From NCBI RefSeq assembly GCF_900108185.1, contig NZ_FNVA01000004.1, positions 1 through 64,000 on the forward strand: a stretch of 64,000 nucleotides of DNA, given 5' to 3'. Under the pieces are notes generated by a model. The model ran no database searches. It was not told the origin of the DNA and saw only the letters and a program-made list of their open reading frames with translations. Each line of letters starts with the position of its first letter. The stretch's first letter is position 1. The DNA is from Bryocella elongata (GTDB taxonomy: Bacteria > Acidobacteriota > Terriglobia > Terriglobales > Acidobacteriaceae). The translations under genes and the position numbers were made by a program. Of the stretch, positions 1-64,000 are shown in pieces.

Positions 1-95
1 CCACGCGCTACTGCAAATACGCTGCCACCTTCGCCAGCACGGTCAACATCGCCTGCGCCGCTCTACACCTCAAACAATATGTCGATACAGCCTAG
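1..95 (+). mobile_element. C-terminal remnant of a putative IS5-type DDE transposase (cut by window edge)
   Basis: Reading from base 3, an open frame of about 30 codons ends at a TAG (93-95). Its short product begins TRYCKYAATF and continues with a hydrophobic stretch, which resembles the extreme C-terminus of IS5-family transposases (an 'xRYxKxAxxF' motif followed by a short helix). The catalytic part lies outside the window, so neither family nor intactness can be confirmed. I saw no convincing terminal inverted repeat in the 128 bases that separate it from the next gene. Confidence 0.4.
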
Positions 96-223
96 CTGAG
101 GCCGCGAAGGGGCTGACCAACCGTTATTCGGCTGGAGGGCGATGTTGGGTCGTCGGGCATCAGGAGCGACGGAGGTGATCCAGCGGATGGACTTGCGGCT
201 GAAGCCCTCCAAACCCTTGTCTG

Positions 224-1801
224 CTACAGAGCCTCGCGAGTGAGCTCGCCATCGACGAGGCGCATGATCCCGAGAGGGTTTTCGTCGCGCAGGGAATCCG
301 GCAGGGCCGCCTGTGGGAAGTTCTGATAGCAGACCGGGCGGACGAATCGCAGGATCGCCTGCGAACCGACGCTGGTGAAGCGGCTGTCCGAAGTGGCGGG
401 GTACGGGCCGCCGTGCACCATCGCGTGGGAGACCTCGACGCCGGTGGGGAAGCCGTTGACCAACAGCCGGCCGACCTTGCGCTCGAGGATCGAGATGAGG
501 TCGGCGTTCGCGAGGAGGTCCGCTTCGTCGCCCAGCAGCGTGGCGGTCAGGTGCCCTTCCATCGCTTCCGCGGCCTGGAGCATACGCTCGCGGCTGTCCC
601 AGGAGACCAGCAGCGTGGTGGGCCCAAAGAGCTCCTCGTGCAGCACCGAGTCTCGCTGAAACCCTTCCAGCGTGGACTCAAGCAGAACAGCATGTGATTG
701 AGGCGATGTTGCGGGAGCCGCTGCTGCTGTTTGTAGATCCAGCTTGCCGCGGTCTTCGAGGCCACGGTGGTAGGCGTCCGCGATGCCAGAGGTGAGCATC
801 GTGAAGGGAGCGCTCGCGGAGGTGAGGGTGCGAAGTTCTTCGCGGAAGGCCGCGGCTCCGCCTGATTCGGGGAGGAAGACCAGGCCCGGCTTGGTGCAGA
901 ACTGGCCTGCTCCCAGAGTGAACGAACCGTGCAGTCCCTTCGCGCGGCCAAGGGGATCGCTGGCGAGCGCTCCCGGAAGAATAAAGACCGGATTCAGGCT
1001 GCTCATCTCCGTGAAGCAGGGGATTGGCCGTGGCCGGGATGCGCAAAGGTCCATGAGCGCGCGGCCTGCGCGGTGCGAGCCGGTGAACGCTACCGCTTCG
1101 ATCGCAGGGTGCTGCACCAACTGTTGCCCCACGGCGATGCCATCGTCGAAGAGCATGGAAAAGATGCCGGCAGGAAGCGCGCTCTCCGAGACCGCCTGGG
1201 CGATGGCGAGCGCAGCGATCTCGCTGGTACCCGGATGTGCGGGATGTGCCTTCACGACGACGGGATTGCCCGCCGCTAGGGCCGATGCTGTGTCGCCACC
1301 AGCAACCGAGAAGGCGAGGGGGAAGTTGCTCGCGCCAAACACGGCTACCGGTCCAAGCGGCATCAGCACCGAGCGCAGATCGGGGCGGGGAAGCGGCTTG
1401 CGGCCCGGAAGCGCACGGTCGATACGCGCGTTCTGCCAGGATCCGTCCTCGACCACCGACGCGAACAGGCGAAGCTGTCCGCAGGTCCGAGCGAGTTCGC
1501 CTTCCAACCGGGCCTGCGGGAGACCGGACTCGGCCATCGCTCGCGGCACCAGATCCGGTGCAAGCTTCTCGAGGTGCGCGGCGATGGCTCTCAGCAACTC
1601 AACGCGAACCTTCGGTGAGGTCTTCGCGAAAACCGTGGCCGCCGCAGCTGCGGCTTTCGCGGCATCGTCAACGTCCTCCATGGACGAGCTGGTGAAGCCG
1701 GGATCGAGACGCTCCCCCGTCGCAGCTGCCTTGCCGAAAAACACCGTAGCGCCGCGCGAGATCCGCACGCCGGCGACGAATGAACGACCGAGAAGTTCCA
1801 A
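224..1801 (-). CDS. 2-oxoglutarate semialdehyde (2,5-dioxovalerate) dehydrogenase
   Basis: NAD(P)-dependent aldehyde dehydrogenase that oxidises 2,5-dioxopentanoate to 2-oxoglutarate, the last step of oxidative aldarate, uronate or pentose degradation. The 525-residue length fits this subfamily. The oxyanion-hole segment FGASNFPLAFSVAGGDTAS (N159) and the VVVKAHPAHPGTS block are characteristic of it. The general base is about E265 and the catalytic cysteine is C302 in GAGQFCTKPG. The start is a TTG at 1799-1801, preceded by a clear GGAGG ten bases upstream; no ATG is better placed. It is divergent from an ACS-type carrier (2065) and near an alcohol dehydrogenase/SDR operon, which supports a role in sugar-acid catabolism. 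The exact substrate is inferred. Confidence 0.88.
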   Translation of the reverse strand: MELLGRSFVAGVRISRGATVFFGKAAATGERLDPGFTSSSMEDVDDAAKAAAAAATVFAKTSPKVRVELLRAIAAHLEKLAPDLVPRAMAESGLPQARLEGELARTCGQLRLFASVVEDGSWQNARIDRALPGRKPLPRPDLRSVLMPLGPVAVFGASNFPLAFSVAGGDTASALAAGNPVVVKAHPAHPGTSEIAALAIAQAVSESALPAGIFSMLFDDGIAVGQQLVQHPAIEAVAFTGSHRAGRALMDLCASRPRPIPCFTEMSSLNPVFILPGALASDPLGRAKGLHGSFTLGAGQFCTKPGLVFLPESGGAAAFREELRTLTSASAPFTMLTSGIADAYHRGLEDRGKLDLQTAAAAPATSPQSHAVLLESTLEGFQRDSVLHEELFGPTTLLVSWDSRERMLQAAEAMEGHLTATLLGDEADLLANADLISILERKVGRLLVNGFPTGVEVSHAMVHGGPYPATSDSRFTSVGSQAILRFVRPVCYQNFPQAALPDSLRDENPLGIMRLVDGELTREAL

Positions 1802-1810
1802 GGCTTTCTA

Positions 1811-1815
1811 CCTCC
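1811..1815 (-). promoter_or_regulatory. Ribosome binding site deciding a TTG start
   Basis: GGAGG on the minus strand, nine bases before the TTG at 1801. It is the reason for accepting the non-ATG start of the aldehyde dehydrogenase. Confidence 0.7.
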
Positions 1816-2064
1816 AGTACGACGCAGCAATACCGCTGTGAATCAGATCCCGCAAGCGGATGCCCTGCGCAGGGGAATGTCTTCCCGGTGACAGGCGTGT
1901 CCCTGGGATCGAAGGACAAGGAACGAGGAACAAAGAACAAAGGGCACGCGTTGCCACGCAGTTATCGTACAGCGGCATGCAGGCTGTGGGCGGGTGGGAC
2001 ATGAACGATTGCTGGTCGCACGCACAGCCTCGCGGCACTTGCAACGCTTCTCGCGTAAGGTGGT

Positions 2065-3414
2065 GTGGCAACCGCGCAGCGGGGGGACTTGTTGCTGAAC
2101 CACGAAATTCCTGAGCCAGTGTCCGCGCGGCACCTTCGGGATGTCACGCGTAGCCGTATTGGCGGCAGGCGCTGGGGTATCGGCTTTCTGCTGGCGGCGG
2201 GTGTGCTGATCAGCTATATCGATCGCGTGAATCTCTCCGTGGCGCACGATGCCCTGACGCAGCGATTCGCGATCAGCCGCCACACCTTTGGGTTTCTCCT
2301 CAGCGCTTACAACTTTACGTATTGCCTGTGCCAGCTGCCGATGGGGCTGATCCTGGATCGCTTTGGCGTCCGGCGTATTGGGCGCTTGTCGACGTTGGTG
2401 TGGAGCATAGCCTCGTTCGCGGCCGGCGCGACGACCAGCCTGGGTGCTCTGTTCGGAGCGAGGTTCCTGCTTGGAGTAGGCGAGGCTCCGACGTTTCCCG
2501 CAGCAGCGAAGGCCACGGGCAACTGGTTTCCGGAGCGGGAGCGCAGCCGCGCGACGGCGTTGTTCGATTCAGCGGCGAAGTTTGCTTCGGCCATCGGCGT
2601 GCCACTCATCGGGACGCTACTGCTTGCGATCGGCTGGCGGCTGAGCTTTGTGTTGACCGGCGTGCTGAGCCTGCTGTTCTTCTGGGCCTTCACCGCGATC
2701 TATAAGGAGCCAGAAGAAGATCCCAAGCTCAGCGCGGCAGAGCTCGCGTACATTCGGCAGGATGAACTGATGCAAGATGCTAATGAGCTTGCGCCGATCA
2801 AGCTTAGCCTCTTGGAATTACTGCGGCAGCGCAAGGTCATCGGCCTCGCACTCGGAGTGCTCGCCTACAACTACTGCTTCTACATGTTGCTGACGTGGCT
2901 GCCGACGTATCTTTCCAGCTCGCTGCATGTCGATCTGCAACGCTCTTTCCTGTACACGGGTGTGCCCTGGATTGTGGCTACCGTGGTGGACCTCGTCGTT
3001 GGAGGCTGGCTGGTGGACCTGCTCGCGGGGCGTAGCCGTAACGCGGGCAAGGTGCGGATCGCCTTCCTGGTGGTTGGCATGGCCTTCGGTCTGGGCATCC
3101 TCGGAGCTGCGCCCGCGCACACCGCAGGAGTGGCCTTGTTCTGGATCACGGTATCGCTGGCGGGCCTCTCGGCGCATGCACCGGTGGTATGGTCGGCGCC
3201 GGCGCTGATCGCTCCCCGCAACAACGTTGCGACGGTGGGAGGCATCGTGAACTGCACGGGACAACTTGCTGCTATCGCAGCGCCCATCGTCACGGGATAC
3301 CTCAGCTTCAAGCAGGCATTCCTTGTGGCGGGAGCGCTGCAGTGCATGGGTATGCTTGCGTACGTCTTCCTGCTTCGGTCCGTGGAGCCAATGAAGCTTC
3401 AGCGTGCGGGATAA
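2065..3414 (+). CDS. MFS transporter, anion:cation symporter (ACS) type, probable sugar-acid carrier
   Basis: A 449-residue inner-membrane protein with about 12 hydrophobic segments. The first helix ends in SYIDRVNLSVAHDAL, followed by the QLPMGLILDRFGVRRIG loop and the GVGEAPTFPAAAKATGNWFP block, all typical of ACS carriers such as GudP, GarP and ExuT that import glucarate, galactarate or hexuronates with protons. The start is probably the GTG at 2065 (AAGG just upstream); in-frame TTGs at 2089/2092 behind a run of six Gs are possible alternatives. It is divergent from the 2-oxoglutarate semialdehyde dehydrogenase and so likely co-regulated with it. Its 3' end overlaps the convergent metallo-hydrolase gene by 16 bases. 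The transported substrate is inferred from context. Confidence 0.85.
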   Translation: MATAQRGDLLLNHEIPEPVSARHLRDVTRSRIGGRRWGIGFLLAAGVLISYIDRVNLSVAHDALTQRFAISRHTFGFLLSAYNFTYCLCQLPMGLILDRFGVRRIGRLSTLVWSIASFAAGATTSLGALFGARFLLGVGEAPTFPAAAKATGNWFPERERSRATALFDSAAKFASAIGVPLIGTLLLAIGWRLSFVLTGVLSLLFFWAFTAIYKEPEEDPKLSAAELAYIRQDELMQDANELAPIKLSLLELLRQRKVIGLALGVLAYNYCFYMLLTWLPTYLSSSLHVDLQRSFLYTGVPWIVATVVDLVVGGWLVDLLAGRSRNAGKVRIAFLVVGMAFGLGILGAAPAHTAGVALFWITVSLAGLSAHAPVVWSAPALIAPRNNVATVGGIVNCTGQLAAIAAPIVTGYLSFKQAFLVAGALQCMGMLAYVFLLRSVEPMKLQRAG

Positions 3415-4439
3415 GCAACGGTCTTGCCGGTGCGCTCGTTGAAGACGGTGAAGGAACCATCACGCTTAGCGCTCACCTTCAGGTAGTAGCCTTTGTCGAT
3501 GGCGGGATCGCCGGTGAGATTTGCGATGCGATCCTCTGGCACGTTATGCGGCCCGGCTTCTTCGGAGCGATGCAGCTGCCACATTGCCTTCATGCCCGGA
3601 ATAGCATTGAGAGTGATGACCGTCGGAAGCGAGCCACCTTTGGTCGCGCCGTTGTCCATGATGGCAACCTGTGGCTTCACGGCGTCGACATAGGCGGGGC
3701 TGGAGCTCTGGTTCCAGCCATGGTGCGAGACGATCAGCAGGGAGTCTTCGCCGATGCGATTGACGGGACACATCAACGCGCGTTCCTTGTCCCAGGTGAG
3801 GTCGCCGAGGTCGGTGGTGTGAAAGCGTCCGAAGCGGATGGAGACGCCGACGGAGTGGCTGTTCTCGGTGGTGTCGTCGGGCCGAATCTCAGAGGCCGCA
3901 CAGAAGGTATTGGGCTGGCCTGCGCCGGGCATTGGCTGGGCAATGACGTCGCCGTTGGCGCTGAGAACCTTCACCTCAAGATCGCGGAGCGGAAGGGAGT
4001 CGCCCGGCTTCACGGTGAGCCGCTTCGCTTTGCCTGCGGCGATGAGCGCCGTGTACGAGTTGAAGCCCGAGACGCACGTAGGGCACCGCTCGTAGAGTGG
4101 GCCGTGGTCGATGAAGGTGCCTACCGGCATCTGCGCGACGAGCTGCGGAACGCCGCCGACGTGGTCATCGTGGTAGTGAGTGATGATGACGTCATCGATC
4201 TTCGTGAGCCCTGCAAGCTTCGCCGCGGCGACGATGCGCCTGGCGTCGCGGGAGTCGCGTCCGGGCCAGCCGGTGTCGATCAGCAGCGAGTCATGGTGCG
4301 GCGTTACGAAGAGCGTGGCCTGCCCACCTTCCACGTCGATGAAGTAGATGTCGAGGGTGCTCTGCGACTGCGCTCGCGCCAGCTGAGCCATCGCGAGTGA
4401 CAGCAAGAGCACTGCGATGCCCGTGAATCTGCGAATCAT
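3399..4439 (-). CDS. Secreted metallo-beta-lactamase-fold hydrolase (ComEC-like C-terminal domain)
   Basis: About 346 residues with an N-terminal signal peptide (MIRRFTGIAVLLLSLAMA, cleavage near ARAQS). The mature protein starts TLDIYFIDVEGGQATLF and carries the metal-binding HxHxDH motif as THYHDDHVGG, plus a later SHHGWNQSS segment, as in free-standing ComEC/Rec2-related MBL enzymes. It should be a periplasmic metal-dependent hydrolase; the substrate cannot be read from sequence. The start is the ATG at 4437-4439, overlapping the SDR stop by four bases (ATGA) with AAAGGAGGCGA upstream. A longer upstream reading frame is only antisense-like sequence inside the SDR gene. It is the third gene of the ADH-SDR-MBL operon. 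Confidence 0.82.
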   Translation of the reverse strand: MIRRFTGIAVLLLSLAMAQLARAQSQSTLDIYFIDVEGGQATLFVTPHHDSLLIDTGWPGRDSRDARRIVAAAKLAGLTKIDDVIITHYHDDHVGGVPQLVAQMPVGTFIDHGPLYERCPTCVSGFNSYTALIAAGKAKRLTVKPGDSLPLRDLEVKVLSANGDVIAQPMPGAGQPNTFCAASEIRPDDTTENSHSVGVSIRFGRFHTTDLGDLTWDKERALMCPVNRIGEDSLLIVSHHGWNQSSSPAYVDAVKPQVAIMDNGATKGGSLPTVITLNAIPGMKAMWQLHRSEEAGPHNVPEDRIANLTGDPAIDKGYYLKVSAKRDGSFTVFNERTGKTVAYPAR

Positions 4440-5233
4440 TTCGCCTCCTTTGGCGGCACGGTCGCGCGGGTTGCGCCGACGGAGATGCCGCCGTCGATCA
4501 ACAACGTCTGGCCGGTGATGTAACGGCTTGATTCCGACGCGAGAAAGACGACGACGCCTTCGAGGTCGTCGGGGCGTCCGGGCCGCTTTACCGGAATCCT
4601 GTCGGTGAGGTACTCGACCCACTCCTGGTTTTCGTAGAGCACCTGGTTCTGCGCGGTCTTGAACCATCCCGGTGCGAGGCAGTTGACGGTGACGCCATGC
4701 CTGCCCCAATCGTCGGCGAGGCTCATGGTGAGTTGCCGGACACCGCCGCGACTGGCGCCATAGGGTGCGAGGCCTGCATACCCGAAGACGCTTGTGACCG
4801 AGCCGATGTTGATGATGCGGCCGTAGCCGCGGTCGATCATGCCACGCGCTATGGCCTGCGCCACGAAGAAGGTGCCGCGCAGGTTGGTGTCGAGGATCAG
4901 GTTCCAGTCATCCCAGGTAACGTCGAGCGCAGGCTTGCGGACGTTGCAGCCTGCGTTGTTCACGAGGATGTCGATGTTCCCAAAGGCCTGCTGCGCTTCG
5001 GCCGCCATCCTCTGGATGCTCGCTTCGTCGCGGACGTCGAGGTCAAGCGATACGGCACGACGGCCCATCGCTGTGATCTCTACAGCGAAGTCCGCGAGGG
5101 ATTCGCGCCTGCGTGCCGTGAGGATGAGGTCGGCACCGGAGCGAGCCAGCGCGCGGGCAAAGGTCTGCCCGAGGCCGCGGCTGGCGCCTGTCACCAAGGC
5201 CACTTGCCCGGTGAGATCGAAGAGAGGATTCAT
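4436..5233 (-). CDS. SDR-family oxidoreductase, gluconate 5-dehydrogenase-like, with altered catalytic lysine
   Basis: A 265-residue classical short-chain dehydrogenase. The Rossmann motif TGASRGLG, NNAG and the catalytic Ser region (INIGSVTS) are present, and the C-terminal ITGQTLLIDGG is typical of gluconate 5-dehydrogenase/KduD relatives. The active-site YxxxK reads YGASR (TAT GGC GCC AGT CGC), so the lysine that normally lowers the tyrosine pKa is replaced by arginine. The gene overlaps both neighbours by four bases (ATGA), implying translational coupling with the zinc alcohol dehydrogenase upstream and the MBL hydrolase downstream. It likely oxidises or reduces a sugar acid or polyol; the effect of the K-to-R change is unknown. 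Confidence 0.85.
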   Translation of the reverse strand: MNPLFDLTGQVALVTGASRGLGQTFARALARSGADLILTARRRESLADFAVEITAMGRRAVSLDLDVRDEASIQRMAAEAQQAFGNIDILVNNAGCNVRKPALDVTWDDWNLILDTNLRGTFFVAQAIARGMIDRGYGRIINIGSVTSVFGYAGLAPYGASRGGVRQLTMSLADDWGRHGVTVNCLAPGWFKTAQNQVLYENQEWVEYLTDRIPVKRPGRPDDLEGVVVFLASESSRYITGQTLLIDGGISVGATRATVPPKEAK

Positions 5234-6282
5234 GCCTGCGCCTCGTTCACGTCGGGCGAGAGAATTACCTTGATCAGGCCAGCCTCACGCGCATGGAGGC
5301 GAGAGAACCAGGACGCTCCCTCTTCGAGCGGAGCGACGGCGCTGATGAGCGGCTTCACCTGGATCTTTCCTGCAGCGATCAACTCCATGGCCTCCGGATA
5401 CTCGCCTGCGGAGGCGGCTGAACCCTGCAGGCGAATCTGCCGCGTGACCACCTTCTGCAGTGGGAGACTGATCGTGGGCTGGATGTTGCCGATCAGGGTG
5501 ACGCGACCGCCCTTGCGAACGGCATCAATAGCGGCACGCACCGTCTCCTCGCGGCCCACGGCCTCGAGGGCGAGATCGACGCCCATGCCTCCGGTTGCAT
5601 CGAGCGCTGCGGCGACCAGCGCCTCGCCGGAGAGGTGCAGCGTTTCGGTCAAGCCAAGGGAGCGCGCCATGTCGAGGCGGCTCGCATCGACATCGGCGAT
5701 CATGACGCGCGGTATGCCAAGGGCGCGTGCGGCCTGCGCGGTCAGCAGGCCGATCATGCCGGCGCCAATCACCAGCGCGGTACGGCAATCTGCAGGTTCG
5801 CTCAAGTGCACAGCGTGCAGCGCCACGGCGACCGCCTCGAGCATGGCAGCTTCGGGGAAGCTCAGGCCATCGGGCAGGCGATAGACGATATGTTCAGGGA
5901 CGACGACGTACTCGGCGAAGGCGCCCGCGCGACGATAGTCGCCGCAGGAGACGCCGACGACCTCGCGATGATCGCAGAGGTTGACCTCGCCGCGAAGGCA
6001 GAACTCGCACGCGCCGCAGTAGACCGTGGAGTCGAAGGTGATGCGATCGCCAGGGCGGAAGCGCGTGACGGAGCTGCCGACCGCCTCGACTACGCCTGCG
6101 GCTTCGTGCCCCATGACGATGGGAGGGATGCGTCGGCCCGAGGAACCGTCGTAGCCATGGACATCGCTGCCGCAGATGCCGCAGGCCGCGACACGCAGCA
6201 GCAGCTCGTTTTCGTGCGGCACGGGGCGAGTGGCGTCGACGACTTCAAGCTGAGAATAAGCGGTGAGTGTAAGGGATTTCAT
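5230..6282 (-). CDS. Zinc-dependent alcohol dehydrogenase (MDR family, polyol/sugar-acid type)
   Basis: A 350-residue cytosolic medium-chain dehydrogenase. The catalytic zinc site is CGICGSDVHGYDG with MGHEAAG. The structural zinc lobe is intact (CGACEFCLRGEVNLC), and the Rossmann segment reads ALVIGAGMIGLL. The pattern resembles sorbitol, L-idonate or galactitol-phosphate dehydrogenases rather than simple ethanol dehydrogenases. It is the first gene of the minus-strand operon ADH-SDR-MBL, whose members overlap by ATGA. Together with the nearby 2,5-dioxovalerate dehydrogenase and ACS carrier this suggests a sugar-acid pathway. No dedicated regulator is present nearby. Confidence 0.87.
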   Translation of the reverse strand: MKSLTLTAYSQLEVVDATRPVPHENELLLRVAACGICGSDVHGYDGSSGRRIPPIVMGHEAAGVVEAVGSSVTRFRPGDRITFDSTVYCGACEFCLRGEVNLCDHREVVGVSCGDYRRAGAFAEYVVVPEHIVYRLPDGLSFPEAAMLEAVAVALHAVHLSEPADCRTALVIGAGMIGLLTAQAARALGIPRVMIADVDASRLDMARSLGLTETLHLSGEALVAAALDATGGMGVDLALEAVGREETVRAAIDAVRKGGRVTLIGNIQPTISLPLQKVVTRQIRLQGSAASAGEYPEAMELIAAGKIQVKPLISAVAPLEEGASWFSRLHAREAGLIKVILSPDVNEAQA

Positions 6283-6688
6283 AGCCGAACCTGCGAGATG
6301 ACTTTACAACCTCCAACCACTCTTCGTGAGTTCAAGTTGATCGTCTGCACTTAGGTAATGACGCATGTGAGGGACGCGGGCAGGAGGCAGGGAGACTGTC
6401 GGCGGTTGCTGCAAGGCGATGGCAAGATGCTCTTCTGCATGAAGTTACATGCTGCGCGCGCGATGTGGGCGGCATTGCGGGTGACGGAGCCCTTGTTGAT
6501 TGGCCCAACATCCGCCGAATTTGTGAGCATGGTCTACACATGTTGGGGAACTGCCGGGCGTCGAGTGTCGCATCCCGTCGGCTATCATTCCGTTAGCTGA
6601 CGTGTGTGTTTCAGAGCTGAACAGCCGAAGCGGTTCATGTCCACCTTCACTTCTGGTTCGGGACCCATCTGCACTCTGACAACTGACC
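6283..6688. other. Intergenic region between divergent ADH operon and diguanylate cyclase
   Basis: About 400 bases with no convincing gene. It must hold the promoters for the minus-strand ADH operon and the plus-strand diguanylate cyclase, but I could not pick a strong -35/-10 pair or operator by eye. Short reading frames here lack start signals and recognisable composition. Confidence 0.5.
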
Positions 6689-8083
6689 ATGCAAAAGCGC
6701 TCACCTTCTGAATTCTCAAACCGTCCCGATCCTGCGCAGCTCAAGACGCTGGCGATCTTGCAGATCGTCTGCGAGGTCCTTGTGTTGATGGTGGCAGCGG
6801 TCGTCCTGGTGGGATGGCTGGTGCCACCGATCGGCCGGCTGCTCCCCTCAGGCTGGGACCTGATGAAGGCCAATACCGCTCTGGCCGCAGGCTGCAGCGC
6901 GTGGAGCCTGGCGCTTTCGCAGCCGCGGCGGTCCCGCAGCTCGCTCCTGGTCAGCCGAGTGCTTGCGGTGGTCGTTGCGGTTCTCGCTGCGACTTCGCTG
7001 GCCGAGTATGCCTTCCACCTCTCTGTGGGGCTCGACACGCTGCTCGCAGCCGATGCGCAGTCGCAGCATCCTGGCCGGATGTCTCCTCAGACGGCAGGCG
7101 CGTTCGCGCTGCTGAGTGTCGTGATGATCTGCATCCGCGCCCGGAAGCGGCCGTCATCGCGTGTCGCGGATTTCCTGCTCTTCAGCCTGTGCCTGCTGAT
7201 TCTTACCATCCTCTCCGGATATGCGTTTGGCGCGGTGCACATGTTCGGCATCACGATGAGCACCCGGACATCGCTGCAGACGCTGGGCTCGTTGATGCTG
7301 CTCAGCTTCATCGCCTTCGCGCGGCGTGCCGAGTATGGCTCCTTCAGCATCCTTCTTGGCAATGGGATCGGTGGACGCATCGCCCGGATCGCGACGCCGT
7401 TTGCGCTGGCTCTGCCCTTCGCTCTGCAGGCCGGCAGCTTCCTGCTGTCGCACTCCGGCACGATGACGGTGCAGTATGCGACGGCTACGATGACGTCTCT
7501 CGCCGCGATGCTGGCGTTTGGACTTGTCATCCTGCTCGCGCGGCGGATCGACGCGCAGGAGCGCGAGATCCGAGATCTTTCCCTTCGCGATGGCCTCACC
7601 GGGCTGTACAACCGGCGGGGATTCTTCGTCCTCGCCGAGCAGGCTCTGCTGCTCTCGCAGCGTTCCGGCTCCCAGTTCTCGGTGCTTTTTATCGACCTCG
7701 ATAACCTGAAGCTGGTGAACGATACATTTGGTCACGATACCGGTTCGATCTTCCTTACCGATGTTGCCGACCTTCTGCACCAGACCTTTCGCAAGACGGA
7801 CATCATCGGGCGCATCGGGGGAGATGAGTTTGTGGTGGCCGGGGAAGCGGGTGAAGCCGAAATGGAGTTCGCCTCGCAGCGGCTTCAGCAGGCGGCTGCG
7901 CAAAGAAGTGCGGAGCTGGGCCGGCCGTTTCCGATCGGGTTCAGCCTCGGGCAGGTGACCTCGGATGCGAACGGAAGCGAGACGCTCGAAGATCTGCTGC
8001 GCGACGCTGACCACACTATGTACCGTGCGAAACGGCTCAAGAAGACGCAATCCGCAGCAGAGGGGCGCGCGGTCTTCGCGTAG
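6689..8083 (+). CDS. Membrane-bound diguanylate cyclase (GGDEF) with intact inhibitory site
   Basis: A 464-residue protein that should make cyclic di-GMP from two GTP. Residues about 20-285 form several hydrophobic segments (near 25-45, 60-75, 90-105, 135-148, 160-185, 195-210, 235-255 and 265-285), an uncharacterised MASE-like sensory membrane domain. The GGDEF domain follows (SLRDGLTGLYNRRGF at about 298, FIDLDNLKLVND). The signature is an exact GGDEF at 377-381, and RKTD at 368-371 sits five residues upstream, the spacing of a product-binding I-site, so feedback inhibition is expected. No EAL domain is present. It is a single-gene unit upstream of aroG, with a 120-base gap. What the membrane domain senses is unknown. 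Confidence 0.88.
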   Translation: MQKRSPSEFSNRPDPAQLKTLAILQIVCEVLVLMVAAVVLVGWLVPPIGRLLPSGWDLMKANTALAAGCSAWSLALSQPRRSRSSLLVSRVLAVVVAVLAATSLAEYAFHLSVGLDTLLAADAQSQHPGRMSPQTAGAFALLSVVMICIRARKRPSSRVADFLLFSLCLLILTILSGYAFGAVHMFGITMSTRTSLQTLGSLMLLSFIAFARRAEYGSFSILLGNGIGGRIARIATPFALALPFALQAGSFLLSHSGTMTVQYATATMTSLAAMLAFGLVILLARRIDAQEREIRDLSLRDGLTGLYNRRGFFVLAEQALLLSQRSGSQFSVLFIDLDNLKLVNDTFGHDTGSIFLTDVADLLHQTFRKTDIIGRIGGDEFVVAGEAGEAEMEFASQRLQQAAAQRSAELGRPFPIGFSLGQVTSDANGSETLEDLLRDADHTMYRAKRLKKTQSAAEGRAVFA

Positions 8084-8203
8084 AGTACGGCCGGATGGCC
8101 GCTGGCATGCGATAGATCAGAGCCACTTCTGTGCGGTTTGCGGCTGCGAGCAGTTGTCCGGGACGATGCCTTGTGCCAAAGCTTGTATTCTTAACGGGCA
8201 GCC

Positions 8204-9259
8204 ATGGCATACCCCACAAACAACCTCAGAATCGCGTCGAGCCGGGTCGTAATTCCTCCCATCTTCCTTGAAGAGGAGATGCCTCTCACCGAGAATGCCT
8301 CGCGCACCGTCTTCGAGGCCCGTCATCAGATCGTGAACGTGCTCAACGGCCAAGATGATCGTCTGGTCGTCGTCGTTGGCCCATGCTCCATCCATGATCC
8401 GGCCGCAGCGCGCGAGTATGCGGGGCTGCTGAAGCATGCCATCGCAGAGCTCTCCAGCGACCTCATGATTGTCATGCGGGTGTACTTCGAAAAGCCGCGC
8501 ACGACGCTGGGCTGGAAGGGTCTGATCAACGATCCGTACTTCGACGAGTCCTTCCGCATCAGCGATGGTCTGAGGATCGCGCGCCGCCTGCTGCTGGATC
8601 TCGCCGAGATGGGAGTGCCTGCGGGCACCGAGTATCTCGACATGATCTCGCCGCAGTATGTGGCGGATCTCGTGAGCTGGGGCGCGATTGGGGCCCGCAC
8701 CACCGAAAGCCAGGTCCATCGCCAACTGGCGTCCGGGCTTTCGTGCCCGGTGGGGTTCAAGAACGGCACGTCCGGCAACACGCAGATTGCGATCGAAGCG
8801 ATCCTCTCGGCGAGCCACCCGCATACCTTCCTGGGAACGACGGAGACGGGGCAGTCAGCGATCCTGCTGACGTCGGGGAATCCCGATTGCCACGTCATCC
8901 TGCGCGGTGGCCGCGGCGTGACGAACTTCGATGCGGCTTCGGTCGGTTCCACAGCGGACCAGATGGTGAAGGCCGGTGTGAAGCCGCGCATCATGATCGA
9001 CTTCAGCCACGCGAACAGCGGCAAGGATCATCGCAAGCAGGGAGCGGTGTCGCACGCGGTTGCCGAGCAGATTGCAGGCGGGGATAGAAGAATTATGGGC
9101 GTGATGATCGAGAGCAATCTCGTCGCCGGGGCGCAAAGCCTCGTCGATGGCAAGGCTCCGGTCTATGGTCAGAGCATCACCGATGCCTGCATCGATTGGG
9201 CGGAGACGCTATCGCTTCTGCGCGAACTCGCCGCTGCCAGCAGGGAACGCAGAGGCTAG
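8204..9259 (+). CDS. aroG: 3-deoxy-7-phosphoheptulonate synthase (DAHP synthase, AroG type)
   Basis: First enzyme of the shikimate pathway; condenses phosphoenolpyruvate and erythrose 4-phosphate to DAHP. At 351 residues it has the usual length of class I-alpha enzymes. Diagnostic blocks are VVGPCSIHD, the phosphate-binding FEKPRTTLGWKGLINDP, GARTTESQVHRQLASGLSCPVGFKNGT, and MIDFSHANSGKDHRKQ near the metal site. The N-terminal extension typical of feedback-regulated AroG/F/H is present (RIASSRVVIPP), so allosteric control by an aromatic amino acid is likely, but which one cannot be told. The start is the ATG at 8204. It has no operon partners and is convergent with the Dyp peroxidase 15 bases downstream. 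Confidence 0.93.
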   Translation: MAYPTNNLRIASSRVVIPPIFLEEEMPLTENASRTVFEARHQIVNVLNGQDDRLVVVVGPCSIHDPAAAREYAGLLKHAIAELSSDLMIVMRVYFEKPRTTLGWKGLINDPYFDESFRISDGLRIARRLLLDLAEMGVPAGTEYLDMISPQYVADLVSWGAIGARTTESQVHRQLASGLSCPVGFKNGTSGNTQIAIEAILSASHPHTFLGTTETGQSAILLTSGNPDCHVILRGGRGVTNFDAASVGSTADQMVKAGVKPRIMIDFSHANSGKDHRKQGAVSHAVAEQIAGGDRRIMGVMIESNLVAGAQSLVDGKAPVYGQSITDACIDWAETLSLLRELAAASRERRG

Positions 9260-9274
9260 AGCCGCCTGCGGAGC

Positions 9275-10159
9275 TTACCTCAAGCGCCGCAGGCTCTCCA
9301 CCGAAGGCACAAAGTAGTAGGAGCCGGTGAGCGGCTGCGTGTAGCGCGTCAAGGCATCCCGCGTTCCGTTGACCAGGCCCGCCATGCTGTCCAGCATCTT
9401 CGACAGCCGCGACTGCTCCGCGCTGAAGCCGACAAATACCGTGCCGTGGTCGTCGACCTTGCCGTAGGGCATGTTGCGGCGGAAGATGTTCCCGAACTCG
9501 TCCTGATCGGTGCGGGCGACGTGCGAGTCGGCCGGCTTGTTCTCAAGCTCGATGCTGTCTGGCTTGGTGCGGCCCATGATCAGCTCCTGCTGCCTGGTTT
9601 CAAGGGCCTCCCACTCCGCCGTCTTATGCTTCCACTTCTGCAGGAGGAGAACCGAGCCTGCGGCGCCGGGGACACCTTCCGGGATGAGCGCGTCGGCCGG
9701 AGCATCGAGCAGCGTTGGATTCTCCGAGCCATCGACGAAACCGGTCAGGTCGCGGTCGTGCCGGTAGGCCCAGCTGGATGTCTCTTCGCCCAGGGTTGCG
9801 AGACCTGCCAGGTCCTTGATGACCGATCGCGCCATATCGAAGATGACGTCGTATGCGCTACCGGAGAGCCACACGAGAGCGTCGTGCTGCGTGGCCGGCA
9901 TCACGAATCCTTCAATTCCGGAGACGGGCTGGTTGAAGCCTTCGACATCTGCCGGGAGGTCACCCGGGACGACTTTGCTCCAGAGCTCAGGCCGGAAGCC
10001 GATGACGAAGTTCACGCCACCGGTCGTCGTTCGCGGCTCGCGGATCGCGCAGATGGTGGCGGCAAACTCGGCAGACTTCGCCTGATCCAGCAGGTCGAAC
10101 TCGAGGTATGCATGCGATGACGTGCCCAGAGCGAAGATGCCAGCCTGTGGTGTGTACAT
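9275..10159 (-). CDS. Dyp-type haem peroxidase
   Basis: A 294-residue dye-decolorising peroxidase. The family signature GxxDG is present as GFVDGSENP (D143 as distal acid/base). The likely proximal haem histidine is H213 in ADSHVARTD, with the distal arginine around R228 in RRNMPYG. The protein lacks a Tat or Sec signal peptide, so it is probably cytoplasmic or encapsulated, like YfeX-type B/P subclass enzymes. No encapsulin gene is adjacent. It uses peroxide to oxidise dyes or porphyrin-like substrates; the natural substrate is unknown. It is convergent with aroG and divergent from the BNR protein, 117 bases separating their starts. Confidence 0.9.
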   Translation of the reverse strand: MYTPQAGIFALGTSSHAYLEFDLLDQAKSAEFAATICAIREPRTTTGGVNFVIGFRPELWSKVVPGDLPADVEGFNQPVSGIEGFVMPATQHDALVWLSGSAYDVIFDMARSVIKDLAGLATLGEETSSWAYRHDRDLTGFVDGSENPTLLDAPADALIPEGVPGAAGSVLLLQKWKHKTAEWEALETRQQELIMGRTKPDSIELENKPADSHVARTDQDEFGNIFRRNMPYGKVDDHGTVFVGFSAEQSRLSKMLDSMAGLVNGTRDALTRYTQPLTGSYYFVPSVESLRRLR

Positions 10160-10276
10160 GGAGGGAGTATATCGGCGTCCTGAGCTTCGGCCATTCCGTC
10201 TATTCTGGATACGTACCCAGGTCCAAAGGCTCGAACAGGTTTGCCGGCGTCTTTACGTCGGCCAGAAGGATTTCGC

Positions 10277-13132
10277 ATGCGTCGACTTGCTTTGCTTCCG
10301 TTAGCTATCGTCTCGCTCGCTATAGCGGGTGTCGTCCCTCACGCGTTGCCTGCACAGGCTCCCGGCGTGTATCCCGCATCCCTTCTCGGTGGGCTCGAGT
10401 GGAGAGACGTTGGCCCGATGCGCGGCGGCAGGACGTATGCCGTTGCCGGGGCGGCGAGCCAGCCGGATACCTTCTACATGGGGTCTGTTGGTGGCGGCGT
10501 ATGGAAGACGGAGAACTCCGGGCGCACCTGGTTCCCGATCTCCGATGCGGGCATCCCCATCGGTTCGATTGGAGCGATCGCCGTCGCGCCGTCCGATCCG
10601 AACGTAGTGTACGTCGGTACGGGCGAGCCCGACATTCGCAGCCAGCACTCGTATGGCATCGGCGTCTTCAAGTCCACCGATGCGGGCAAGACGTGGAAGT
10701 CGATCGGTCTCGAGGACAGCCGTCAGATCGGCCGCATCGTCGTCGATCCTACGGACCCGAATCGCGTGTACGTCGCAGCGCTTGGTCATGTGTATGACGC
10801 CAACCCGACGCGCGGCGTGTTTCGCTCTACCGATGGTGGAGCGCACTGGAAGAAGGTCCTGAACGATCAGAAGCTGCCGAACGATGTCGGGGCCGTCGAG
10901 CTTGCCATCGACCCGGTCCATGTCAAGACTCTCTATGCGTCTCTGTGGGGCACGCGTCGCCCACCGTGGTCCGTGTATGCGCCGTCGAACCTGCCCGGCG
11001 GCGGTCTATTCAAGTCGACCGATGGCGGCGACACCTGGAAGAAGCTCTCCGGCGGCCTGCCGTCGGATGAGTTCGTGGGCAAGATTGGCATCGCTGTCGC
11101 GCCGAGCAATCCCAATCGGCTGTGGGCGGTCGTTGATGACCTGGGGTCTTCAGTTGCGAAGGCGATGGGTGGTGGCGGCGGTGCCGCTGCACCACAGCCG
11201 AAGACTGGCGGTGGCGTCTACACCTCAAACGACGCGGGCGCCACATGGAAGCTCGTCAACGACGAGCAGCGGCTGTGGGGGCGTGGATGGTATTTCGAAT
11301 CCGTCGCCGTCGATCCGAAGAACCCGGACCGTGCCTACGTCATCAACACCGGAACCTACGAGACCACCGATGGTGGCAAGAGCTTTGTTCCCGTCAAGGG
11401 CTCGCCGGGTGGTGATGACGATCATCAGATGTGGATCAACCCGCGCGATGGCAACCGCCTCGTGTTGAGTACGGATCAGGGTACGGTCGTCTCGGTGGAT
11501 GGAGCGCAGACCTGGAGCACCTGGTACAACCAGCCCACGGCGCAGATCTATCATGTGGCCGCAAGCAACGACTTCCCGTATCACCTGTACGGCGCGCAGC
11601 AGGACTCCGGTGGCGTGGGGGTAGACACGTGGTCGCCGCTTGGCGTGTTGAACTTCCGCGACTGGGAGCCTACGTGTCTGGCGGGCGAAAGCAACACCGT
11701 AGTGCCCGATCCCGATCCGAAGCGTGCGCGCGTGCTTTACGGCGGTGGCGCAGCCAGCTGCGATCAATCGCTCAACGTCACCGTCCCCATGCAGGGTGAG
11801 TTGCCTGCGGCTGATCCTGCGGATCCGAACCGGAAGACGTGGACGCTGCCTGAGGTCTTTTCGCTTGCCGACCAGGCGCTCTATTACTCGAACCAGTTTG
11901 TCTTCCGGACGCGCAACCGTGGCAAGTCGTGGGAGAAGATAAGCCCGGACCTCACACGCGTGAATCCCGAGACGCCGAAGAACCTCGATGCCATCACGGC
12001 TACTGACATCGACCAGCCGATGAAGGATCGCTTCGGCGTGGTCTACACCATCGGGCCTTCGCCACTTGATGCGAAGACCGTGTGGGTTGGGACGGACGAT
12101 GGACTCATCCACGTCACGACCGACGATGGGGCGCACTGGAATGATGTTACGCCAGCTGCGATGACGGCGTGGAGCAAGGTCTCGCAGCTTGAAGCAAGCC
12201 ACTTCGATACAGTGACGGCCTATGCTTCCGTCGATCGGCATCGTCTTGCGGATCTGAAACCCTACATCTACCGCACGCATGATGGCGGCAAAACCTGGAC
12301 GAACATCGCAAGTGGCATCCCTGAGGGTGCGTACGTGAACTCCGTCAAGGAAGACACGAAGCAGAAGGGCCTGCTGTACGCGGCGACGGAGCTGCGGGTC
12401 TATGTGTCCTTCGACGATGGCGATCGCTGGCAGCCGTTGCAGCTGAACATGCCTGTCACGTCCGTGCGCGACATCGTAGTTCATGGCGATGACCTCGCGG
12501 TGGCAACCTACGGCCGCGGCTTCTGGGTGCTCGACCAGATGACCTCGCTTCGCCAGATCGCTGCCGACGGTCAGAAGATCGCTGCGGAGAAAGCTCATCT
12601 CTTCGCTCCAGGAGAGACCTTCGCTCTGGCCGCTGGCGGGATGAATGGAACTCCGCTGCCGCACGAAGAGCCGCAGGAGTTGAATCCGCCCGCGGGTGTG
12701 GTGGTGTACTACTGGCTGCAGTCCGCGCCATCGGGACCGCTGAAGATCGAGCTAGTTGACGGGAAGGGTGCGGTGCGAGCCTGCCTTGCGAGCGACACCC
12801 CAGTGAAGCCGGTCGACACCGAAGCCATCAACGTGCAGGCGATTTGGGAAGAGCCAACGCCGCCGCCTTCGGCATCTGCGGGTACGCATCGCGTGGCGCT
12901 GAACGTTCGCGGCGGGCGTGGCTTTGGCGGCTTCGGTCGCGCGGCGGCGCCTCCGCCTGTGGATGCCTGCAACCCGCCGGGAACGCCTGCACCGCAGGCT
13001 CCCCAACGCGGTGGACGTCGTCAGGCGGCAGGTCTTCAGCCGGGTGCGTACACGGTGCGACTGACGGTCGACGGCCAGACCTACACGCAACCGGTCGCAA
13101 TCAAACCCGACCCTCGCGCAAGCAAGGAGTAG
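10277..13132 (+). CDS. Large secreted BNR/VPS10-like repeat protein
   Basis: About 951 residues beginning with a signal peptide (MRRLALLPLAIVSLAIAGVV, cleavage near LPAQAP). The body is a beta-propeller with many Asp-box/BNR repeats of the form STDxGxxWxxx (for example KSTDAGKTWKS, RSTDGGAHWKK, KSTDGGDTWKK, TSNDAGATWKL, RTHDGGKTWTN). The product matches the sortilin/VPS10 or 'glycosyl hydrolase BNR' family that is expanded in acidobacteria. The C-terminus is Gly/Pro/Ala rich and probably a linker plus beta domain. I chose the ATG at 10277 because AGAAGGA lies six bases upstream and a signal peptide follows; a TTG at 10241 gives a longer frame. Ligand or enzymatic activity is unknown. A terminator follows. 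Confidence 0.8.
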   Translation: MRRLALLPLAIVSLAIAGVVPHALPAQAPGVYPASLLGGLEWRDVGPMRGGRTYAVAGAASQPDTFYMGSVGGGVWKTENSGRTWFPISDAGIPIGSIGAIAVAPSDPNVVYVGTGEPDIRSQHSYGIGVFKSTDAGKTWKSIGLEDSRQIGRIVVDPTDPNRVYVAALGHVYDANPTRGVFRSTDGGAHWKKVLNDQKLPNDVGAVELAIDPVHVKTLYASLWGTRRPPWSVYAPSNLPGGGLFKSTDGGDTWKKLSGGLPSDEFVGKIGIAVAPSNPNRLWAVVDDLGSSVAKAMGGGGGAAAPQPKTGGGVYTSNDAGATWKLVNDEQRLWGRGWYFESVAVDPKNPDRAYVINTGTYETTDGGKSFVPVKGSPGGDDDHQMWINPRDGNRLVLSTDQGTVVSVDGAQTWSTWYNQPTAQIYHVAASNDFPYHLYGAQQDSGGVGVDTWSPLGVLNFRDWEPTCLAGESNTVVPDPDPKRARVLYGGGAASCDQSLNVTVPMQGELPAADPADPNRKTWTLPEVFSLADQALYYSNQFVFRTRNRGKSWEKISPDLTRVNPETPKNLDAITATDIDQPMKDRFGVVYTIGPSPLDAKTVWVGTDDGLIHVTTDDGAHWNDVTPAAMTAWSKVSQLEASHFDTVTAYASVDRHRLADLKPYIYRTHDGGKTWTNIASGIPEGAYVNSVKEDTKQKGLLYAATELRVYVSFDDGDRWQPLQLNMPVTSVRDIVVHGDDLAVATYGRGFWVLDQMTSLRQIAADGQKIAAEKAHLFAPGETFALAAGGMNGTPLPHEEPQELNPPAGVVVYYWLQSAPSGPLKIELVDGKGAVRACLASDTPVKPVDTEAINVQAIWEEPTPPPSASAGTHRVALNVRGGRGFGGFGRAAAPPPVDACNPPGTPAPQAPQRGGRRQAAGLQPGAYTVRLTVDGQTYTQPVAIKPDPRASKE

Positions 13133-13146
13133 CTGGGCCGAAGTAG

Positions 13147-13181
13147 AGCCCCTGCTGAGCGAGAGCTCTGCAGGGGCTTTT
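13147..13181 (+). terminator. Rho-independent terminator of the BNR gene
   Basis: The stem AGCCCCTGC / GCAGGGGC with an additional inner stem (GAGC/GCTC) is followed by TTTT. It begins 14 bases after the BNR stop codon. Confidence 0.85.
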
Positions 13182-13413
13182 GTGTGAGGCGACGATCTTC
13201 GTGCATGCTCGCTGTGGACGTTTGAGTTCGAAAACGGATGCGGCTCGGCCTCATCGGCCCACGAAAAGCAACGATCGAGCAACTCTGTTGCTCACAAACC
13301 TCTGGACGTTGTCTTCGAAAGCTGGGTTGAGGCTGGGAGTCGGGCCGGCGGATGCTTACCCCTCACCCGGCCGCAAACGCGCCTTTCGGCTGCGAAGCTT
13401 AGATACTCGAACA

Positions 13414-13902
13414 TCAGAGGCCGCAACGGCAGCTCACGCCGTGAGCGGGTGGCATCGTTCCATCCAGGGCTGGGATGCAATGGCCATGAGGGTCGGAAGT
13501 TGGATGCCCCAGCTTTGCCGCGATCCGCTCCTCAAAGGACTCCGAGATGAAGTGTTCCAGCCGCTCGGCTTCATCGTGAAGCTCGTCGATCGGGTAATCG
13601 AGCACTTGGAAAAGAAACGTCTCAACCAACCGATGATGCCGCACTACTTCCAGGGCGCGTCTTCGCCCGGCACTCGACAGTTTCACGCCTTCGCCTCGCT
13701 TATAGTCCACGAACGATTTCGGCTCGCTTGCGAGCTTCTGAAGCATATTCGTAACGGATGCCGGCGAAACATCAAGGCGTGCCGCCAGCTCTGAGCCGCC
13801 GACGCGCCTGCGCTCATCCCCGCCGATGGTGTGAATAGCCTTCAGATAGTCGTCGACGGATTCTGTATTGCGATCCCAATGCGCTCGCTTTGTTTTTTTC
13901 AT
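13414..13902 (-). CDS. DtxR/MntR-family metal-dependent transcriptional regulator
   Basis: A 162-residue regulator. The N-terminal winged helix-turn-helix (TESVDDYLKAIHTIGG, SELAARLDVSPASVTNMLQKLA) and the metal-binding/dimerisation helices (RHHRLVETFLFQVLDYPIDELHDEAERLEHFISE, then HPTSDPHG) are all characteristic of MntR/DtxR proteins. No SH3-like third domain is present, as in MntR. It would repress metal-uptake genes when Fe(II) or Mn(II) is abundant. It is divergent from a TonB receptor, and two palindromic boxes lie in the 66 bases between the start codons, so it probably represses both itself and the receptor. The C-terminal CRCGL tail carries two cysteines of unknown role. Confidence 0.9.
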   Translation of the reverse strand: MKKTKRAHWDRNTESVDDYLKAIHTIGGDERRRVGGSELAARLDVSPASVTNMLQKLASEPKSFVDYKRGEGVKLSSAGRRRALEVVRHHRLVETFLFQVLDYPIDELHDEAERLEHFISESFEERIAAKLGHPTSDPHGHCIPALDGTMPPAHGVSCRCGL

Positions 13903-13931
13903 GGTCTGGCTGTCCAGTCGGAGAACTTATG

Positions 13932-13945
13932 TTAGGTTAACCTAA
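13932..13945. promoter_or_regulatory. Perfect palindromic DtxR/MntR-like operator, box 1
   Basis: TTAGGTTAACCTAA is a perfect 14-bp palindrome. It carries the TTAGGTTA/TAACCTAA half sites known from DtxR/IdeR/MntR operators and lies between the regulator and the TonB receptor. Confidence 0.75.
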
Positions 13946-13952
13946 ACAGGAA

Positions 13953-13966
13953 TTAGGTAAACCTAA
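13953..13966. promoter_or_regulatory. Near-perfect palindromic DtxR/MntR-like operator, box 2
   Basis: TTAGGTAAACCTAA matches box 1 except for one base at the centre. The two centres are 21 bp apart, two helical turns, so two dimers could bind the same face. It ends two bases before the upstream ATG of the receptor, so bound protein would also block initiation there. Confidence 0.72.
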
Positions 13967-13968
13967 AC

Positions 13969-16900
13969 ATGCGATCAACGATGAAAATTCCCGCTCTGTT
14001 GACCCTTCTTTGGTTCCTTCCCATCGCCCGCGCACAAAGCGGCACGTCCAGCGCCCTGGCCGGAACCGTCACCGACAAGAGCGGTGCGCTGATCCTGCAC
14101 GCCACGGTGACCGCAACTGACGTAAACACCAAGGCATTCCGCACCGGTGAAACGGATGCAGGTGGACATTACCTGCTGTCGCAGATCAATCCGGCGACGT
14201 ATCAGATCACCGTAGCCGCTCCTGGATTTGGCGTCGCCTCTTCTGGGGCAACAGCCGTCGGGGTAGGGCGCACCGTGACTGTGAACTTCACCCTGTCTGT
14301 CACTTCGGCCTCGCAGAGTGTCGAAGTGACGGCACAACAGGGCCTCCTTAGCCTGGACAATCCGAACACGACGACGACGCTGGAAGCGAAGACGATTAAG
14401 AGCCTTCCGAATCCAGGGCAGGACCTGACCTTCATCACCCAGTTCGCGCAGGGAGCCCTCATGAACACGGCGGGTTCGTCGAATGATGCCAAGGCGGCTG
14501 GCGGCTACGGCAACGTCGAATTCAACGGACTCCCCGCAACTTCGAATGGATACATCCTCGACGGTTATGACACGAATGATCCGTGGCTGGGACTGAACAT
14601 CGGTTTGTCCACCAATCTTGTCATCGGCCTGGACGCGGTACAGGAGGCCACCGTGAGCACGAACTCCTATGCTGTTGACCAGGGCCGCTACGGCGCAGCG
14701 CAGGTCAACTATTTCACGAAATCCGGCGGGAGCCGCTTTCATGGCGACGTATACGAAGTCTGGAATGGCTCGCTGCTGAATGCTCAGGACTATTTCCTGC
14801 ACGCGAATGACTCACCGGGGAACCTTGCCAGGAAGCCTCGATCCACAGTGAACGAGTTTGGTGTGAGCGTTGGTGGTCCGATCCTGCCGAAGAGGTTATT
14901 CGTCTTCGCCCACTATGAAGGGATTCGGATTGCGCTGCCGCTGGTGTCGCAGGTCACGGCGCCGTCGCCTGCGTATCAGCAATACGTGTTGGAGGCTCTG
15001 ACGATGGGTGGAGTGGACCCGATCACCGGAGTCGCGCTACCGGCGCAGCCAGCAGAGATTCCACTCTATCGATCGATGTTTGGGCTGTACTCCAACACGA
15101 GCGGCACGCCAGTCCCGGTGAGTACGTGCCCTCTTGATGAAAATGGGGTACTCCTGCCTGCGCCCGTCGCTGGAACTTTACTGAACGGTAGCGGTTGTGC
15201 CAACCAGCGGCAGGCTTCTTTGAACAACAAGGATGGCGAGAATCTCATTGTGCTGAAGATCGATCATACGGTCAATGAGAGGAACAGCGTCTGGTATCGC
15301 TTTCAGCAGGACACCGGCTTGCAGGCCGCGTACACGGATCCGATCAATCCGATCTTCAATGCGTTCTCTCCGCAGCCGCAGCGCACGCTGGTCCTGGGGT
15401 ACACACACCTCTTCACGCCCAACCTCGTCAACCAGATCAACCCCGGTGCAAGCTGGTACGCCAGTATCTTCGAGCCGAACAACTTCGTCGCCGTGCAACA
15501 GAAATTTCCGATTGTTCTCGCGGCCGGGAGCTCCAACCTGCCGTTCACTACCATCGGGGGCAATGACCAGACCTATCCGCAGGGACGTAAAGTCACGCAG
15601 TGGCAGGTGAATGACAACCTTATCTGGACGCTGCATCGACATACGCTGAAATTCGGGGTCAACACCCGCCGTGTGGACGTGAGCAACTATGACCTTGGGC
15701 AGGGAACAGTACCGCTTATCACCGTCAACGATCTCGCTCAGTTCACGTATGGAGCGGCCTATACCGCGACCCAAAGCTTCCCGGTGCGCACCCGGGAGCG
15801 GGTGGCGAATGGCAACTTTGAGTTCTATGCCATGGATAGCTACAAGCCCTCCGCCAAATTCACGCTGACTGCTGGCATGCGCATCACGTGGAATACAAAC
15901 GTCGTCAACGATCAAGGTCTCTTCGCCCGGCCGGCGGGTTCATTTTTCGACATGCAGCACAGCAACGCTCAACCACTTAATCAGGCCATTCTTGCTGGTG
16001 TTCATGACCTCTTTCCGGCCACTCCTCTGTTTGTCTATCAACCTCGTGTGTCTATCGCCTATCAACTTCAACCTCATACTGCTGTTCACGCGGGCTTCGG
16101 GGTCTTCAGCGACATCATTCCGGCGCAGATCGCCGACCTGGCTTCGACGAACGCGCCCTATGCTCCGAGCTTCGCGGGTGGCCTGGGGGGACAGGTGGGT
16201 GGCGTGGCTATCTTCCCAGGAGTTCCAGGCAGCGCCGTCGATGCTCTTGTTTCCGCGAACAAAGCCTTGCAAACGAGCTTCAGCACTGGCGCTCCACCCT
16301 GCACGGGTATTGCTCCCGGCGATGCGGTTTGTCCGCTGGCGGTAGGGCTCGACACCTTTCCAACTGGCGTCCTGAAGACTCCTGTGTACTACCAGTACAG
16401 CGCCGGGGTGGAGCAACAGGTTAGCGGTACGGGCGCAGTGCGGGTGGACTTCGTCGGCACTCGTGGGCTTCATGAGCCGTATCAGGTCGAGCTCAATGGC
16501 TACCAAAACGTCTGCGTAGGTTGCTTCGCACCCTACTCGTACGGTCGCCCACTCGATCAACGCTTCGGCAGTGTGAATGAGTTCCGGACAGATGCAAATA
16601 GCAGCTACGCAGGGCTGCAGACCAGCTATACACAGCAAATTGCTGGCCTCACGCTGCGGGGAAACTACACACTGAGCCACTGTCTTGACGAGGTCTCTAA
16701 CGGTGGCCTCCTGACGTTCTCCAGCCAGGGAATCCTCTCGCCTCTCCCTGGCGAACTCAGCCGCAGCTACGGAAGCTGCGACTACGATGTGCGGCACAAC
16801 ATCTCTGCCTTCGGAATCTATCAAGTCCCCTTTCATTCAAGGCACGCCCTGCTGCATGATCTGCTCGGCGGCTGGTCTTTCTCGGAGACAGCGTTTTTCC

Positions 16901-17451
16901 ATACGGGATTGCCGTTAACGATCCTCAGCCAGCCCTACACCGCCAATGGAAACGGTGTCTTCCAATCCAGTGGCCCGCAGTTCGCCCGTCGTATTCCCGG
17001 AGTGCCGCTCTATAAGAAGACTGCGGTCGGCGGCGTCACCGTGGCTGGTACGCGGCAGTGGATCAATCCCGATGCCTTCGCCTCGGTCGTCGATCCGTCG
17101 ACGGGAGCCTGTACTGGTGGCGACTCTGTGGCCAACTGTCAGTTTGGTGATTCAGGACGGAACACTGTGCGAGGGCCACACTTCATGGATTCGGACATCT
17201 ACATCACCAAGACATTCAAGCTGCACGAGGGTGTGATCTTCCGCTTCGATACCCAGATGTTCAATGCCTTCAATCACGCGAACTTTGCGCTGCCCAGCAA
17301 TGTGGAGGCCGGTGTGCCAGGCTCCTCAATCCCGGCTCGCTTTGGAACCCTGCAGAGCACCATCTCACCACCCACAGGCCTGCTGGGTGTGGGACTCGGC
17401 GGCGATAGCTCTCCGCGCATGATCGCTTTCCAGGGAAGAATCGAGTTCTAA
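13969..17451 (+). CDS. TonB-dependent receptor, Oar-like, with N-terminal carboxypeptidase-regulatory domain
   Basis: A 1160-residue outer-membrane protein. After a signal peptide (MKIPALLTLLWFLPIARAQS) comes a carboxypeptidase regulatory-like domain (LAGTVTDKSGALILHATVTA and GHYLLSQINPATYQITV), then a plug domain with VEVTAQQGLLS and a long beta-barrel ending in GRIEF with the expected C-terminal phenylalanine. It imports a ligand using TonB energy. Because two DtxR/MntR boxes overlap its start and the divergent gene is such a regulator, the cargo is probably an iron or manganese complex; this is inference. The start is either the ATG at 13969, two bases after box 2, or the ATG at 13981, which begins directly with the signal peptide. 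Confidence 0.88.
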   Translation: MRSTMKIPALLTLLWFLPIARAQSGTSSALAGTVTDKSGALILHATVTATDVNTKAFRTGETDAGGHYLLSQINPATYQITVAAPGFGVASSGATAVGVGRTVTVNFTLSVTSASQSVEVTAQQGLLSLDNPNTTTTLEAKTIKSLPNPGQDLTFITQFAQGALMNTAGSSNDAKAAGGYGNVEFNGLPATSNGYILDGYDTNDPWLGLNIGLSTNLVIGLDAVQEATVSTNSYAVDQGRYGAAQVNYFTKSGGSRFHGDVYEVWNGSLLNAQDYFLHANDSPGNLARKPRSTVNEFGVSVGGPILPKRLFVFAHYEGIRIALPLVSQVTAPSPAYQQYVLEALTMGGVDPITGVALPAQPAEIPLYRSMFGLYSNTSGTPVPVSTCPLDENGVLLPAPVAGTLLNGSGCANQRQASLNNKDGENLIVLKIDHTVNERNSVWYRFQQDTGLQAAYTDPINPIFNAFSPQPQRTLVLGYTHLFTPNLVNQINPGASWYASIFEPNNFVAVQQKFPIVLAAGSSNLPFTTIGGNDQTYPQGRKVTQWQVNDNLIWTLHRHTLKFGVNTRRVDVSNYDLGQGTVPLITVNDLAQFTYGAAYTATQSFPVRTRERVANGNFEFYAMDSYKPSAKFTLTAGMRITWNTNVVNDQGLFARPAGSFFDMQHSNAQPLNQAILAGVHDLFPATPLFVYQPRVSIAYQLQPHTAVHAGFGVFSDIIPAQIADLASTNAPYAPSFAGGLGGQVGGVAIFPGVPGSAVDALVSANKALQTSFSTGAPPCTGIAPGDAVCPLAVGLDTFPTGVLKTPVYYQYSAGVEQQVSGTGAVRVDFVGTRGLHEPYQVELNGYQNVCVGCFAPYSYGRPLDQRFGSVNEFRTDANSSYAGLQTSYTQQIAGLTLRGNYTLSHCLDEVSNGGLLTFSSQGILSPLPGELSRSYGSCDYDVRHNISAFGIYQVPFHSRHALLHDLLGGWSFSETAFFHTGLPLTILSQPYTANGNGVFQSSGPQFARRIPGVPLYKKTAVGGVTVAGTRQWINPDAFASVVDPSTGACTGGDSVANCQFGDSGRNTVRGPHFMDSDIYITKTFKLHEGVIFRFDTQMFNAFNHANFALPSNVEAGVPGSSIPARFGTLQSTISPPTGLLGVGLGGDSSPRMIAFQGRIEF

Positions 17452-17575
17452 GAAGGGATTACCGGGAGGATCTCCAGAGCTTTCGAGCGACGTTGTGTTC
17501 GTCCGCGACGCTCTTGAATTCGCGCCTCGGGGAAAGAAAAGAAGCGCGCTCGCATTGATTGCGAAGAGGCTGCGC

Positions 17576-18982
17576 TTAGAGTGGCAATCGCAGTTCCGCA
17601 GTACAGCCGCCGAAATGTTCATTGTTTGCGAGGGTGACGGTCCCTTTGTGTGCGCTTGCGATCTGCTGTGCCAGCACGAGTCCGATGCCGCTGCCTTCCG
17701 GCTTGGTTGTGTAGAACGGTACAAACAGATTCTCCGGATTGATCAGCCCGAGGCCATTGTCCTGCACTTGCACGATGAGAGTCGTGGCGTGCGTCGTCCA
17801 CGAGAGGCGCACTTGTGGCGAGTTCGCGCTGGCGGGATCGAGGGCAGCATCGGCGGCGTTGCGAATCAGGTTGATGAGCAGCTGTTGAAGCTGGTCGGGA
17901 TCAGCGCGGAGATACGTCTCAGGACCGGGAACGAGCTCAATGGAGAGTCTCGTTTCGAGGTGTGTCATCTTTTCCAGGAAGTCCAGCAGGTGGATGCGTT
18001 CGATTCGCGGGGAGGGCAGGCGCGATAGCTGTTGGTAAGCCTGCAGAAACCGGTTGAGCGAAGCGGCCCGATCTTCAATCACGGTGAGGCCACGCCGCAT
18101 GTCATCGCTTGATGCGGCGACTTGATCCGCATTGCCCGCGACTCGCAGGCGCAGGCTGCCTGCGATTGACTTGATTGGCGTGAGCGAGTTGTTGATTTCA
18201 TGGCTTAGCACCCTAATAAGACGCTGCCATGCGAGACGCTCCTCTTCACGAAGGGCCGCAGCGACATCCGAGAGCACGAAGAGTGTGTGGGGGATGCCGT
18301 GCAGCCGGAAGGTATTGCGGCGCACCGACCAGCGCACATGGTCAGCCTCTGTATCAAGCCTTGGCTTGGAACGCGCATAGAGTCCTTCATCGTTGGCGGT
18401 GAGTAAAGCTTCTAGGTCGAGCTCCCCTGCGGAGCGCCCCAGGCTCCTTCCATGCTGAAGATGAAAGGCCGCCTCTGCCGCGGGGTTCACGAGACGAAGG
18501 TAACCACCGGAGTCGAATGCCAGCACAGGGGATTGCATCGATGTGATCACGCGCTCGAGGAGTGTCAGGGCATCCTGTGCAGTGGATCGCTGGCTTTGCA
18601 GGGTGTTGGCAAGGGAGTTGATCTCGAGCGCGAGATCCCCGAGCGAATCACCCCTGCGTGCACCTCTTGCGCGGAAGGAGAAGTCATCCTCGCGAAGCGC
18701 AGCCACCACGTTGGTAAGGGTCTGAAGCGGGCGAATGAGCTGTCCAAAGAAGTAGATGGATCCGCCGGCGAGAAGCACCGCAACGCAGAGACCCACCATC
18801 ACCGTCGCGGCTATGGAGTGGCTTTGCAGATAGATGAGCAGAGAGGAGACAACGACTGTAGGGAGTGCGAATGCTACCAGCCACAGACGGATGCGATGCT
18901 CATAACGAAGGCGCTGGCGGGATGTGCCGAGAGGTATCCGCTGGGGGCTGGTGCTCATGTTGGCGGTCGGCTCAGAGGCCAT
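17576..18982 (-). CDS. Sensor histidine kinase, NtrY/AtoS type
   Basis: About 468 residues. Two transmembrane helices (LWLVAFALPTVVVSSLLIYL and ATVMVGLCVAVLLAGGSIYF) are followed by HAMP (RPLQTLTNVVAALREDDF), a PAS-like segment (MQSPVLAFDSGGYLRLVN), the phosphoacceptor H-box SHEINNSLTPIKS and an HATPase domain (NLIRNAADAAL, DNGLGL, GSGIGLVLAQQI). HEINNSLTPI is typical of kinases paired with NtrC-type regulators. I placed the start at the ATG 18980-18982, which overlaps the regulator's stop by 11 bases and has GGAAAAG upstream; an ATG at 18958 is also possible. It is the last gene of the ten-gene efflux operon and presumably senses the operon's substrate or envelope stress. Confidence 0.87.
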   Translation of the reverse strand: MASEPTANMSTSPQRIPLGTSRQRLRYEHRIRLWLVAFALPTVVVSSLLIYLQSHSIAATVMVGLCVAVLLAGGSIYFFGQLIRPLQTLTNVVAALREDDFSFRARGARRGDSLGDLALEINSLANTLQSQRSTAQDALTLLERVITSMQSPVLAFDSGGYLRLVNPAAEAAFHLQHGRSLGRSAGELDLEALLTANDEGLYARSKPRLDTEADHVRWSVRRNTFRLHGIPHTLFVLSDVAAALREEERLAWQRLIRVLSHEINNSLTPIKSIAGSLRLRVAGNADQVAASSDDMRRGLTVIEDRAASLNRFLQAYQQLSRLPSPRIERIHLLDFLEKMTHLETRLSIELVPGPETYLRADPDQLQQLLINLIRNAADAALDPASANSPQVRLSWTTHATTLIVQVQDNGLGLINPENLFVPFYTTKPEGSGIGLVLAQQIASAHKGTVTLANNEHFGGCTAELRLPL

Positions 18983-20381
18983 ACTTTTCCATGCGCCGAT
19001 AGAGCGCACCCCGGCTGAGGCCAAGAGCTTCAGCCGCCTGGGTCACGTTTCCTTGAGCCCGCGTCAACGCTTTTTGAATCAGGATCGCTTCGACGGCCTC
19101 CAGGCTGAGGTCATCGAGGCTCTGCGATGCGGACCGTTGAGTGTGCAGACCAAGGTCCGCTGCGGCGATGCGGGTTCCTTGTGCCATCAGCACGGCGCGC
19201 TCCATCGCGTGGTCCAGCTCGCGCACGTTGCCTGGCCACGCGTAGGAGAGCAGCGCCTGCATGGCGGGCGCATCGAAGCCCTCGATGGGGCGACGGTACC
19301 GCGTCGCATACGCTGACAGAAAATGCGCTGCGAGCGCGGGGATGTCCTCGCGCCGCTCACGCAGAGCGGGAAGGCGAATCTCAACGGTGTTCAAGCGGAA
19401 GAGAAGATCTTCGCGGAAGCGTCCCGCTGCTGCTTCGGCGTGGAGGTTGGCGTTGGTGGCGGAGAGCATTCGCACATCGACCGATCGTGTCGTGGATGAC
19501 CCGACTCTCTCCAACTCTCCAGCCTCCAGGACACGAAGCAGCTTAGCCTGCTGGCGTGTGGGGATGTTCGCAATCTCATCCAGAAAGAGAGTCGATTGGT
19601 GTGCCAGCTCGAAGCGGCCGATGCGGTCGGCGCGCGCGTCCGTGAACGCTCCTTTTACGTGCCCGAACAGTTCGCTCTCGAAGGTGCCATCGGAGAGAGC
19701 TCCAGTGTTGACCGCGACCAGCGTGCGCTTCGCACGGTGCGAGAGACGATGGAGCGTTTGCGCCACGACCTCCTTGCCGGTCCCATGTTCGCCAGTGATG
19801 AGTACGTTGGCATCTGACGGACCGAAGCGTGTCATCCGCTCGACGACGGGTCGCATGGAAGGTGCATTGGCGATGAACTCCGGAGCGCCCTCCGCACGGA
19901 GTATACGGTTTTCGGCTTCAAGCCATTGGGTCCGGCGTAGCGCACGATGCAGCTCCATCTGGGTATGAAGAATGCTGAGTAGCCGGGCATTCTCCCAGGG
20001 CTTCTGCAGAAAATCACTGGCGCCGCGTTGCATTGCATCGACAGCAAGATCGACGTTGGCGTACGCCGTCATCACGACGATCGGAATCTGCGCGTCACGC
20101 CCCCGTATCGCAGCGAGCAGATCGAGTCCCTCACGTCCCGACGTCGTATCGCGAGTGTAGTTGAGGTCCAGCAGCACGCAATCAAACTGATCCTGTTCGA
20201 AGCGATCCAGGATCAATGCGGGCGATCGCGCCGTGGTCAGGCGGTAGCCTTCGGGGCGAAGCAGGATCTCCAGGGCATCGAGAATGTGGGGTTGGTCATC
20301 GCCGATGAGCACGCTGCACGCAGACGTTGCTTCCGTTACGCGGGCTGGAGCGGCGGGATGGAGGATCGTATCTTCCGGCAT
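18972..20381 (-). CDS. Sigma-54-dependent response regulator (NtrC family) with GAFTDA variant
   Basis: A 469-residue regulator with a receiver domain (DD at 28-29, phosphorylated D72 in CVLLDLNY, K127), an AAA+ sigma-54 interaction domain (Walker A GEHGTGKE about 197-204, Walker B TLFLDEIAN) and a Fis-type helix-turn-helix (GNVTQAAEALGLSRGALYRR) at the C-terminus. The loop that contacts sigma-54, normally GAFTGA, reads GAFTDA at 244-249. The gene lies eight bases after the TolC-like gene and overlaps its kinase partner, so it is co-transcribed with the transporter. It likely activates the operon's own promoter from the inverted repeat near 35181; this is inference. Confidence 0.9.
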   Translation of the reverse strand: MPEDTILHPAAPARVTEATSACSVLIGDDQPHILDALEILLRPEGYRLTTARSPALILDRFEQDQFDCVLLDLNYTRDTTSGREGLDLLAAIRGRDAQIPIVVMTAYANVDLAVDAMQRGASDFLQKPWENARLLSILHTQMELHRALRRTQWLEAENRILRAEGAPEFIANAPSMRPVVERMTRFGPSDANVLITGEHGTGKEVVAQTLHRLSHRAKRTLVAVNTGALSDGTFESELFGHVKGAFTDARADRIGRFELAHQSTLFLDEIANIPTRQQAKLLRVLEAGELERVGSSTTRSVDVRMLSATNANLHAEAAAGRFREDLLFRLNTVEIRLPALRERREDIPALAAHFLSAYATRYRRPIEGFDAPAMQALLSYAWPGNVRELDHAMERAVLMAQGTRIAAADLGLHTQRSASQSLDDLSLEAVEAILIQKALTRAQGNVTQAAEALGLSRGALYRRMEKYGL

Positions 20382-20389
20382 GGCTTCGA

Positions 20390-22312
20390 TTACGGCTGCG
20401 TTGCCTGCGATGGCGGCACGCCAGTACGAGCCGATTCTACAGAAATAGCGTTTGCCTCGAGCGTCCGGCCTACGGCGCGGTCCAGTTCGACGCGAGCCTT
20501 CTGGTAGGCCGTACGCGCCGCGACGAGCGCGGACTCGGCCGTAGCAACGTCATGCCGGGCCGCCAGAGTTTGAAGGGCTGACCCGGCGCCGAGCGACTGT
20601 TCCTTCGCGGTGATCTCGAACGTCCGTTGAGCCAGTTCGCGGGCCTTATTGGCGAATTGAACGCGAGCCTGGCTTTGGTCAAGCGCGTACTGCGCATTGC
20701 GGACCTCAATACGGATCTGCTTGCGAAGCTGTGCCAGGCGCAACTCGGCCTGGCGCGACTCCAGTTCCGCGCGGTACTGATCGGACTTCGCAATCCGATT
20801 GCGAATCGGCACGGTTAGCGAGAGCCCCACGTAGTAGTCAGGTGCGGAGTTGTTGAAGGCATTGCTGAGAGCGCCGCTGTAGGAGCCGGGAGCGGTCGAC
20901 GTAGTGTGCGATGCTGGATTTGCAGGGCCTCCCAGGCCCGTCCCTCCGTAGTAGGCGGTAAGCGCCAGCGTTGGAAGCAGAGCGTTGCGAGCTGACGCGA
21001 GCGACATGTCTCGGCTCTGCAGATCGATCTTTGACTCCGAGAGCTCGATGCGCGATGTGAGTGCTTGCTGAATGATGTCTTCCGTAGGACTGGAGGAGGC
21101 CGCAGCGGCGTCGAGCGATACTGTGCTCAAGTCTGTGGGCTGAACGGGCATGGCTTCCAACGTCGGGTCGTCGAGGTTCTTTGTCAGAGCGTTCTTGATG
21201 AGAAGCTCCTGAAATTGTAGCTGTGAGCGTGCGATGGTGAGGTCCTGTTGCCGGTTTGCGACCTCGCCCTCATCCTTTAATACATCGATCGCAGGAATCG
21301 CCTCGAGTTTGAGCTCTTTGCGGGCGGTGTCGAGGGTTTGGTTTGCAAAGTCAAGCGAAGCGCTCTTCACCCTCTCGTCTTCATAGGCACTCACGAGGTC
21401 CCAGTAGAGGTCCTCGATCTGGGTGATGGTGCTGATGATCTGCAGCTTGAATGCCTGGTCGGAGATCTTCTGATTGTTCTTCGCAATGCGTAAATAGCGG
21501 AGATTGGGGCCGAGGCCAAAGCCGGCCAGTAACTGCTGCTGGAACAGAACGCGATAGTAGGTGTCGATCTCAGGCGTCAGCAGCGTGTATTGGCTGTTGT
21601 TGGTGACACGGTCGTTGTCTAGCGTGACGGACAACGTCGTCCCCGAGGCAAACGCCTGGGAGAAATGAAAGTTCCCCACGATGGTGTTGGTGCGGAGCAC
21701 GGGGACGTTGTACAGCGTAAGGTTCGACAGCGGCTCGGTGTAGTGCTCGAGGTTGGTGTTGGCAGTGAACGTCGGATCGTATGAGGAGACGTCCGTGCCT
21801 GTACCGAGTGTGGACTGCACCAGCCCGGACGCGCCTGTGCCCGCGCCACCGGCGCCACCACTCGTACCCCCGGCTCCCGCTCCGGAGGAGCTCGAGCCAA
21901 AGCCGCCAACCCCGCCGCCGGGCGTGTTCTGTACAACGCCGGTGTTTACGCCGCGAAAGACACCCCCGGCGCGTGTGCGTAGTACGTCGGCCGCAGCGAT
22001 GGGCAGGTTGTAACGGGCAATCGCGATATCGAGATTGTTCTCCAGCGCGAGGGCGATGGCATCGCTCAGGGAGAGTTGTAACACGCCATCGTGGACGAGG
22101 GAATCAATGCGAGGCGTGTTGGCGAGATTCGGACGAGCCACGTTGCTGGCGCGATAGGCGTTGAATGGGTTGCTTGAGTGCGGTATATCCAGACGAAGCA
22201 CGGGCTGGGGAGCCTGCACCGACTGGAACGATGCTTGTTGCGCCGCAACGAATGTCGAATACGGAAGGGCCAGCAGAGCGATGGATGCAGTCACGAAGTT
22301 ACGAGGCGTCAT
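20390..22312 (-). CDS. TolC-family outer-membrane efflux protein
   Basis: 640 residues with a signal peptide (MTPRNFVTASIALLALPYSTFVAAQ). Two OEP repeats are visible: LSLSDAIALALENNLDIAIARYNL with the long helix around residues 300-370, and SKIDLQSRDMSLASARNALLPTLAL with the second helical hairpin to about residue 610. It is longer than E. coli TolC because of an N-terminal extension and a Gly/Ser/Ala-rich loop (near 120-165: GGGVGGFGSSSSGAGAGG) inserted after the first helix. It should form the outer-membrane channel for the MacA/ADOP transporters encoded upstream. The gene starts three bases after the stop of the second ATPase gene. The substrate is unknown. Confidence 0.88.
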   Translation of the reverse strand: MTPRNFVTASIALLALPYSTFVAAQQASFQSVQAPQPVLRLDIPHSSNPFNAYRASNVARPNLANTPRIDSLVHDGVLQLSLSDAIALALENNLDIAIARYNLPIAAADVLRTRAGGVFRGVNTGVVQNTPGGGVGGFGSSSSGAGAGGTSGGAGGAGTGASGLVQSTLGTGTDVSSYDPTFTANTNLEHYTEPLSNLTLYNVPVLRTNTIVGNFHFSQAFASGTTLSVTLDNDRVTNNSQYTLLTPEIDTYYRVLFQQQLLAGFGLGPNLRYLRIAKNNQKISDQAFKLQIISTITQIEDLYWDLVSAYEDERVKSASLDFANQTLDTARKELKLEAIPAIDVLKDEGEVANRQQDLTIARSQLQFQELLIKNALTKNLDDPTLEAMPVQPTDLSTVSLDAAAASSSPTEDIIQQALTSRIELSESKIDLQSRDMSLASARNALLPTLALTAYYGGTGLGGPANPASHTTSTAPGSYSGALSNAFNNSAPDYYVGLSLTVPIRNRIAKSDQYRAELESRQAELRLAQLRKQIRIEVRNAQYALDQSQARVQFANKARELAQRTFEITAKEQSLGAGSALQTLAARHDVATAESALVAARTAYQKARVELDRAVGRTLEANAISVESARTGVPPSQATQP

Positions 22313-22315
22313 GGT

Positions 22316-23023
22316 CTAGGCGGTCGTCTCCTGGACGGCGTGGAGCATTGGGTTAGCGGTATCGCGTGTGATCCAACCATCGCGAAGTTCGATCGTTCGC
22401 GTGCCGAAGGCTGCGTTCGTCTCAGAATGGGTGACCTGAACGATGGTGGTGCCCTGCTCGTTGAGCTTGCGAAAAAGCTGCATAATCTCCGCAGCCTGGG
22501 CCGAGTGAAGATTGCCGGTCGGTTCGTCCGCGAGAAGCAGGGATGGGTTGTGAATGACCGCGCGCGCGATCCCGACGAGCTGCTGCTGTCCGCCGGAGAG
22601 TTGCGAAGGATACAGGTCCTTCTTGCCTACGATGCTGAAGCGGTCCAGCGTATCGGCCACCAGCGCCTGGCGGTTGGATCGGGAGATGTCTTTGTAGCTC
22701 AACGGCAGGTCGATGTTTTCGGCGACGGTGAGGTCGTCCAGCAGGTGATAACTCTGGAACACCATGCCGATGCGCTGCCGCGCAACCTCTGCGCGCTGCT
22801 TGCGAGTCATGGTGTGGACAGCACGATCTTCGAAGGTGAATTCGCCATGCCAATGGTCATCCAGCATGGCCAGCACCTGCAGCAGGGAAGACTTACCTGC
22901 GCCGGAGGGACCCATGATGGTGACGAATTCGCCTGCACGAATCTGCAGCTGGATGCGGCGCAGGACGAAGCTCTCCGTATGGCCGGTCTTGTAACTTCGT
23001 GCGAGATTGCGGATATTGATCAT
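22316..23023 (-). CDS. ABC transporter ATP-binding protein (MacB/LolD type), second of two in the operon
   Basis: A 235-residue nucleotide-binding subunit. It has Walker A GPSGAGKSS, the Q-loop FQSYHLLDDLTVAENIDLPL, Walker B LLADEPTGNL and the H-loop VTHSE. The signature region reads LSGGQQQLVGIARAV, with leucine where QQQR is usual. It powers FtsX/MacB-type permeases. A second ATPase (33065-33817) lies at the other end of the permease block, so the four permeases may be split between two ATPases. The start is the ATG at 23021-23023, 30 bases after the last permease. Confidence 0.92.
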   Translation of the reverse strand: MINIRNLARSYKTGHTESFVLRRIQLQIRAGEFVTIMGPSGAGKSSLLQVLAMLDDHWHGEFTFEDRAVHTMTRKQRAEVARQRIGMVFQSYHLLDDLTVAENIDLPLSYKDISRSNRQALVADTLDRFSIVGKKDLYPSQLSGGQQQLVGIARAVIHNPSLLLADEPTGNLHSAQAAEIMQLFRKLNEQGTTIVQVTHSETNAAFGTRTIELRDGWITRDTANPMLHAVQETTA

Positions 23024-23053
23024 CGAGTTCCTATCGTGTGTCGCGGGGCTGGG

Positions 23054-25504
23054 TTATTCCTGTCGCAAGGCTTGATTTGGGTCCAGGCGCGCAGCTCGGA
23101 CGGCGGGTATAAGACAGGACAGCGTCGAGATGGCGAGAAGGAGCAGCGTTGTCATGCTGAAGGTGATGGGGTCCAGCGCTGGTGTATGGAAGAGCAGCGT
23201 CGCAAGGTAACGCGACAGAGCGACCGACGCGACGAGCCCCAGCGCAAGTCCTGTCGCGCACAGCACGAGACCGCGATCGAGCACCAACCGAAGCACGTCC
23301 CATCGCCGCGCTCCCAGCGTCATCCGCAATCCCAGTTCCAGCGTGCGTTGAGCCACCATGTAGCTCGTCACGGCGTAGAGCCCGAGCGCAGAAAGCAGTA
23401 TTGCGAGGGTCGCGAAGATCGAGATCAGCAGTGTTTGGAAGCGTTGCTGCGCTGTAGAACGTGCGAGCAGGTTCGTGCGCATGGCGTAGACCGGTAGGCT
23501 TGGGTCCTGACGGACGACCGTGGCACGCACGGTCTGGTCATAACTGGCCGGATCGCCCGCAACGCGAATGGCGAACACCGGCGGGCCGATCGGCACCTGG
23601 GCAAAGGGAATGTAGTACTCCGGCTGGGCCGACTCCTCAAGGCTTAGACGAGTGACATTTCCGACGACTCCAACGACCTCGCGCGACTGCGGTTGGTCAC
23701 TCGAAGAGATATCCGACTGGACTCGTTTGCCGAGGGGGTCTTCGCCCGGAAAGTAACGATTGGCGAACGCCTGGTTGATGATGATGGCCGGTGGGCTATC
23801 GGGTTGTTCCTCTCGCGTATCGAAGAAGCGGCCCCGGCGCAGCGGGATCTGCATCGATTGGAAGAAGTTCGCTGCAACAAGGCTGACACGGGCCGAAGGG
23901 GCTTCGGCTGCTGAGGTGGGATGGGTGGGGATCGTGAAGCTGATGTTCATGTCGCCTCCGGTCAGCGGCATCGGATAGGCGAACGTTGCGTCCCGAACGC
24001 CGGGGAGAACGGAAAAGCTCGACTGAAGTTGTTGCGCGAGGCGAAGAAGCTTGTCGTCGCGGAAGCGCTTGGAGGGCATGCCGACGCGGAAGGTAAGCAG
24101 ATGTTGGGGCGAGAAACCTGGATCGACAGACAGGAGCTTGTCAAAGCTCCGGATCAGCAAGCCCGCGCCCACGAGCAGCACCAGACTCATCGCCGTCTCG
24201 CCGATAATCAGGGCGCTGTGAAGCCGGTGTTGACTCCGTCCCGCAGTGGCGGAACGAGTGCTGTGACGCAGTCCGATGGCAGGATCGAGTCTGCAGCCGC
24301 GCCACGCGGGAAAGGCGGTGAAGAGCAGCCCGGTAAGGATCGAAGCCAGGAGCGCGAAGAGTAGAACCTGCGGGTTGAGTGAGAGTTCGTGGAGTCTTGG
24401 AAGGTCGTCAGGAAGTAAGTTAGGACTGAGCCGCAGAACCACCGCTGTCAGGGCGACCCCACCTGCTCCTCCCAGGAGGGACAGGCTTAGCGATTCGAGC
24501 ATCAGCTGACGCACGATGCGAAGCCGGGAAGCTCCAAGAGCAGAACGCAGCGCCAGTTCGGGTTGCCGTGCGACGGTCCGCGTTAGAAATAATCCTGCGA
24601 CATTCGCGCAGGCAATGAGCAAGAGAAATGAGACGGCAGCGAAGAGGATGCGGAGTGGCCGCCGTAAATCACCCACGAGGTCCTGAAGCTCCGGCACGAC
24701 AGCGACCGCTGTTTCTTTCGAATTATCGTCGGGGTACTGCTTCACCAGCGCCAGTTGGATGGTCTGCATCTCTGCACGTGCCTGGTCGATGCCGACCCCA
24801 TCGGCAAGCCGCCCGAGGACGCTGATCTGGTTCCAGCCGCGCTGCTTGCCAGACGGATTCTTGCCCTCCATCGCGACGGACGGCGTCACCCATACCTCCG
24901 CATCGGGTGCGTTGGGGAATTGAAAGCTTGCCGGCATCACGCCGACGATGGTGTAGGTCTCCTCGTTGAGGAGAACGGCCTTGCCCAGGACTGCAGGGCT
25001 CGCATTGAATGCGTCCCGCCAGAGACTGTAGCTGATGATGACGGAACGATTGCCTGCCTGCTCCTCGGCTCGTGTAAAGGTGCGACCGAGAGCGGGGGCG
25101 ACCCTGAGCATCGTAAAGAAGTCGGCGGAAACCCCCAGGCCGTCGATGCGTCGCGCCGGTGCATTGCTCAGTCCCAGCGTGAAGGACTGGCCTTGATAAC
25201 TGGCCATCTGCTGAAAGCTCTTCGCCTGATCACGCCAGTCGAAGAAGTTCGGATACGAGGTGTCTGAGGGCGCGGTGGCAGGTTCGCCGCTGTTGCCGCG
25301 TGGCTGCTCCAGCGTGTTGAGTGCGACCAGCCGATCGGGCTGCGAGAACGGCAGCGGATGCAGCAAGACGGTGTCAACCAGTGAGAAGACCGCTGTGGTT
25401 GAGCCGATGCCGAGTGCCATAGTTGCCACAACCATCAGGGCAAACGCCGGAGCTTTTCGAATCTGGCGAAGTACGGATCGAAGGTCTTGGGGGATAGAGG
25501 TCAT
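23054..25504 (-). CDS. ADOP-type ABC transporter permease (MacB-like), permease 4 of 4 in the operon
   Basis: An 816-residue inner-membrane permease of the acidobacterial duplicated-orphan-permease type. The N-terminal segment QDLRSVLRQIRKAPAF precedes transmembrane helix 1 (ALMVVATMALGIGSTTAVFSLV). It is followed by a MacB_PCD periplasmic domain, an FtsX core of three helices (about residues 280-430), a second periplasmic domain and a C-terminal FtsX core ending RAARLDPNQALRQE. GAAGGGAG precedes the ATG at 25504. It is the last of four consecutive paralogues and is followed by the second ATPase. It is expected to work with the MacA-like adaptor and TolC protein to export or extract an unidentified substrate. 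Confidence 0.88.
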   Translation of the reverse strand: MTSIPQDLRSVLRQIRKAPAFALMVVATMALGIGSTTAVFSLVDTVLLHPLPFSQPDRLVALNTLEQPRGNSGEPATAPSDTSYPNFFDWRDQAKSFQQMASYQGQSFTLGLSNAPARRIDGLGVSADFFTMLRVAPALGRTFTRAEEQAGNRSVIISYSLWRDAFNASPAVLGKAVLLNEETYTIVGVMPASFQFPNAPDAEVWVTPSVAMEGKNPSGKQRGWNQISVLGRLADGVGIDQARAEMQTIQLALVKQYPDDNSKETAVAVVPELQDLVGDLRRPLRILFAAVSFLLLIACANVAGLFLTRTVARQPELALRSALGASRLRIVRQLMLESLSLSLLGGAGGVALTAVVLRLSPNLLPDDLPRLHELSLNPQVLLFALLASILTGLLFTAFPAWRGCRLDPAIGLRHSTRSATAGRSQHRLHSALIIGETAMSLVLLVGAGLLIRSFDKLLSVDPGFSPQHLLTFRVGMPSKRFRDDKLLRLAQQLQSSFSVLPGVRDATFAYPMPLTGGDMNISFTIPTHPTSAAEAPSARVSLVAANFFQSMQIPLRRGRFFDTREEQPDSPPAIIINQAFANRYFPGEDPLGKRVQSDISSSDQPQSREVVGVVGNVTRLSLEESAQPEYYIPFAQVPIGPPVFAIRVAGDPASYDQTVRATVVRQDPSLPVYAMRTNLLARSTAQQRFQTLLISIFATLAILLSALGLYAVTSYMVAQRTLELGLRMTLGARRWDVLRLVLDRGLVLCATGLALGLVASVALSRYLATLLFHTPALDPITFSMTTLLLLAISTLSCLIPAVRAARLDPNQALRQE

Positions 25505-25515
25505 TGGCTCCCTTC

Positions 25516-28062
25516 TTATTCAGAGCGCAGGGCTTCGTTGGGGTTGACGCGAGACGCCCGATAGGCCGGGAGAAGGCATGCGAAGCAAGCGACAGACAGA
25601 AGCAGGACTGTCGTCTCGGCGAAGGTCACAGGGTCGAGCGGTGCGACCTGAAAGAGCAGCGAAGCCAGCAGGCGGGTGAGCATGGCCGATGCAACAAGGC
25701 CGAGGACGAGGCCGGCGCAGGCGAGACCAATGCCACGCTTCAGCACAAGCCACAACGCGTCGACGCGACGAGCACCGAGCGCCATACGGATCCCGATCTC
25801 CGCCGTGCGCCGCGCAACCATGTACGCCGTGACACCGTAAAGTCCGATCGCGGCCAGCAGTAATGCAAGCAGGCTGAAGAGCAGTGCCAAACGTGCGAGC
25901 AGCCTCTGCTGCGTGAACTGGGACGCAATCTGATCCGCGAATGTTGAGTAGTACGTGACAGGAAGATTGGGATTGATGCTGGCGAGGATGCGACGTGCTT
26001 CGGATTCCAGGCCCGCGACCTCGCCGCGCGTGCGCAGCATGATCGTGTTCGTATGCAGAGAACGGGTCTCGCCCTGGGGATCGCTGGCCGCGAGTTGCAG
26101 CAGCGGCCGGAAGAATCGGGGCGCAACGTCATCGCTGGGGTCTTCCCACTTGGCATCTTTCACGACGCCAACGATGGTGAAGTCGTTGGTGCTCGTCATG
26201 CCATTCGTGCCGAATCTCGCACCGATAGGATTCTCTCCTCCGTGAAAGAACTTCCGGACGAAGGCCTGATTCACGACGGCGATGCCAGGCGCCGCAGCGG
26301 TATCGTTGGCGGTGACGCTGCGGCCCTGGATGACGGCTTCCCCGACGAGGTCGAGCATCTCCGGGCTGACTCGCAGCCAGCGTGAATTGATGCTCTGGTC
26401 GGAGCCCGGCTCCGGGCGGCCGTTGAGGAAGATGTCTTCGCCCCAGCTGTCTCCCTCCAGTGGAGAGTAGCTGGAGAGCCCGACCTGGTCTACGCCAGGG
26501 ATCGCGCGAAACCTTCGCTCCACCTCGTCATACAGTCCCTGCAGTTGGCCCGGCTTATAGCCTGCGCTTTCGGGATCCATGTGGATCACATAGCGATTCT
26601 CGGTCGTGAAGCCAAAGTCCTGATGCTCGAGTCGGGCAAGGCTCTTCGAGAGCAGGCCCGCGCCGACCAGTAGCATGAGTGAGAGCGCGGCTTGCACGAC
26701 GACGAGGGACCGCTGCAGCCATGAAGCGTGGCTGCGAGTCGTTCGCGTGGAAGACCGCAAGGCCTCCGCAGGCTGCGCCATGGTGGTGATCCACGCTGGT
26801 GCCAGGCCAAAGGCGATCGCGGTCAGCATCGTGATGACCAGCGCAAAGGTGAAGACCGGAAGCGAGGGCGTTGCACTGATCGGGAGGCCCGGCGAATTGG
26901 GAAACGCGAGCAGCAGGAGCATCTTCGTTCCGGCATACGCGAGCGCAAGGCCTGCACCGCCGCCCAGGATTGAGAGTGTCAGGCTCTCGGTCAACATCTG
27001 CCGAAGGATGCGGGTCCGCTGTGCTCCCAGGGCCATGCGCAGCGAAGTCTCCGCGGAGCGCGCGATGGCCCTGACCAGCATGAGGTTCGCGAGGTTGGCA
27101 CAAGCGATGAGCAGCACGAGCCCTGAGATCGCCATCAACAGAGATAGCCCGCTTCTGTATTCGGCCTGCATGCTGGCGATGCCCGCGCCCCCGGGGGTTA
27201 GCGTGATGTGCGATGCGTCGAGATGATGCCTGGCATCGGCACGCTGGTAGATGTCGACGTTGTCTCCCAGCCACTGACGCAGACTTGCGGAGATCTTCTC
27301 TTGCAGAGGACCGGTGGCTACGCCGGGCTTCAAACGGCCCAGAAGGTAGATCCAGTTCGTCGACCTGTTGTGAAGCAGCGAGGTCTGAGTCACGGTCGGT
27401 TCGAGGGAGAAAGGCAGATAGAAGTTCGCTGGAGTCCGGATCATGCGTTCACCGTAAAAGCCTGCGGGTGCGATACCGACGATCGTGACGGGATGGGTCT
27501 TGAAGAGGAATGTTTTCCCTACGATGGAAAGGTCCGAGCCATAGTCTCGCTGCCAGGTCTGGTAGCTGATGACGGCGACGGGGATAGCCTCGGGCTGGTC
27601 ATCGGCCGGGGTGAGCAGGCGCCCCGCGAAGGGCGAGAGGCCAAAGGTCTCGAAGTAGTTTCCAGAGACGAAGCTGACGGGAACTCCCTGCGCGTAATCA
27701 CCTGGTCGGTTGCTCAGCACCGTCATCTTCCACGGGTAGGACTGCATCGCGGCGAGTTGCTCGAATTCGGGCGCAGAGGCCTGCAGATGCTTATAGAGCT
27801 CCCACGGAAACAGGGAATAGCTATCGTGCGGAGGGATGCCGGAGAGCGCGCAGCAGTCCTCCCTGTCTCCCAGGCGAAGCAGCGTCTTTGGATCGGCAAC
27901 AGGAAGATTACGCAAGAGGACAGCGTGCACCAGCGTGAAGATGGAAGTGTTCGCTCCAATGCCAAGCGCCAGCGTTAGCACCGCGGTGATGGCAAAGCCC
28001 GGGCTCTTGCGCAGTTGGCGCAGAGTGAAGCGAAGATCCTGCAGGATGGATGACATCATCAT
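25516..28062 (-). CDS. ADOP-type ABC transporter permease (MacB-like), permease 3 of 4
   Basis: 848 residues, starting MMMSSILQDLRFTLRQLRKSPGFAITAVLTLALGIGAN, with the same order of domains as its neighbours: N-terminal helix, MacB_PCD periplasmic domain, FtsX core (about 310-450), second periplasmic domain, and a C-terminal FtsX core ending ASRVNPNEALRSE. Its first periplasmic domain contains a pair of cysteines (DREDCCALSG) that I do not see in the other three. Three in-frame ATGs begin the gene, with AAGGAGA just upstream, so the exact start is uncertain by up to six bases. The gap to the next permease gene is 11 bases. Divergence in the periplasmic domains suggests different partners or substrates for each copy. 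Confidence 0.88.
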   Translation of the reverse strand: MMMSSILQDLRFTLRQLRKSPGFAITAVLTLALGIGANTSIFTLVHAVLLRNLPVADPKTLLRLGDREDCCALSGIPPHDSYSLFPWELYKHLQASAPEFEQLAAMQSYPWKMTVLSNRPGDYAQGVPVSFVSGNYFETFGLSPFAGRLLTPADDQPEAIPVAVISYQTWQRDYGSDLSIVGKTFLFKTHPVTIVGIAPAGFYGERMIRTPANFYLPFSLEPTVTQTSLLHNRSTNWIYLLGRLKPGVATGPLQEKISASLRQWLGDNVDIYQRADARHHLDASHITLTPGGAGIASMQAEYRSGLSLLMAISGLVLLIACANLANLMLVRAIARSAETSLRMALGAQRTRILRQMLTESLTLSILGGGAGLALAYAGTKMLLLLAFPNSPGLPISATPSLPVFTFALVITMLTAIAFGLAPAWITTMAQPAEALRSSTRTTRSHASWLQRSLVVVQAALSLMLLVGAGLLSKSLARLEHQDFGFTTENRYVIHMDPESAGYKPGQLQGLYDEVERRFRAIPGVDQVGLSSYSPLEGDSWGEDIFLNGRPEPGSDQSINSRWLRVSPEMLDLVGEAVIQGRSVTANDTAAAPGIAVVNQAFVRKFFHGGENPIGARFGTNGMTSTNDFTIVGVVKDAKWEDPSDDVAPRFFRPLLQLAASDPQGETRSLHTNTIMLRTRGEVAGLESEARRILASINPNLPVTYYSTFADQIASQFTQQRLLARLALLFSLLALLLAAIGLYGVTAYMVARRTAEIGIRMALGARRVDALWLVLKRGIGLACAGLVLGLVASAMLTRLLASLLFQVAPLDPVTFAETTVLLLSVACFACLLPAYRASRVNPNEALRSE

Positions 28063-28068
28063 GTCTCC

Positions 28069-30600
28069 TTATTCCGAGCGAAGGGCTTGGGTGGGGTTGA
28101 CCGATGCGGCTCGCTGCGCAGGCAGCAGCGCTGCAACGAACGCGACCAGAGTGATAAGGAGGACGGCGCCGAGGAGCGTGAGCGGGTCGGCGGGTGAGAC
28201 GCCGAAGAGCTGGCTCGTGAGCAGGTGACTGAGCCCGTAGGCCAGCGGCAGAGCGATGGCGATGCCGATGGCAGCAAGCAGCAGCACGTCGGAGAAGACG
28301 ATGTGGGCGATGGCAAGCCGCGACGAACCAAGCGCAATGCGGATCCCAATCTCGCGCGTGCGTTGTGCGGTGGTGAATGCCAGCACACCGTAGATACCGA
28401 CTCCCGCAAGCACCGTCGCAAGAATGCCGAAAGCTACAGCCAGCATTGCCACGAGACGCTGGTTCGACAGGCTGTCTTCGATCTGCGCGTCCATGGTGCG
28501 GAGGTCTTCAAGGCCCAGCGAGGAATCGAGCTGCTGCATCACGCGGCGTATCGTAGGCAGCTGGTCGGAAGCGCTGCCGGAAGAGCGAAGGTAGTAGTAA
28601 AGCTCGCTGACTGCGGCATTCTGCTTCACAGGACGAAAGGAGGTGGGAATGATGGGATCGTTGACGGAGGTGTGTCTTGCGTCATGCACAACGCCAACGA
28701 TCTGTGTATCGAGTTTGACTCCGTTGCCACCGCCGTTTGCCATCATGCGACCGACGCAACTGGCTGAGGTACCGCAGAAGTGGCGCGCGAATGTCTCGTT
28801 CACGATTGCGACCTTGGGGTGGTTGGCATCGTCGCTTTCGGTGAAGCTGCGCCCGGCGACCAGTGGCATCTGCAGGGCGCTGAAGTAGGTTGGCGTAATG
28901 CTGGGAAACTCCACGTCGGTTGATTCGTCCGGTGGGGCGATGTAGCCGGCGACGGTGACGTTACCTGCGTGGTTGTTATTGGCGAGCTCGGGATCGTCGG
29001 TGGCGGCTACGGACTGCACGCCCGGAAGCGTAACGAGGGTGTCGAGGATGCGCTGGTGAATGGCAGGAACAGCATCCTGAGCGTAGCCGGCAAGCCGAGG
29101 ATTGACGCCGAACGTGATGAGGTTGCCGGGGCGGAAGCCCACGTCGACGTGCCGGAGGTTCTGCATGGTGCGAACGAAGAGCCCGGCGCCGATGAGAAGG
29201 ATGACGCTGAGGCCCATCTGAAGGCAGACAATGAAGCGTCGCAGCTGCAACATGCCGCCTGTCCCTGTGGACGATTTCTGACCGAGGCCCTCGGCAAGGT
29301 TCGGGCGGCGGATCTGCATCGCCGGGACGAGCGAGAACGCCACGCTCACCAGCAGCGCTATCGTGAAGTTGAATATCAACGCGCGAAGGTCGAGGCTCGA
29401 GGTAAAGGCGACGTCAGGATTGTCGCCTGCGAGTTGCGCTACCAGCGCGTGCAGAGCAAACGGCGCGAGAATCAGTCCGATTGTGCCTCCGGCGATGCCA
29501 ATCAGCAGACCCTCAAGCAGAAGCTGTTGCAGGATGCGTCTGCCGCCTGCTCCCAACGCATAGCGAAGGCTGAACTCGCGCACACGGGATGCTGATCTCA
29601 CAAGCAACAGGCTTGCCACGTTGACCGAGGCGATGAACAGGACGAGCACCGCCATGCCCATGATCGCCAGCAGGGGTTTCTGGAAGTCTTCTCGCTGGTA
29701 CGAGAAGCCGCTCGCGCCAGGGAGTACCCGTAAGCGGCTCTGGTCGAGGAACTCGGTAGTGAAGCGCTTCGAGCGCGTGCCCAGGGCCTTGAGTTCTTCA
29801 GCGCGCAGGCCATGCCACAGTGGTGCAAGGGCGGTTTCCGCCTGGGCCGGTGTCTCTCCGGGTTGCAGGCGGCCGATGATGTTCAGCCAGCGAGAGCTGT
29901 GGTCGATGAGACGGGTAGGCCGGGAGAGCGAGACCTGAGGCTGCATGGACATCGGCACGAAAAGGGCCGGTGTCTGGCCCCACACGGCACTGCGAAAGCT
30001 TGCAGGAGCGACGCCGAGGATCTGGAAGGGGTGACCGTCAAGGGAAAGAGTTTGACCCACGACGCTGGGGTTCGAACCAAGGTGGTTTGCCCAGTAGTCG
30101 AAGCTGAGGACGGCGACAGGGTTTGCGCCCGGCGCGGTATCGTCGTTCTGGGTGAGTAGGCGGCCGAGGAAGGGTTGAACTCCGAGGACGGTAAAGTAGT
30201 TGCCGCTGACGATCTCGCCCTGAGTGGTCTCGGATGAACCGTTCCGGCTGATCCCAACGTAGATGGGCGCGGTGGTGATGAGACCTGAAAAGACGTGCTT
30301 GCCGCCGGGGACGGTGCGGTCGCGGAGGTCCTTGTACATGGGGTAGGAGAAGTAGGCTGCGATGTCGCCGCCATAGTTGCTGGTGTTGCCGTCCCATGCA
30401 GCGCCGGTGCCTTCGAGGATGACGAGCCGCTGCGGTTCGTAAACGGGAAGCGAGCGCAACAGAGCCTGATCGAGCAGGGAGAAGATAGCGCTGTTGGCGC
30501 CGATCCCGAGAGCAAGGGTAAGTACTGCCGTCACCGCCAGTGCGGGCGACCGTCGAAGCTGACGGAGAGCGAAGCGAAGATCCTGGAAGATGGTGTGCAT
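28069..30600 (-). CDS. ADOP-type ABC transporter permease (MacB-like), permease 2 of 4
   Basis: 843 residues with the N-terminal DLRFALRQLRRSPALAVTAVLTLALGIGANSAIFSLLD. A MacB_PCD periplasmic domain follows, with ISGNYFTVLG-type sequence (IVSGNYFTVLGVQPFLGRLL), then the first FtsX core (about 315-460), a second periplasmic domain, and a C-terminal FtsX core with RTREIGIRIALGSSR and the ending RAASVNPTQALRSE. TAAGGACAACCTC precedes the ATG at 30600. It is six bases upstream of the following permease gene, so the permeases form a single transcript. Function is as for its paralogues; the substrate is unknown. Confidence 0.88.
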   Translation of the reverse strand: MHTIFQDLRFALRQLRRSPALAVTAVLTLALGIGANSAIFSLLDQALLRSLPVYEPQRLVILEGTGAAWDGNTSNYGGDIAAYFSYPMYKDLRDRTVPGGKHVFSGLITTAPIYVGISRNGSSETTQGEIVSGNYFTVLGVQPFLGRLLTQNDDTAPGANPVAVLSFDYWANHLGSNPSVVGQTLSLDGHPFQILGVAPASFRSAVWGQTPALFVPMSMQPQVSLSRPTRLIDHSSRWLNIIGRLQPGETPAQAETALAPLWHGLRAEELKALGTRSKRFTTEFLDQSRLRVLPGASGFSYQREDFQKPLLAIMGMAVLVLFIASVNVASLLLVRSASRVREFSLRYALGAGGRRILQQLLLEGLLIGIAGGTIGLILAPFALHALVAQLAGDNPDVAFTSSLDLRALIFNFTIALLVSVAFSLVPAMQIRRPNLAEGLGQKSSTGTGGMLQLRRFIVCLQMGLSVILLIGAGLFVRTMQNLRHVDVGFRPGNLITFGVNPRLAGYAQDAVPAIHQRILDTLVTLPGVQSVAATDDPELANNNHAGNVTVAGYIAPPDESTDVEFPSITPTYFSALQMPLVAGRSFTESDDANHPKVAIVNETFARHFCGTSASCVGRMMANGGGNGVKLDTQIVGVVHDARHTSVNDPIIPTSFRPVKQNAAVSELYYYLRSSGSASDQLPTIRRVMQQLDSSLGLEDLRTMDAQIEDSLSNQRLVAMLAVAFGILATVLAGVGIYGVLAFTTAQRTREIGIRIALGSSRLAIAHIVFSDVLLLAAIGIAIALPLAYGLSHLLTSQLFGVSPADPLTLLGAVLLITLVAFVAALLPAQRAASVNPTQALRSE

Positions 30601-30610
30601 GAGGTTGTCC

Positions 30611-33049
30611 TTACTCCGATCGAAGGGCGTGCATGGGGTCGATGGTGGCGGCCTGTGTGGCGGGGAGCAGGCTCGCGGCGATACCCGCGAGCGCGAGTGC
30701 CAGCGTCAGGCCCGAGAGCAGCGCAGCATCGTGTGCCGCATGCATCTCGACGACAGAGCCGAGGATTCTCTGTAAGGCCAGCGTCAGCCCCCAGCCCATG
30801 GCGATGCCACCGGCCATCAGCAGCGTGACGCGTTGGATCACCTCAACGACCACTCGTAAGCGGGTTGAACCGAGGGCAATCCGCAAACCGATATCGCGTC
30901 TGCGTAATGTCACCTCATGCTGAATCAGCCCATAGAGACCGACCAGAGACAACAGCAGAGCGAAGCCGGCGAAGATGCCGAAGAGCCAATTTTCCATTCG
31001 GTCGAAGACCAGGGAGTCGCGCACGACCTGCGCCATCGTCTCCGGTGTCTGGAAGGGGATGGTCGGGTCGATCTGATGGAGCGCATCACGGATCGGAGCA
31101 ATCAACTGCCCGGGATCACCGCTGGAGCGAACGACCAACGTCATCGAAGGAAGCATCTGGATGCGGTCCTTCGGCGGAAACTCGGTGGCAAGATAGTCCA
31201 TCTCGGCCATCGGAGGCTGACGGAAATCCTGGCGAATGTCGGTCACCTTGCCGACGATGGTGGTTTTCAACTCCGCCTTGTCGTTGTCGTCGATATGAGC
31301 GCCAACAGGATCGCCTCCGCTCGAGAAGAACTTGCGCTGGAAGGCCTCATTGACGACGACGGTGCCCGCCGGATTCTGCCACGGGTCGAGTCCTTCCGTG
31401 AGCATGCGACCGCGCACAAGGTGAATGCCCATCGCGTCGAAGTAGCCGGGGGTGACGTAGCGCGTCTCCGCAGTCACGTCGAGTCTGGGTGGATAAGGTG
31501 GCTGGCCCGTAATGTGCGTATCGCGGTTGCTGCCGAAGTTTTGAATCGGGAGCACGTTGATGAAGCCTGCCGCCTGGACTCCAGGCATGTGCGAGACACG
31601 GTCCAGCAATGGTTGATAGAGAGTCGCGATCGGATCTTTGCCGGCGTAGCTCGCAGGCGACAACGTTACCTGGGTCGTGAGGATCTTTTCGGCGGGATAC
31701 CCCAACTCGGTTGTGAGCATCGAGGCAAGATTCCGCAGAAGCAGCCCTGCGACGGAAAGCAACACCATTGAAAGCGCCACTTGCATCACAATGAAGCTGG
31801 AGCGCAGCCGGTGCTGGCTTCGGCTGGGACCGGTCGAGACACCGGAACGTAGCGCGAGGACTGGATCTGTTCCTGAAAGTCGAAGCGCTGGCGCCATCGA
31901 CGCAGCAAGACTTGTAAGTCCCGAAAGCAACAGTGCGACGCCGAGCGCGGGCAGGTTAAGGTGTACATCGATACCGCGCGCCAGGGCAGAGATGAGGAAG
32001 GTTCGCATGGCCGCAAGCAATAACCACGCAATGGCCATTCCGAGACCAAGTCCCGCGGCAGAAAGCGCAAGGCTTTCTGTAATCATTTGCCGGATGATGC
32101 GGGCACGCCCCGCTCCAACGGCGGCACGCAACGCCATCTCACGTTCCCGCTTTACGCCACGTGCCAGGAGTAATCCCGCGACATTGACACACGCGATCGA
32201 GAGCAGCGCGAGCGCGGCAAAGCCAAGGGTCTTCAAAGGCGCTCCGGCCTGCTTGTTGATTGAAACCTGCAACGGGAGCACATGAACGGTGCGTCCCGTA
32301 TCGCTCGCGGGATAGGAGCGAGCAAGATTGGTAAATGTCTCGTTGAAGTTGGCTTGTGAACGCTCCAGCGTCACTCCGGGCTTGAGCAGGCCAACTGTCT
32401 CCATCCAGTGGCATGCTCGGCACGAGATATAGAACGGATCCGCATGCAATGGGATGTAGATGGCGTGGATCGTCTGCAGTGGAAAGCGGAAACCGGCGGG
32501 CATCACGCCGAGGATGGTGAAGGGCTTGCCGTCAAGCCGAACAACTTTGCCAACGACATCCGTCTGGCTGCTGAACTCCCGTTGCCATACCTCATAACTG
32601 AGCACGGCCACGTCGTCCCGGCCGGGTTGATCTTCGCCGGGCAGGTACGTACGGCCAAGGAGCGGCTTCACGCCAAAGACCGTGAAGAAGTTATCGGTGG
32701 ACTTTACCGCGGGTAGAGAGACGGGTCCACTTGGGCCTTCGAGATTGACCCTTGCAAAAGTGCTGTAACCTGCGAGCGCGGAGAAGGTGTCAAGCTGCTG
32801 ACGGGCATCGAGGTAGCTCGGCAAGGACCATGGCTGGTGGAAGCCCGCAATCGCGAGCGTCTCGGGTACGACGATCTCGCCTTGATGTGCGAATGGCAAC
32901 GGACGCAGTAGAGTCGCATCGATCACGCTGAAGACAGCGGTGGCGCATCCGATACCCAGCGCCAGGGTAAGGATCGTGGTGATCGCAAAGCTAGGAGCCG
33001 AGCGCAATTGGCGAAGAGTGAACCGGAGATCTTGCAGGATCGTGTGCAT
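30611..33049 (-). CDS. ADOP-type ABC transporter permease (MacB-like), permease 1 of 4
   Basis: 812 residues beginning MHTILQDLRFTLRQLRSAPSF, then helix 1 (AITTILTLALGIGCATAVFSVID). The MacB_PCD domain follows with FFTVFGVKPLLGRTYLPGEDQPG, then the first FtsX core (about 270-410), a second periplasmic region, and a C-terminal core with RRRDIGLRIALGSTRLRVV ending AATIDPMHALRSE. AGGAG precedes the ATG at 33049. It lies directly downstream of the first ATPase and so is the permease most likely to pair with it. Relative to the other copies it carries a short SCRACHW segment in the first periplasmic domain. Substrate unknown. Confidence 0.88.
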   Translation of the reverse strand: MHTILQDLRFTLRQLRSAPSFAITTILTLALGIGCATAVFSVIDATLLRPLPFAHQGEIVVPETLAIAGFHQPWSLPSYLDARQQLDTFSALAGYSTFARVNLEGPSGPVSLPAVKSTDNFFTVFGVKPLLGRTYLPGEDQPGRDDVAVLSYEVWQREFSSQTDVVGKVVRLDGKPFTILGVMPAGFRFPLQTIHAIYIPLHADPFYISCRACHWMETVGLLKPGVTLERSQANFNETFTNLARSYPASDTGRTVHVLPLQVSINKQAGAPLKTLGFAALALLSIACVNVAGLLLARGVKREREMALRAAVGAGRARIIRQMITESLALSAAGLGLGMAIAWLLLAAMRTFLISALARGIDVHLNLPALGVALLLSGLTSLAASMAPALRLSGTDPVLALRSGVSTGPSRSQHRLRSSFIVMQVALSMVLLSVAGLLLRNLASMLTTELGYPAEKILTTQVTLSPASYAGKDPIATLYQPLLDRVSHMPGVQAAGFINVLPIQNFGSNRDTHITGQPPYPPRLDVTAETRYVTPGYFDAMGIHLVRGRMLTEGLDPWQNPAGTVVVNEAFQRKFFSSGGDPVGAHIDDNDKAELKTTIVGKVTDIRQDFRQPPMAEMDYLATEFPPKDRIQMLPSMTLVVRSSGDPGQLIAPIRDALHQIDPTIPFQTPETMAQVVRDSLVFDRMENWLFGIFAGFALLLSLVGLYGLIQHEVTLRRRDIGLRIALGSTRLRVVVEVIQRVTLLMAGGIAMGWGLTLALQRILGSVVEMHAAHDAALLSGLTLALALAGIAASLLPATQAATIDPMHALRSE

Positions 33050-33064
33050 GACGGGCTCCTGACG

Positions 33065-33817
33065 CTATAGCGTGGCGGTGGTCGAGGGATTGTGCGCTGG
33101 GTCAGCGAGAAGCTGCAGCAGCTCGCCTTCGGCGACCACCTTGCCGTCGAAGAGATGAATCTGCCGCTGCGCGTGGGCGGCGAAGCGCGGATCGTGCGTG
33201 ACCATGCATATGGTCGATCCTTCCGCATGCAGCTCCTGCAGCAGCTTCATCACAGCTTCCCCATTCTTGGAGTCGAGGTTGCCGGTGGGCTCGTCGGCGA
33301 GAAGGATTGAGGGCGAACCACTGAGCGCTCGCGCTACAGCGACACGCTGCTGCTGGCCGCCAGAGAGCTGTGCCGGATAGTGCCGCGTTCGATGCGCCAT
33401 GTGCACGCGCTCCAGCGAGTTCATCACGCGCTCCTTCCGTTCGGCCGTGGACATGCCGGAGCGATACGTCAGCGGAAGCTCGACGTTCTCGAAGACCGTC
33501 AGGTCGCCGATGAGATTGAAGCTCTGAAAGATGAAGCCGATCTCCTGATTACGGATGCGGGAGCGCGCGGCAAAGTCGAGGTTCGCGACCTCCTTGCCGT
33601 TCAACGTGTAACGTCCGCCCGTGGGTGTATCGAGCAGCCCGAGGATCGACAGCAGCGTCGACTTGCCGCAGCCGGACGGTCCCGACATCGCCACGTACTC
33701 GCCACGGGCAATGTCGAGATGAATGCCCGAGAGCGCATGGGTCTCGATCTCGTCGGTGTAAAAGACCTTGGTGAGCTCCTCGATGTGGATGAGACTCTCG
33801 GATTCCGTGATGGCCAT
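33065..33817 (-). CDS. ABC transporter ATP-binding protein (MacB/LolD type), first of two in the operon
   Basis: A 250-residue nucleotide-binding subunit with Walker A GPSGCGKST, the Q-loop FQSFNLIGDLTVFENVELPL, the signature LSGGQQQRVAVARAL, Walker B ILLADEPTGNLDS and the H-loop VTHDPRFAAH. AAGGAAT precedes the ATG at 33817. It follows the MacA-like adaptor by 26 bases and precedes the four permeases by 15 bases, the usual adaptor-ATPase-permease order of MacAB-type systems. In the cell it would bind the cytoplasmic face of one or more of the permeases and drive mechanotransmission through ATP hydrolysis. Confidence 0.93.
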   Translation of the reverse strand: MAITESESLIHIEELTKVFYTDEIETHALSGIHLDIARGEYVAMSGPSGCGKSTLLSILGLLDTPTGGRYTLNGKEVANLDFAARSRIRNQEIGFIFQSFNLIGDLTVFENVELPLTYRSGMSTAERKERVMNSLERVHMAHRTRHYPAQLSGGQQQRVAVARALSGSPSILLADEPTGNLDSKNGEAVMKLLQELHAEGSTICMVTHDPRFAAHAQRQIHLFDGKVVAEGELLQLLADPAHNPSTTATL

Positions 33818-33843
33818 AAAGATTCCTTTCTGAGCAGCTGCGT

Positions 33844-35106
33844 CTATGGGTTCTGGAGGCGGACCTGTTGTGTGGAGTCCCAGCGAGACATGTCGGAGAG
33901 GATGACGGTATCTCCCGCGTTCAGGCCTTCGATGACCTGGATGCTGTTCACTGAGGCGCGTCCTACCTTCACCGGCACTCGTGTCGCGGTCTTGCCGTCG
34001 GACGAGACGCGGAAGAGGGAGATGGTTGAGTTCTCGTTGCCAAAGGCGGGGCGTCCAACATAGAGCACATTACTCAGTCGATCCAGGTCGATCGTCCCGT
34101 CTACGGAGAGGTCGGGCCGTGCTCCCTGCGGCAACGTTCCGGTCAGTTCGACATCCACCGTGACGGTGCCGTTCTGTACGGCCGGATCGATGCGTGTGAC
34201 CTTGCCATCGATGACGCCGTTATGCGTGTCGATCTCGGCAGGCTGGCCGATCTGGATGTCGCGTGCCTGGGTCTCCGCGATCTTCAACGAAGCCTTCAGC
34301 TGGTCCGGCTGCACCACCTTGGCGAGCGTTGTCCCGATCGCGACGTGTTCTCCCACCTGGTGCGGAAGATCGACCAGTACACCGGAGATGCCGGCGCGAA
34401 CGCTGAGTGCATCCTGTTGCTTCTGCCGGAGCATGAGGATCGCTTCGGCCTGTTGCACCTTGGACTGCTGCACCGCGAGTTGTGTTGCGATGGCCTTGCG
34501 GTTGAGGTCGAGGCGCTGCCCCTCGAGCTCATTGCGTTGCCCCAGTTCATCGGCCTTACCCTTGGACGCGCTGTAAGCGAGGCCGCTGATGACGCCGAGG
34601 TCATAGAGACTCTTGTCCGTTTGCGCCTGCAACTGGGCCTGTTTCTGGTCGGCGCCCACGGTTGCTGCACCGGCACGCTGCGTCATCAGGTCGCTCTGGA
34701 GACGAGCCTCGGTGTTCTTGTAGTCAGCCTGCGCCGCCTGCAGCTGGAGCTTCGCATCGAGCAGCTGTTGCTGTAACTCAGGATCGACGAGATCCATCAC
34801 CACCGAATCCGGCTCGACGCGAGCGCCTGGGAGCACCCGGATTCGAACGACCGTCGCTTCGGTCTCTGCCGGGATGAGGCGAATGCGGTCCTCACGCGGG
34901 ACAAGCGTACCGGGTCCGCGAACCTGGCGCACCAGGGAACCACGCTTGACGGTGTCGGTCCAGACGGCCGCATCCACCGTCGGGATGGCAGGCTTGAGCC
35001 GCATGAGGAGAAAGGCAGCCAATGCAAGGGCCGCAATGCCGGCCGCGGCCAGCGCAAGATTTCGCCGCATCTTTTTCTTGCGAAGATCAGGTCGTGAGAT
35101 GTCCAT
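33844..35106 (-). CDS. Periplasmic adaptor (membrane fusion protein), MacA/HlyD-like
   Basis: 420 residues. There is one N-terminal membrane anchor (LALAAAGIAALALAAFLLM, about 16-34), then the barrel/lipoyl segment (RLIPAETEATVVRIRVLPGARVEPDSVVMDL), a long coiled-coil hairpin about residues 105-240 (QQQLLDAKLQLQAAQADYKNTEARL), the second lipoyl half and a beta-barrel domain (IQIGQPAEIDTHNGVIDGKVTRIDP). It bridges the inner-membrane permeases to the TolC-like protein. It is the first gene of the ten-gene operon. The start may be the ATG at 35106 or the ATG at 35070 just before the anchor; if the sigma-54 site at 35122-35135 is used, transcription begins near 35110 and the inner start becomes more likely. 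Confidence 0.87.
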   Translation of the reverse strand: MDISRPDLRKKKMRRNLALAAAGIAALALAAFLLMRLKPAIPTVDAAVWTDTVKRGSLVRQVRGPGTLVPREDRIRLIPAETEATVVRIRVLPGARVEPDSVVMDLVDPELQQQLLDAKLQLQAAQADYKNTEARLQSDLMTQRAGAATVGADQKQAQLQAQTDKSLYDLGVISGLAYSASKGKADELGQRNELEGQRLDLNRKAIATQLAVQQSKVQQAEAILMLRQKQQDALSVRAGISGVLVDLPHQVGEHVAIGTTLAKVVQPDQLKASLKIAETQARDIQIGQPAEIDTHNGVIDGKVTRIDPAVQNGTVTVDVELTGTLPQGARPDLSVDGTIDLDRLSNVLYVGRPAFGNENSTISLFRVSSDGKTATRVPVKVGRASVNSIQVIEGLNAGDTVILSDMSRWDSTQQVRLQNP

Positions 35107-35118
35107 TGCTTATAGTGA

Positions 35119-35137
35119 AGAGCACGCAGGCTGCCAG
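35119..35137 (-). promoter_or_regulatory. Candidate sigma-54 promoter for the ten-gene efflux operon
   Basis: The minus strand reads CTGGCAGCCTGCGTGCTCT, giving GG and GC separated by ten bases (35135/34 and 35123/22) as in the -24/-12 element (consensus TGGCACG-N4-TTGCW). Five of the six TGGCAC bases match, and GTGCT stands for TTGCW. The operon itself encodes an NtrC-type sigma-54 activator. This is a match by eye, and transcription has not been shown. Confidence 0.45.
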
Positions 35138-35180
35138 AACTCTCACCGCTCATGCTTCTTACAAGTCAACGACTTAGCTC

Positions 35181-35198
35181 GTGGGGGCAAGCTCCCAC
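35181..35198. promoter_or_regulatory. Inverted repeat, candidate upstream activator site for the NtrC-type regulator
   Basis: GTGGGGGC-AA-GCTCCCAC is an 18-bp inverted repeat with one mismatch between its 8-bp arms. Its centre is about 80 bases upstream of the transcription start predicted from the sigma-54 element, a normal distance for an enhancer-type activator site. A second shorter repeat (GTTCG-AAGG-CGAAC) lies at 35201-35214. Confidence 0.4.
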
Positions 35199-35214
35199 GC
35201 GTTCGAAGGCGAAC

Positions 35215-35983
35215 AGCAGTGTTCGGAAATGGACAGGCATTCGAAACCTGGTCATCAAGGGCGATGTTGCCGTCGAGCATCTCATTGCCCGGCGAAATGA
35301 GTTGTCCTGAAAACAAACCCACGTGAACGCAACGCGTAAGACAGATCCCTGATGGTCGAGGACAAAAAGGGGGAACGCTGGTGGCGTGGTGGCCCGGGCA
35401 GGAGTCCAACCGGTGAGCTTCGCGATAGCAGCCCAAGGACTCTCGCGCGACTGATACTCCCCGGCAGTGCACCTGGATTTCCGAGCACTTGCAGGCATCT
35501 GCGGGTGGCAATGGCCATTCGGGTTCTAAGGAACTCGGCAGGCGCAAACGATTGCGTCTCCTGCCCTTGTAAATCAGCCTTTAGAACTGCTGTCCATTGG
35601 GCACCAGAAATGCCCCCAAAGCCCTCTGAATTACATCGCAGCCCAACCAGCGAAAGAAACGGGCAGATCATGGAGTCGACGCATCTACGAAATAGCCAAG
35701 GCAAGCCTCGATTCTCAATAAAACAACCGATGTTGTTCAGGGCAAGCATTCCCAGGTATGCTCGAGAATTTTTCGTTTGCACTTCTCTCGAAATGAAAAC
35801 CTGGGGTCTAAATCGTGTGAATTCAAGTGGTGGAATCTGGAACTTGGCGCTCGTTTTACCCCGCGCATGTTGCTATTGAGCACAGACTACCTGTGTGAGC
35901 CAAATCATTCTCCCGCTATGCTTGGCTGCATCTCTCACTTCGTATCCGCAAGATGACTCTTCGCAGAACTTGCGACTTGCATC
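35215..35983. other. Non-coding stretch of about 770 bases, no gene recognised
   Basis: Reading frames are present on both strands but have no recognisable domains, no good ribosome binding sites and inconsistent codon use. Local composition is more AT-rich than the flanks (for instance around 35640-35880). I see nothing supportable here; it could be a decayed gene. Confidence 0.5.
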
Positions 35984-36012
35984 TTGACAGCCGAGCAGGA
36001 CGTAGGTAAATT
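35984..36012 (+). promoter_or_regulatory. Strong sigma-70-like promoter for a leaderless cysteine-containing ORF
   Basis: TTGACA at 35984-35989, a 17-base spacer, then TAAATT at 36007-36012. Initiation about seven bases downstream falls on, or next to, the ATG at 36020, so the transcript would be leaderless. Confidence 0.65.
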
Positions 36013-36019
36013 CCAGCCT

Positions 36020-36100
36020 ATGGCACGTAACTCCAACATGCTTTGTTGTCCGTCGCACATTGCTGTCGGCGGATGCGGGTTTGTGTCCTACTGTTCCTGA
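36020..36100 (+). CDS. Putative 26-residue leader peptide with a Cys-Cys pair (attenuator leader 1)
   Basis: A short ORF starting at the predicted transcription start and ending with TGA at 36098-36100. It has Cys codons at positions 9 and 10 (TGT TGT, 36044-36049) and two further cysteines near the end (GGCGF and SYCS). No Shine-Dalgarno sequence precedes it, as expected for a leaderless mRNA. It is followed 37 bases later by a rho-independent terminator and then by a c-type cytochrome gene. GCGGG at 36075-36079 could pair with CCCGC in the left terminator arm, an alternative fold. The layout resembles the Cys-rich leaderless leader ORFs described in actinobacteria. Expression and function are inference. 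A small RNA of about 150 nt is the alternative reading. Confidence 0.5.
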   Translation: MARNSNMLCCPSHIAVGGCGFVSYCS

Positions 36101-36136
36101 AAAGGAATACTCATCGTTCCCAACGGTGATCGATCG

Positions 36137-36169
36137 CCCGCTCGCCACTCTGGCTTGAGCGGGTTTTTT
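36137..36169 (+). terminator. Rho-independent terminator / attenuator ahead of the cytochrome-TlpA-LanC-like cluster
   Basis: CCCGCTC and GAGCGGG form a 7-bp perfect stem (with a small inner GCCA/TGGC pairing) followed by six T. It lies between the short Cys ORF and the cytochrome gene on the same strand, so it would either end a roughly 150-nt transcript or act as an attenuator. Confidence 0.82.
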
Positions 36170-36291
36170 GTGAATCGCGACCTTGTGACGCGCGCTTTCC
36201 GATGGCCCTGCTCGCGCGGGCGGATTCGGGTGCGTACTCCCCTGCGCACCTGCCCTCCTTATCAGTTGAAAGAGACAGGTCGATTGTCGTG

Positions 36292-37788
36292 ATGAAGATC
36301 GAATGGCATGGCCGGGGATGGTTCTCCGGATCGCAATGGGCACGATCCTCAGGGTCGCAAAGGGCATTGCTGCAATCGCCGCGCGCGGTGCTGTTTGCGC
36401 TGGCGTGGAGCGGGTTGTCGCTGGCTGCGGTGTGGGCGGTGCATCATGCCGGGGCGCAGATTGCGGTGCGCAACCAGGGCTATGTGCCCTTCAGCGAAGC
36501 ACCGATCAACTACCGGTCCGAGGATCTGCATGATCCTGTGGCGAAGCTGCAGCAGCGGCTCAACGACGGGAAGGCCACGCTGGCCTATGAGCCGCAGTTC
36601 GGCTATCTGCGCTCGGTGCTGAAGCAGCTGAACGTGCCGGTGGAGTCGCAGACGCTGGTGTTCTCGAAGACCAGCTTTCAGTACAAGAAGATTTCTCCTG
36701 ACCATCCGCGTGCGTTGTACTTCAACGACGACGTGTATGTGGGCAAGGTGCATGACGGCAAGGCGATCGAGATCGTGTCATTCGATCCGGTGCAGGGCGC
36801 GATCTTCTACCTCCTGGATGAGCACCAGTCGGAGCATCCGGTGTTTCAGCGTGCGGAGCTGGACTGCACGCAATGCCACATCGCCGCGGGGACGCGGGGA
36901 GTACCGGGTGTGCTGCTGCGGTCGATCTATCCGACCGAGACAGGGACGCTGGCGAGTGACTCGCGCTCGTACATCACTGACCAGGAGAGCCCGCTGTCAG
37001 AGCGTTGGGGCGGATGGTATGTGACGGGTGTGAAGCAGGGCCATGCAGGGCTGGCGAACGCGGTGGTGCCGCAGGGCAGCGGCGATCAAGCGGCTGCGAG
37101 CGCGCCGGAGCTGCACCTGGCAGCGCTGGGAAAGAACGCGTTCGATGAGGCGAGTTATCTCTCCAACAGCAGCGATGTGGTGGCGCACCTGGTGCTGGCC
37201 CATCAGACGCAGATGCACAACCTGATTACGCTGACGAACTATCGCACGCGCATTGCGCTGTACAACGCAGCCAAGCGCGAAGGCGCGACGGACCCAAGCG
37301 CGGTGGTGCTGAACGACGGCGACCGCGAGCAGTTTGAGCGGCCAGCGGAGCAGCTGCTTCGCTACCTCCTGTTCACCAAGGAAGCTTCGCTGGCAGAGGG
37401 TGGTGCGGCGATTGATCCGCACTCTTCGTTTGCGAAGGAGTTCGCTGCACAGGGTTTGCGTGACGCGCATGGGCGGTCATTGCGCGACTTCGATCTGCGT
37501 ACACGCACCTTCCGCTATCCCTGCAGCTACCTGATCTATTCGGAGTCCTTCGACGAGCTTCCCGAGCCGGCGAAGAGCTATGTGTATCACCGCTTGTTCC
37601 TGGTGCTTACGGGCCAGGACCAAAGTGAGGCCTTTGCGTCCCTCACCGAGCAGGACCGCAGCAACGTATTCGAGATCCTCCTCGCGACCAAGCCTGGTCT
37701 GCCAGAGGAGTGGAAGACCTACGCGAAGGCCAACCATCTTCGTGTCCGCCTGGCGCAGTCGCGCGCCCGCCCAAGCCGGCAGGGATAA
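36292..37788 (+). CDS. Membrane-anchored monohaem cytochrome c-like protein of unknown role
   Basis: About 498 residues: one N-terminal transmembrane helix (ALFALAWSGLSLAAVWAV, about 33-50), a large periplasmic part, and a single haem-attachment motif CTQCH at 192-196. Other conserved-looking segments include LSERWGGWYVTG and DRSNVFEILLATKPGLP, which I do not recognise from a characterised enzyme. The length is far beyond a simple cytochrome c, so an enzymatic or structural domain is likely. I started at the ATG 36292 ahead of the membrane helix; an ATG at 36202 gives 30 more residues without a better ribosome site. It heads the plus-strand series cytochrome, TlpA-like, LanC-like, CHRD, cytochrome, DsbD-alpha. 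Confidence 0.68.
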   Translation: MKIEWHGRGWFSGSQWARSSGSQRALLQSPRAVLFALAWSGLSLAAVWAVHHAGAQIAVRNQGYVPFSEAPINYRSEDLHDPVAKLQQRLNDGKATLAYEPQFGYLRSVLKQLNVPVESQTLVFSKTSFQYKKISPDHPRALYFNDDVYVGKVHDGKAIEIVSFDPVQGAIFYLLDEHQSEHPVFQRAELDCTQCHIAAGTRGVPGVLLRSIYPTETGTLASDSRSYITDQESPLSERWGGWYVTGVKQGHAGLANAVVPQGSGDQAAASAPELHLAALGKNAFDEASYLSNSSDVVAHLVLAHQTQMHNLITLTNYRTRIALYNAAKREGATDPSAVVLNDGDREQFERPAEQLLRYLLFTKEASLAEGGAAIDPHSSFAKEFAAQGLRDAHGRSLRDFDLRTRTFRYPCSYLIYSESFDELPEPAKSYVYHRLFLVLTGQDQSEAFASLTEQDRSNVFEILLATKPGLPEEWKTYAKANHLRVRLAQSRARPSRQG

Positions 37789-37828
37789 GCGCTTACCCAA
37801 GCTTCACCAACCCCGAAAGGAAGGCAAC

Positions 37829-39205
37829 ATGAAACGCATCTTCCGCAGTGCGGGCCTCGCGGCCCTCGGTACAGGACTTCTTGCCGGCGCAGCGGCCGCG
37901 CAATCGACTCATAGCGCAACATCCGTGGACGGCCGCTGGGACGCGGCGCTGACGCGCAACGGCGTGAGCGTACCGTTCCGGCTGGACATCGAAGGCGATG
38001 GCCCAACGCTTCGCGGCGTGCTGTATGACGGTTTTCAACCGTATGAGCACACCACGTCGGCGACGTTCCAGGATGGCAACCTGACGTTGCGTATCGACCA
38101 CTACCTGACGACGATCAATGCAAGCCTGCAGGGCGACAAGCTGGTGGGCGGTATCGGGTACCAGGCGCGTTCGGCGAACGTGGACTATGAGTTCAGCGCG
38201 ACGCGTCATGTGGATGCGGCCGTGACGGAGTCGAAGGCGCCGTCGATCGCGGGATCGTGGATCATACCGCTGGATCGTCCTTCGGCGAAGGGTGAGAAGG
38301 CGTTCCACTTCATCGTGGAGCAGCGTGGCACCGAGGTGGCTGCGTCGATCCTGCGTGTGGATGGCGACACGGGGTCGTATAGCGGCAGCTTCCACGACGG
38401 CAAGTGGGTGTTGAGCCACTATGACGGCTCGAGGCCCGGTGTGATCGAGGTGACACCGAACAGCGACGGCACGCTGCAGGTGAAGCAGCTGAGCTTCAAC
38501 CCTCAGGCTGAGAATACGAAGCCTCAGGACAATGCGTACACCGTTGCTGAGGCTGACAGCCGGTACTCATCGAACCTGGTTGCGTACCGTGCCGAGGTGG
38601 CGAAGGCCAAGGGACTGCCGGAGCCTGAGAACTACCTGGCGCACACCACGGTGCGCGATACGCATGAGGCCTTCGCGTTCAACTTCCCGGATGTGAACGG
38701 CAAGGCGGTGTCGAACGACGATCCGCGCTTCAAGGGCAAGGTGGTGCTGGCGATTGTGACCGGCACGTGGTGCCCGAACTGCCACGATGAAGCGCAGTAT
38801 CTTGTCCAGCTCGACAAGAAGTACCGGGACAAGGGGCTGGCCATCGTCGCGCTGGACTTCGAAGAGCCGGAGCAGCAGGCGAGCCTGGAGCGCGAGAAGG
38901 CGTTCGTGAAGCAGTATGGCGTGGAGTACACCTACTTGATCGCGGGTGCGCCTTCCGACATGTGGGAGAAGGTGCCGCAGCTGGTGAACCTGAACACGTG
39001 GCCGGCGACGGTGTTCGTGGGGCGCGATGGCCGCGTGCGTGCGGTGCATTCGGGCTTTGCTTCACCGGCGAGCGGAGAGTTCCATCGCGACCTGGAGAAG
39101 GAGTTCACGGCGCAGATCGAGCAGCTGTTGAGTGAGACGCAGCAACAGGCGGCGGCAGTGAACATCGTTCCGCCGTCGGTTACGCCAGCGAAGGCGGGCG
39201 AGTAA
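37829..39205 (+). CDS. Secreted TlpA-like thioredoxin-fold protein with a large N-terminal domain
   Basis: 458 residues with a signal peptide (MKRIFRSAGLAALGTGLLAGAAAAQ). Residues about 30-235 form a beta-rich domain of unknown function. The C-terminal part (about 275-435) is a TlpA/AhpC-type thioredoxin domain with the active site TWCPNCHDE (C315, C318) and the cis-proline region NTWPATVF. CPNCH also satisfies the CXXCH haem-attachment pattern, but the surrounding WCxxC context argues for a disulfide oxidoreductase. It would reduce disulfides or service cytochrome maturation in the periplasm. GAAAGGAAGG precedes the ATG at 37829, 40 bases after the cytochrome gene. A strong hairpin follows the stop. 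Confidence 0.85.
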   Translation: MKRIFRSAGLAALGTGLLAGAAAAQSTHSATSVDGRWDAALTRNGVSVPFRLDIEGDGPTLRGVLYDGFQPYEHTTSATFQDGNLTLRIDHYLTTINASLQGDKLVGGIGYQARSANVDYEFSATRHVDAAVTESKAPSIAGSWIIPLDRPSAKGEKAFHFIVEQRGTEVAASILRVDGDTGSYSGSFHDGKWVLSHYDGSRPGVIEVTPNSDGTLQVKQLSFNPQAENTKPQDNAYTVAEADSRYSSNLVAYRAEVAKAKGLPEPENYLAHTTVRDTHEAFAFNFPDVNGKAVSNDDPRFKGKVVLAIVTGTWCPNCHDEAQYLVQLDKKYRDKGLAIVALDFEEPEQQASLEREKAFVKQYGVEYTYLIAGAPSDMWEKVPQLVNLNTWPATVFVGRDGRVRAVHSGFASPASGEFHRDLEKEFTAQIEQLLSETQQQAAAVNIVPPSVTPAKAGE

Positions 39206-39252
39206 GCAGCGCCGATCCATTCCTCCGGGCCACCAGGCGATAGAACGGCGCG

Positions 39253-39281
39253 GCCCGCACCGGTACAGCTCCGGTGCGGGC
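39253..39281 (+). terminator. Strong hairpin after the TlpA-like gene (no T-run)
   Basis: GCCCGCACCGG and CCGGTGCGGGC pair perfectly over 11 bp with a 7-base loop. No T-tract follows, so it may be a transcript stabiliser or pause/processing structure rather than a classical terminator. It divides the TlpA-like gene from the small Cys-rich ORF and the LanC-like gene. Confidence 0.5.
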
Positions 39282-39319
39282 TGCGCTGAGCAAAGAAGAC
39301 GAAGTAGATGGAGAAGACC

Positions 39320-39499
39320 ATGAATCGCAAGATCACGATGTCGTGTTGCAGCTCTCCCACATGCACGAAGAAGGCTTTGCCGGAGCAGAAGCCAATCGAG
39401 AAGCAGGAGTCATCGCGCGCCCGGAACCGGCGCATCGTGAAGGAGAGAGGTTATGCATCAGCAAGGAACGGAAGCCGCACTGGGAATCACACGCCGTAG
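39320..39499 (+). CDS. Small Cys-rich ORF overlapping the LanC-like gene (possible leader or RiPP-like peptide)
   Basis: 59 codons with a good ribosome site (GGAGAAG a few bases before the ATG). The N-terminus reads MNRKITMSCCSSPTCTKK and is rich in Ser, Thr and Cys; the rest is basic and polar (RARNRRIVKERG). It overlaps the start of the LanC-like gene by 47 bases in another frame, so the two would be translationally coupled. A Ser/Thr/Cys stretch beside a LanC-fold protein is suggestive of a modified peptide, but the putative core lies at the N-terminus, opposite to normal lanthipeptide precursors. It could equally be a Cys-codon leader for the LanC-like gene. It could also be noise. Confidence 0.35.
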   Translation: MNRKITMSCCSSPTCTKKALPEQKPIEKQESSRARNRRIVKERGYASARNGSRTGNHTP

Positions 39500-40958
39500 T
39501 TTTCTGCGCGGCGGCGCGCTGACTGCGCTGGGTCTGCCAACGCTGAGAGGCAGCTCCGAGATCACGCGCAACGCGCAGGTCAGCTTCAAGCCGAGCGCGG
39601 ATTTGCTGGCTGCGTCGGTGCAGACGGCGAGCTGGGTGCGCAGCGCGGAGCGCCGCACGCCGCAGGGGAGCTTCTGGCTGCCGGAGCCGGATCATCCGGA
39701 GAAGCTCGCCACGATCTCACCGGCACAGGGTTTGTACAGCGGCAGCGCGGGCACGCTGCTGTTCTTCCTGCAGCTGGCGAAGGCCACGCAGGACCGCTCG
39801 TACCTGGAGGATGCGAAGCGCGCGGCGGACTATCTTGCGTCGACGTGGCGCGAGGGCGATGAGGCGGCGCAGCTTCCTGCAGCGCGGCGGTACTCGTTCT
39901 ACAACGGCCTTGCGGGCACGGCCTTCGCGCTTACAGAGACATGGAAGGCCACGGGCGATGCGCGCTACAAGGACGCTGCGATTGCCATCACGGACAAGCT
40001 GGTGGAGGCGGCGCAGCCGGCGGGTGCAGGGATTGCGTGGTCTAGCTCGCCGGGTGTTGGAGCCGATGGCGGCGTGGTGCTGTACCTGCTCTACGCGGCG
40101 AATGCGCTGGAGCGCGGAGACTATCGCATCGTGGCGAAGAAGGCCGGCGAGCGGATTGCGGAGCTGGGCGAACGGAGCCCGCAGGGAGGTACGCAGTGGC
40201 GTGGCGGACCACCGCCGAAGGGCTTGCCTGCGGACACGTACTTTCCTAACTTCGAGATGGGAACAGCAGGGATTGCGTATGTGTTGGCGAGGCTGTTCGA
40301 AGAGACGGGCGATGCACGTTACCTCGATGCAGCGAAGAGTGGAGCGGAGCACCTGCAGAACATCGCGGTGGTGGACCATGACAGCGCGTTGATTCCGTAT
40401 CGTCTGCCGGACCTGGCGAACATCTACTACCTGGGTTTCTGCCATGGGCCTGCGGGATCGGCGCGGCTGTTCTATCAGCTGCATAAGATCACGAAGCAGG
40501 ATGCCTATCTTGAGTGGACGGAGAGGCTGGCGCATGGCGTGATTCGCAGCGGGATTCCGGACACGCAGACGCCGGGCTACTGGAACGTGGTGTGCCAGTG
40601 CTGCGGCTCGGCGGGTGTGACGGACTTCTTCCTGGGGCTGTGGGCCGCGACGGGCAAGGATGAGTATTATGCCTTCGCCAACAAGGTGGCGGAGCAGACG
40701 CTGGGGCAGCATTCGAACCTGGATGGCAAGGGCTATCGCTGGTACCAGGCATGGACAAGGGTGAAGCCGTGGGACGTGAACGCGGAGACGGGGTACTCGA
40801 TCGGCGCATCGGGCGTGGGATCCGCGTTGCTGCATGCGGCGCTGGCGCAGCAGGGGAGATATGAGGCTATCGTGCTGCCGGACAATCCCTTTCCCGCGAG
40901 CCGGCATGAAGATCTCGAAGCAGCACGGCGGCCCATTGAGCTTGAGTTCTTACCTTGA
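39453..40958 (+). CDS. Tat-exported LanC-like (lanthionine synthetase C fold) protein with Cys-Cys-Gly zinc motif
   Basis: 501 residues. The N-terminus has a twin-arginine signal (TRRSFLRGGALTALGL, RR at 14-15). The mature protein shows seven GxxG-type repeats of an alpha/alpha toroid (GLYSGSAGT, YNGLAGTAF, GADGGVV, FEMGTAGIA, GFCHGPAGS, CCGSAGV, GASGVGSA), as in LanC. Zinc ligands align as C330 (FCHGPAG, replacing WCYGxPG) and C383-C384 (QCCGSAG, where LanC has Cys-His-Gly), suggesting a three-cysteine site like that of ProcM-type enzymes. No LanM dehydratase or LanB is nearby. GAAGGAGAGAGG precedes the ATG. A thioether-forming enzyme is possible, but LanC-fold glycosidase-like or glutathione-related roles are alternatives. 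Confidence 0.75.
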   Translation: MHQQGTEAALGITRRSFLRGGALTALGLPTLRGSSEITRNAQVSFKPSADLLAASVQTASWVRSAERRTPQGSFWLPEPDHPEKLATISPAQGLYSGSAGTLLFFLQLAKATQDRSYLEDAKRAADYLASTWREGDEAAQLPAARRYSFYNGLAGTAFALTETWKATGDARYKDAAIAITDKLVEAAQPAGAGIAWSSSPGVGADGGVVLYLLYAANALERGDYRIVAKKAGERIAELGERSPQGGTQWRGGPPPKGLPADTYFPNFEMGTAGIAYVLARLFEETGDARYLDAAKSGAEHLQNIAVVDHDSALIPYRLPDLANIYYLGFCHGPAGSARLFYQLHKITKQDAYLEWTERLAHGVIRSGIPDTQTPGYWNVVCQCCGSAGVTDFFLGLWAATGKDEYYAFANKVAEQTLGQHSNLDGKGYRWYQAWTRVKPWDVNAETGYSIGASGVGSALLHAALAQQGRYEAIVLPDNPFPASRHEDLEAARRPIELEFLP

Positions 40959-41013
40959 GGTTTCAGTTGGGCGAAGCTGACTTCCGCATTTCGTGCGGGA
41001 TGAAGGAGCGCCT

Positions 41014-41041
41014 CTAGGGCTGCCGTCACGAGACGCCCTAG
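41014..41041 (+). other. Intergenic hairpin between LanC-like and CHRD genes
   Basis: CTAGGGC and GCCCTAG form a 7-bp stem with a 14-base loop and no T-run. A smaller CCGCA/TGCGG hairpin lies at 40984-40998. They are probably RNA structures in the 131-base gap; their role is unknown. Confidence 0.3.
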
Positions 41042-41089
41042 GTCCGCGGCAGCCGCCAACATCTATCAACCCGATATGAGGACAATCCG

Positions 41090-41536
41090 ATGATTCGCAC
41101 TGCCCATGTTCTACGTTCCATCACATGCGCTGCGGCGCTGCTGGTTCCTGCCATCGTTGCCAGCGCTGAGACGTTGCACTTCAAAGCGGAGCTCAAAGGA
41201 GCTTCGGAGGTTCCGGCGAAGGACAGCCCAGGGACGGGTACGCTCACCGCGACGCTGGATACGACGACCAACGAGTTCAAGTATCACGTGGAGTACAGCG
41301 GGCTGACGGGCCCGGTGGTGGCGGCGCACTTCCACGGCCCGGCAGTGGCGGGTGCGAACGCGCGGCCCACAGTGCCGGTGAAGATCAGCCCGATTGCCAG
41401 CCCCATCGACGGCACCGCGACGCTCACGCCGGAGCAGATCAAGGACCTGGAGGACGGCAAGTGGTACTTCAACCTTCACACCAGTGCGAATCCTTCCGGA
41501 GAGGTTCGCGGGCAGGTGCAGAAGAGTGAAGAGTAG
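41090..41536 (+). CDS. Secreted CHRD-domain protein
   Basis: 148 residues with a signal peptide (RSITCAAALLVPAIVASAE) followed by one CHRD domain: LHFKAELKGASEVPAKDSPGTGT, AAHFHGPA and WYFNLHTSANPSGEVRGQV. CHRD domains are named after chordin and occur in many bacterial secreted proteins without a defined activity; the histidine-rich HFHGP segment may bind metal. GAGGA precedes the ATG. The last codons overlap the GTG start of the following diheme cytochrome, so both are translated together. Confidence 0.87.
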   Translation: MIRTAHVLRSITCAAALLVPAIVASAETLHFKAELKGASEVPAKDSPGTGTLTATLDTTTNEFKYHVEYSGLTGPVVAAHFHGPAVAGANARPTVPVKISPIASPIDGTATLTPEQIKDLEDGKWYFNLHTSANPSGEVRGQVQKSEE

Positions 41537-41960
41537 CAACGCTGGATTCGTGTGGGCCGGGTTGGCCTTTGCGGCAGCACTTGCTGCTGTGAAGGCTCCC
41601 GGCGCCGTGGTGTATGGAGCGCAGTCTGCGGCTGCAGCAGAGAGCACGGTGCGCAACCTGAAGGTGCTGCCGAAGGACATCTCGCCCGTGGAGCTGAACC
41701 GGTTGATGCTGCAGTACAAGCAGGGGTTGGGCGTGCCCTGCGGGTACTGCCATGCGGAGACCCAGGAGGGAAGGCCGGATTATGCCTCGGACGAGAACCC
41801 GATCAAAGAGACGGCGCGGGTGATGATCGGCATGACGCGGGACATCAACGAGACGTATCTCGCGAAGGTGGGGGACCGCCGGTACGCGGACCCGATTACC
41901 TGCGGCAACTGTCACCAGGGGCTGCCGCATCCGCCGGTGTTTACGCCCAAGGCGCAGTAA
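41526..41960 (+). CDS. Diheme c-type cytochrome, photosynthetic reaction-centre cytochrome (CytoC_RC) type
   Basis: 144 residues with an N-terminal hydrophobic export signal (FVWAGLAFAAALAAV). Two haem-attachment motifs are present, CGYCH (72-76) and CGNCH (126-130). VRNLKVLPKDISPVELNRLMLQYKQGLGVPCGYCH is the hallmark of the CytoC_RC family that acidobacteria carry without photosynthesis; a methionine in MIGMTRDIN is a candidate axial ligand. It should carry electrons in the periplasm. The start is the GTG at 41526, overlapping the CHRD stop by 11 bases. A strong hairpin follows 31 bases after the stop. Confidence 0.82.
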   Translation: MKSSNAGFVWAGLAFAAALAAVKAPGAVVYGAQSAAAAESTVRNLKVLPKDISPVELNRLMLQYKQGLGVPCGYCHAETQEGRPDYASDENPIKETARVMIGMTRDINETYLAKVGDRRYADPITCGNCHQGLPHPPVFTPKAQ

Positions 41961-41991
41961 GCCGCGGGCCTAGGTGAGCGTGCTGCAAGCG

Positions 41992-42029
41992 TGCTGCGAG
42001 GAGATGAGCCTCCGTCCTCGCAGCATTAT
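41992..42029 (+). terminator. Terminator-like hairpin after the CHRD-cytochrome pair
   Basis: TGCTGCGAGGA and TCCTCGCAGCA form an 11-bp perfect stem with a 12-base loop, followed by TTATT. It ends about 45 bases before the DsbD-alpha-like gene. Confidence 0.65.
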
Positions 42030-42073
42030 TCCGTTTCCATGAATGCAGACCCCGGTAAGGAACCGAACCTCGA

Positions 42074-42553
42074 ATGACCGCACGTGCTCTAAGGATTGTC
42101 GTCGTTACGCTCGCTGTTGGGAGCCCGTTACTTGTCGCGCAGGGGCCTGCGCCGCAACCTGTGCAATGGAAGGTTGTGCGTGCTGAACGCGGCGCGGGCG
42201 GGGCCAGCACGTTCCGTGTCGAGCTCGCGGGCAGCGTTACGCCGGGATGGCACGTCTACGCGCAGCAGGAGCCGGAGAACGGGCCGATACCCTTGCGTGT
42301 TGCGGTTGAGGACAGCAGCCGTGCGGAGATCATCGGCACGATCGGCGGAACAGCGCCGACGCGACGCACCGACCCAAGCTTCGAGCTGGAGACCGAGGTG
42401 TACCTGAGCGACTTCACGCTGGTGGTGCCGGTTCGATGGAAGCACGAACCGGACACCGGCGGGCCCATCGTACTCAACGTGCGCTACCAGGCGTGCAACG
42501 ACCACACATGCCTGCCTCCGCGGACGGTCCATCTCTCTGTGCCGCCGAGCTGA
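42074..42553 (+). CDS. Stand-alone DsbD alpha-domain-like secreted protein
   Basis: 159 residues: signal peptide, then a single immunoglobulin-like domain resembling the N-terminal domain of DsbD. The key segment is VRYQACNDHTCLPP, giving the redox pair C141 and C146 in the same context as the CxxxxxC of DsbD-alpha (spacing here is four residues). The membrane and thioredoxin domains of DsbD are absent, so it must receive electrons from another protein; the TlpA-like protein upstream is a candidate partner. WHVYAQQEPENGPIPLRV matches the first half of the family. It is the last plus-strand gene of this series, convergent with the OmpA-like gene. Confidence 0.8.
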   Translation: MTARALRIVVVTLAVGSPLLVAQGPAPQPVQWKVVRAERGAGGASTFRVELAGSVTPGWHVYAQQEPENGPIPLRVAVEDSSRAEIIGTIGGTAPTRRTDPSFELETEVYLSDFTLVVPVRWKHEPDTGGPIVLNVRYQACNDHTCLPPRTVHLSVPPS

Positions 42554-42586
42554 GTGGAGGCAGGCGAAGGCCAGCGATGTGGCCAG

Positions 42587-43375
42587 CTACTTGGGGATGA
42601 TGGAAGTTGTCGCGGGATGATCGGGTGTGGGACGGGGCGGCAGCGGGGTGAGCGGGGTCTTGCCCTGCGAGCCGTCCATGTCTGCCGGAGCGCTGCTGCG
42701 GTGCAGGGCGGCGAACTCCTTGTTCTCGGCTTCGAGCTCGGCCGGGGAGCCATCCACGGAGCCTGGGACGATCCTCGGGCGCGGCTGCGCAGTAAGTGTC
42801 TCTTCGTCGGGCGAGTAGCAGGGTGTGATGGTGCAGGGCTTCTCGTTGGTCTTGGTGACGCCGAGAAAGTTGTGGTTGTAGTCGGCCGAGGAAGGCACGA
42901 GATAGAAGGTGACGGTTTGCGCGAAGTAACTCTCATCCGTTGTGGGGATGATCCGCGTGGCGTCCGAGCGGAGATAGTGCACGAGATACCACTTGGTGTT
43001 GACGGCGCGGTAGGCGGAGAGATCTTCGAGGCGCACATCGAAGCCGGTGGCGTCTTCCTCTTCGCGGCCGGAGCCGTTGCCGGTGAGCTCATGGTCCTTG
43101 GCGGGGTCCTTGACGCCGACGAGGACCAGCTTGCGATCCGCACTTGCCTTCAAGCGCTCGGCGGCTTCTTTCAGGCACGGCAGCGCGCTGTTTTCGATGC
43201 GTGCGGGACGGCGTGCGTCCTTGTCGAAGGCGATGGAGCAGACCTCGTCTACACCGGCGGGGGGCGCGGGTTTCTGATGTGCCTGGGCCAACGATGGCGT
43301 GGTGACGGCGAGGGCTAGCAGGAAGGGAAGCATTGCGAACGGGTTCTTCGCGGAATGTTTGATCTCGAATTTCAT
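42587..43375 (-). CDS. Secreted OmpA-like-domain protein with proline-rich C-terminal tail
   Basis: 262 residues with a signal peptide (MLPFLLALAVTTPSLAQA). Residues about 45-140 resemble an OmpA/MotB peptidoglycan-associating domain (CSIAFDKDARRPARIENSALPCLKEAAERLK, VLVGVKD, LSAYRAVNTKWYLVHYL). The remainder is unfamiliar. The extreme C-terminus (LTPLPP-x-PT-x-DHPA-x-TSI) is nearly the same as that of the next gene on the same strand, although the two proteins otherwise differ. This gene is downstream of that gene by 94 bases and probably in the same transcript. A periplasmic structural role is likely; nothing more can be said. Confidence 0.72.
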   Translation of the reverse strand: MKFEIKHSAKNPFAMLPFLLALAVTTPSLAQAHQKPAPPAGVDEVCSIAFDKDARRPARIENSALPCLKEAAERLKASADRKLVLVGVKDPAKDHELTGNGSGREEEDATGFDVRLEDLSAYRAVNTKWYLVHYLRSDATRIIPTTDESYFAQTVTFYLVPSSADYNHNFLGVTKTNEKPCTITPCYSPDEETLTAQPRPRIVPGSVDGSPAELEAENKEFAALHRSSAPADMDGSQGKTPLTPLPPRPTPDHPATTSIIPK

Positions 43376-43469
43376 TGAGGTCTCTCTTCGTTATGTTGCG
43401 GAGGCAGCTTGATACGGTTCCACCGCTGTGAGCCGCACAAGCGCACGGCTTGCAGCGATGGGAGCGTGT

Positions 43470-44378
43470 CTACTGCGGAATCGATGTCACCGCAGGATGA
43501 TCCTTGGTGGGCGGCGGAGGCAAGGGAGTCAGCTTGTCGAAGCCGCGCTGTCCATCGGCGCCGATCTTGCCGGGGCCGGGCCCGAGGTGCGGAGCGTCCA
43601 CGTTGTCTTCTGAGCAGGAGTATTCGTGCACCTCATCGCCGGGCTTACCCAGCAGCCAGGTGCGTTGGTAGTGGACGGGCTCGGTGTAGAACTTGGAGTC
43701 GTTGACGACCATCTCGAGATGCAGGTGGCCGGCATCGGGGCGGGTCCAGCGCTCGAGGACATGCTGCGCGTCGCTGTGGGGATTGGCGTTCTCGTCGGCC
43801 CAGGTGCGCTCCTGCTTGAAGCCGGTGGAGTCGATGACGAAGGTGTCGCCATCCCAGGAGCCGATCTCTTCGCCGAAGAACGAAGGGTCGGGATCGTCGC
43901 TGTGCTTGCTGCCATCAAAGGGCACGAGGCGATAGGTGGTGTACCAGTAGAGGAAGACGGCGTGGTCCTGGCCCTGCAGCAGCTGGAAGGGAAGGCCGCT
44001 GGCGTTGTGGCGCGGCAGACCACCGACGATGCAGAGCGCTTCGGGGTCGACGGTGTGCTCGACGTTGTACTTGTGGGCCTTTTCGCCGGCCGGGGTGAAG
44101 GGCAGCTTGTAGCCGGGGAAGTCCTTACCGAGATTGCCGACGGGCTTGTCGGCGGGTGCATGCGAAGGGACCCAGTAACCGGAGAGATCGGGGTGTTCGC
44201 CGAGACGCGGCGCAGGGCCCTTGGGTAGATCGGCTTCGCTGCGGGAGAAGGGCGAGTTGGAGCGGCCGGTCTCATCGGTGGCGGCCTTGGCGGGCTCCTG
44301 CGCATGGATGGCACAGGAGAGCAAAAGTGCAAGCGCGGCTGCGAACGCAGGAGCGCCGAAGTGTGGCTTGAGCCTCAA
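43470..44378 (-). CDS. Secreted protein of unknown function with the same C-terminal tail as its neighbour
   Basis: 302 residues with a signal peptide (AAALALLLSCAIHAQ). The body contains PDLSGYWVPS, ALCIVGGLPRHN, LLQGQDHAVFLYWYTTYRLVPFDG, GSWDGDTFVIDSTGF and HLHLEMVVND, a pattern common to acidobacterial secreted proteins often found near DUF6152 genes. It carries no known catalytic motif. The C-terminus LTPLPPPPT-x-DHPAVTSIPQ repeats the tail of the downstream gene. The start is a TTG at 44376-44378 with AAAGGATC seven bases upstream. It is divergent from the DUF6152/DUF6644 unit that begins with a Cys-rich leader. Confidence 0.72.
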   Translation of the reverse strand: MRLKPHFGAPAFAAALALLLSCAIHAQEPAKAATDETGRSNSPFSRSEADLPKGPAPRLGEHPDLSGYWVPSHAPADKPVGNLGKDFPGYKLPFTPAGEKAHKYNVEHTVDPEALCIVGGLPRHNASGLPFQLLQGQDHAVFLYWYTTYRLVPFDGSKHSDDPDPSFFGEEIGSWDGDTFVIDSTGFKQERTWADENANPHSDAQHVLERWTRPDAGHLHLEMVVNDSKFYTEPVHYQRTWLLGKPGDEVHEYSCSEDNVDAPHLGPGPGKIGADGQRGFDKLTPLPPPPTKDHPAVTSIPQ

Positions 44379-44669
44379 GCGAAGATCCTTTCTATTCCGT
44401 CGAGGACCACACCGCCGCGCGGCGACGACATGCCAATAAAGGCACGCACGTCATCTCACAGATGCGGCAGTGAATGGCAGACGGGGCTTTGGGGGTGAGT
44501 GGAGGAGACATGCCGTCACTGCAAGGTGCAGTGAGCGTTCACGCGGTTGTGCTTAGCGACCGTCCTTAGCGACAGGAGCAGCAACAACAGCGGCGTGAAC
44601 AACGCATCGTGGAGATGCAGGGCATTGCCAGAACGTAACGGATTGTGAGCAACGCGTCAAGCCCTGCGC

Positions 44670-44698
44670 TTGACATCGAGGGGCCACATGCCTACATT
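44670..44698 (+). promoter_or_regulatory. Strong sigma-70-like promoter for a leaderless poly-Cys leader ORF
   Basis: TTGACA at 44670-44675, a 17-base spacer, then TACATT at 44693-44698. Transcription would start at about 44705, exactly the ATG of the leader ORF. Same architecture as the promoter at 35984-36012. Confidence 0.7.
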
Positions 44699-44704
44699 GC
44701 GAAT

Positions 44705-44827
44705 ATGCTCTTTCTCGCAGTCGCGTTTTGTTGTTGCTGTGCACTCCTCGCTGGAGTGGACGGCTTCGGTGCGCGTCCGGCTGTGAGGCGTGTGGTTCCT
44801 GCGATACGCAGGAGACCGCGCGCGTAA
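44705..44827 (+). CDS. Putative 40-residue leader peptide with four consecutive cysteines (attenuator leader 2)
   Basis: A leaderless short ORF (MLFLAVAFCCCCALLAGVDG, then an Arg-rich tail) ending with TAA at 44825. Codons 9-12 are TGT TGT TGC TGT (44729-44740). Directly after them CACTCC (44742-44747) can pair with GGAGTG (44753-44758). The overlapping GAGTGG (44754-44759) could instead pair with CCACTC at 44860-44865, in the loop and left arm of the terminator downstream. A ribosome stalled on the Cys codons would cover the first arm and favour the second pairing, the logic of an amino-acid attenuator. The gene under control would be DUF6152 at 44939. Pairings are by eye and unscored; function is inference. 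Confidence 0.6.
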   Translation: MLFLAVAFCCCCALLAGVDGFGARPAVRRVVPAIRRRPRA

Positions 44828-44849
44828 GCGGCTCGGCCGCAACACATCG

Positions 44850-44879
44850 AAGGCCCGCTCCACTCGGAGCGGGCCTTTT
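44850..44879 (+). terminator. Strong rho-independent terminator / attenuator ahead of the DUF6152 gene
   Basis: AAGGCCCGCTCC and GGAGCGGGCCTT form a 12-bp perfect stem with the four-base loop ACTC, followed by TT. Being symmetrical, it could also stop transcription from the right. It lies 23 bases after the poly-Cys ORF and 60 bases before the DUF6152 start. Confidence 0.85.
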
Positions 44880-44938
44880 CGTTTGTCCCAAAGACTCTCC
44901 TGATCATTCAAGCCCTCAATTCTTACAAAGGAACTGAC

Positions 44939-45391
44939 ATGAAAGCCAAGTTCGCGATGTATCCGCTTGCCGTAGCCGCACTGATCTCTGCAGTGCCTGC
45001 TTACGCGCATCATTCCTTCGCCGCCGAGTTTGACGGCACCAAGCCCACTCGCCTGGTCGGCAAGATTACGCGTGTGGAGTGGACGAATCCGCATTCATAC
45101 TTCTACGTGGACGTCATCGACCCGAAGGGAGGCAAGTCAACGAACTGGGGTTGCGAGGGCGCTGGCCCTGGCGCACTCAGCCGCCGCGGATGGAAGAAGG
45201 GTGATCTCAAGATCGGCGACCAGATCGTCGTCGATGGTTACCGCGCGAAGGACGGGTCGCATCTCATCGATGCTCGTCGCGTGACCTTCCCTGACGGCCG
45301 TTCCGTGTACGGCGGAAGCCCCGGTGATGGTGGCCCTGGCGACAACGGCACGGATCAGGGCAACCTCCCTGGCTCAAACAAGAAGAGCTAG
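44939..45391 (+). CDS. Secreted DUF6152-family protein
   Basis: 150 residues with a signal peptide (MYPLAVAALISAVPAYA). The mature protein begins HHSFAAEFDGTKPTRLVGKITRVEWTNPHSYFYVDV, the hallmark of DUF6152. The domain looks like an OB-like small beta fold; the N-terminal HH would become the mature N-terminus and could bind copper or another metal, though this is speculative. The C-terminal 30 residues are Gly/Pro/Asp rich. AAGGA precedes the ATG. It is the first structural gene behind the poly-Cys leader and attenuator. DUF6152 genes are commonly found beside DUF6644 genes, as here. Confidence 0.85.
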   Translation: MKAKFAMYPLAVAALISAVPAYAHHSFAAEFDGTKPTRLVGKITRVEWTNPHSYFYVDVIDPKGGKSTNWGCEGAGPGALSRRGWKKGDLKIGDQIVVDGYRAKDGSHLIDARRVTFPDGRSVYGGSPGDGGPGDNGTDQGNLPGSNKKS

Positions 45392-45403
45392 GATTTGCTG
45401 GCT

Positions 45404-45439
45404 GCCGGCGTCGTCTCTCCTGCGGCGCCGGCGATTTTT
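45404..45439 (+). terminator. Terminator between the DUF6152 and DUF6644 genes
   Basis: GCCGGCG and CGCCGGC form a GC-rich 7-bp stem with a 15-base loop, followed by GA and TTTTT. It starts 13 bases after the DUF6152 stop. It would reduce, or prevent, transcription into the DUF6644 genes. Confidence 0.65.
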
Positions 45440-45458
45440 CCCCATGGTGTTTCTCTCG

Positions 45459-45956
45459 ATGACCGAACCCATTCTCAAGCATGTCTGCCAGGTCTTCTAC
45501 GACTCGCACTTTGGCACCGCCATCCGTGAGTCCGACAACTCGTTCTCCATCATTGAGTCGGTGCATGTGCTGGCTATCACGCTGCTGGTGGGGACTATCT
45601 CGATCCTCGATCTCCGCATGCTTGGTCTGGTTCTGTGTGAGATTCCTGTGACGCGCATCGCACGCGCCGTCTTCCCCTTTACATGGGCGGGCTTCGGTGT
45701 GATGTTCGTGAGCGGGTTTCTGCTGTTCTGGGCGGAAGCTGCAAAGAACTACGTGAATCCCGCCTTCCGCGTGAAGGTGATCCTGCTGCTTCTGGTTGGC
45801 TTGAATCCGCTTCTCTTCCACACGTCCGTGTACCGGCGAGTGACCGAATGGGAGCACGAACATCGCTCGCCGTGGAGAGCACGTGCGGCGGCGCTTGCCT
45901 CGCTCACGTTATGGAGCGGGGTCATCGTCGCTGGACGGGCCATCGCGTACTTCTAA
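45459..45956 (+). CDS. DUF6644-family membrane protein, copy 1
   Basis: About 165 residues with four transmembrane helices (IIESVHVLAITLLVGTISILDL, VFPFTWAGFGVMFVSGFLLFWAE, RVKVILLLLVGLNPLLFH, AALASLTLWSGVIVAGRAIAY). SVHVLAITLLVGTISILDLRMLG with its conserved histidine and the closing WSGVIVAGRAIAY are shared with the next gene, so the two are tandem paralogues. Conserved histidines within helices would suit haem or metal binding, but this is not established. The start at 45459 (MTEPIL) is preferred; an ATG at 45444 is five codons upstream. Neither has a strong ribosome site. Confidence 0.78.
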   Translation: MTEPILKHVCQVFYDSHFGTAIRESDNSFSIIESVHVLAITLLVGTISILDLRMLGLVLCEIPVTRIARAVFPFTWAGFGVMFVSGFLLFWAEAAKNYVNPAFRVKVILLLLVGLNPLLFHTSVYRRVTEWEHEHRSPWRARAAALASLTLWSGVIVAGRAIAYF

Positions 45957-45978
45957 CGCCGCTACAGGAAGGATTGTT

Positions 45979-46458
45979 TTGCTTTCACCGCAGCATTGGT
46001 TCACGGCCCTGGCGCAGTCTGCGCTTGGACACTACATGCAGACGAGCCAATGGGCCTTCGCGATTACGGAGATGGTCCACCTGCTCGCACTCGCTGCGCT
46101 CGGCGGCTCGGTGCTCTTCATTGACCTCAGGCTGCTTGGCGTGGTGCTCAAGAAGGAATCAGCCGCGGGGATCAGCCGAGACCTGGGACGTATCCTGCTC
46201 GTGAGCCTTACCGTGATGATCGTATCCGGCATAGGCCTGCTTTCGGAGGAGGCGATGAAGTGCTACTTCAGTCCTGCCTTCCGTTGGAAGATGGCCCTGC
46301 TGGCTGCGTCCGTGGTGTTCTACTTCACGTTGCATCGGCGAGCCGTGCAGCTTGCTGCAACCGGCGCCGCTGATTTGTGGCAGCGCACGATCGCAGTCAT
46401 CTCGCTCACACTTTGGCTTGGAGTGGGTGTTGCCGGGCGGGCCATCGGTCTTGTATGA
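45979..46458 (+). CDS. DUF6644-family membrane protein, copy 2
   Basis: About 159 residues with four transmembrane helices, paralogous to the preceding gene (FAITEMVHLLALAALGGSVLFIDLRLLG, LVSLTVMIVSGIGLLSEE, WKMALLAASVVFYFTLHRR, ISLTLWLGVGVAGRAIGLV). The start is the TTG at 45979, six bases after AGGAAGGA; no ATG gives a plausible N-terminus. It follows copy 1 by 22 bases, so both are in one transcript. The pair may form a heterodimeric membrane unit acting with the DUF6152 protein; the function is unknown. Confidence 0.77.
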   Translation: MLSPQHWFTALAQSALGHYMQTSQWAFAITEMVHLLALAALGGSVLFIDLRLLGVVLKKESAAGISRDLGRILLVSLTVMIVSGIGLLSEEAMKCYFSPAFRWKMALLAASVVFYFTLHRRAVQLAATGAADLWQRTIAVISLTLWLGVGVAGRAIGLV

Positions 46459-46827
46459 CTCGCTTGCGGAGAGCACGAGGGAATGGCATTACCGGAATTG
46501 GTCGAAATGACCATAAATCGGCGTGGCTCTTCTCGGCGAGGGCGAGCTTGCGCAACACCGAGGGGCGGTGGGGCGCAGTTTCCTGCTTCGGAAGGTGGTT
46601 GTAGGTGTGATGCCGTTTCTCTTCGGCTGCTCTCAAATTATGTAAGTCATCGGGCAGGAGAAACAAGTCGATTGGGAGCGCCTTGGACATACCCTGTCTG
46701 GAGCCGCTGAAATAATTTTCGCCATTCGCACGTCACGACGCCGCCAGAGCACAGTGCATCGCTTTCCCAGCGAGCCGGATTTGCCGAAGTCGAGATTGCA
46801 ATGAGTGTCGGGCCGTACGCCCAGATC
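46459..46827. other. Stretch of about 370 bases without a recognisable gene
   Basis: Short frames on both strands show no domain or start signals. The right part may be the decayed 5' region of the GGDEF pseudogene that follows, but I cannot read a membrane or sensory domain in any frame. Confidence 0.45.
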
Positions 46828-47285
46828 ACCACCAACCGACGGGCGTCTGAGTCCCGCGCCACCGTGGAGTTCTCGAGGGCCTGATGCTCTCATCGCCCCC
46901 CTTGTCGATCCTGTTCGCAGACATTGACAACTTCGAGCCGCGTAACGAATTGCAAGGTCGTGCGGCCGGGGATGCTGCCCTCAGGACGATCGGCGCAGTC
47001 CTGAACTCTGCAATCCGTGTGACTGAGCTTGCGCCAATCTTGCGGAGAGGAATTCGCATTCCTGTTGTCCAACATGTCTGCGGAGGCGCGATGGAGCTAG
47101 CGGTTCGAGTTTCGTCTACGTTGCGCCAAGCTGAGCACGGCCCGTTAACCCTTAACGGTAAGCATCGGGATCGCAACACTTGACGATCGCGCAGGCTCGA
47201 CGGAAGCGCTGATTTCATTTGCCGATGCGGCAATGTACGCTGCGAAGGGAAACAGGAAAGATTGTGCCCTGCATCGCGTTGCGCT
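46828..47285 (+). pseudogene. Decayed GGDEF (diguanylate cyclase) gene with several frameshifts
   Basis: Pieces of one GGDEF domain appear in order but in different frames. TNRRASESRATVEF corresponds to the usual 'LTNRR' start and runs into a stop. ILFADIDNFEPRNELQGRAAGDAALRTIGAVL follows in the frame from 46884. CGEEFAFLLSNM, the remnant of the GGEEF signature with Gly changed to Cys, is in a second frame near 47038-47073. The first frame returns with LRQAEHGPLTL, and VSIGIATLDDRAGSTEALISFADAAMYAAKG then shifts again (47158-47250). At least three indels and a damaged signature make activity very unlikely. The parent was probably a second, unrelated diguanylate cyclase. Confidence 0.8.
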
Positions 47286-47631
47286 GCTTGTGAGCGCTTC
47301 ACGGCCTGTCGCGCAGCATCCGATTCCAACGTATCCGATGATATTCAGACAAGGCGCGAATCTGCAGCGCGAAACAGATGACATCACTTTCCGTGGTACT
47401 CGGAATTGCGCAGATCCGAGCTTAAATCAACACACTCAGTGGGGCTTTCCTCGAACGGATCTGGGTCTGTCAATTCGTGTCTTCATCGCTGCTCCCGCTA
47501 GGGAGATCCGTCGCTCCCATGATCGTCTCCGTCTCGCGAATCTGGGGGCTCTAGCGCCGTTCGACGAACTGCGCTACTCTCGGGGTGCGGGAGCCGAGCT
47601 GATCCTCGCTATTCAATAACCGGATCGAACT
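47286..47631. other. Stretch of about 350 bases downstream of the GGDEF pseudogene, nothing recognised
   Basis: The last pseudogene frame stays open to 47619, but its sequence beyond the GGDEF homology has no recognisable features. No promoter, repeat or RNA could be identified by eye. Confidence 0.45.
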
Positions 47632-47778
47632 ATGCCCCAAGCTCAGATGTGTCCCGATTGTGGAACGAGTGGCGCAGTGCGATCACGACGCCGATTCTAC
47701 GAGAGAATTCTCTTCTTTCTGAAGCCATTTCGTTGCCCTGGATGCGACCGCCGCTTCTACGTTCGAGATGCGAGTTGA
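47632..47778 (+). CDS. Tiny zinc-ribbon protein (48 residues)
   Basis: A very short gene with two CxxC knuckles, MCPDCGTSG near the N-terminus and FRCPGCDRRFYVRD near the C-terminus, separated by a basic stretch (RSRRRFYERILFFLKP). The four cysteines would bind one zinc. Small proteins of this shape are common in acidobacterial genomes and unstudied. The start is the ATG at 47632; the upstream ribosome site is weak (CGGATCG). It does not overlap another gene. DNA or RNA binding is plausible from the basic charge, but this is inference. Confidence 0.6.
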   Translation: MPQAQMCPDCGTSGAVRSRRRFYERILFFLKPFRCPGCDRRFYVRDAS

Positions 47779-48107
47779 ATCGCCCGAGCGCGCGCGAACC
47801 CAGCTCGAGCGTCTCTCCCTGAAGCCGATCGGTGTTCCGGGCGTGCTCTTCGGCCGTGATCTCGATCCCCATCGCGGCTCGACCGTTGGGGAGCTTCTGC
47901 ATGAAGGCAATCAGGTGCGTGCTCGGCTTCAGCGAGGCCCTGGCGACTTAAGCTAACGCCGAAGTGGGGAGCTTGCATGCAGCCCGTAGCCTTCTCCGCG
48001 CGAACGGCTGCCTCAGGATTTCCGGAGATCTGTTGCGAGTGCTATCGTCTTGTGCGATGGCACCAACTGCAAAGAACGCGCTGAAGCCACTGAAAGCAAG
48101 GAACGCG
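47779..48107. other. About 330 bases between the zinc-ribbon gene and the TPR gene
   Basis: A minus-strand frame (about 47630-47960) contains a coherent-looking segment (MQKLPNGRAAMGIEITAEEH), but it overlaps the zinc-ribbon gene and I do not recognise it. The region must also contain the promoter of the TPR gene, which I could not pinpoint. Confidence 0.4.
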
Positions 48108-49649
48108 ATGTATTGCGGGGTCTTACTTGTCTCGGTCTTCTTTGCCTTCGGGGCAGTAGGTCAGCAGACCGCGGACTCTGCCTTCAGTGCGGGGCAGGCT
48201 GCCCAGGCGCGCGGTGACCGCACCGGAGCCGCGCGCCAGTTTGATCTGGCCGTGAGGCTGTACTCCCAGATGGAGTCGCAAGCTGAAGTGCAGCATCGGT
48301 CGCTTCGGGGTGACACCTTACAGCGCTACGCCTTTGCTTTGGCGATGCTTGGCCGCTCGGATGAAGCGACCAGGGAGATGAAGGCTGCCTCCGCCGCCGA
48401 CCCGAATAATGCGACCCTGCATGACAGCGTTGGCTCTCTCTACGCCCAGCAGCGAAAGTGGGCGCAAGCGCAGGTGGAGTTCGCAGCGGCCTCGCACCTG
48501 ATGCCTGCAAACGCTGAGATGCACCTTCACCTGGGGCTGGCGATGCGAGCGCAAGGTCAGGCCGTCGGGCTCAAGGAGATAGAGCGAGCCTCGAAGCTGG
48601 ATCCAGCCAATGACGCCATTGCCCTGCAGTATGGACTCGCTCTGTCTGCATCGGGGGACGATGCCCAGGCGATCCCGGTTCTCCGCAAACTTCAGGCCAA
48701 GGATCCTGCGAATATCGAGCTCATGTACGCACTCGCTCTGTCATTGCAGCGGACAGACCGAGCGGTGGAGGCAGTCGCTCTGTTTCAGAAGGTTGTCAAA
48801 GCACAGCCTGGCAACGCGGATGCAATGACAAACCTAGGCATGGGCCTGGCCCAGGAACGCCGCGCCAGGGAAGCTGTGCCGATTCTGCAGCGTGCTGTGG
48901 CCCTTGCGCCCCAGAACGTGACCGCGAGGGAAGATCTGGCTGCAGCGTATGTGCAGTTGAACCAGTTTGGGGACGCGGTTACGGAATTGCAGCGCGCCCT
49001 TCGACTCGCTCCGGAGATGTCGCAGCTGCATTACGATCTGGGGCTTGCCTACAAGATGGAAGACGATGCCATGCACGCAACTCCAGAGCTGGAGCGAGCG
49101 GAAGCGCTCAACCCCAGGGCTCCGGAAGCACCGCTGGCGCTGGGAATGCTCTATATGCAGGCGGGACGTTACGCGGACGCTGCACGGGAGTTGCAGACTT
49201 CTCTCGCAATGCGGCCGCAGAACGGCGATTGCTGGGCCACCCTGGGCAGTGTGTACATCAAGCTCGACAAGCTTTCCGACGCCGAGCTGGCGCTGCACAA
49301 GGCGATCGCGCAACTGCCGAAGCAACCGGACCCTCATCTCACTCTGGCCTCGGTGTATGCCAAGGAAGGCAAGAGCGCGGACGCCGTGGCCGAGCGCAAG
49401 CTGGCCGCAGAGTTGATGCGGACCAACATGAACCGTCAGCGCGCGGAGGTGGCGACACACTCTGGGGAATCGCTGCTGAAAGGCGGTGACGCGGCCGGCG
49501 CGGTGGTGCAATTCAAGGATGCACTGGGATTCGATTCCAACTATAAGGCTGCACATGAAGGACTTGCCCGAGCCTATGACGCACAGGGGAAGCGGTCTGA
49601 TGCCGCTGCCGAGCGGGCCAGGGCGAAAAGCTCTTCGGAGACTTTCTAG
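48108..49649 (+). CDS. Secreted tetratricopeptide-repeat protein
   Basis: 513 residues with an N-terminal export signal (MYCGVLLVSVFFAFGAVGQ), then at least ten TPR units from about residue 20 to the end (for example YAFALAMLGRSDEATREMKAASAADPNN, LGMGLAQERRAREAVPILQRAVALAPQN, LGMLYMQAGRYADAARELQTSLAMRPQN). It is a periplasmic or surface protein-interaction scaffold. I chose the ATG at 48108, which has AAGGA six bases upstream and begins the signal peptide; ATG 48057 is an alternative. It is followed, after 66 bases with a separate promoter, by the multiheme cytochrome-TPR gene, and the TPR parts of both suggest one assembly. Confidence 0.83.
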   Translation: MYCGVLLVSVFFAFGAVGQQTADSAFSAGQAAQARGDRTGAARQFDLAVRLYSQMESQAEVQHRSLRGDTLQRYAFALAMLGRSDEATREMKAASAADPNNATLHDSVGSLYAQQRKWAQAQVEFAAASHLMPANAEMHLHLGLAMRAQGQAVGLKEIERASKLDPANDAIALQYGLALSASGDDAQAIPVLRKLQAKDPANIELMYALALSLQRTDRAVEAVALFQKVVKAQPGNADAMTNLGMGLAQERRAREAVPILQRAVALAPQNVTAREDLAAAYVQLNQFGDAVTELQRALRLAPEMSQLHYDLGLAYKMEDDAMHATPELERAEALNPRAPEAPLALGMLYMQAGRYADAARELQTSLAMRPQNGDCWATLGSVYIKLDKLSDAELALHKAIAQLPKQPDPHLTLASVYAKEGKSADAVAERKLAAELMRTNMNRQRAEVATHSGESLLKGGDAAGAVVQFKDALGFDSNYKAAHEGLARAYDAQGKRSDAAAERARAKSSSETF

Positions 49650-49701
49650 CTGACATGACAGTTCGCCCAGATGGGCGTGTACATCTTCATGACAGCCTCG
49701 C

Positions 49702-49707
49702 TATAAT
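49702..49707 (+). promoter_or_regulatory. Perfect -10 element giving a near-leaderless transcript
   Basis: TATAAT ends nine bases before the ATG at 49716, so transcription should start at or within a couple of bases of the start codon. No good -35 hexamer is present at 16-18 bases upstream, so an activator may be needed. Confidence 0.5.
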
Positions 49708-49715
49708 CCGCACCG

Positions 49716-51982
49716 ATGCTGAAGCCAGGACAAGGTCGTGTTCGCAGGTACACGCTGGCGTTGGCCTTGGGAGCCGGTCTTAGCATGCTGGTGTGGTCGA
49801 GCGCTTCGAGGCTGCGCATCGCACACGCCGCTGAAGATCCTGTCACAAAGCAACAGACCGAGCGCAAGGTTTACGCCGACGGCGTGCGACAGACCTATCT
49901 CTACATCGCTGCAGGCGCCTCCGAAGCGGTGTATGGAAAGGGCAAGCTGGCGTTGCCTGGCAATGCCGCGATAGAAGGCGGCGACTTCATCCCATCGACG
50001 GCCTTCCCGACGGCAGAGTACTGCGGACATTGCCATCAGGAGGCGTACGCGCAATGGCGGCAGGCGCTTCATTCGAACTCGTTCCGGACGCCGTTTTATC
50101 GGACCAGCGTCAACCTGCTGATTCACGAGAAGGGCATTGCCTTTGCGCGGCACTGCGACAGCTGCCACAACCCCATCGCGGTTGTTTCAGGATCTCTGGA
50201 CGCTCATGCCACGGCGGACAGGAGCTTTGACCGCGATGGCCTGACCTGCATGACCTGCCACTCGATTCAACAGGTGGACAGCAAGCTTGGCAACGGCAGT
50301 TACGTGCTGGGCGTCCCGGCAGTGATGGTGGATGCGGATGGGAAGCGCATCCCCGGCATGGTGCCCGATGCGGAGATCCTTGCTCACCTGGATCGTCACT
50401 CCCAGGCGGTGATGCAGAAGATCTATCAATCGCCGGAGTTCTGCTCCGCGTGCCACAAGGCGAACCTGCCCGTGATGCTGAACGACTACAAGTGGATCAG
50501 AGCCTTCAGCGCGTACGACGAATGGCAGGGCTCGAAGTATTCCAAGCAAAATCCTCTGGTCTTCTACACGGCGGACTACACGACGTGTCAGGGCTGCCAC
50601 ATGAAGCGTGAGGCCATCATGCTGCGGGAGCCAGGCGCGAAGCGAGGCATGTTTACATCGCACCGTTGGCTTGCCGGAAACACCGCCGTTCCCTTCTACA
50701 TGGGATTCGACGAGCAGCTGAAGCGGACGACCGAGTTCCTGCAGTCCGGCAACTTTCTCAACGTGGATATCTTTGGGATGAAGACCTCCGGGACGGATGC
50801 ATTGCAGGCGCCGCTCGGATCTGTTCCGTTCAAGGTCGATCCCGCGAAGACGCTGGAGACCTACGTGGTCATCCAGAGCAAGGCGATCGGCCACTCATTG
50901 ATCCCCGAGGTGCGTGATCTCTATGAAGCCTGGGTCTCCTTCAAGGTCACCGACGCGAAAGGAAAGACGGTTTACGAGAGCGGCTACCTGCGGCCGGATG
51001 GAACGCTCGAACCTGGCGCGCATAGCTTCACGAATCGACCGGTGAACTCGGCCGGTGACTTTGTGGACAACCACAGGGTCTGGACGATCCACTCGGTTGC
51101 CTACGATAACTCGATTCCGGCAGGGCGCTCGACCCTGGTGCGGTACCGCTTCCGAGTTCCGGACGGGGTGCAGTGGCCCATCACCGTGAGGGCTGCGGTC
51201 GAATACAGGCACCTGCGCCAGAGCTATCTGAACAATGTTCTTGGGGAGGGCCACCCTGCGTACCCGGTCGTCGAAGTGACCTCGCGCAGCCGAGTGATCA
51301 ACGCTGGAGACAACAGCGTGACGCCGGCGCTGGCGACCGACAATCCTGACTGGATGCGCTGGAACAACCTTGGCATATCGTATTTGGATCAATTGCAGTA
51401 CGCGGAGGCTATGGATGCGTTTGAGCACGTAACCAGGCTCCGGCCCGACTACAAGGATGGCTTCATCAACCTTGGTCTCAATGACATCGAGTGGGAGAAA
51501 TATGCCGACGCCCGGGCGCCTCTTGAGAAGGCACTCGCGCTGGCCCCGCACGATGCGCGAGCGCTCTACTACCTGGCGCTGGTGGAACGTCGCGGGCACC
51601 ACCCGGAGCAGGCGATCGCAGATCTCGAAGAGGTGCTGTCGCAGTATCCGCGGGCACGTGACGCATTGCGGGAGTTGGGCATCAGCTACTACCAGCAACA
51701 TCGCGCCGAAGAGGCCGTGGCGACGTTCAAGAGATTACAGAACGTTGATCCGGACGACCTTGCTGCTCACTATAACTTGGCGGTGCTCTATCGGCGACTC
51801 GGGATGAAAGCCGAGGCGCAAAAGGAATCCGCCCAGTATGCGATGAAGTGGATCGATCCCGGGGCACCGACGTACTCCCTGGAGTATCTGCGCAAGCATC
51901 CCGAAATCTCCAATGAAAGCGTGCCATGGCATGTCCACGCCGATGACGCGCACGAAATGAGCACCGCCAAGGCAGGAGCCCA

Positions 51983-51986
<4 letters not shown>
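49716..51986 (+). CDS. Pentaheme c-type cytochrome fused to C-terminal TPR repeats
   Basis: 756 residues. After an N-terminal export signal (YTLALALGAGLSMLVWSSA) come five haem-attachment motifs: CGHCH (103-107), CDSCH (147-151), CMTCH (178-182), CSACH (243-247) and CQGCH (291-295). The layout is like cytochrome c554-type multiheme proteins. A beta-rich middle domain follows (about 380-540), and the last 200 residues hold TPR units (ISYLDQLQYAEAMDAFEHVTRLRPDYKD, YLALVERRGHHPEQAIADLEEVL). It presumably transfers electrons in the periplasm while docking to partners. A TATAAT sits nine bases before the ATG, so the mRNA may be leaderless. The stop overlaps the GTG start of the next gene by four bases (GTGA). 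Confidence 0.87.
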
Positions 51987-53886
<1,900 letters not shown>

Positions 53887-53887
<1 letters not shown>

Positions 53888-54354
53888 TGTGGCGACTCTG
53901 CCTGCTCGTGCTGCTGCTCCCGCTCTGTGCCCAGGCGCATGCGCAAGCAGCCTGCCCCTGGATGACGAACGGTACCGCCGCCAAGGCGTTAGGAGGAGAT
54001 GTAACCGTCATCGTGCGCGTCTCGGGGGGAGCGGGCACATGCGACTTCCTGCGGGACGCAGGAAAGGGCTCCGAAGGACGCACGCCTGAAGAGAGTGATC
54101 GGCTCATGATTCAGGTAAGCCCACTGCCGCCGAAGGAATGTGTCACCGGAGAGCCCGTCGTCGGCATCGGGGAAGATTCCCTGTACTGCACGAGTACCTT
54201 TGACGGCATGCAACGTGAGATCATCCGCGGGCGGGTCAGGGAGACTTACTTCGTCGTAATCCTGTCCTCGGACACGAAGGGTGCCACTTCCAGAACCACC
54301 GCACGAGCCAACCTGGAGCAAGCCGCGGAACAGATCGCTGGCAACCTGTTTTGA
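53887..54354 (+). CDS. Small secreted protein of unknown function
   Basis: 155 residues with a signal peptide (MWRLCLLVLLLPLCAQAHA). The mature part has four cysteines (ACPWMTNGTAAKALGG, GTCDFLR, KECVTG and LYCTS), probably forming two disulfides, and a beta-rich pattern. I do not recognise a family. The GTG start shares one base with the stop of the ASPIC gene, so it is translated with the cytochrome-TPR and FG-GAP genes and may be part of the same surface complex. No terminator is evident downstream. Confidence 0.7.
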
Positions 54355-54994
54355 GCCCTCTCCGCTGAAAGCTGCCCCCCCTCGTAGTTCATGTCGAGGA
54401 GGTATCTGGTGAGTTTCAAGTTCCATCAAGAGGTTGTTTTCCGCCATCGTGGGCCTATATGCCGGACTCCCCCGATCCTTGTGACTGTCGTTGTTCCCCT
54501 CTGGTGCCAACACGAGCGCCAAACCCTCTCGCTTGCTGATCTGCAGAATGAGATTGCACACGCAGCCAGTCAAACTTGCGCGCTAAGGCACTCGCTACCG
54601 GGTGGATGTTCGGGCTTAGGCTTTGATCGAGGAGTTTGCTGAAATGAGGGTGGTCTTCGATGCCTCGAATGACCCGGCGAATCTCTCCCCGCTTCTCCAG
54701 TAGGTGAAGCCCGGAATCCCCAATTGCGGCCTCCCCGTGATCCACGGACAGTCGATTCCTGCCCGGTCAGGATTTTGGTCGCAAATCGGTAGCATTGAGC
54801 ACCGATTGGGCCGTTTCCGCTGACGGAGCCGGTATAAGTTCCTTGCCGTAAACAAAACGCCTATATTGCCGTTCATGTTACGGAAGCACCTTTAGCTGTT
54901 CCCCCACTCTCTTGACGTGAATCCAACTTCTTGCGTCCACTCGGTCGGCAAAGGAGCGCTGGGACTGGCTATCCATGAATCGAGAGATGAAACG
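54355..54994. other. About 640 bases without a supported gene, between convergent units
   Basis: Frames on both strands (for example 54391-54642 plus, 54455-54745 minus) show no known domain, and composition is lower in GC than the neighbours. The region could hold decayed sequence. No clear terminator for either flanking unit was found. Confidence 0.5.
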
Positions 54995-56422
54995 TCAGTC
55001 AGGCAAGACCACTGGAAAGGAAAATACAAACGTTGCTCCCTCCCTTGGGGTCGGTTCAAAACGTAGTGTGCCCCCGGAGCGCGTCACAACCAGATCTGCA
55101 ATGGCCAGCCCCAGTCCGGAGCCATAAGGCGAACTCTCTGGCTTTTCGTTTCCGACGTAGAAGCGATCGAAGATACGGCCCGCGGACTTGGTCGGGATAC
55201 CTGGCCCCTGATCCTCGATCAACAGTTCGACCATTGAGGGGCTGCCATTGGCGATGAACGTTGCGACAGTGACGGTGCCGCCTGCAGGCGAGAACTTGAC
55301 TGCATTGTGGAGGACGTTGAGGATCGCGAGCCGCAGCAAACTCCGGTCACCAAAGATCCGGCTCTCCCTTTCAGCTGGGTTCTGCTCGATCAAGCGAATT
55401 CCGCGATCCTCGGCCAGGACCTCTAGCACGCCGATCACCTCTCTTATGAGGGGCTGCAGGAGGAACACAGCCTGGTTGTTACTAAGTTGCGTCGCCTCAG
55501 CTCGAGCGAGTAGCAGAAGGCTTTCGATCGTAGAGCCTAAGCGGCTCGTCTCTTCCAGCATGCTGCTTAGTGTGTCGCGATATTGCTCCACGGATCTGGC
55601 CTGCTGTAACGCGACTTCACCGGTGGCGCGGAGGGCGGCGAGCGGTGTGCGGAGTTCGTGGGCAGCATCCGCGGTAAAACGCTGTAGCTGGGTGAACGCC
55701 GCTTCCAGCCGCTGCAGTAGGGCATTGAAGACATTTGCCATCTGCCCAAGCTCGTCGTTGCGATCGACAGTAGGCAGGCGGTCGTGGAGGTCATGTGCTG
55801 TGATGCGCTCGGCGTGGGAGATCATCTCGCCGAGGGGTTTGAGCGCACGCCCCGTTACGGCCTGCCCGATCGCACCCGCAAGCAACAAGGCGAGGGGGAC
55901 TGCGAGCAATAACAGCAACAGGAACTGGCGCATCCGCGCGTGGAACGGATCGAGGCTATACGCGAGACGGATGACGAAAAGCCGCTGTCCCATGCCGTGG
56001 ATGTGACTTACGAGGAAGACGTGCGTCCCATCGGTGAGCGTGAAGCGCCGCTCGTCGAATCCATGCTCACCCTCCGCGGGCAGTAATGCACCTCCGAGAG
56101 ACATGCCATGAAGCGTGGGGCTTCTGTAGACGAGAGTATCTGAGGCCGCGTCACGAACCTCCAGCATGCGATCGACGAGCAGGTGTGACTGCGGACGAGA
56201 GAAGTAGTCCTGGTGCAACTGGAGTTGGCCATGTGTGTCGAAGTACAGCAGCCCTTCCACCGTGACGATGTCCTGCACCTCGTCATGCAGCATCTGCCGG
56301 GTAAGCACGGCACTCTGAAAGGCGAAGACCAGAGCGGCATAGACCAGCAACAGGACGCCGAGCACAGAGAGGTAATAGAGGGTAAGCCGCGACCTCAACG
56401 TGGTCGCTCTGGGTAACTTCAT
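54995..56422 (-). CDS. OmpR-type partner sensor histidine kinase
   Basis: About 475 residues: a first transmembrane helix (LTLYYLSVLGVLLLVYAALVFAF), a periplasmic sensor of roughly 140 residues, a second helix (FLLLLLLAVPLALLLAGAIG) and HAMP. The H-box FTADAAHELRTPLAALRATGE and the HATPase boxes follow (NVLHNAVKFS, EDQGPGIP, GSGLGLAIADLV). It resembles CusS/QseC-type kinases. The ATG at 56420-56422 overlaps the regulator's stop by four bases; a longer upstream frame is not credible. It is divergent from an RND efflux system and probably senses the compound that system removes. Confidence 0.9.
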   Translation of the reverse strand: MKLPRATTLRSRLTLYYLSVLGVLLLVYAALVFAFQSAVLTRQMLHDEVQDIVTVEGLLYFDTHGQLQLHQDYFSRPQSHLLVDRMLEVRDAASDTLVYRSPTLHGMSLGGALLPAEGEHGFDERRFTLTDGTHVFLVSHIHGMGQRLFVIRLAYSLDPFHARMRQFLLLLLLAVPLALLLAGAIGQAVTGRALKPLGEMISHAERITAHDLHDRLPTVDRNDELGQMANVFNALLQRLEAAFTQLQRFTADAAHELRTPLAALRATGEVALQQARSVEQYRDTLSSMLEETSRLGSTIESLLLLARAEATQLSNNQAVFLLQPLIREVIGVLEVLAEDRGIRLIEQNPAERESRIFGDRSLLRLAILNVLHNAVKFSPAGGTVTVATFIANGSPSMVELLIEDQGPGIPTKSAGRIFDRFYVGNEKPESSPYGSGLGLAIADLVVTRSGGTLRFEPTPREGATFVFSFPVVLPD

Positions 56423-57120
56423 GCCTGCGGCTCCCGCAGGCAGAAGCCAACCCCGCGCACCGTCTGCAGCAGCTTTACGCGGAAAGGATCGTCGATCTTC
56501 CTGCGCAGCCTCGCCATCTGCACATCGATGACGTTGTCGATGGGAGTGAAGCGTGAGGTTTCGCGCCATACATCGCGAGCGAGCATCTCTCGGGAGACCG
56601 TTCGTCCGCAGTTGCGCGCGAGATAGAGCAGCAGATCGAACTCTCGCGCCGTCAGCTCCAGGTTTGCATTCCCCCGCGATGCCGTGCGGGCCTTGATGTC
56701 GAGCAACAGGTCGGCGATTCGCTCGGTCGAACTCTCTCGGGCAGGCAGCAGGCGCCGCAGAAGGGCATCAATCCGCGCCAGCAGCTCCGCGAAGGAGAAT
56801 GGCTTGCCCAGGTAGTCGTCTGCGCCTGTGGTCAACCCGGACACGCGGTCCTCGACCGTATTGTGCGAGGTCAGGATCAGCACACGGACATCGACGCCTT
56901 CTTCGCGAATCTGGCGAAGAATCTCAAGCCCGTTACGGTGCGGCAGCGTGAGGTCGAGCAGGAGAAGATCCGGCCGTAGGCGATGGACGAGGAAGAAGCC
57001 TTCCTCGCCGGAGGAGGCAGTGGTTACCTCATAGCCAGCCGACTCGATGCCGGAGACGAGCGCCTCGGTGAGCTTTCGGTCGTCTTCGATAATCAGGATC
57101 TTCGGCCGCGCTGCAGTCAT
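56419..57120 (-). CDS. OmpR-family response regulator
   Basis: About 233 residues. The receiver domain has the acidic pair in ILIIEDDRK, the phosphorylated aspartate in LLLLDLTLP, the T in VLILTSHN and the lysine in YLGKPFSF. The C-terminal winged helix carries LTAREFDLLLYLARNCGRTVSREML and VDVQMARLRRKI, typical of CusR/CopR-like regulators. The start is taken as the ATG at 57120; an ATG at 57144 lies eight codons upstream. It is the first gene of the RR-kinase pair, divergent from the secreted protein/RND operon, whose promoter region contains direct repeats suited to such a regulator. Confidence 0.9.
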   Translation of the reverse strand: MTAARPKILIIEDDRKLTEALVSGIESAGYEVTTASSGEEGFFLVHRLRPDLLLLDLTLPHRNGLEILRQIREEGVDVRVLILTSHNTVEDRVSGLTTGADDYLGKPFSFAELLARIDALLRRLLPARESSTERIADLLLDIKARTASRGNANLELTAREFDLLLYLARNCGRTVSREMLARDVWRETSRFTPIDNVIDVQMARLRRKIDDPFRVKLLQTVRGVGFCLREPQA

Positions 57121-57185
57121 GGAGTTCCCGTCTATCAACATCATTTCTCAGGCTGCGAAGAGAGACAAGGCCGACGGTGAAAGAT

Positions 57186-57202
57186 GTCAGGAAGTCGTCA
57201 GG
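57186..57202. promoter_or_regulatory. Direct repeat, candidate OmpR-family binding site
   Basis: GTCAGG occurs at 57186-57191 and again at 57197-57202, 11 bases apart, the phasing used by OmpR/PhoB-type dimers. It lies in the 134-base gap between the two-component system and the RND operon. Two six-base repeats can arise by chance. Confidence 0.35.
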
Positions 57203-57254
57203 CTATGTAAGGCGGCGAGATGGTCCACTCCGGCTAAGAAGACTGGAGGTCCTC

Positions 57255-58055
57255 ATGACCACACGTTTCGTCGCTTCCTCGTTACTCGCCGGTGCCGCGA
57301 TCACAGCCGTCGCGCTTGGGGCAGCAACACCCACGCTGGCTCAGACGGCAAACAACTCCTCTCCTGCACCGGAGCTACCCGCGCGCACAACTATTCCTAT
57401 CGTCTTCACTCGCACCGTCTCCGCGGGGAACGCTCACCCAGGCGACGTAGTCGAGGCGCGCACGACGCAGCCGGTGCACCTGGCCGGGGGCAGTGCGATT
57501 AAGAGTGGAGCGGTGATCCGTGGCCACGTAGTGACCTCGAGCAGCTTCGCGTATGACAAGACTCCCTATGCGCGGCAGAGGCCGGCGGTGCTCGCAATTC
57601 AGTTTGACAGCCTGAACCTCGGCGGGAGCGCCCTGCCATTGCGCGTGGTGGTTCGCGCGGTGGCGAGTCCCATCGCCACGAACGATGCATTGACTTCTGG
57701 CCCGTCCGACATGGACCCACTCCGCACGCTGAAGCTGGTCGGAGGCGATTTGCTGACACCTTCGCAGAAAGAGGTCACCAATGCCGAGGGCGATGTGGTC
57801 GCGTATCAGCATAAGGATGGCGTGTATGCACACTTGATCGCGAATGGACGCTGCGATGGAGGCGAGGACGAGGTGCCTATGGGTGTGTTTTCCGCCAATG
57901 CCTGCGGCCTTTACGGCTTTGGCGATGTGGCTGCGACGGAACTTGGCTCGGCGACGGTGCCCTCACAGATGACGCTGGTGTCAACGCATACCTCGCCCAA
58001 GCTGTGGAAGAACACGAGCGCGCTGCTCGAGGTACTTCCGGCGCGGTCGCGCTAA
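57255..58055 (+). CDS. Secreted protein of unknown function at the head of the RND operon
   Basis: 266 residues with a signal peptide (TTRFVASSLLAGAAITAVALGAATPTLAQ). The mature part is beta-rich and begins LPARTTIPIVFTRTVSAGNAHPGDVVEARTTQPVHLAGG, then SAIKSGAVIRGHV. This pattern, an 'r-type' barrel with a GxxIPxGxxVxGxV-like motif, appears in many acidobacterial exported proteins of unknown role. GGAGG precedes the ATG. The gene ends five bases before the outer-membrane factor, so it is co-transcribed with the pump and may be an accessory or substrate-related factor. Confidence 0.72.
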   Translation: MTTRFVASSLLAGAAITAVALGAATPTLAQTANNSSPAPELPARTTIPIVFTRTVSAGNAHPGDVVEARTTQPVHLAGGSAIKSGAVIRGHVVTSSSFAYDKTPYARQRPAVLAIQFDSLNLGGSALPLRVVVRAVASPIATNDALTSGPSDMDPLRTLKLVGGDLLTPSQKEVTNAEGDVVAYQHKDGVYAHLIANGRCDGGEDEVPMGVFSANACGLYGFGDVAATELGSATVPSQMTLVSTHTSPKLWKNTSALLEVLPARSR

Positions 58056-58060
58056 AGCTG

Positions 58061-59368
58061 ATGGTAGCCACTCTTCGACTGCTGGTGCTCACGCTGCCCA
58101 TCTGCACGGTTGCCGCCTCTTGCGCGCAGACGGAGGTACCAGTGAGCAGCACTTTGACGCTGGCACACGCTGAGGCCATCGCACTCGCGCATCAGCCCGC
58201 CATGCTTGCGGCCCAGCTGCGTTCACAAGCTGCAGCGGAGCGGACGCGGGAGGCGCGCTCAGGACTGTTGCCGACCGTGGTGTTCAATGCTTCGGGTGTT
58301 CGTGTAGCGGATGCCGGGACGTCCACTGCGGCGGGGAACATCACGACGTCCTCGATCTCGGGCCGTTTTGCTTATGGAGCGAATCTTTCGCAGCTGGTGA
58401 CGGATTTCGGACGCAAGCATGCTCTCGTGGAAAGCTTGCATGCGAGCGCTGGGGCACAGGCCGAGATGGCCACACTCTCGAGAGCGCAAGTGCGTCTCAA
58501 CGTGCGGGAGAGCTACTTCGCGGTGCTCGGTGCGGAGGCCGTTCTGCGGGCGGCGCAGGCTGCACTGGACAGCCGCCGGCTTGTAGTGCGGCAACTCACC
58601 GCCCTGACGCAAAGCGAGCTTCGGTCCACACTGGATCTGAACTTCGCGAACGTGCTTGCGAGCCAGGCGGAGCTCGCGGTCGTGGAGGCGCAGAGCAACG
58701 TTGTTCAGGCACGTACCCATCTCGCCACGGCCATGGGACAGGCCCAGGAGGTGAGCGCGGCGCTCGAGGACATTGCGGCGACTTCGCAGCCGCTTCCCCC
58801 GCTTCCCGAGGGCCTGCAACACGAGGCTCAAACACAGCGTGCGGACTTGAGCGCGGCGAAAGACGAATCGCGCGCCGCCACGGAGTACGCGGCTGCTGAG
58901 AAGCGGCTCGACCGGCCTACGCTGAACGTGCTGGCGGCGGCGGGGCAGGTCCCATTTCACGATCACACGCTGAAGGATAATTACGCCGCTGCCGGCTTCA
59001 ACCTCAGCATCCCCGTCTTCAACGGGGGCTTGTTTGCGGCTCGCCGCCGGGCAGCGGAGCTGGAAGCAGGCGCCCGTGTTGAAGACGAGCAACAGGTCTC
59101 GCTTGTTGTGAACGAGCAGGTGCATGACGCGTGGCTGCATGCCGATGCCGCCTATCGCACCCTCGATGTAACCGCGCGGCTGGTCGCACAAAGCCGCGAA
59201 GCGCTTCGACTGGCGCAAGACCGCTACGACGCCGGTCTTGGTTCGGTCGTCGAGCTTAACGAAGCCCAGCTCAACGAAACCTCCGCGGAGATCAGTGCAG
59301 CTTCCGCGGTCGACACCTACCTCACCCGTCGCGCCGAGCTCGACTTCGCGGCTGGACTTCTCAACTGA
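58061..59368 (+). CDS. TolC/OprM-family outer-membrane factor of an RND system
   Basis: 435 residues with an export signal that ends TVAASCAQ, a possible lipobox, suggesting an OprM-like lipoprotein. Two OEP repeats are present: LTLAHAEAIALAHQPAMLAAQLRSQAAAE with GLLPTVVFNASG, and a second with AAAGFNLSIPVFNGGLFAARRRAAELEA and LAQDRYDAGLGSVVELNEAQLN. The start is the ATG at 58061, five bases after the preceding stop; the longer upstream frame overlaps that gene. It forms the outer-membrane duct for the adaptor and pump encoded next (4- and 30-base gaps). Confidence 0.88.
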   Translation: MVATLRLLVLTLPICTVAASCAQTEVPVSSTLTLAHAEAIALAHQPAMLAAQLRSQAAAERTREARSGLLPTVVFNASGVRVADAGTSTAAGNITTSSISGRFAYGANLSQLVTDFGRKHALVESLHASAGAQAEMATLSRAQVRLNVRESYFAVLGAEAVLRAAQAALDSRRLVVRQLTALTQSELRSTLDLNFANVLASQAELAVVEAQSNVVQARTHLATAMGQAQEVSAALEDIAATSQPLPPLPEGLQHEAQTQRADLSAAKDESRAATEYAAAEKRLDRPTLNVLAAAGQVPFHDHTLKDNYAAAGFNLSIPVFNGGLFAARRRAAELEAGARVEDEQQVSLVVNEQVHDAWLHADAAYRTLDVTARLVAQSREALRLAQDRYDAGLGSVVELNEAQLNETSAEISAASAVDTYLTRRAELDFAAGLLN

Positions 59369-59372
59369 CCTC

Positions 59373-60581
59373 ATGACCCCTACGCTCAGAAGCTACGCCA
59401 TTCTCCCGCTGCTCGCGGCCGCTGTGACGCTCACCTCTTGCCGGCAGCCTCTGCCGCCGGCCGCAGCTGTGCCGGTGGTGCCGGTCGCAACCGTGGGTCT
59501 CGCGACGCTGAGCAACGATCTTTCCGTGACCGCCGAGTTTCGTCCCTACCAGGCTGTCGACGTGATGTCCAAGGTTGCGGGCTACGTTCGCAACATCAAC
59601 GTGGACATCGGTGACCAGGTCCGGAGTGGACAGGTGCTCGCGACGCTTGAGGTTCCGGAAATGCAGAGCGATGTCAGTCGTGCGAAGGCCGGAGTCGCTG
59701 CAGCCGAAGCCAACGTCGCCACAGCGCAGACAGCGATCGACCGCGCCCAGGCTCAGACCAACATCGCGGCGCTTTCGTACCAGCGGATCCAGGCGGTTGC
59801 CATGAAAGACAAAGGCCTGGTACCCCGGCAGGAGGTCGACGTAGCGCAATCGCGGCAGTTGGAGGCCGCAGCTCAGCTCGCCAGCGCGCAGAGCACACTG
59901 CAGGCCGCACAGCAGTCCGGGCTGCAGGCGCAACAGGAATATGCACGCACGCAACAGATGTTCGAGTACACCATCATCCGTGCGCCTTTCGCTGGTGTCA
60001 TCACCAAACGGTATGCGAACACGGGAGCGATGATTCAGGCTGGCACCGCGTCGCAGTCGCAGGCAATGCCGGTCGTCACGCTTGCGCAGGATAGCCCGCT
60101 GCGTCTCATCCTTCCTGTGCCCGTCACGGACGTGGCCTTAATTCGCGATGGCCAGATGGCGGATGTCGTTGTTGCCAGCCTGCATCGCACGCTGCACGGC
60201 ACGGTCACGCGCTCTGCCGACGCCATCTCGACTTCAACGCGCACGATGGATACCGAGATCGATGTGCCGAATGTTGACGGCTCTCTGATCCCCGGCATGT
60301 ATGCCGAGGTGCATCTGCATCTGGCCGCGCGCCCTGATGTGCTCAGTGTTCCCCTCGATGCAATCGACGGGTTGGGGACCTCCGTCGAGCAGGCATATGT
60401 GGTTCGGGACGGCATCGTTCACCTGGTTACGGTGACCACCGGGCTACAGACCCCAAGTCGCATTGAAGTGCTCTCGGGCCTGCGCGCTGGCGATGAGGTG
60501 ATTGTTGGCCGCCATACCGGGCTCTTCGACGGCGAGAAGGTTCAGCCGCAGCCCGCCGGCTACGAAGCCAACCACACATAA
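59373..60581 (+). CDS. RND efflux periplasmic adaptor (membrane fusion lipoprotein)
   Basis: 402 residues with a lipoprotein signal (LLAAAVTLTSC, lipobox LTSC). The lipoyl halves are VDVMSKVAGYVRNINVDIGDQVRSGQVLATLEVPE and IRAPFAGVITKRYANTGAMIQ, flanking a coiled-coil hairpin rich in Ala and Gln (about 105-190). A beta-barrel (LRLILPVPVTDVALIRDGQMADV) and membrane-proximal domain follow. It connects the RND pump to the TolC-like protein. The ATG at 59373 follows the previous stop by four bases. Confidence 0.9.
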   Translation: MTPTLRSYAILPLLAAAVTLTSCRQPLPPAAAVPVVPVATVGLATLSNDLSVTAEFRPYQAVDVMSKVAGYVRNINVDIGDQVRSGQVLATLEVPEMQSDVSRAKAGVAAAEANVATAQTAIDRAQAQTNIAALSYQRIQAVAMKDKGLVPRQEVDVAQSRQLEAAAQLASAQSTLQAAQQSGLQAQQEYARTQQMFEYTIIRAPFAGVITKRYANTGAMIQAGTASQSQAMPVVTLAQDSPLRLILPVPVTDVALIRDGQMADVVVASLHRTLHGTVTRSADAISTSTRTMDTEIDVPNVDGSLIPGMYAEVHLHLAARPDVLSVPLDAIDGLGTSVEQAYVVRDGIVHLVTVTTGLQTPSRIEVLSGLRAGDEVIVGRHTGLFDGEKVQPQPAGYEANHT

Positions 60582-60611
60582 CGCCAAAGCCACCTAAGCG
60601 AGCGCACAAGA

Positions 60612-63600
60612 ATGTCTGGCTTCTCGATCCGCAATCCGTATCTGATCGTCGTCCTCTGCCTGGTCGTGATGATCCTGGGTAGTGTGAGCGTCGGTGGCAT
60701 GGCCGTCGACATGTTTCCACCCGTGGACCTGCCCGTAGTCGCGGTGGCCACCTTTTACTCCGGCATGCCGCCGCAGCAGATCGAGACCAATATCACGTAC
60801 CACCTCGAGCGGCAGTTCACGCTTGCCGGCGGCATCGACCACATGGAGTCGCGATCCCTGCCCGGTGTCTCGCTGATCAAGGTGTACTTCCGCAGCGGGA
60901 CCGATGCGGACGCCGATGCCGCCACCATCTCGTCGCTGGCGATGAGCGATCTCCGCGACATGCCGCCAGGCACCTATCCGCCGATCGTGCTGAAGCAAGA
61001 CGCGTCTTCCATTCCCGTGGCGCTGGTTCCGCTTTCGGGGTCGGGACTCAACGAATCGAAGCTGAAGGACGTTGGCCAGAACTTCGTGCGCAACCAGCTT
61101 GCAAGTGTAGCCGGCGCCAGCGTGACGCAACCGTTTGGCGGACGTTGGCGGCAGATTATGCTCTACGCTGATCCCAACAAGCTTGAGGCCAACCAGCTTT
61201 CGCCGATGGATGTCGTGCGCTCGGTGAATGACGCCAACGTGGTGCTGCCTGCGGGCGATGTACAGATCGGGCGCTACGACTACAACATCTACACAAATTC
61301 GATGCTGCAGGGGATGAGCGATATCGAGCAGGTGCCATTGAAGATGGTGGGCCAGTCACCGGTTCGTGTGGGGGATGTCGCCACGCCGCAGGACAGCTTT
61401 GGCCTGCAGTACAACATCGTGCGCGTCGACGGCCAGCGCGCCGTGTACCTTCCCATCTTCAAACAGGGCTCCGATTCCAACACCATCGCGATCGTGAATG
61501 GCGTACGCGAAAAGCTCGCACATCTCGTCGATGTGCCCGCATCGTTGCAGACGCGCGTGGTGTTTGATCAGTCGCGCTTCGTCAAGACCGCCATCACAAC
61601 TCTCCTTCATGAGGGCGGCGTCGGGCTGTTCCTTACCTGTCTCATGATCCTGATCTTTCTCGGCAGCATGCGCGCAACGATTGCCGTGTTTTTTTCGATC
61701 CCACTGTCATTGCTGACAACGTTCCTCGTGCTCAAACTGCTCGGAGGGTCGGTCAATTCCATGGTGCTGGGTGGGCTGGCGCTGGCGCTCTCGCGACTCA
61801 TCGACAACTCCGTTGTCGTGCTTGAAAACATCTTCCGGCATCTCGAAGAGGGCGAAGATCCGGTGATCGCGGCCGAACAGGGAGGAAAGGAGGTTGCACT
61901 GCCGGTGCTTGCAGGCACGCTGACGACGGTTGTCGTCTTCTTCCCCGTCACCATGCTCTTCGGCGTGAGCCGCTTTCTGTTTTCCGCACTCGCGCTGGCA
62001 GTGGTCATCTCACTGTTCGCGTCGTATTTCGTTGCGCTCACCGTTGTTCCTCTGTTCTGCGCCCGTTTCATCAAGTCCGCCCACGGAGATGTTGTGCATG
62101 AGGACGCCGAGATGGAGCAGGCGTACGCGGCAGATCCTGAGGCCGCGAAGCATCACACCGGTCTGTGGTCGCGGTTCAATGCTGCCTTCACACGTAGCTT
62201 TGACCAGCTGCTGCATCGCTACGACGCGCTTGTGGCTCGCGTGCTCCAGGCACCCAAAGCCACGCTGAGCATCTTCGGTGTTGTCTTCGTACTGGGCATG
62301 TGCCTCTTTCCGCTGCTCGGTCTGTCCTTCTTTCCGCGCACGGACGCAGGGCAGTTTGTCGTGAGCTTCAAGGCGCCTTCGGGAACGAAGCTCGAGGCGA
62401 CCGAGCAGGAAGCAGCGCACCTGGAACAGATCGTTCGCCGTATCGTCCCCCCGCGTGACCTCGGCATGACGGTCACAAACATAGGCGTGGACCCAGGCTT
62501 CTCCGCGCTGTTTTCACCGAATGCCGCAATGCACACGGGCTTCACTCAAGTGGCTCTCTCACCCGAACACGTTTCCTCGAGCTTTCAGTACATCGATGAG
62601 GTGAAGGCCGCGATTGCACGCGAACTTCCAGAACTTCAGACTTTCTACAGTTCGGGCTCGTTGGTGGACGGCGTGCTGAATATGGGGGCGCCGGCCCCGA
62701 TCGATGTGCGTGTGGAAGGCAACGATACCAATGCAGACTTTGCACTGGCGTCAAAGCTCGCGGCACAGATCCGCGGAGTGCGCGGCGTCGCCGACGTATA
62801 CATCCCGCAGGACATCGACTACCCCTCCCTGCGCATCGCTATCGACCGCACGCGGGCTGCCGAATTGGGCCTCGCGGAAAAGGAAGTCGTCTCTAATCTC
62901 ATCACCGCGCTCACGTCGAATCAGATGATCGCGCCATCCATCTGGATCGATCCCAAGTCGGGCAACAACTACTTCCTCACCGTGATGTATCCCGAAGGTC
63001 AGGTCAAGTCGCTCGAGGATTTGAAGGCTATCCCGCTGCATGGCGAGCACATCGCGCAGCCCACGCGCCTTGACATGGTCGCAACGATCCAGCAGTTCAA
63101 CGCACCCACCGAGATGGACCACACACAGATTCGCCGCGTGATGGACATCTATGTACGTCCGCAGAGCGAAGACCTGGGCCGAATATCCAGTGCAATTCGG
63201 CGCATCGTCGAAGGCAGCCATCCGCCCCACGGGATCGATGTCGTGCTCACCGGCTCCGTCGCGTCAATGAATGCAAGCTTCCGTAGCTTCGCCATCGGCC
63301 TCACCCTCTCCGTACTCCTCCTCTATCTCATCCTCGTCGCGCAGTTCCGCTCGTTCAAAGATCCCTTCATCATTCTGTTGGCGTTGCCACCGGGGATCCT
63401 GGGGGCGCTGCTGGCGCTGCTGCTTTGGCACACGACGCTCAATGTGATGTCACTCATGGGCGTTGTGATGTTGGCAGGTATCGCGCTATCGAACTCCATC
63501 CTCATCGTCGAGTTCGCGCATACGCTATTGCATCGCGGCCTTAGTGTGCGGGAGGCCATCACCACATCCTGCAGGGTCCGTCTGCGGCCGATACTTATGA

Positions 63601-63794
63601 CCTCGCTGGCGACGCTGATCGGGCTCATGCCCATGGCGCTCAAACTTGGCGAGGGCTCCGAGGCTTACGCGCCGCTCGCGCAGGCACTCATTGGAGGTCT
63701 CACTGTATCGGTGGCCTTGACCGTATTTCTCGTTCCCGCGGGCTTCTATCTTGCCTATAGTGGGCGCTGCCTGGCCTCTGATGCAGGTCAATGA
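60612..63794 (+). CDS. RND-family inner-membrane efflux pump
   Basis: 1060 residues with the 12-helix RND layout: helix 1 (NPYLIVVLCLVVMILGSVSVGG), a periplasmic loop with FPPVDLPVVAVATFYSGMPPQQIE, helices 2-6 (about 335-550), a second loop, and helices 7-12 (from about 560 and 890). The helix-4 motif reads SRLIDNSVVVLENIFRHLEEG and helix 10 IALSNSILIVEFAHTLL. Compared with AcrB, one of the paired aspartates is Asn and the lysine is Ser, so proton relay differs from the classical triad, as in several uncharacterised RND subfamilies. It is likely a proton-driven exporter of hydrophobic compounds; the substrate is unknown. It is co-transcribed with the adaptor 30 bases upstream. Confidence 0.9.
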   Translation: MSGFSIRNPYLIVVLCLVVMILGSVSVGGMAVDMFPPVDLPVVAVATFYSGMPPQQIETNITYHLERQFTLAGGIDHMESRSLPGVSLIKVYFRSGTDADADAATISSLAMSDLRDMPPGTYPPIVLKQDASSIPVALVPLSGSGLNESKLKDVGQNFVRNQLASVAGASVTQPFGGRWRQIMLYADPNKLEANQLSPMDVVRSVNDANVVLPAGDVQIGRYDYNIYTNSMLQGMSDIEQVPLKMVGQSPVRVGDVATPQDSFGLQYNIVRVDGQRAVYLPIFKQGSDSNTIAIVNGVREKLAHLVDVPASLQTRVVFDQSRFVKTAITTLLHEGGVGLFLTCLMILIFLGSMRATIAVFFSIPLSLLTTFLVLKLLGGSVNSMVLGGLALALSRLIDNSVVVLENIFRHLEEGEDPVIAAEQGGKEVALPVLAGTLTTVVVFFPVTMLFGVSRFLFSALALAVVISLFASYFVALTVVPLFCARFIKSAHGDVVHEDAEMEQAYAADPEAAKHHTGLWSRFNAAFTRSFDQLLHRYDALVARVLQAPKATLSIFGVVFVLGMCLFPLLGLSFFPRTDAGQFVVSFKAPSGTKLEATEQEAAHLEQIVRRIVPPRDLGMTVTNIGVDPGFSALFSPNAAMHTGFTQVALSPEHVSSSFQYIDEVKAAIARELPELQTFYSSGSLVDGVLNMGAPAPIDVRVEGNDTNADFALASKLAAQIRGVRGVADVYIPQDIDYPSLRIAIDRTRAAELGLAEKEVVSNLITALTSNQMIAPSIWIDPKSGNNYFLTVMYPEGQVKSLEDLKAIPLHGEHIAQPTRLDMVATIQQFNAPTEMDHTQIRRVMDIYVRPQSEDLGRISSAIRRIVEGSHPPHGIDVVLTGSVASMNASFRSFAIGLTLSVLLLYLILVAQFRSFKDPFIILLALPPGILGALLALLLWHTTLNVMSLMGVVMLAGIALSNSILIVEFAHTLLHRGLSVREAITTSCRVRLRPILMTSLATLIGLMPMALKLGEGSEAYAPLAQALIGGLTVSVALTVFLVPAGFYLAYSGRCLASDAGQ

Positions 63795-64000
63795 GGGGTG
63801 CCTCACCCGAGGGCCCGGTTTTTCCTGATAGTACGTATGGTTCGCTATGAGCCGACGATACTCGGCATTTCGCATGCTCGGGTGGGGAACTACGTTCGCG
63901 TTTCCATAGACTCGCAGGACGCTACCGTCGAGGGTGATCACCTGCTCCGCGCCGTTGTGATCGAAGTCGAACATGTGATAGACCTCACGCTTGAAGAACA
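63525..64000 (-). CDS. C-terminal part of an FG-GAP-like secreted protein, cut by the window edge
   Basis: Reading leftwards from 63998, the frame gives FFKREVYHMFDFDHNGAEQVITLDGSVLRVYGNANVV and then EYRRLIANHTYYQ, which resembles the end of FG-GAP/polysaccharide lyase-like propeller proteins (an acidic DFDHNGAE calcium motif). The convincing part is 63840-64000. The frame then stays open to 63525, antisense to the RND pump, which is unlikely to be real coding; a single-base shift in the neighbouring frame would end the protein near 63793. So either the true stop is near 63800 after a frameshift, or the gene is damaged. Family and end are uncertain. Confidence 0.35.
   Translation of the reverse strand, partial: FFKREVYHMFDFDHNGAEQVITLDGSVLRVYGNANVVPHPSMRNAEYRRLIANHTYYQEKPGPRVRHPSLTCIRGQAAPTIGKIEARGNEKYGQGHRYSETSNECLRERRVSLGALAKFERHGHEPDQRRQRGHKYRPQTDPAGCGDGLPHTKAAMQ

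Follow-up and report, generated by a model that had tools for sequence, protein, structure and literature searches.

A candidate leaderless cysteine attenuator upstream of DUF6152 and DUF6644 genes in an acidobacterium and a probable sulfur regulon of the same type

Introduction

In mycobacteria, leaderless ORFs with contiguous Cys codons precede cysteine-metabolic operons, according to four papers (PMC9094748, PMC13236596, PMC9031893, PMC4633059). In one of them, these cysteine-rich leaderless upstream ORFs (uORFs) were proposed as the first bacterial cysteine-directed attenuation (Shell et al. 2015, PMC4633059), and two others describe them as acting on translation (PMC9031893, PMC13236596). 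The locus analyzed here shares with this type the leaderless short ORF, the contiguous Cys codons and, as we propose, the readout of cysteine supply. It differs in belonging to another phylum, in its divergent pairing, in its targets, which include genes for DUF6152, DUF6644 and TlpA-like proteins and outer-membrane barrels, and in having an intrinsic terminator with competing hairpins in place of the translational attenuation described there. A first-pass annotation of this DNA had inferred the same logic as in mycobacteria; the cysteine-rich leaderless ORF bears this out, while the mode of control, inferred to be terminator-based here, does not. The mycobacterial poly-cysteine leaderless short ORFs were reportedly followed up by Canestrari et al. 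in 2020 (doi 10.1111/mmi.14498).

Attenuators of the trp/his type combine an intrinsic terminator and 1:2, 2:3 and 3:4 hairpins with a leader ORF in which several codons for the regulated amino acid follow one another. The codon run, the alternative hairpins and the terminator recur in the present locus, which departs from that type in lacking a Shine-Dalgarno leader (the predicted mRNA start is the ATG itself), in the amino acid concerned, cysteine, and in the scattered regulon. Copper-responsive Cys-containing uORFs also exist, e.g. CruR of Bordetella. They too are short upstream ORFs containing Cys, whereas the adjacent Cys codons, the codon bias and the sulfate-assimilation targets found here point to cysteine supply.

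According to a 2010 survey, hardly any of the attenuators predicted in Acidobacteria could be linked to a function (PMC2965389). The open-access literature, of which only top-ranked results were considered for larger queries and which leaves subscription papers uncovered, yielded no cysteine attenuators in Acidobacteria and nothing on DUF6152. Relative to it, the phylum, the terminator logic, the divergent pairing and the regulon look new; the principle is known from mycobacteria.

Results

Arrangement of the leader

The DNA under study is a single stretch of 64 kb, referred to below as the window, and the features discussed are listed in Table 1. From the sequence alone, the first-pass annotation had described a TTGACA-N17-TACATT promoter, an ATG at the transcription start expected at about 44705, Cys at codons 9-12 and a stop at 44825, followed by a terminator and a DUF6152 gene, and all of these elements were found as described, the gene being confirmed by its Pfam match. 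Two points had to be corrected: the terminator stem comprises 13 pairs (dG -26.6), not 12, and the window holds three poly-Cys sites instead of the one named, since the divergent ORF and the site at 36020 had been missed. Between 43800 and 46800, where 0.4 sigma-70-like sites were expected, the scanner returned one, the leader promoter. The fold of the leader RNA had a z of -6.8 against shuffled sequences. No Rfam match above the gathering score was obtained across the whole window.

Table 1. Features of the three poly-Cys sites and the neighboring genes in the window
Feature	Position	Strand	Basis or remark
Promoter TTGACA, N17, TAAATT; ATG after seven bases	35984..36012	+	
Third leaderless ORF MARNSNMLCCPSHIAVGGCGFVSYCS, ATG 36020	36020..36100	+	homologue in L110
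Terminator-like hairpin and T-run	36137..36169	+	z -2.7; counterpart hairpin in L110
Gene row: CXXCH protein, TlpA/ResA-like, LanC-like, CHRD, CytoC_RC, DsbD_N	36202..42553	+	same strand; operon not shown
262-aa protein, downstream of the 302-aa gene	42587..43375	-	no family match
302-aa protein, signal-like N-terminus	43470..44378	-	no Pfam/NCBIfam match; kept beside DUF6152
Divergent leaderless ORF MPCISTMRCSRRCCCCSCR, ATG 44625	44566..44625	-	four adjacent Cys codons, 44589-44578
Divergent promoter TTGACG, N17, TACGTT; ATG after six bases	44632..44660	-	
Promoter TTGACA (44670-44675), N17, TACATT (44693-44698); ATG after 6 nt	44670..44698	+	sequence; similar spacing in relatives
Leaderless leader ORF MLFLAVAFCCCCALLAGVDGFGARPAVRRVVPAIRRRPRA, ATG 44705, 40 codons including stop (44825-44827)	44705..44827	+	sequence
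Four adjacent Cys codons TGT TGT TGC TGT (codons 9-12)	44729..44740	+	sequence
Segment 1, CACTCC; partner segment 2	44742..44747	+	folding
Segment 2, GGAGTGG; partner segment 1 or segment 3	44753..44759	+	folding
Intrinsic terminator: segment 3 (44849-44861), segment 4 (44866-44878), T-rich tail	44849..44878	+	
DUF6152 gene (PF19649, E 7.5e-30); predicted exported, predicted OB fold	44939..45391	+	
DUF6644 gene (PF20349), first copy	45447..45956	+	Pfam
DUF6644 gene (PF20349), second copy	45979..46458	+	Pfam

Conservation at DUF6152 loci

Close DUF6152 genes were sought in 200 genomes of the family, in a set of 61 genomes, which gave G010 of the same genus, and in public contigs (22 loci), and after duplicates had been merged by contig, 13 distinct leader loci remained (the window, L035, L036, L008, L037, L038, L039, L040, L043, L045, L059, L061 and L062). 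All nine of the 200 family genomes that carry a close DUF6152 gene have the leader, which makes 10 of 10 with G010. At each of the 13 loci we observed a leaderless ORF in which two to four Cys codons are adjacent, the first two being TGT TGT. The two promoter boxes stand 17 bases apart (18 in L008), the -10 box matches TANNNT except in L038 (TAAACA), and the ATG follows it after 6 or 7 bases; the wider class of such ORFs likewise shows gaps of 6-7 nt and spacers of 17 nt, in a few cases 16 or 18, all of this without 5'-end data. Outside the Cys run the leader peptides diverge (e.g. MFSLAASRCCRCSLPLEWTSACARL, MPATTASLCCCSSLIF, MVAIPSLLCCCSSIRL, MRSVSILRCCPCCPFE, MHPLRTMLGCCCSLHR), and the Cys residues themselves vary in number and spacing (CC, CCC, CCCC, CCRC, CCPCC). 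Loss of the Cys codons in close relatives with the flanks kept, which the annotation had named as a refutation, did not occur, the Cys codons and the spacing being retained at 13 of 13 leader loci.

Such a leader was absent from 14 of the 22 public DUF6152 contigs (40-77% identity, mostly other acidobacterial groups) and from 26 fetched DUF6152 paralogue loci of other families (L009-L034). Sequence identity does not separate the groups, as L040 with the leader and L048 without it both stand at 77%. Since these distant loci lack the leader, the presence of DUF6152 alone is no criterion for the regulon. Class and phylum names of the loci are presumed here from contig titles and general taxonomy. 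The paralogue loci come mostly from genomes G054 and G060, and two genomes from other families of the class hold an expanded DUF6152 set, with 45 and 64 matches. Matches to the leader DNA in genomes L003 and L004 were discarded, as they proved to be terminators of similar stem for which the scan showed no Cys ORF.

The divergent ORF and the third site

The second poly-Cys ORF shares the intergenic region with the first and runs the opposite way, the two -35 boxes being nine bases apart. The scan recovered it at 12 of the 13 DUF6152 loci and reading of the sequence at the thirteenth (L038), where the -10 box is weak (AAATCT). The two ATGs are 80-97 bases apart at 11 of the 13 loci, 370 in L043 and 408 in L059. 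The divergent ORF faces the gene of the 302-aa protein; L038 has a different gene order on this side. At the third site, the permissive terminator finder picked a different hairpin from the one listed in Table 1.

Terminators and alternative folds

An intrinsic terminator was observed between the leader ORF and DUF6152 in all 13 leaders (dG -12 to -27). In each of 13 leaders upstream of genes with the NIR_SIR domain (see below), the permissive finder also reported a terminator-like hairpin, which lies some 90-110 bases from the ATG and in most of them has a GCCCACGA...TCGTGGGC stem. Among the divergent leaders, 10 of 12 pass the same finder with dG of -7 to -14, but their hairpins are weak and change places, and therefore we do not call them terminators. 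Several leaders of TlpA-type genes have no convincing hairpin.

This uneven distribution bears on the chief rival explanation, in which the Cys ORFs act on translation, so that stalling alters access to the downstream gene start, as in mycobacteria. Translational attenuation is described for M. smegmatis in the parts available of two papers (PMC9031893, PMC13236596), and the absence of a consistent strong terminator from the divergent and several other leaders agrees with such a mode, which is possible for the divergent 302-aa leader and for the TlpA-type leaders. As a general account it appears unlikely to us, because every DUF6152 leader has its terminator and every NIR_SIR leader its terminator-like hairpin.

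For the preferred reading, attenuation of transcription, the folds themselves matter. In the window leader, the proposed pairing of CACTCC (44742-44747) with GGAGTG is possible, while the antiterminator partner had to be reassigned: the annotation had chosen a loop-side CCACTC, and the best partner of segment 2 is CCGCTCC (44855-44861) inside the terminator stem, since relatives without CCACTC, e.g. L035, keep the GGAGTGG:CCGCTCC pairing. In the DUF6152 leaders the stretch behind the Cys codons, often GAGTGGACGG, has two possible partners, the sequence immediately preceding it and the 5' arm of the terminator. The plain 2:3 duplex exceeded shuffled sequences at p <0.05 in only 4 of the 13 leaders, with p 0.16 for the window's own. 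When folding was computed with a ribosome on the Cys codons, the terminator 5' arm of all 13 leaders was paired upstream more often than when the ribosome was absent; none of 120 shuffles reached the ribosome-dependent switch of the window leader, and p values of other leaders ranged up to 0.28. The combined p of 6e-7 over 11 representatives assumes independence and is overstated, because the representatives are related. A leader's own segment 2 was the best partner for 5 of the 11 arms, and for the other six at least three foreign segments paired better, so that covariation is only partial. Hence, of the mutually exclusive folds claimed earlier, the version that takes the ribosome position into account is supported, and a test of the plain duplex of this leader fails to support them. 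The ORFs also differ in length: the window ORF (Table 1) runs past segment 2, L035 and L036 have 25 codons and other forms 16, and thus in the window, L035 and L036 translation does not terminate on segment 2, unlike in the 16-codon forms.

Poly-Cys ORFs upstream of other genes

A gene-family test that used no covariance models was performed on 26 genomes of the genus, with the best-scoring loci, at most 30 per family. A leaderless ORF containing a CC pair was located upstream on the same strand at 13 of the 30 best-scoring NIR_SIR loci and at 6 of the 30 best-scoring PF01507 loci, versus none of 30 RecA-family loci (Fisher p 5e-5 and 0.02, respectively), six of the latter 30 being weak paralogue or partial matches. 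Judged by length, the PF01507 loci comprise 22 of CysD type and eight of CysH type, and all six positives are among the former. Elsewhere in the 319 kb of this test the scan matched twice, both times at one shared place. Without the promoter rule, Cys-rich short ORFs stood at the same distance at 11 of the 22 CysD-type loci and at further NIR_SIR loci; for the wider class, under a looser criterion, poly-Cys short ORFs were counted at 8 of 30 NIR_SIR loci. In a sample of the phylum, 4 of 27 newly fetched NIR_SIR loci had poly-Cys ORFs, two of these four in the home family. The genome of the window itself has such ORFs before CysD and the NIR_SIR reductase (loci L130, L159): MNLLSTLGVRCCASGACCLSGCCCEL precedes CysD, which scores above the NCBIfam cut-off, and MRAFRTTVCCPSAGASASAAARW precedes the NIR_SIR protein, whose nearest family is NirA and whose score reaches no cut-off.

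The NIR_SIR proteins score nearer to NirA-type nitrite reductases than to CysI, again below every cut-off. Since a siroheme-synthase-like gene follows the reductase gene (family-tested only in L104), we regard the protein as probably an assimilatory sulfite reductase; nitrite is not excluded and a sulfur role is not shown, which slightly lowers our confidence in both the attenuator and the regulon reading.

A covariance search was carried out with two models and likewise placed ORFs of this class before CysD, NIR_SIR and other genes. Model R1, a sequence-only model of promoter and ORF start, was run on 150 family genomes; about 100 matches were listed, most of them weak, and 16 regions were fetched for new sites and four for the context of the DUF6152 locus. 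They contained 16 further class ORFs outside that locus, whereas L100, L105 and L107 contained none and three other scan matches look spurious. Among the genes downstream of these ORFs are CysD-CysN-CysH in L102, the NIR_SIR reductase with the siroheme protein in L104 and, judged by sequence likeness, in L106, a 1-Cys peroxiredoxin in L096, TlpA-like proteins in L095 and elsewhere, an outer-membrane beta barrel in L103 and, in L112, a YeiH-like protein that stays below the NCBIfam cut-off. Model R2, run on 28 genomes of the genus with 20 regions fetched, added a MetN-like ATPase with a NIL domain (below cut-off) followed by an NlpA/permease protein (L235), and a sulfatase with an outer-membrane barrel (L240). 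The CysD, MetN-like and sulfatase loci thus show such ORFs in front of cysteine or sulfur genes; for DUF6152 itself this link is inferred. The ORFs before CysD and NIR_SIR genes of the same genus, including those of the window's own genome, are the strongest support for the attenuator reading.

In L103, from 4035 onward, two poly-Cys ORFs stand in tandem before the outer-membrane beta-barrel gene, MASRNSSLSACRCCCARLCALALL found by the scan and MSQISPIRPISPLNRCCCCSR read from the sequence. Leaderless Cys ORFs also cluster within tens of kilobases at L233, L234 and L111 (G007:C1 3.39-3.43 Mb) and at L236 and L237 (G010:C4 0.38-0.40 Mb), and the regulon is therefore partly gathered in islands.

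Codon choice and remaining alternatives

In 60 leader ORFs, whose first CC falls at codons 8-15, cysteine is encoded by 183 TGT and 71 TGC, the opposite of the 36 TGT and 130 TGC in 41 long ORFs of the window. The covariance models may favor TGT, but the 19 leaders found via gene families show the bias as well: they contain 69 TGT versus 24 TGC, a bias greater than that of their other codons. The pattern fits selection on codons rather than on the peptide and is compatible with a ribosome-stalling element.

It also weighs on the possibility that the nascent Cys-rich peptide senses metal or redox state and governs metal or redox genes. The cytochrome, thioredoxin-like and DsbD_N genes of the island beginning at 36 kb and the AHHSF motif of DUF6152 proteins would suit such a role; we find it quite improbable nonetheless, as the Cys residues are variable in number and spacing but biased in codon choice, and as the same leaders precede CysD, MetN-like and sulfatase genes.

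Cys pairs also occur in promoterless short ORFs at many places, yet a chance origin, or a small protein-coding gene with no regulatory function, can hardly be entertained for sites that are kept at 13 loci, missing at 30 of 30 RecA-family loci and, in the strict class (TTGAC-N18-TANNNT-N6/7-ATG with CC within 20 codons), present three times in the 64-kb window versus never in 200 first-order Markov simulations of it.

Products of the associated genes

NCBIfam offers no name for the DUF6152 and DUF6644 proteins, and their function is inferred. DUF6152 proteins have a conserved AHHSF at the expected mature N-terminus. The structure model of the DUF6152 protein shows an OB fold (mean pLDDT 75) whose top PDB matches are PriB/SSB at E ~1e-3; no PDB match reached E <=0.001, and an OB fold gives no function. 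The model of the 302-aa protein is poor (pLDDT 63) and uninformative, with weak matches to lipid-binding barrels. Membership in the regulon suggests a role of DUF6152, DUF6644 and the 302-aa family in cysteine starvation or sulfur scavenging.

Sulfur sparing was considered as independent support and rejected. Methionine makes up 0.72% of the residues encoded by the 34 first genes behind poly-Cys ORFs and 1.57% in the remaining ORFs of these loci. However, 30 leaderless-ORF-free outer-membrane proteins from a single family average 0.78%, and four members of that family with a leader are only slightly poorer (p 0.046). Low methionine failed this exported-protein control and, because export is a confounder, was not counted. 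Proteins of the window island 36202-46458 contain 0.67% methionine versus 1.93% in the rest of the window.

Discussion

The arrangement, its conservation, the terminators, the association with particular genes and the folding tendency are observations. From them we propose, with a probability of roughly 0.8, that the window leader is a leaderless, ribosome-mediated transcription attenuator which reads cysteine supply and controls the DUF6152 and DUF6644 genes within a sulfur regulon. The idea of a cysteine attenuator in an acidobacterium, put forward in the first-pass annotation, is thus supported by Cys codons at 13 of 13 loci and by ORFs of the same type before CysD and NIR_SIR. In the absence of expression, ribosome or starvation data, the transcription start, translation, stalling and the response to cysteine remain inferences. 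The mRNA would start at the ATG, which would let a 70S ribosome load on the leaderless ORF at once. With Cys-tRNA plentiful, the ribosome would pass the Cys codons, segment 2 would be covered or paired with segment 1, and the terminator (3:4) would form and halt transcription upstream of DUF6152. With Cys-tRNA scarce, the ribosome is predicted to stall at the Cys codons and mask segment 1, whereupon segment 2 may pair with the terminator 5' arm (2:3), no terminator would form, and DUF6152 and DUF6644 would be transcribed.

A like switch may also head the divergent 302-aa gene, the gene row from 36 to 42.5 kb and, in the same genome, CysD and the NIR_SIR reductase, and such switches would make the locus part of a cysteine- or sulfur-starvation regulon. 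In its broad form, which we consider likely, though with less assurance than the reading of the single leader, the proposal is that much of the sulfur economy of Terriglobia is governed by a scattered regulon of leaderless poly-Cys transcription attenuators. It would cover sulfate assimilation, the NIR_SIR reductase, methionine-type uptake, a sulfatase, outer-membrane barrels and an exported system of DUF6152, DUF6644, the 302-aa family, TlpA-like, CHRD and cytochrome genes with a role in cysteine starvation or sulfur scavenging.

If this is true, a single reading of cysteine could, through divergent attenuators placed back to back, set the genes on either side of an intergenic region. Leaderless Cys ORFs would then be a means of attenuation in Acidobacteriota too, which raises the question of whether it evolved more than once, and the ORFs would provide a simple marker for sulfur-regulated genes in acidobacteria. 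DUF6152, DUF6644 and the 302-aa family, to which no role has been assigned so far, gain a testable one in sulfur metabolism.

A further observation concerns one of the regions fetched with model R2, where a beta-carbonic-anhydrase-like protein is encoded behind the poly-Cys ORF MHSSASTCCRPCSSLSSRSC (L238:3431-4009). Carbonyl sulfide, which some relatives hydrolyse, is a possible sulfur source.
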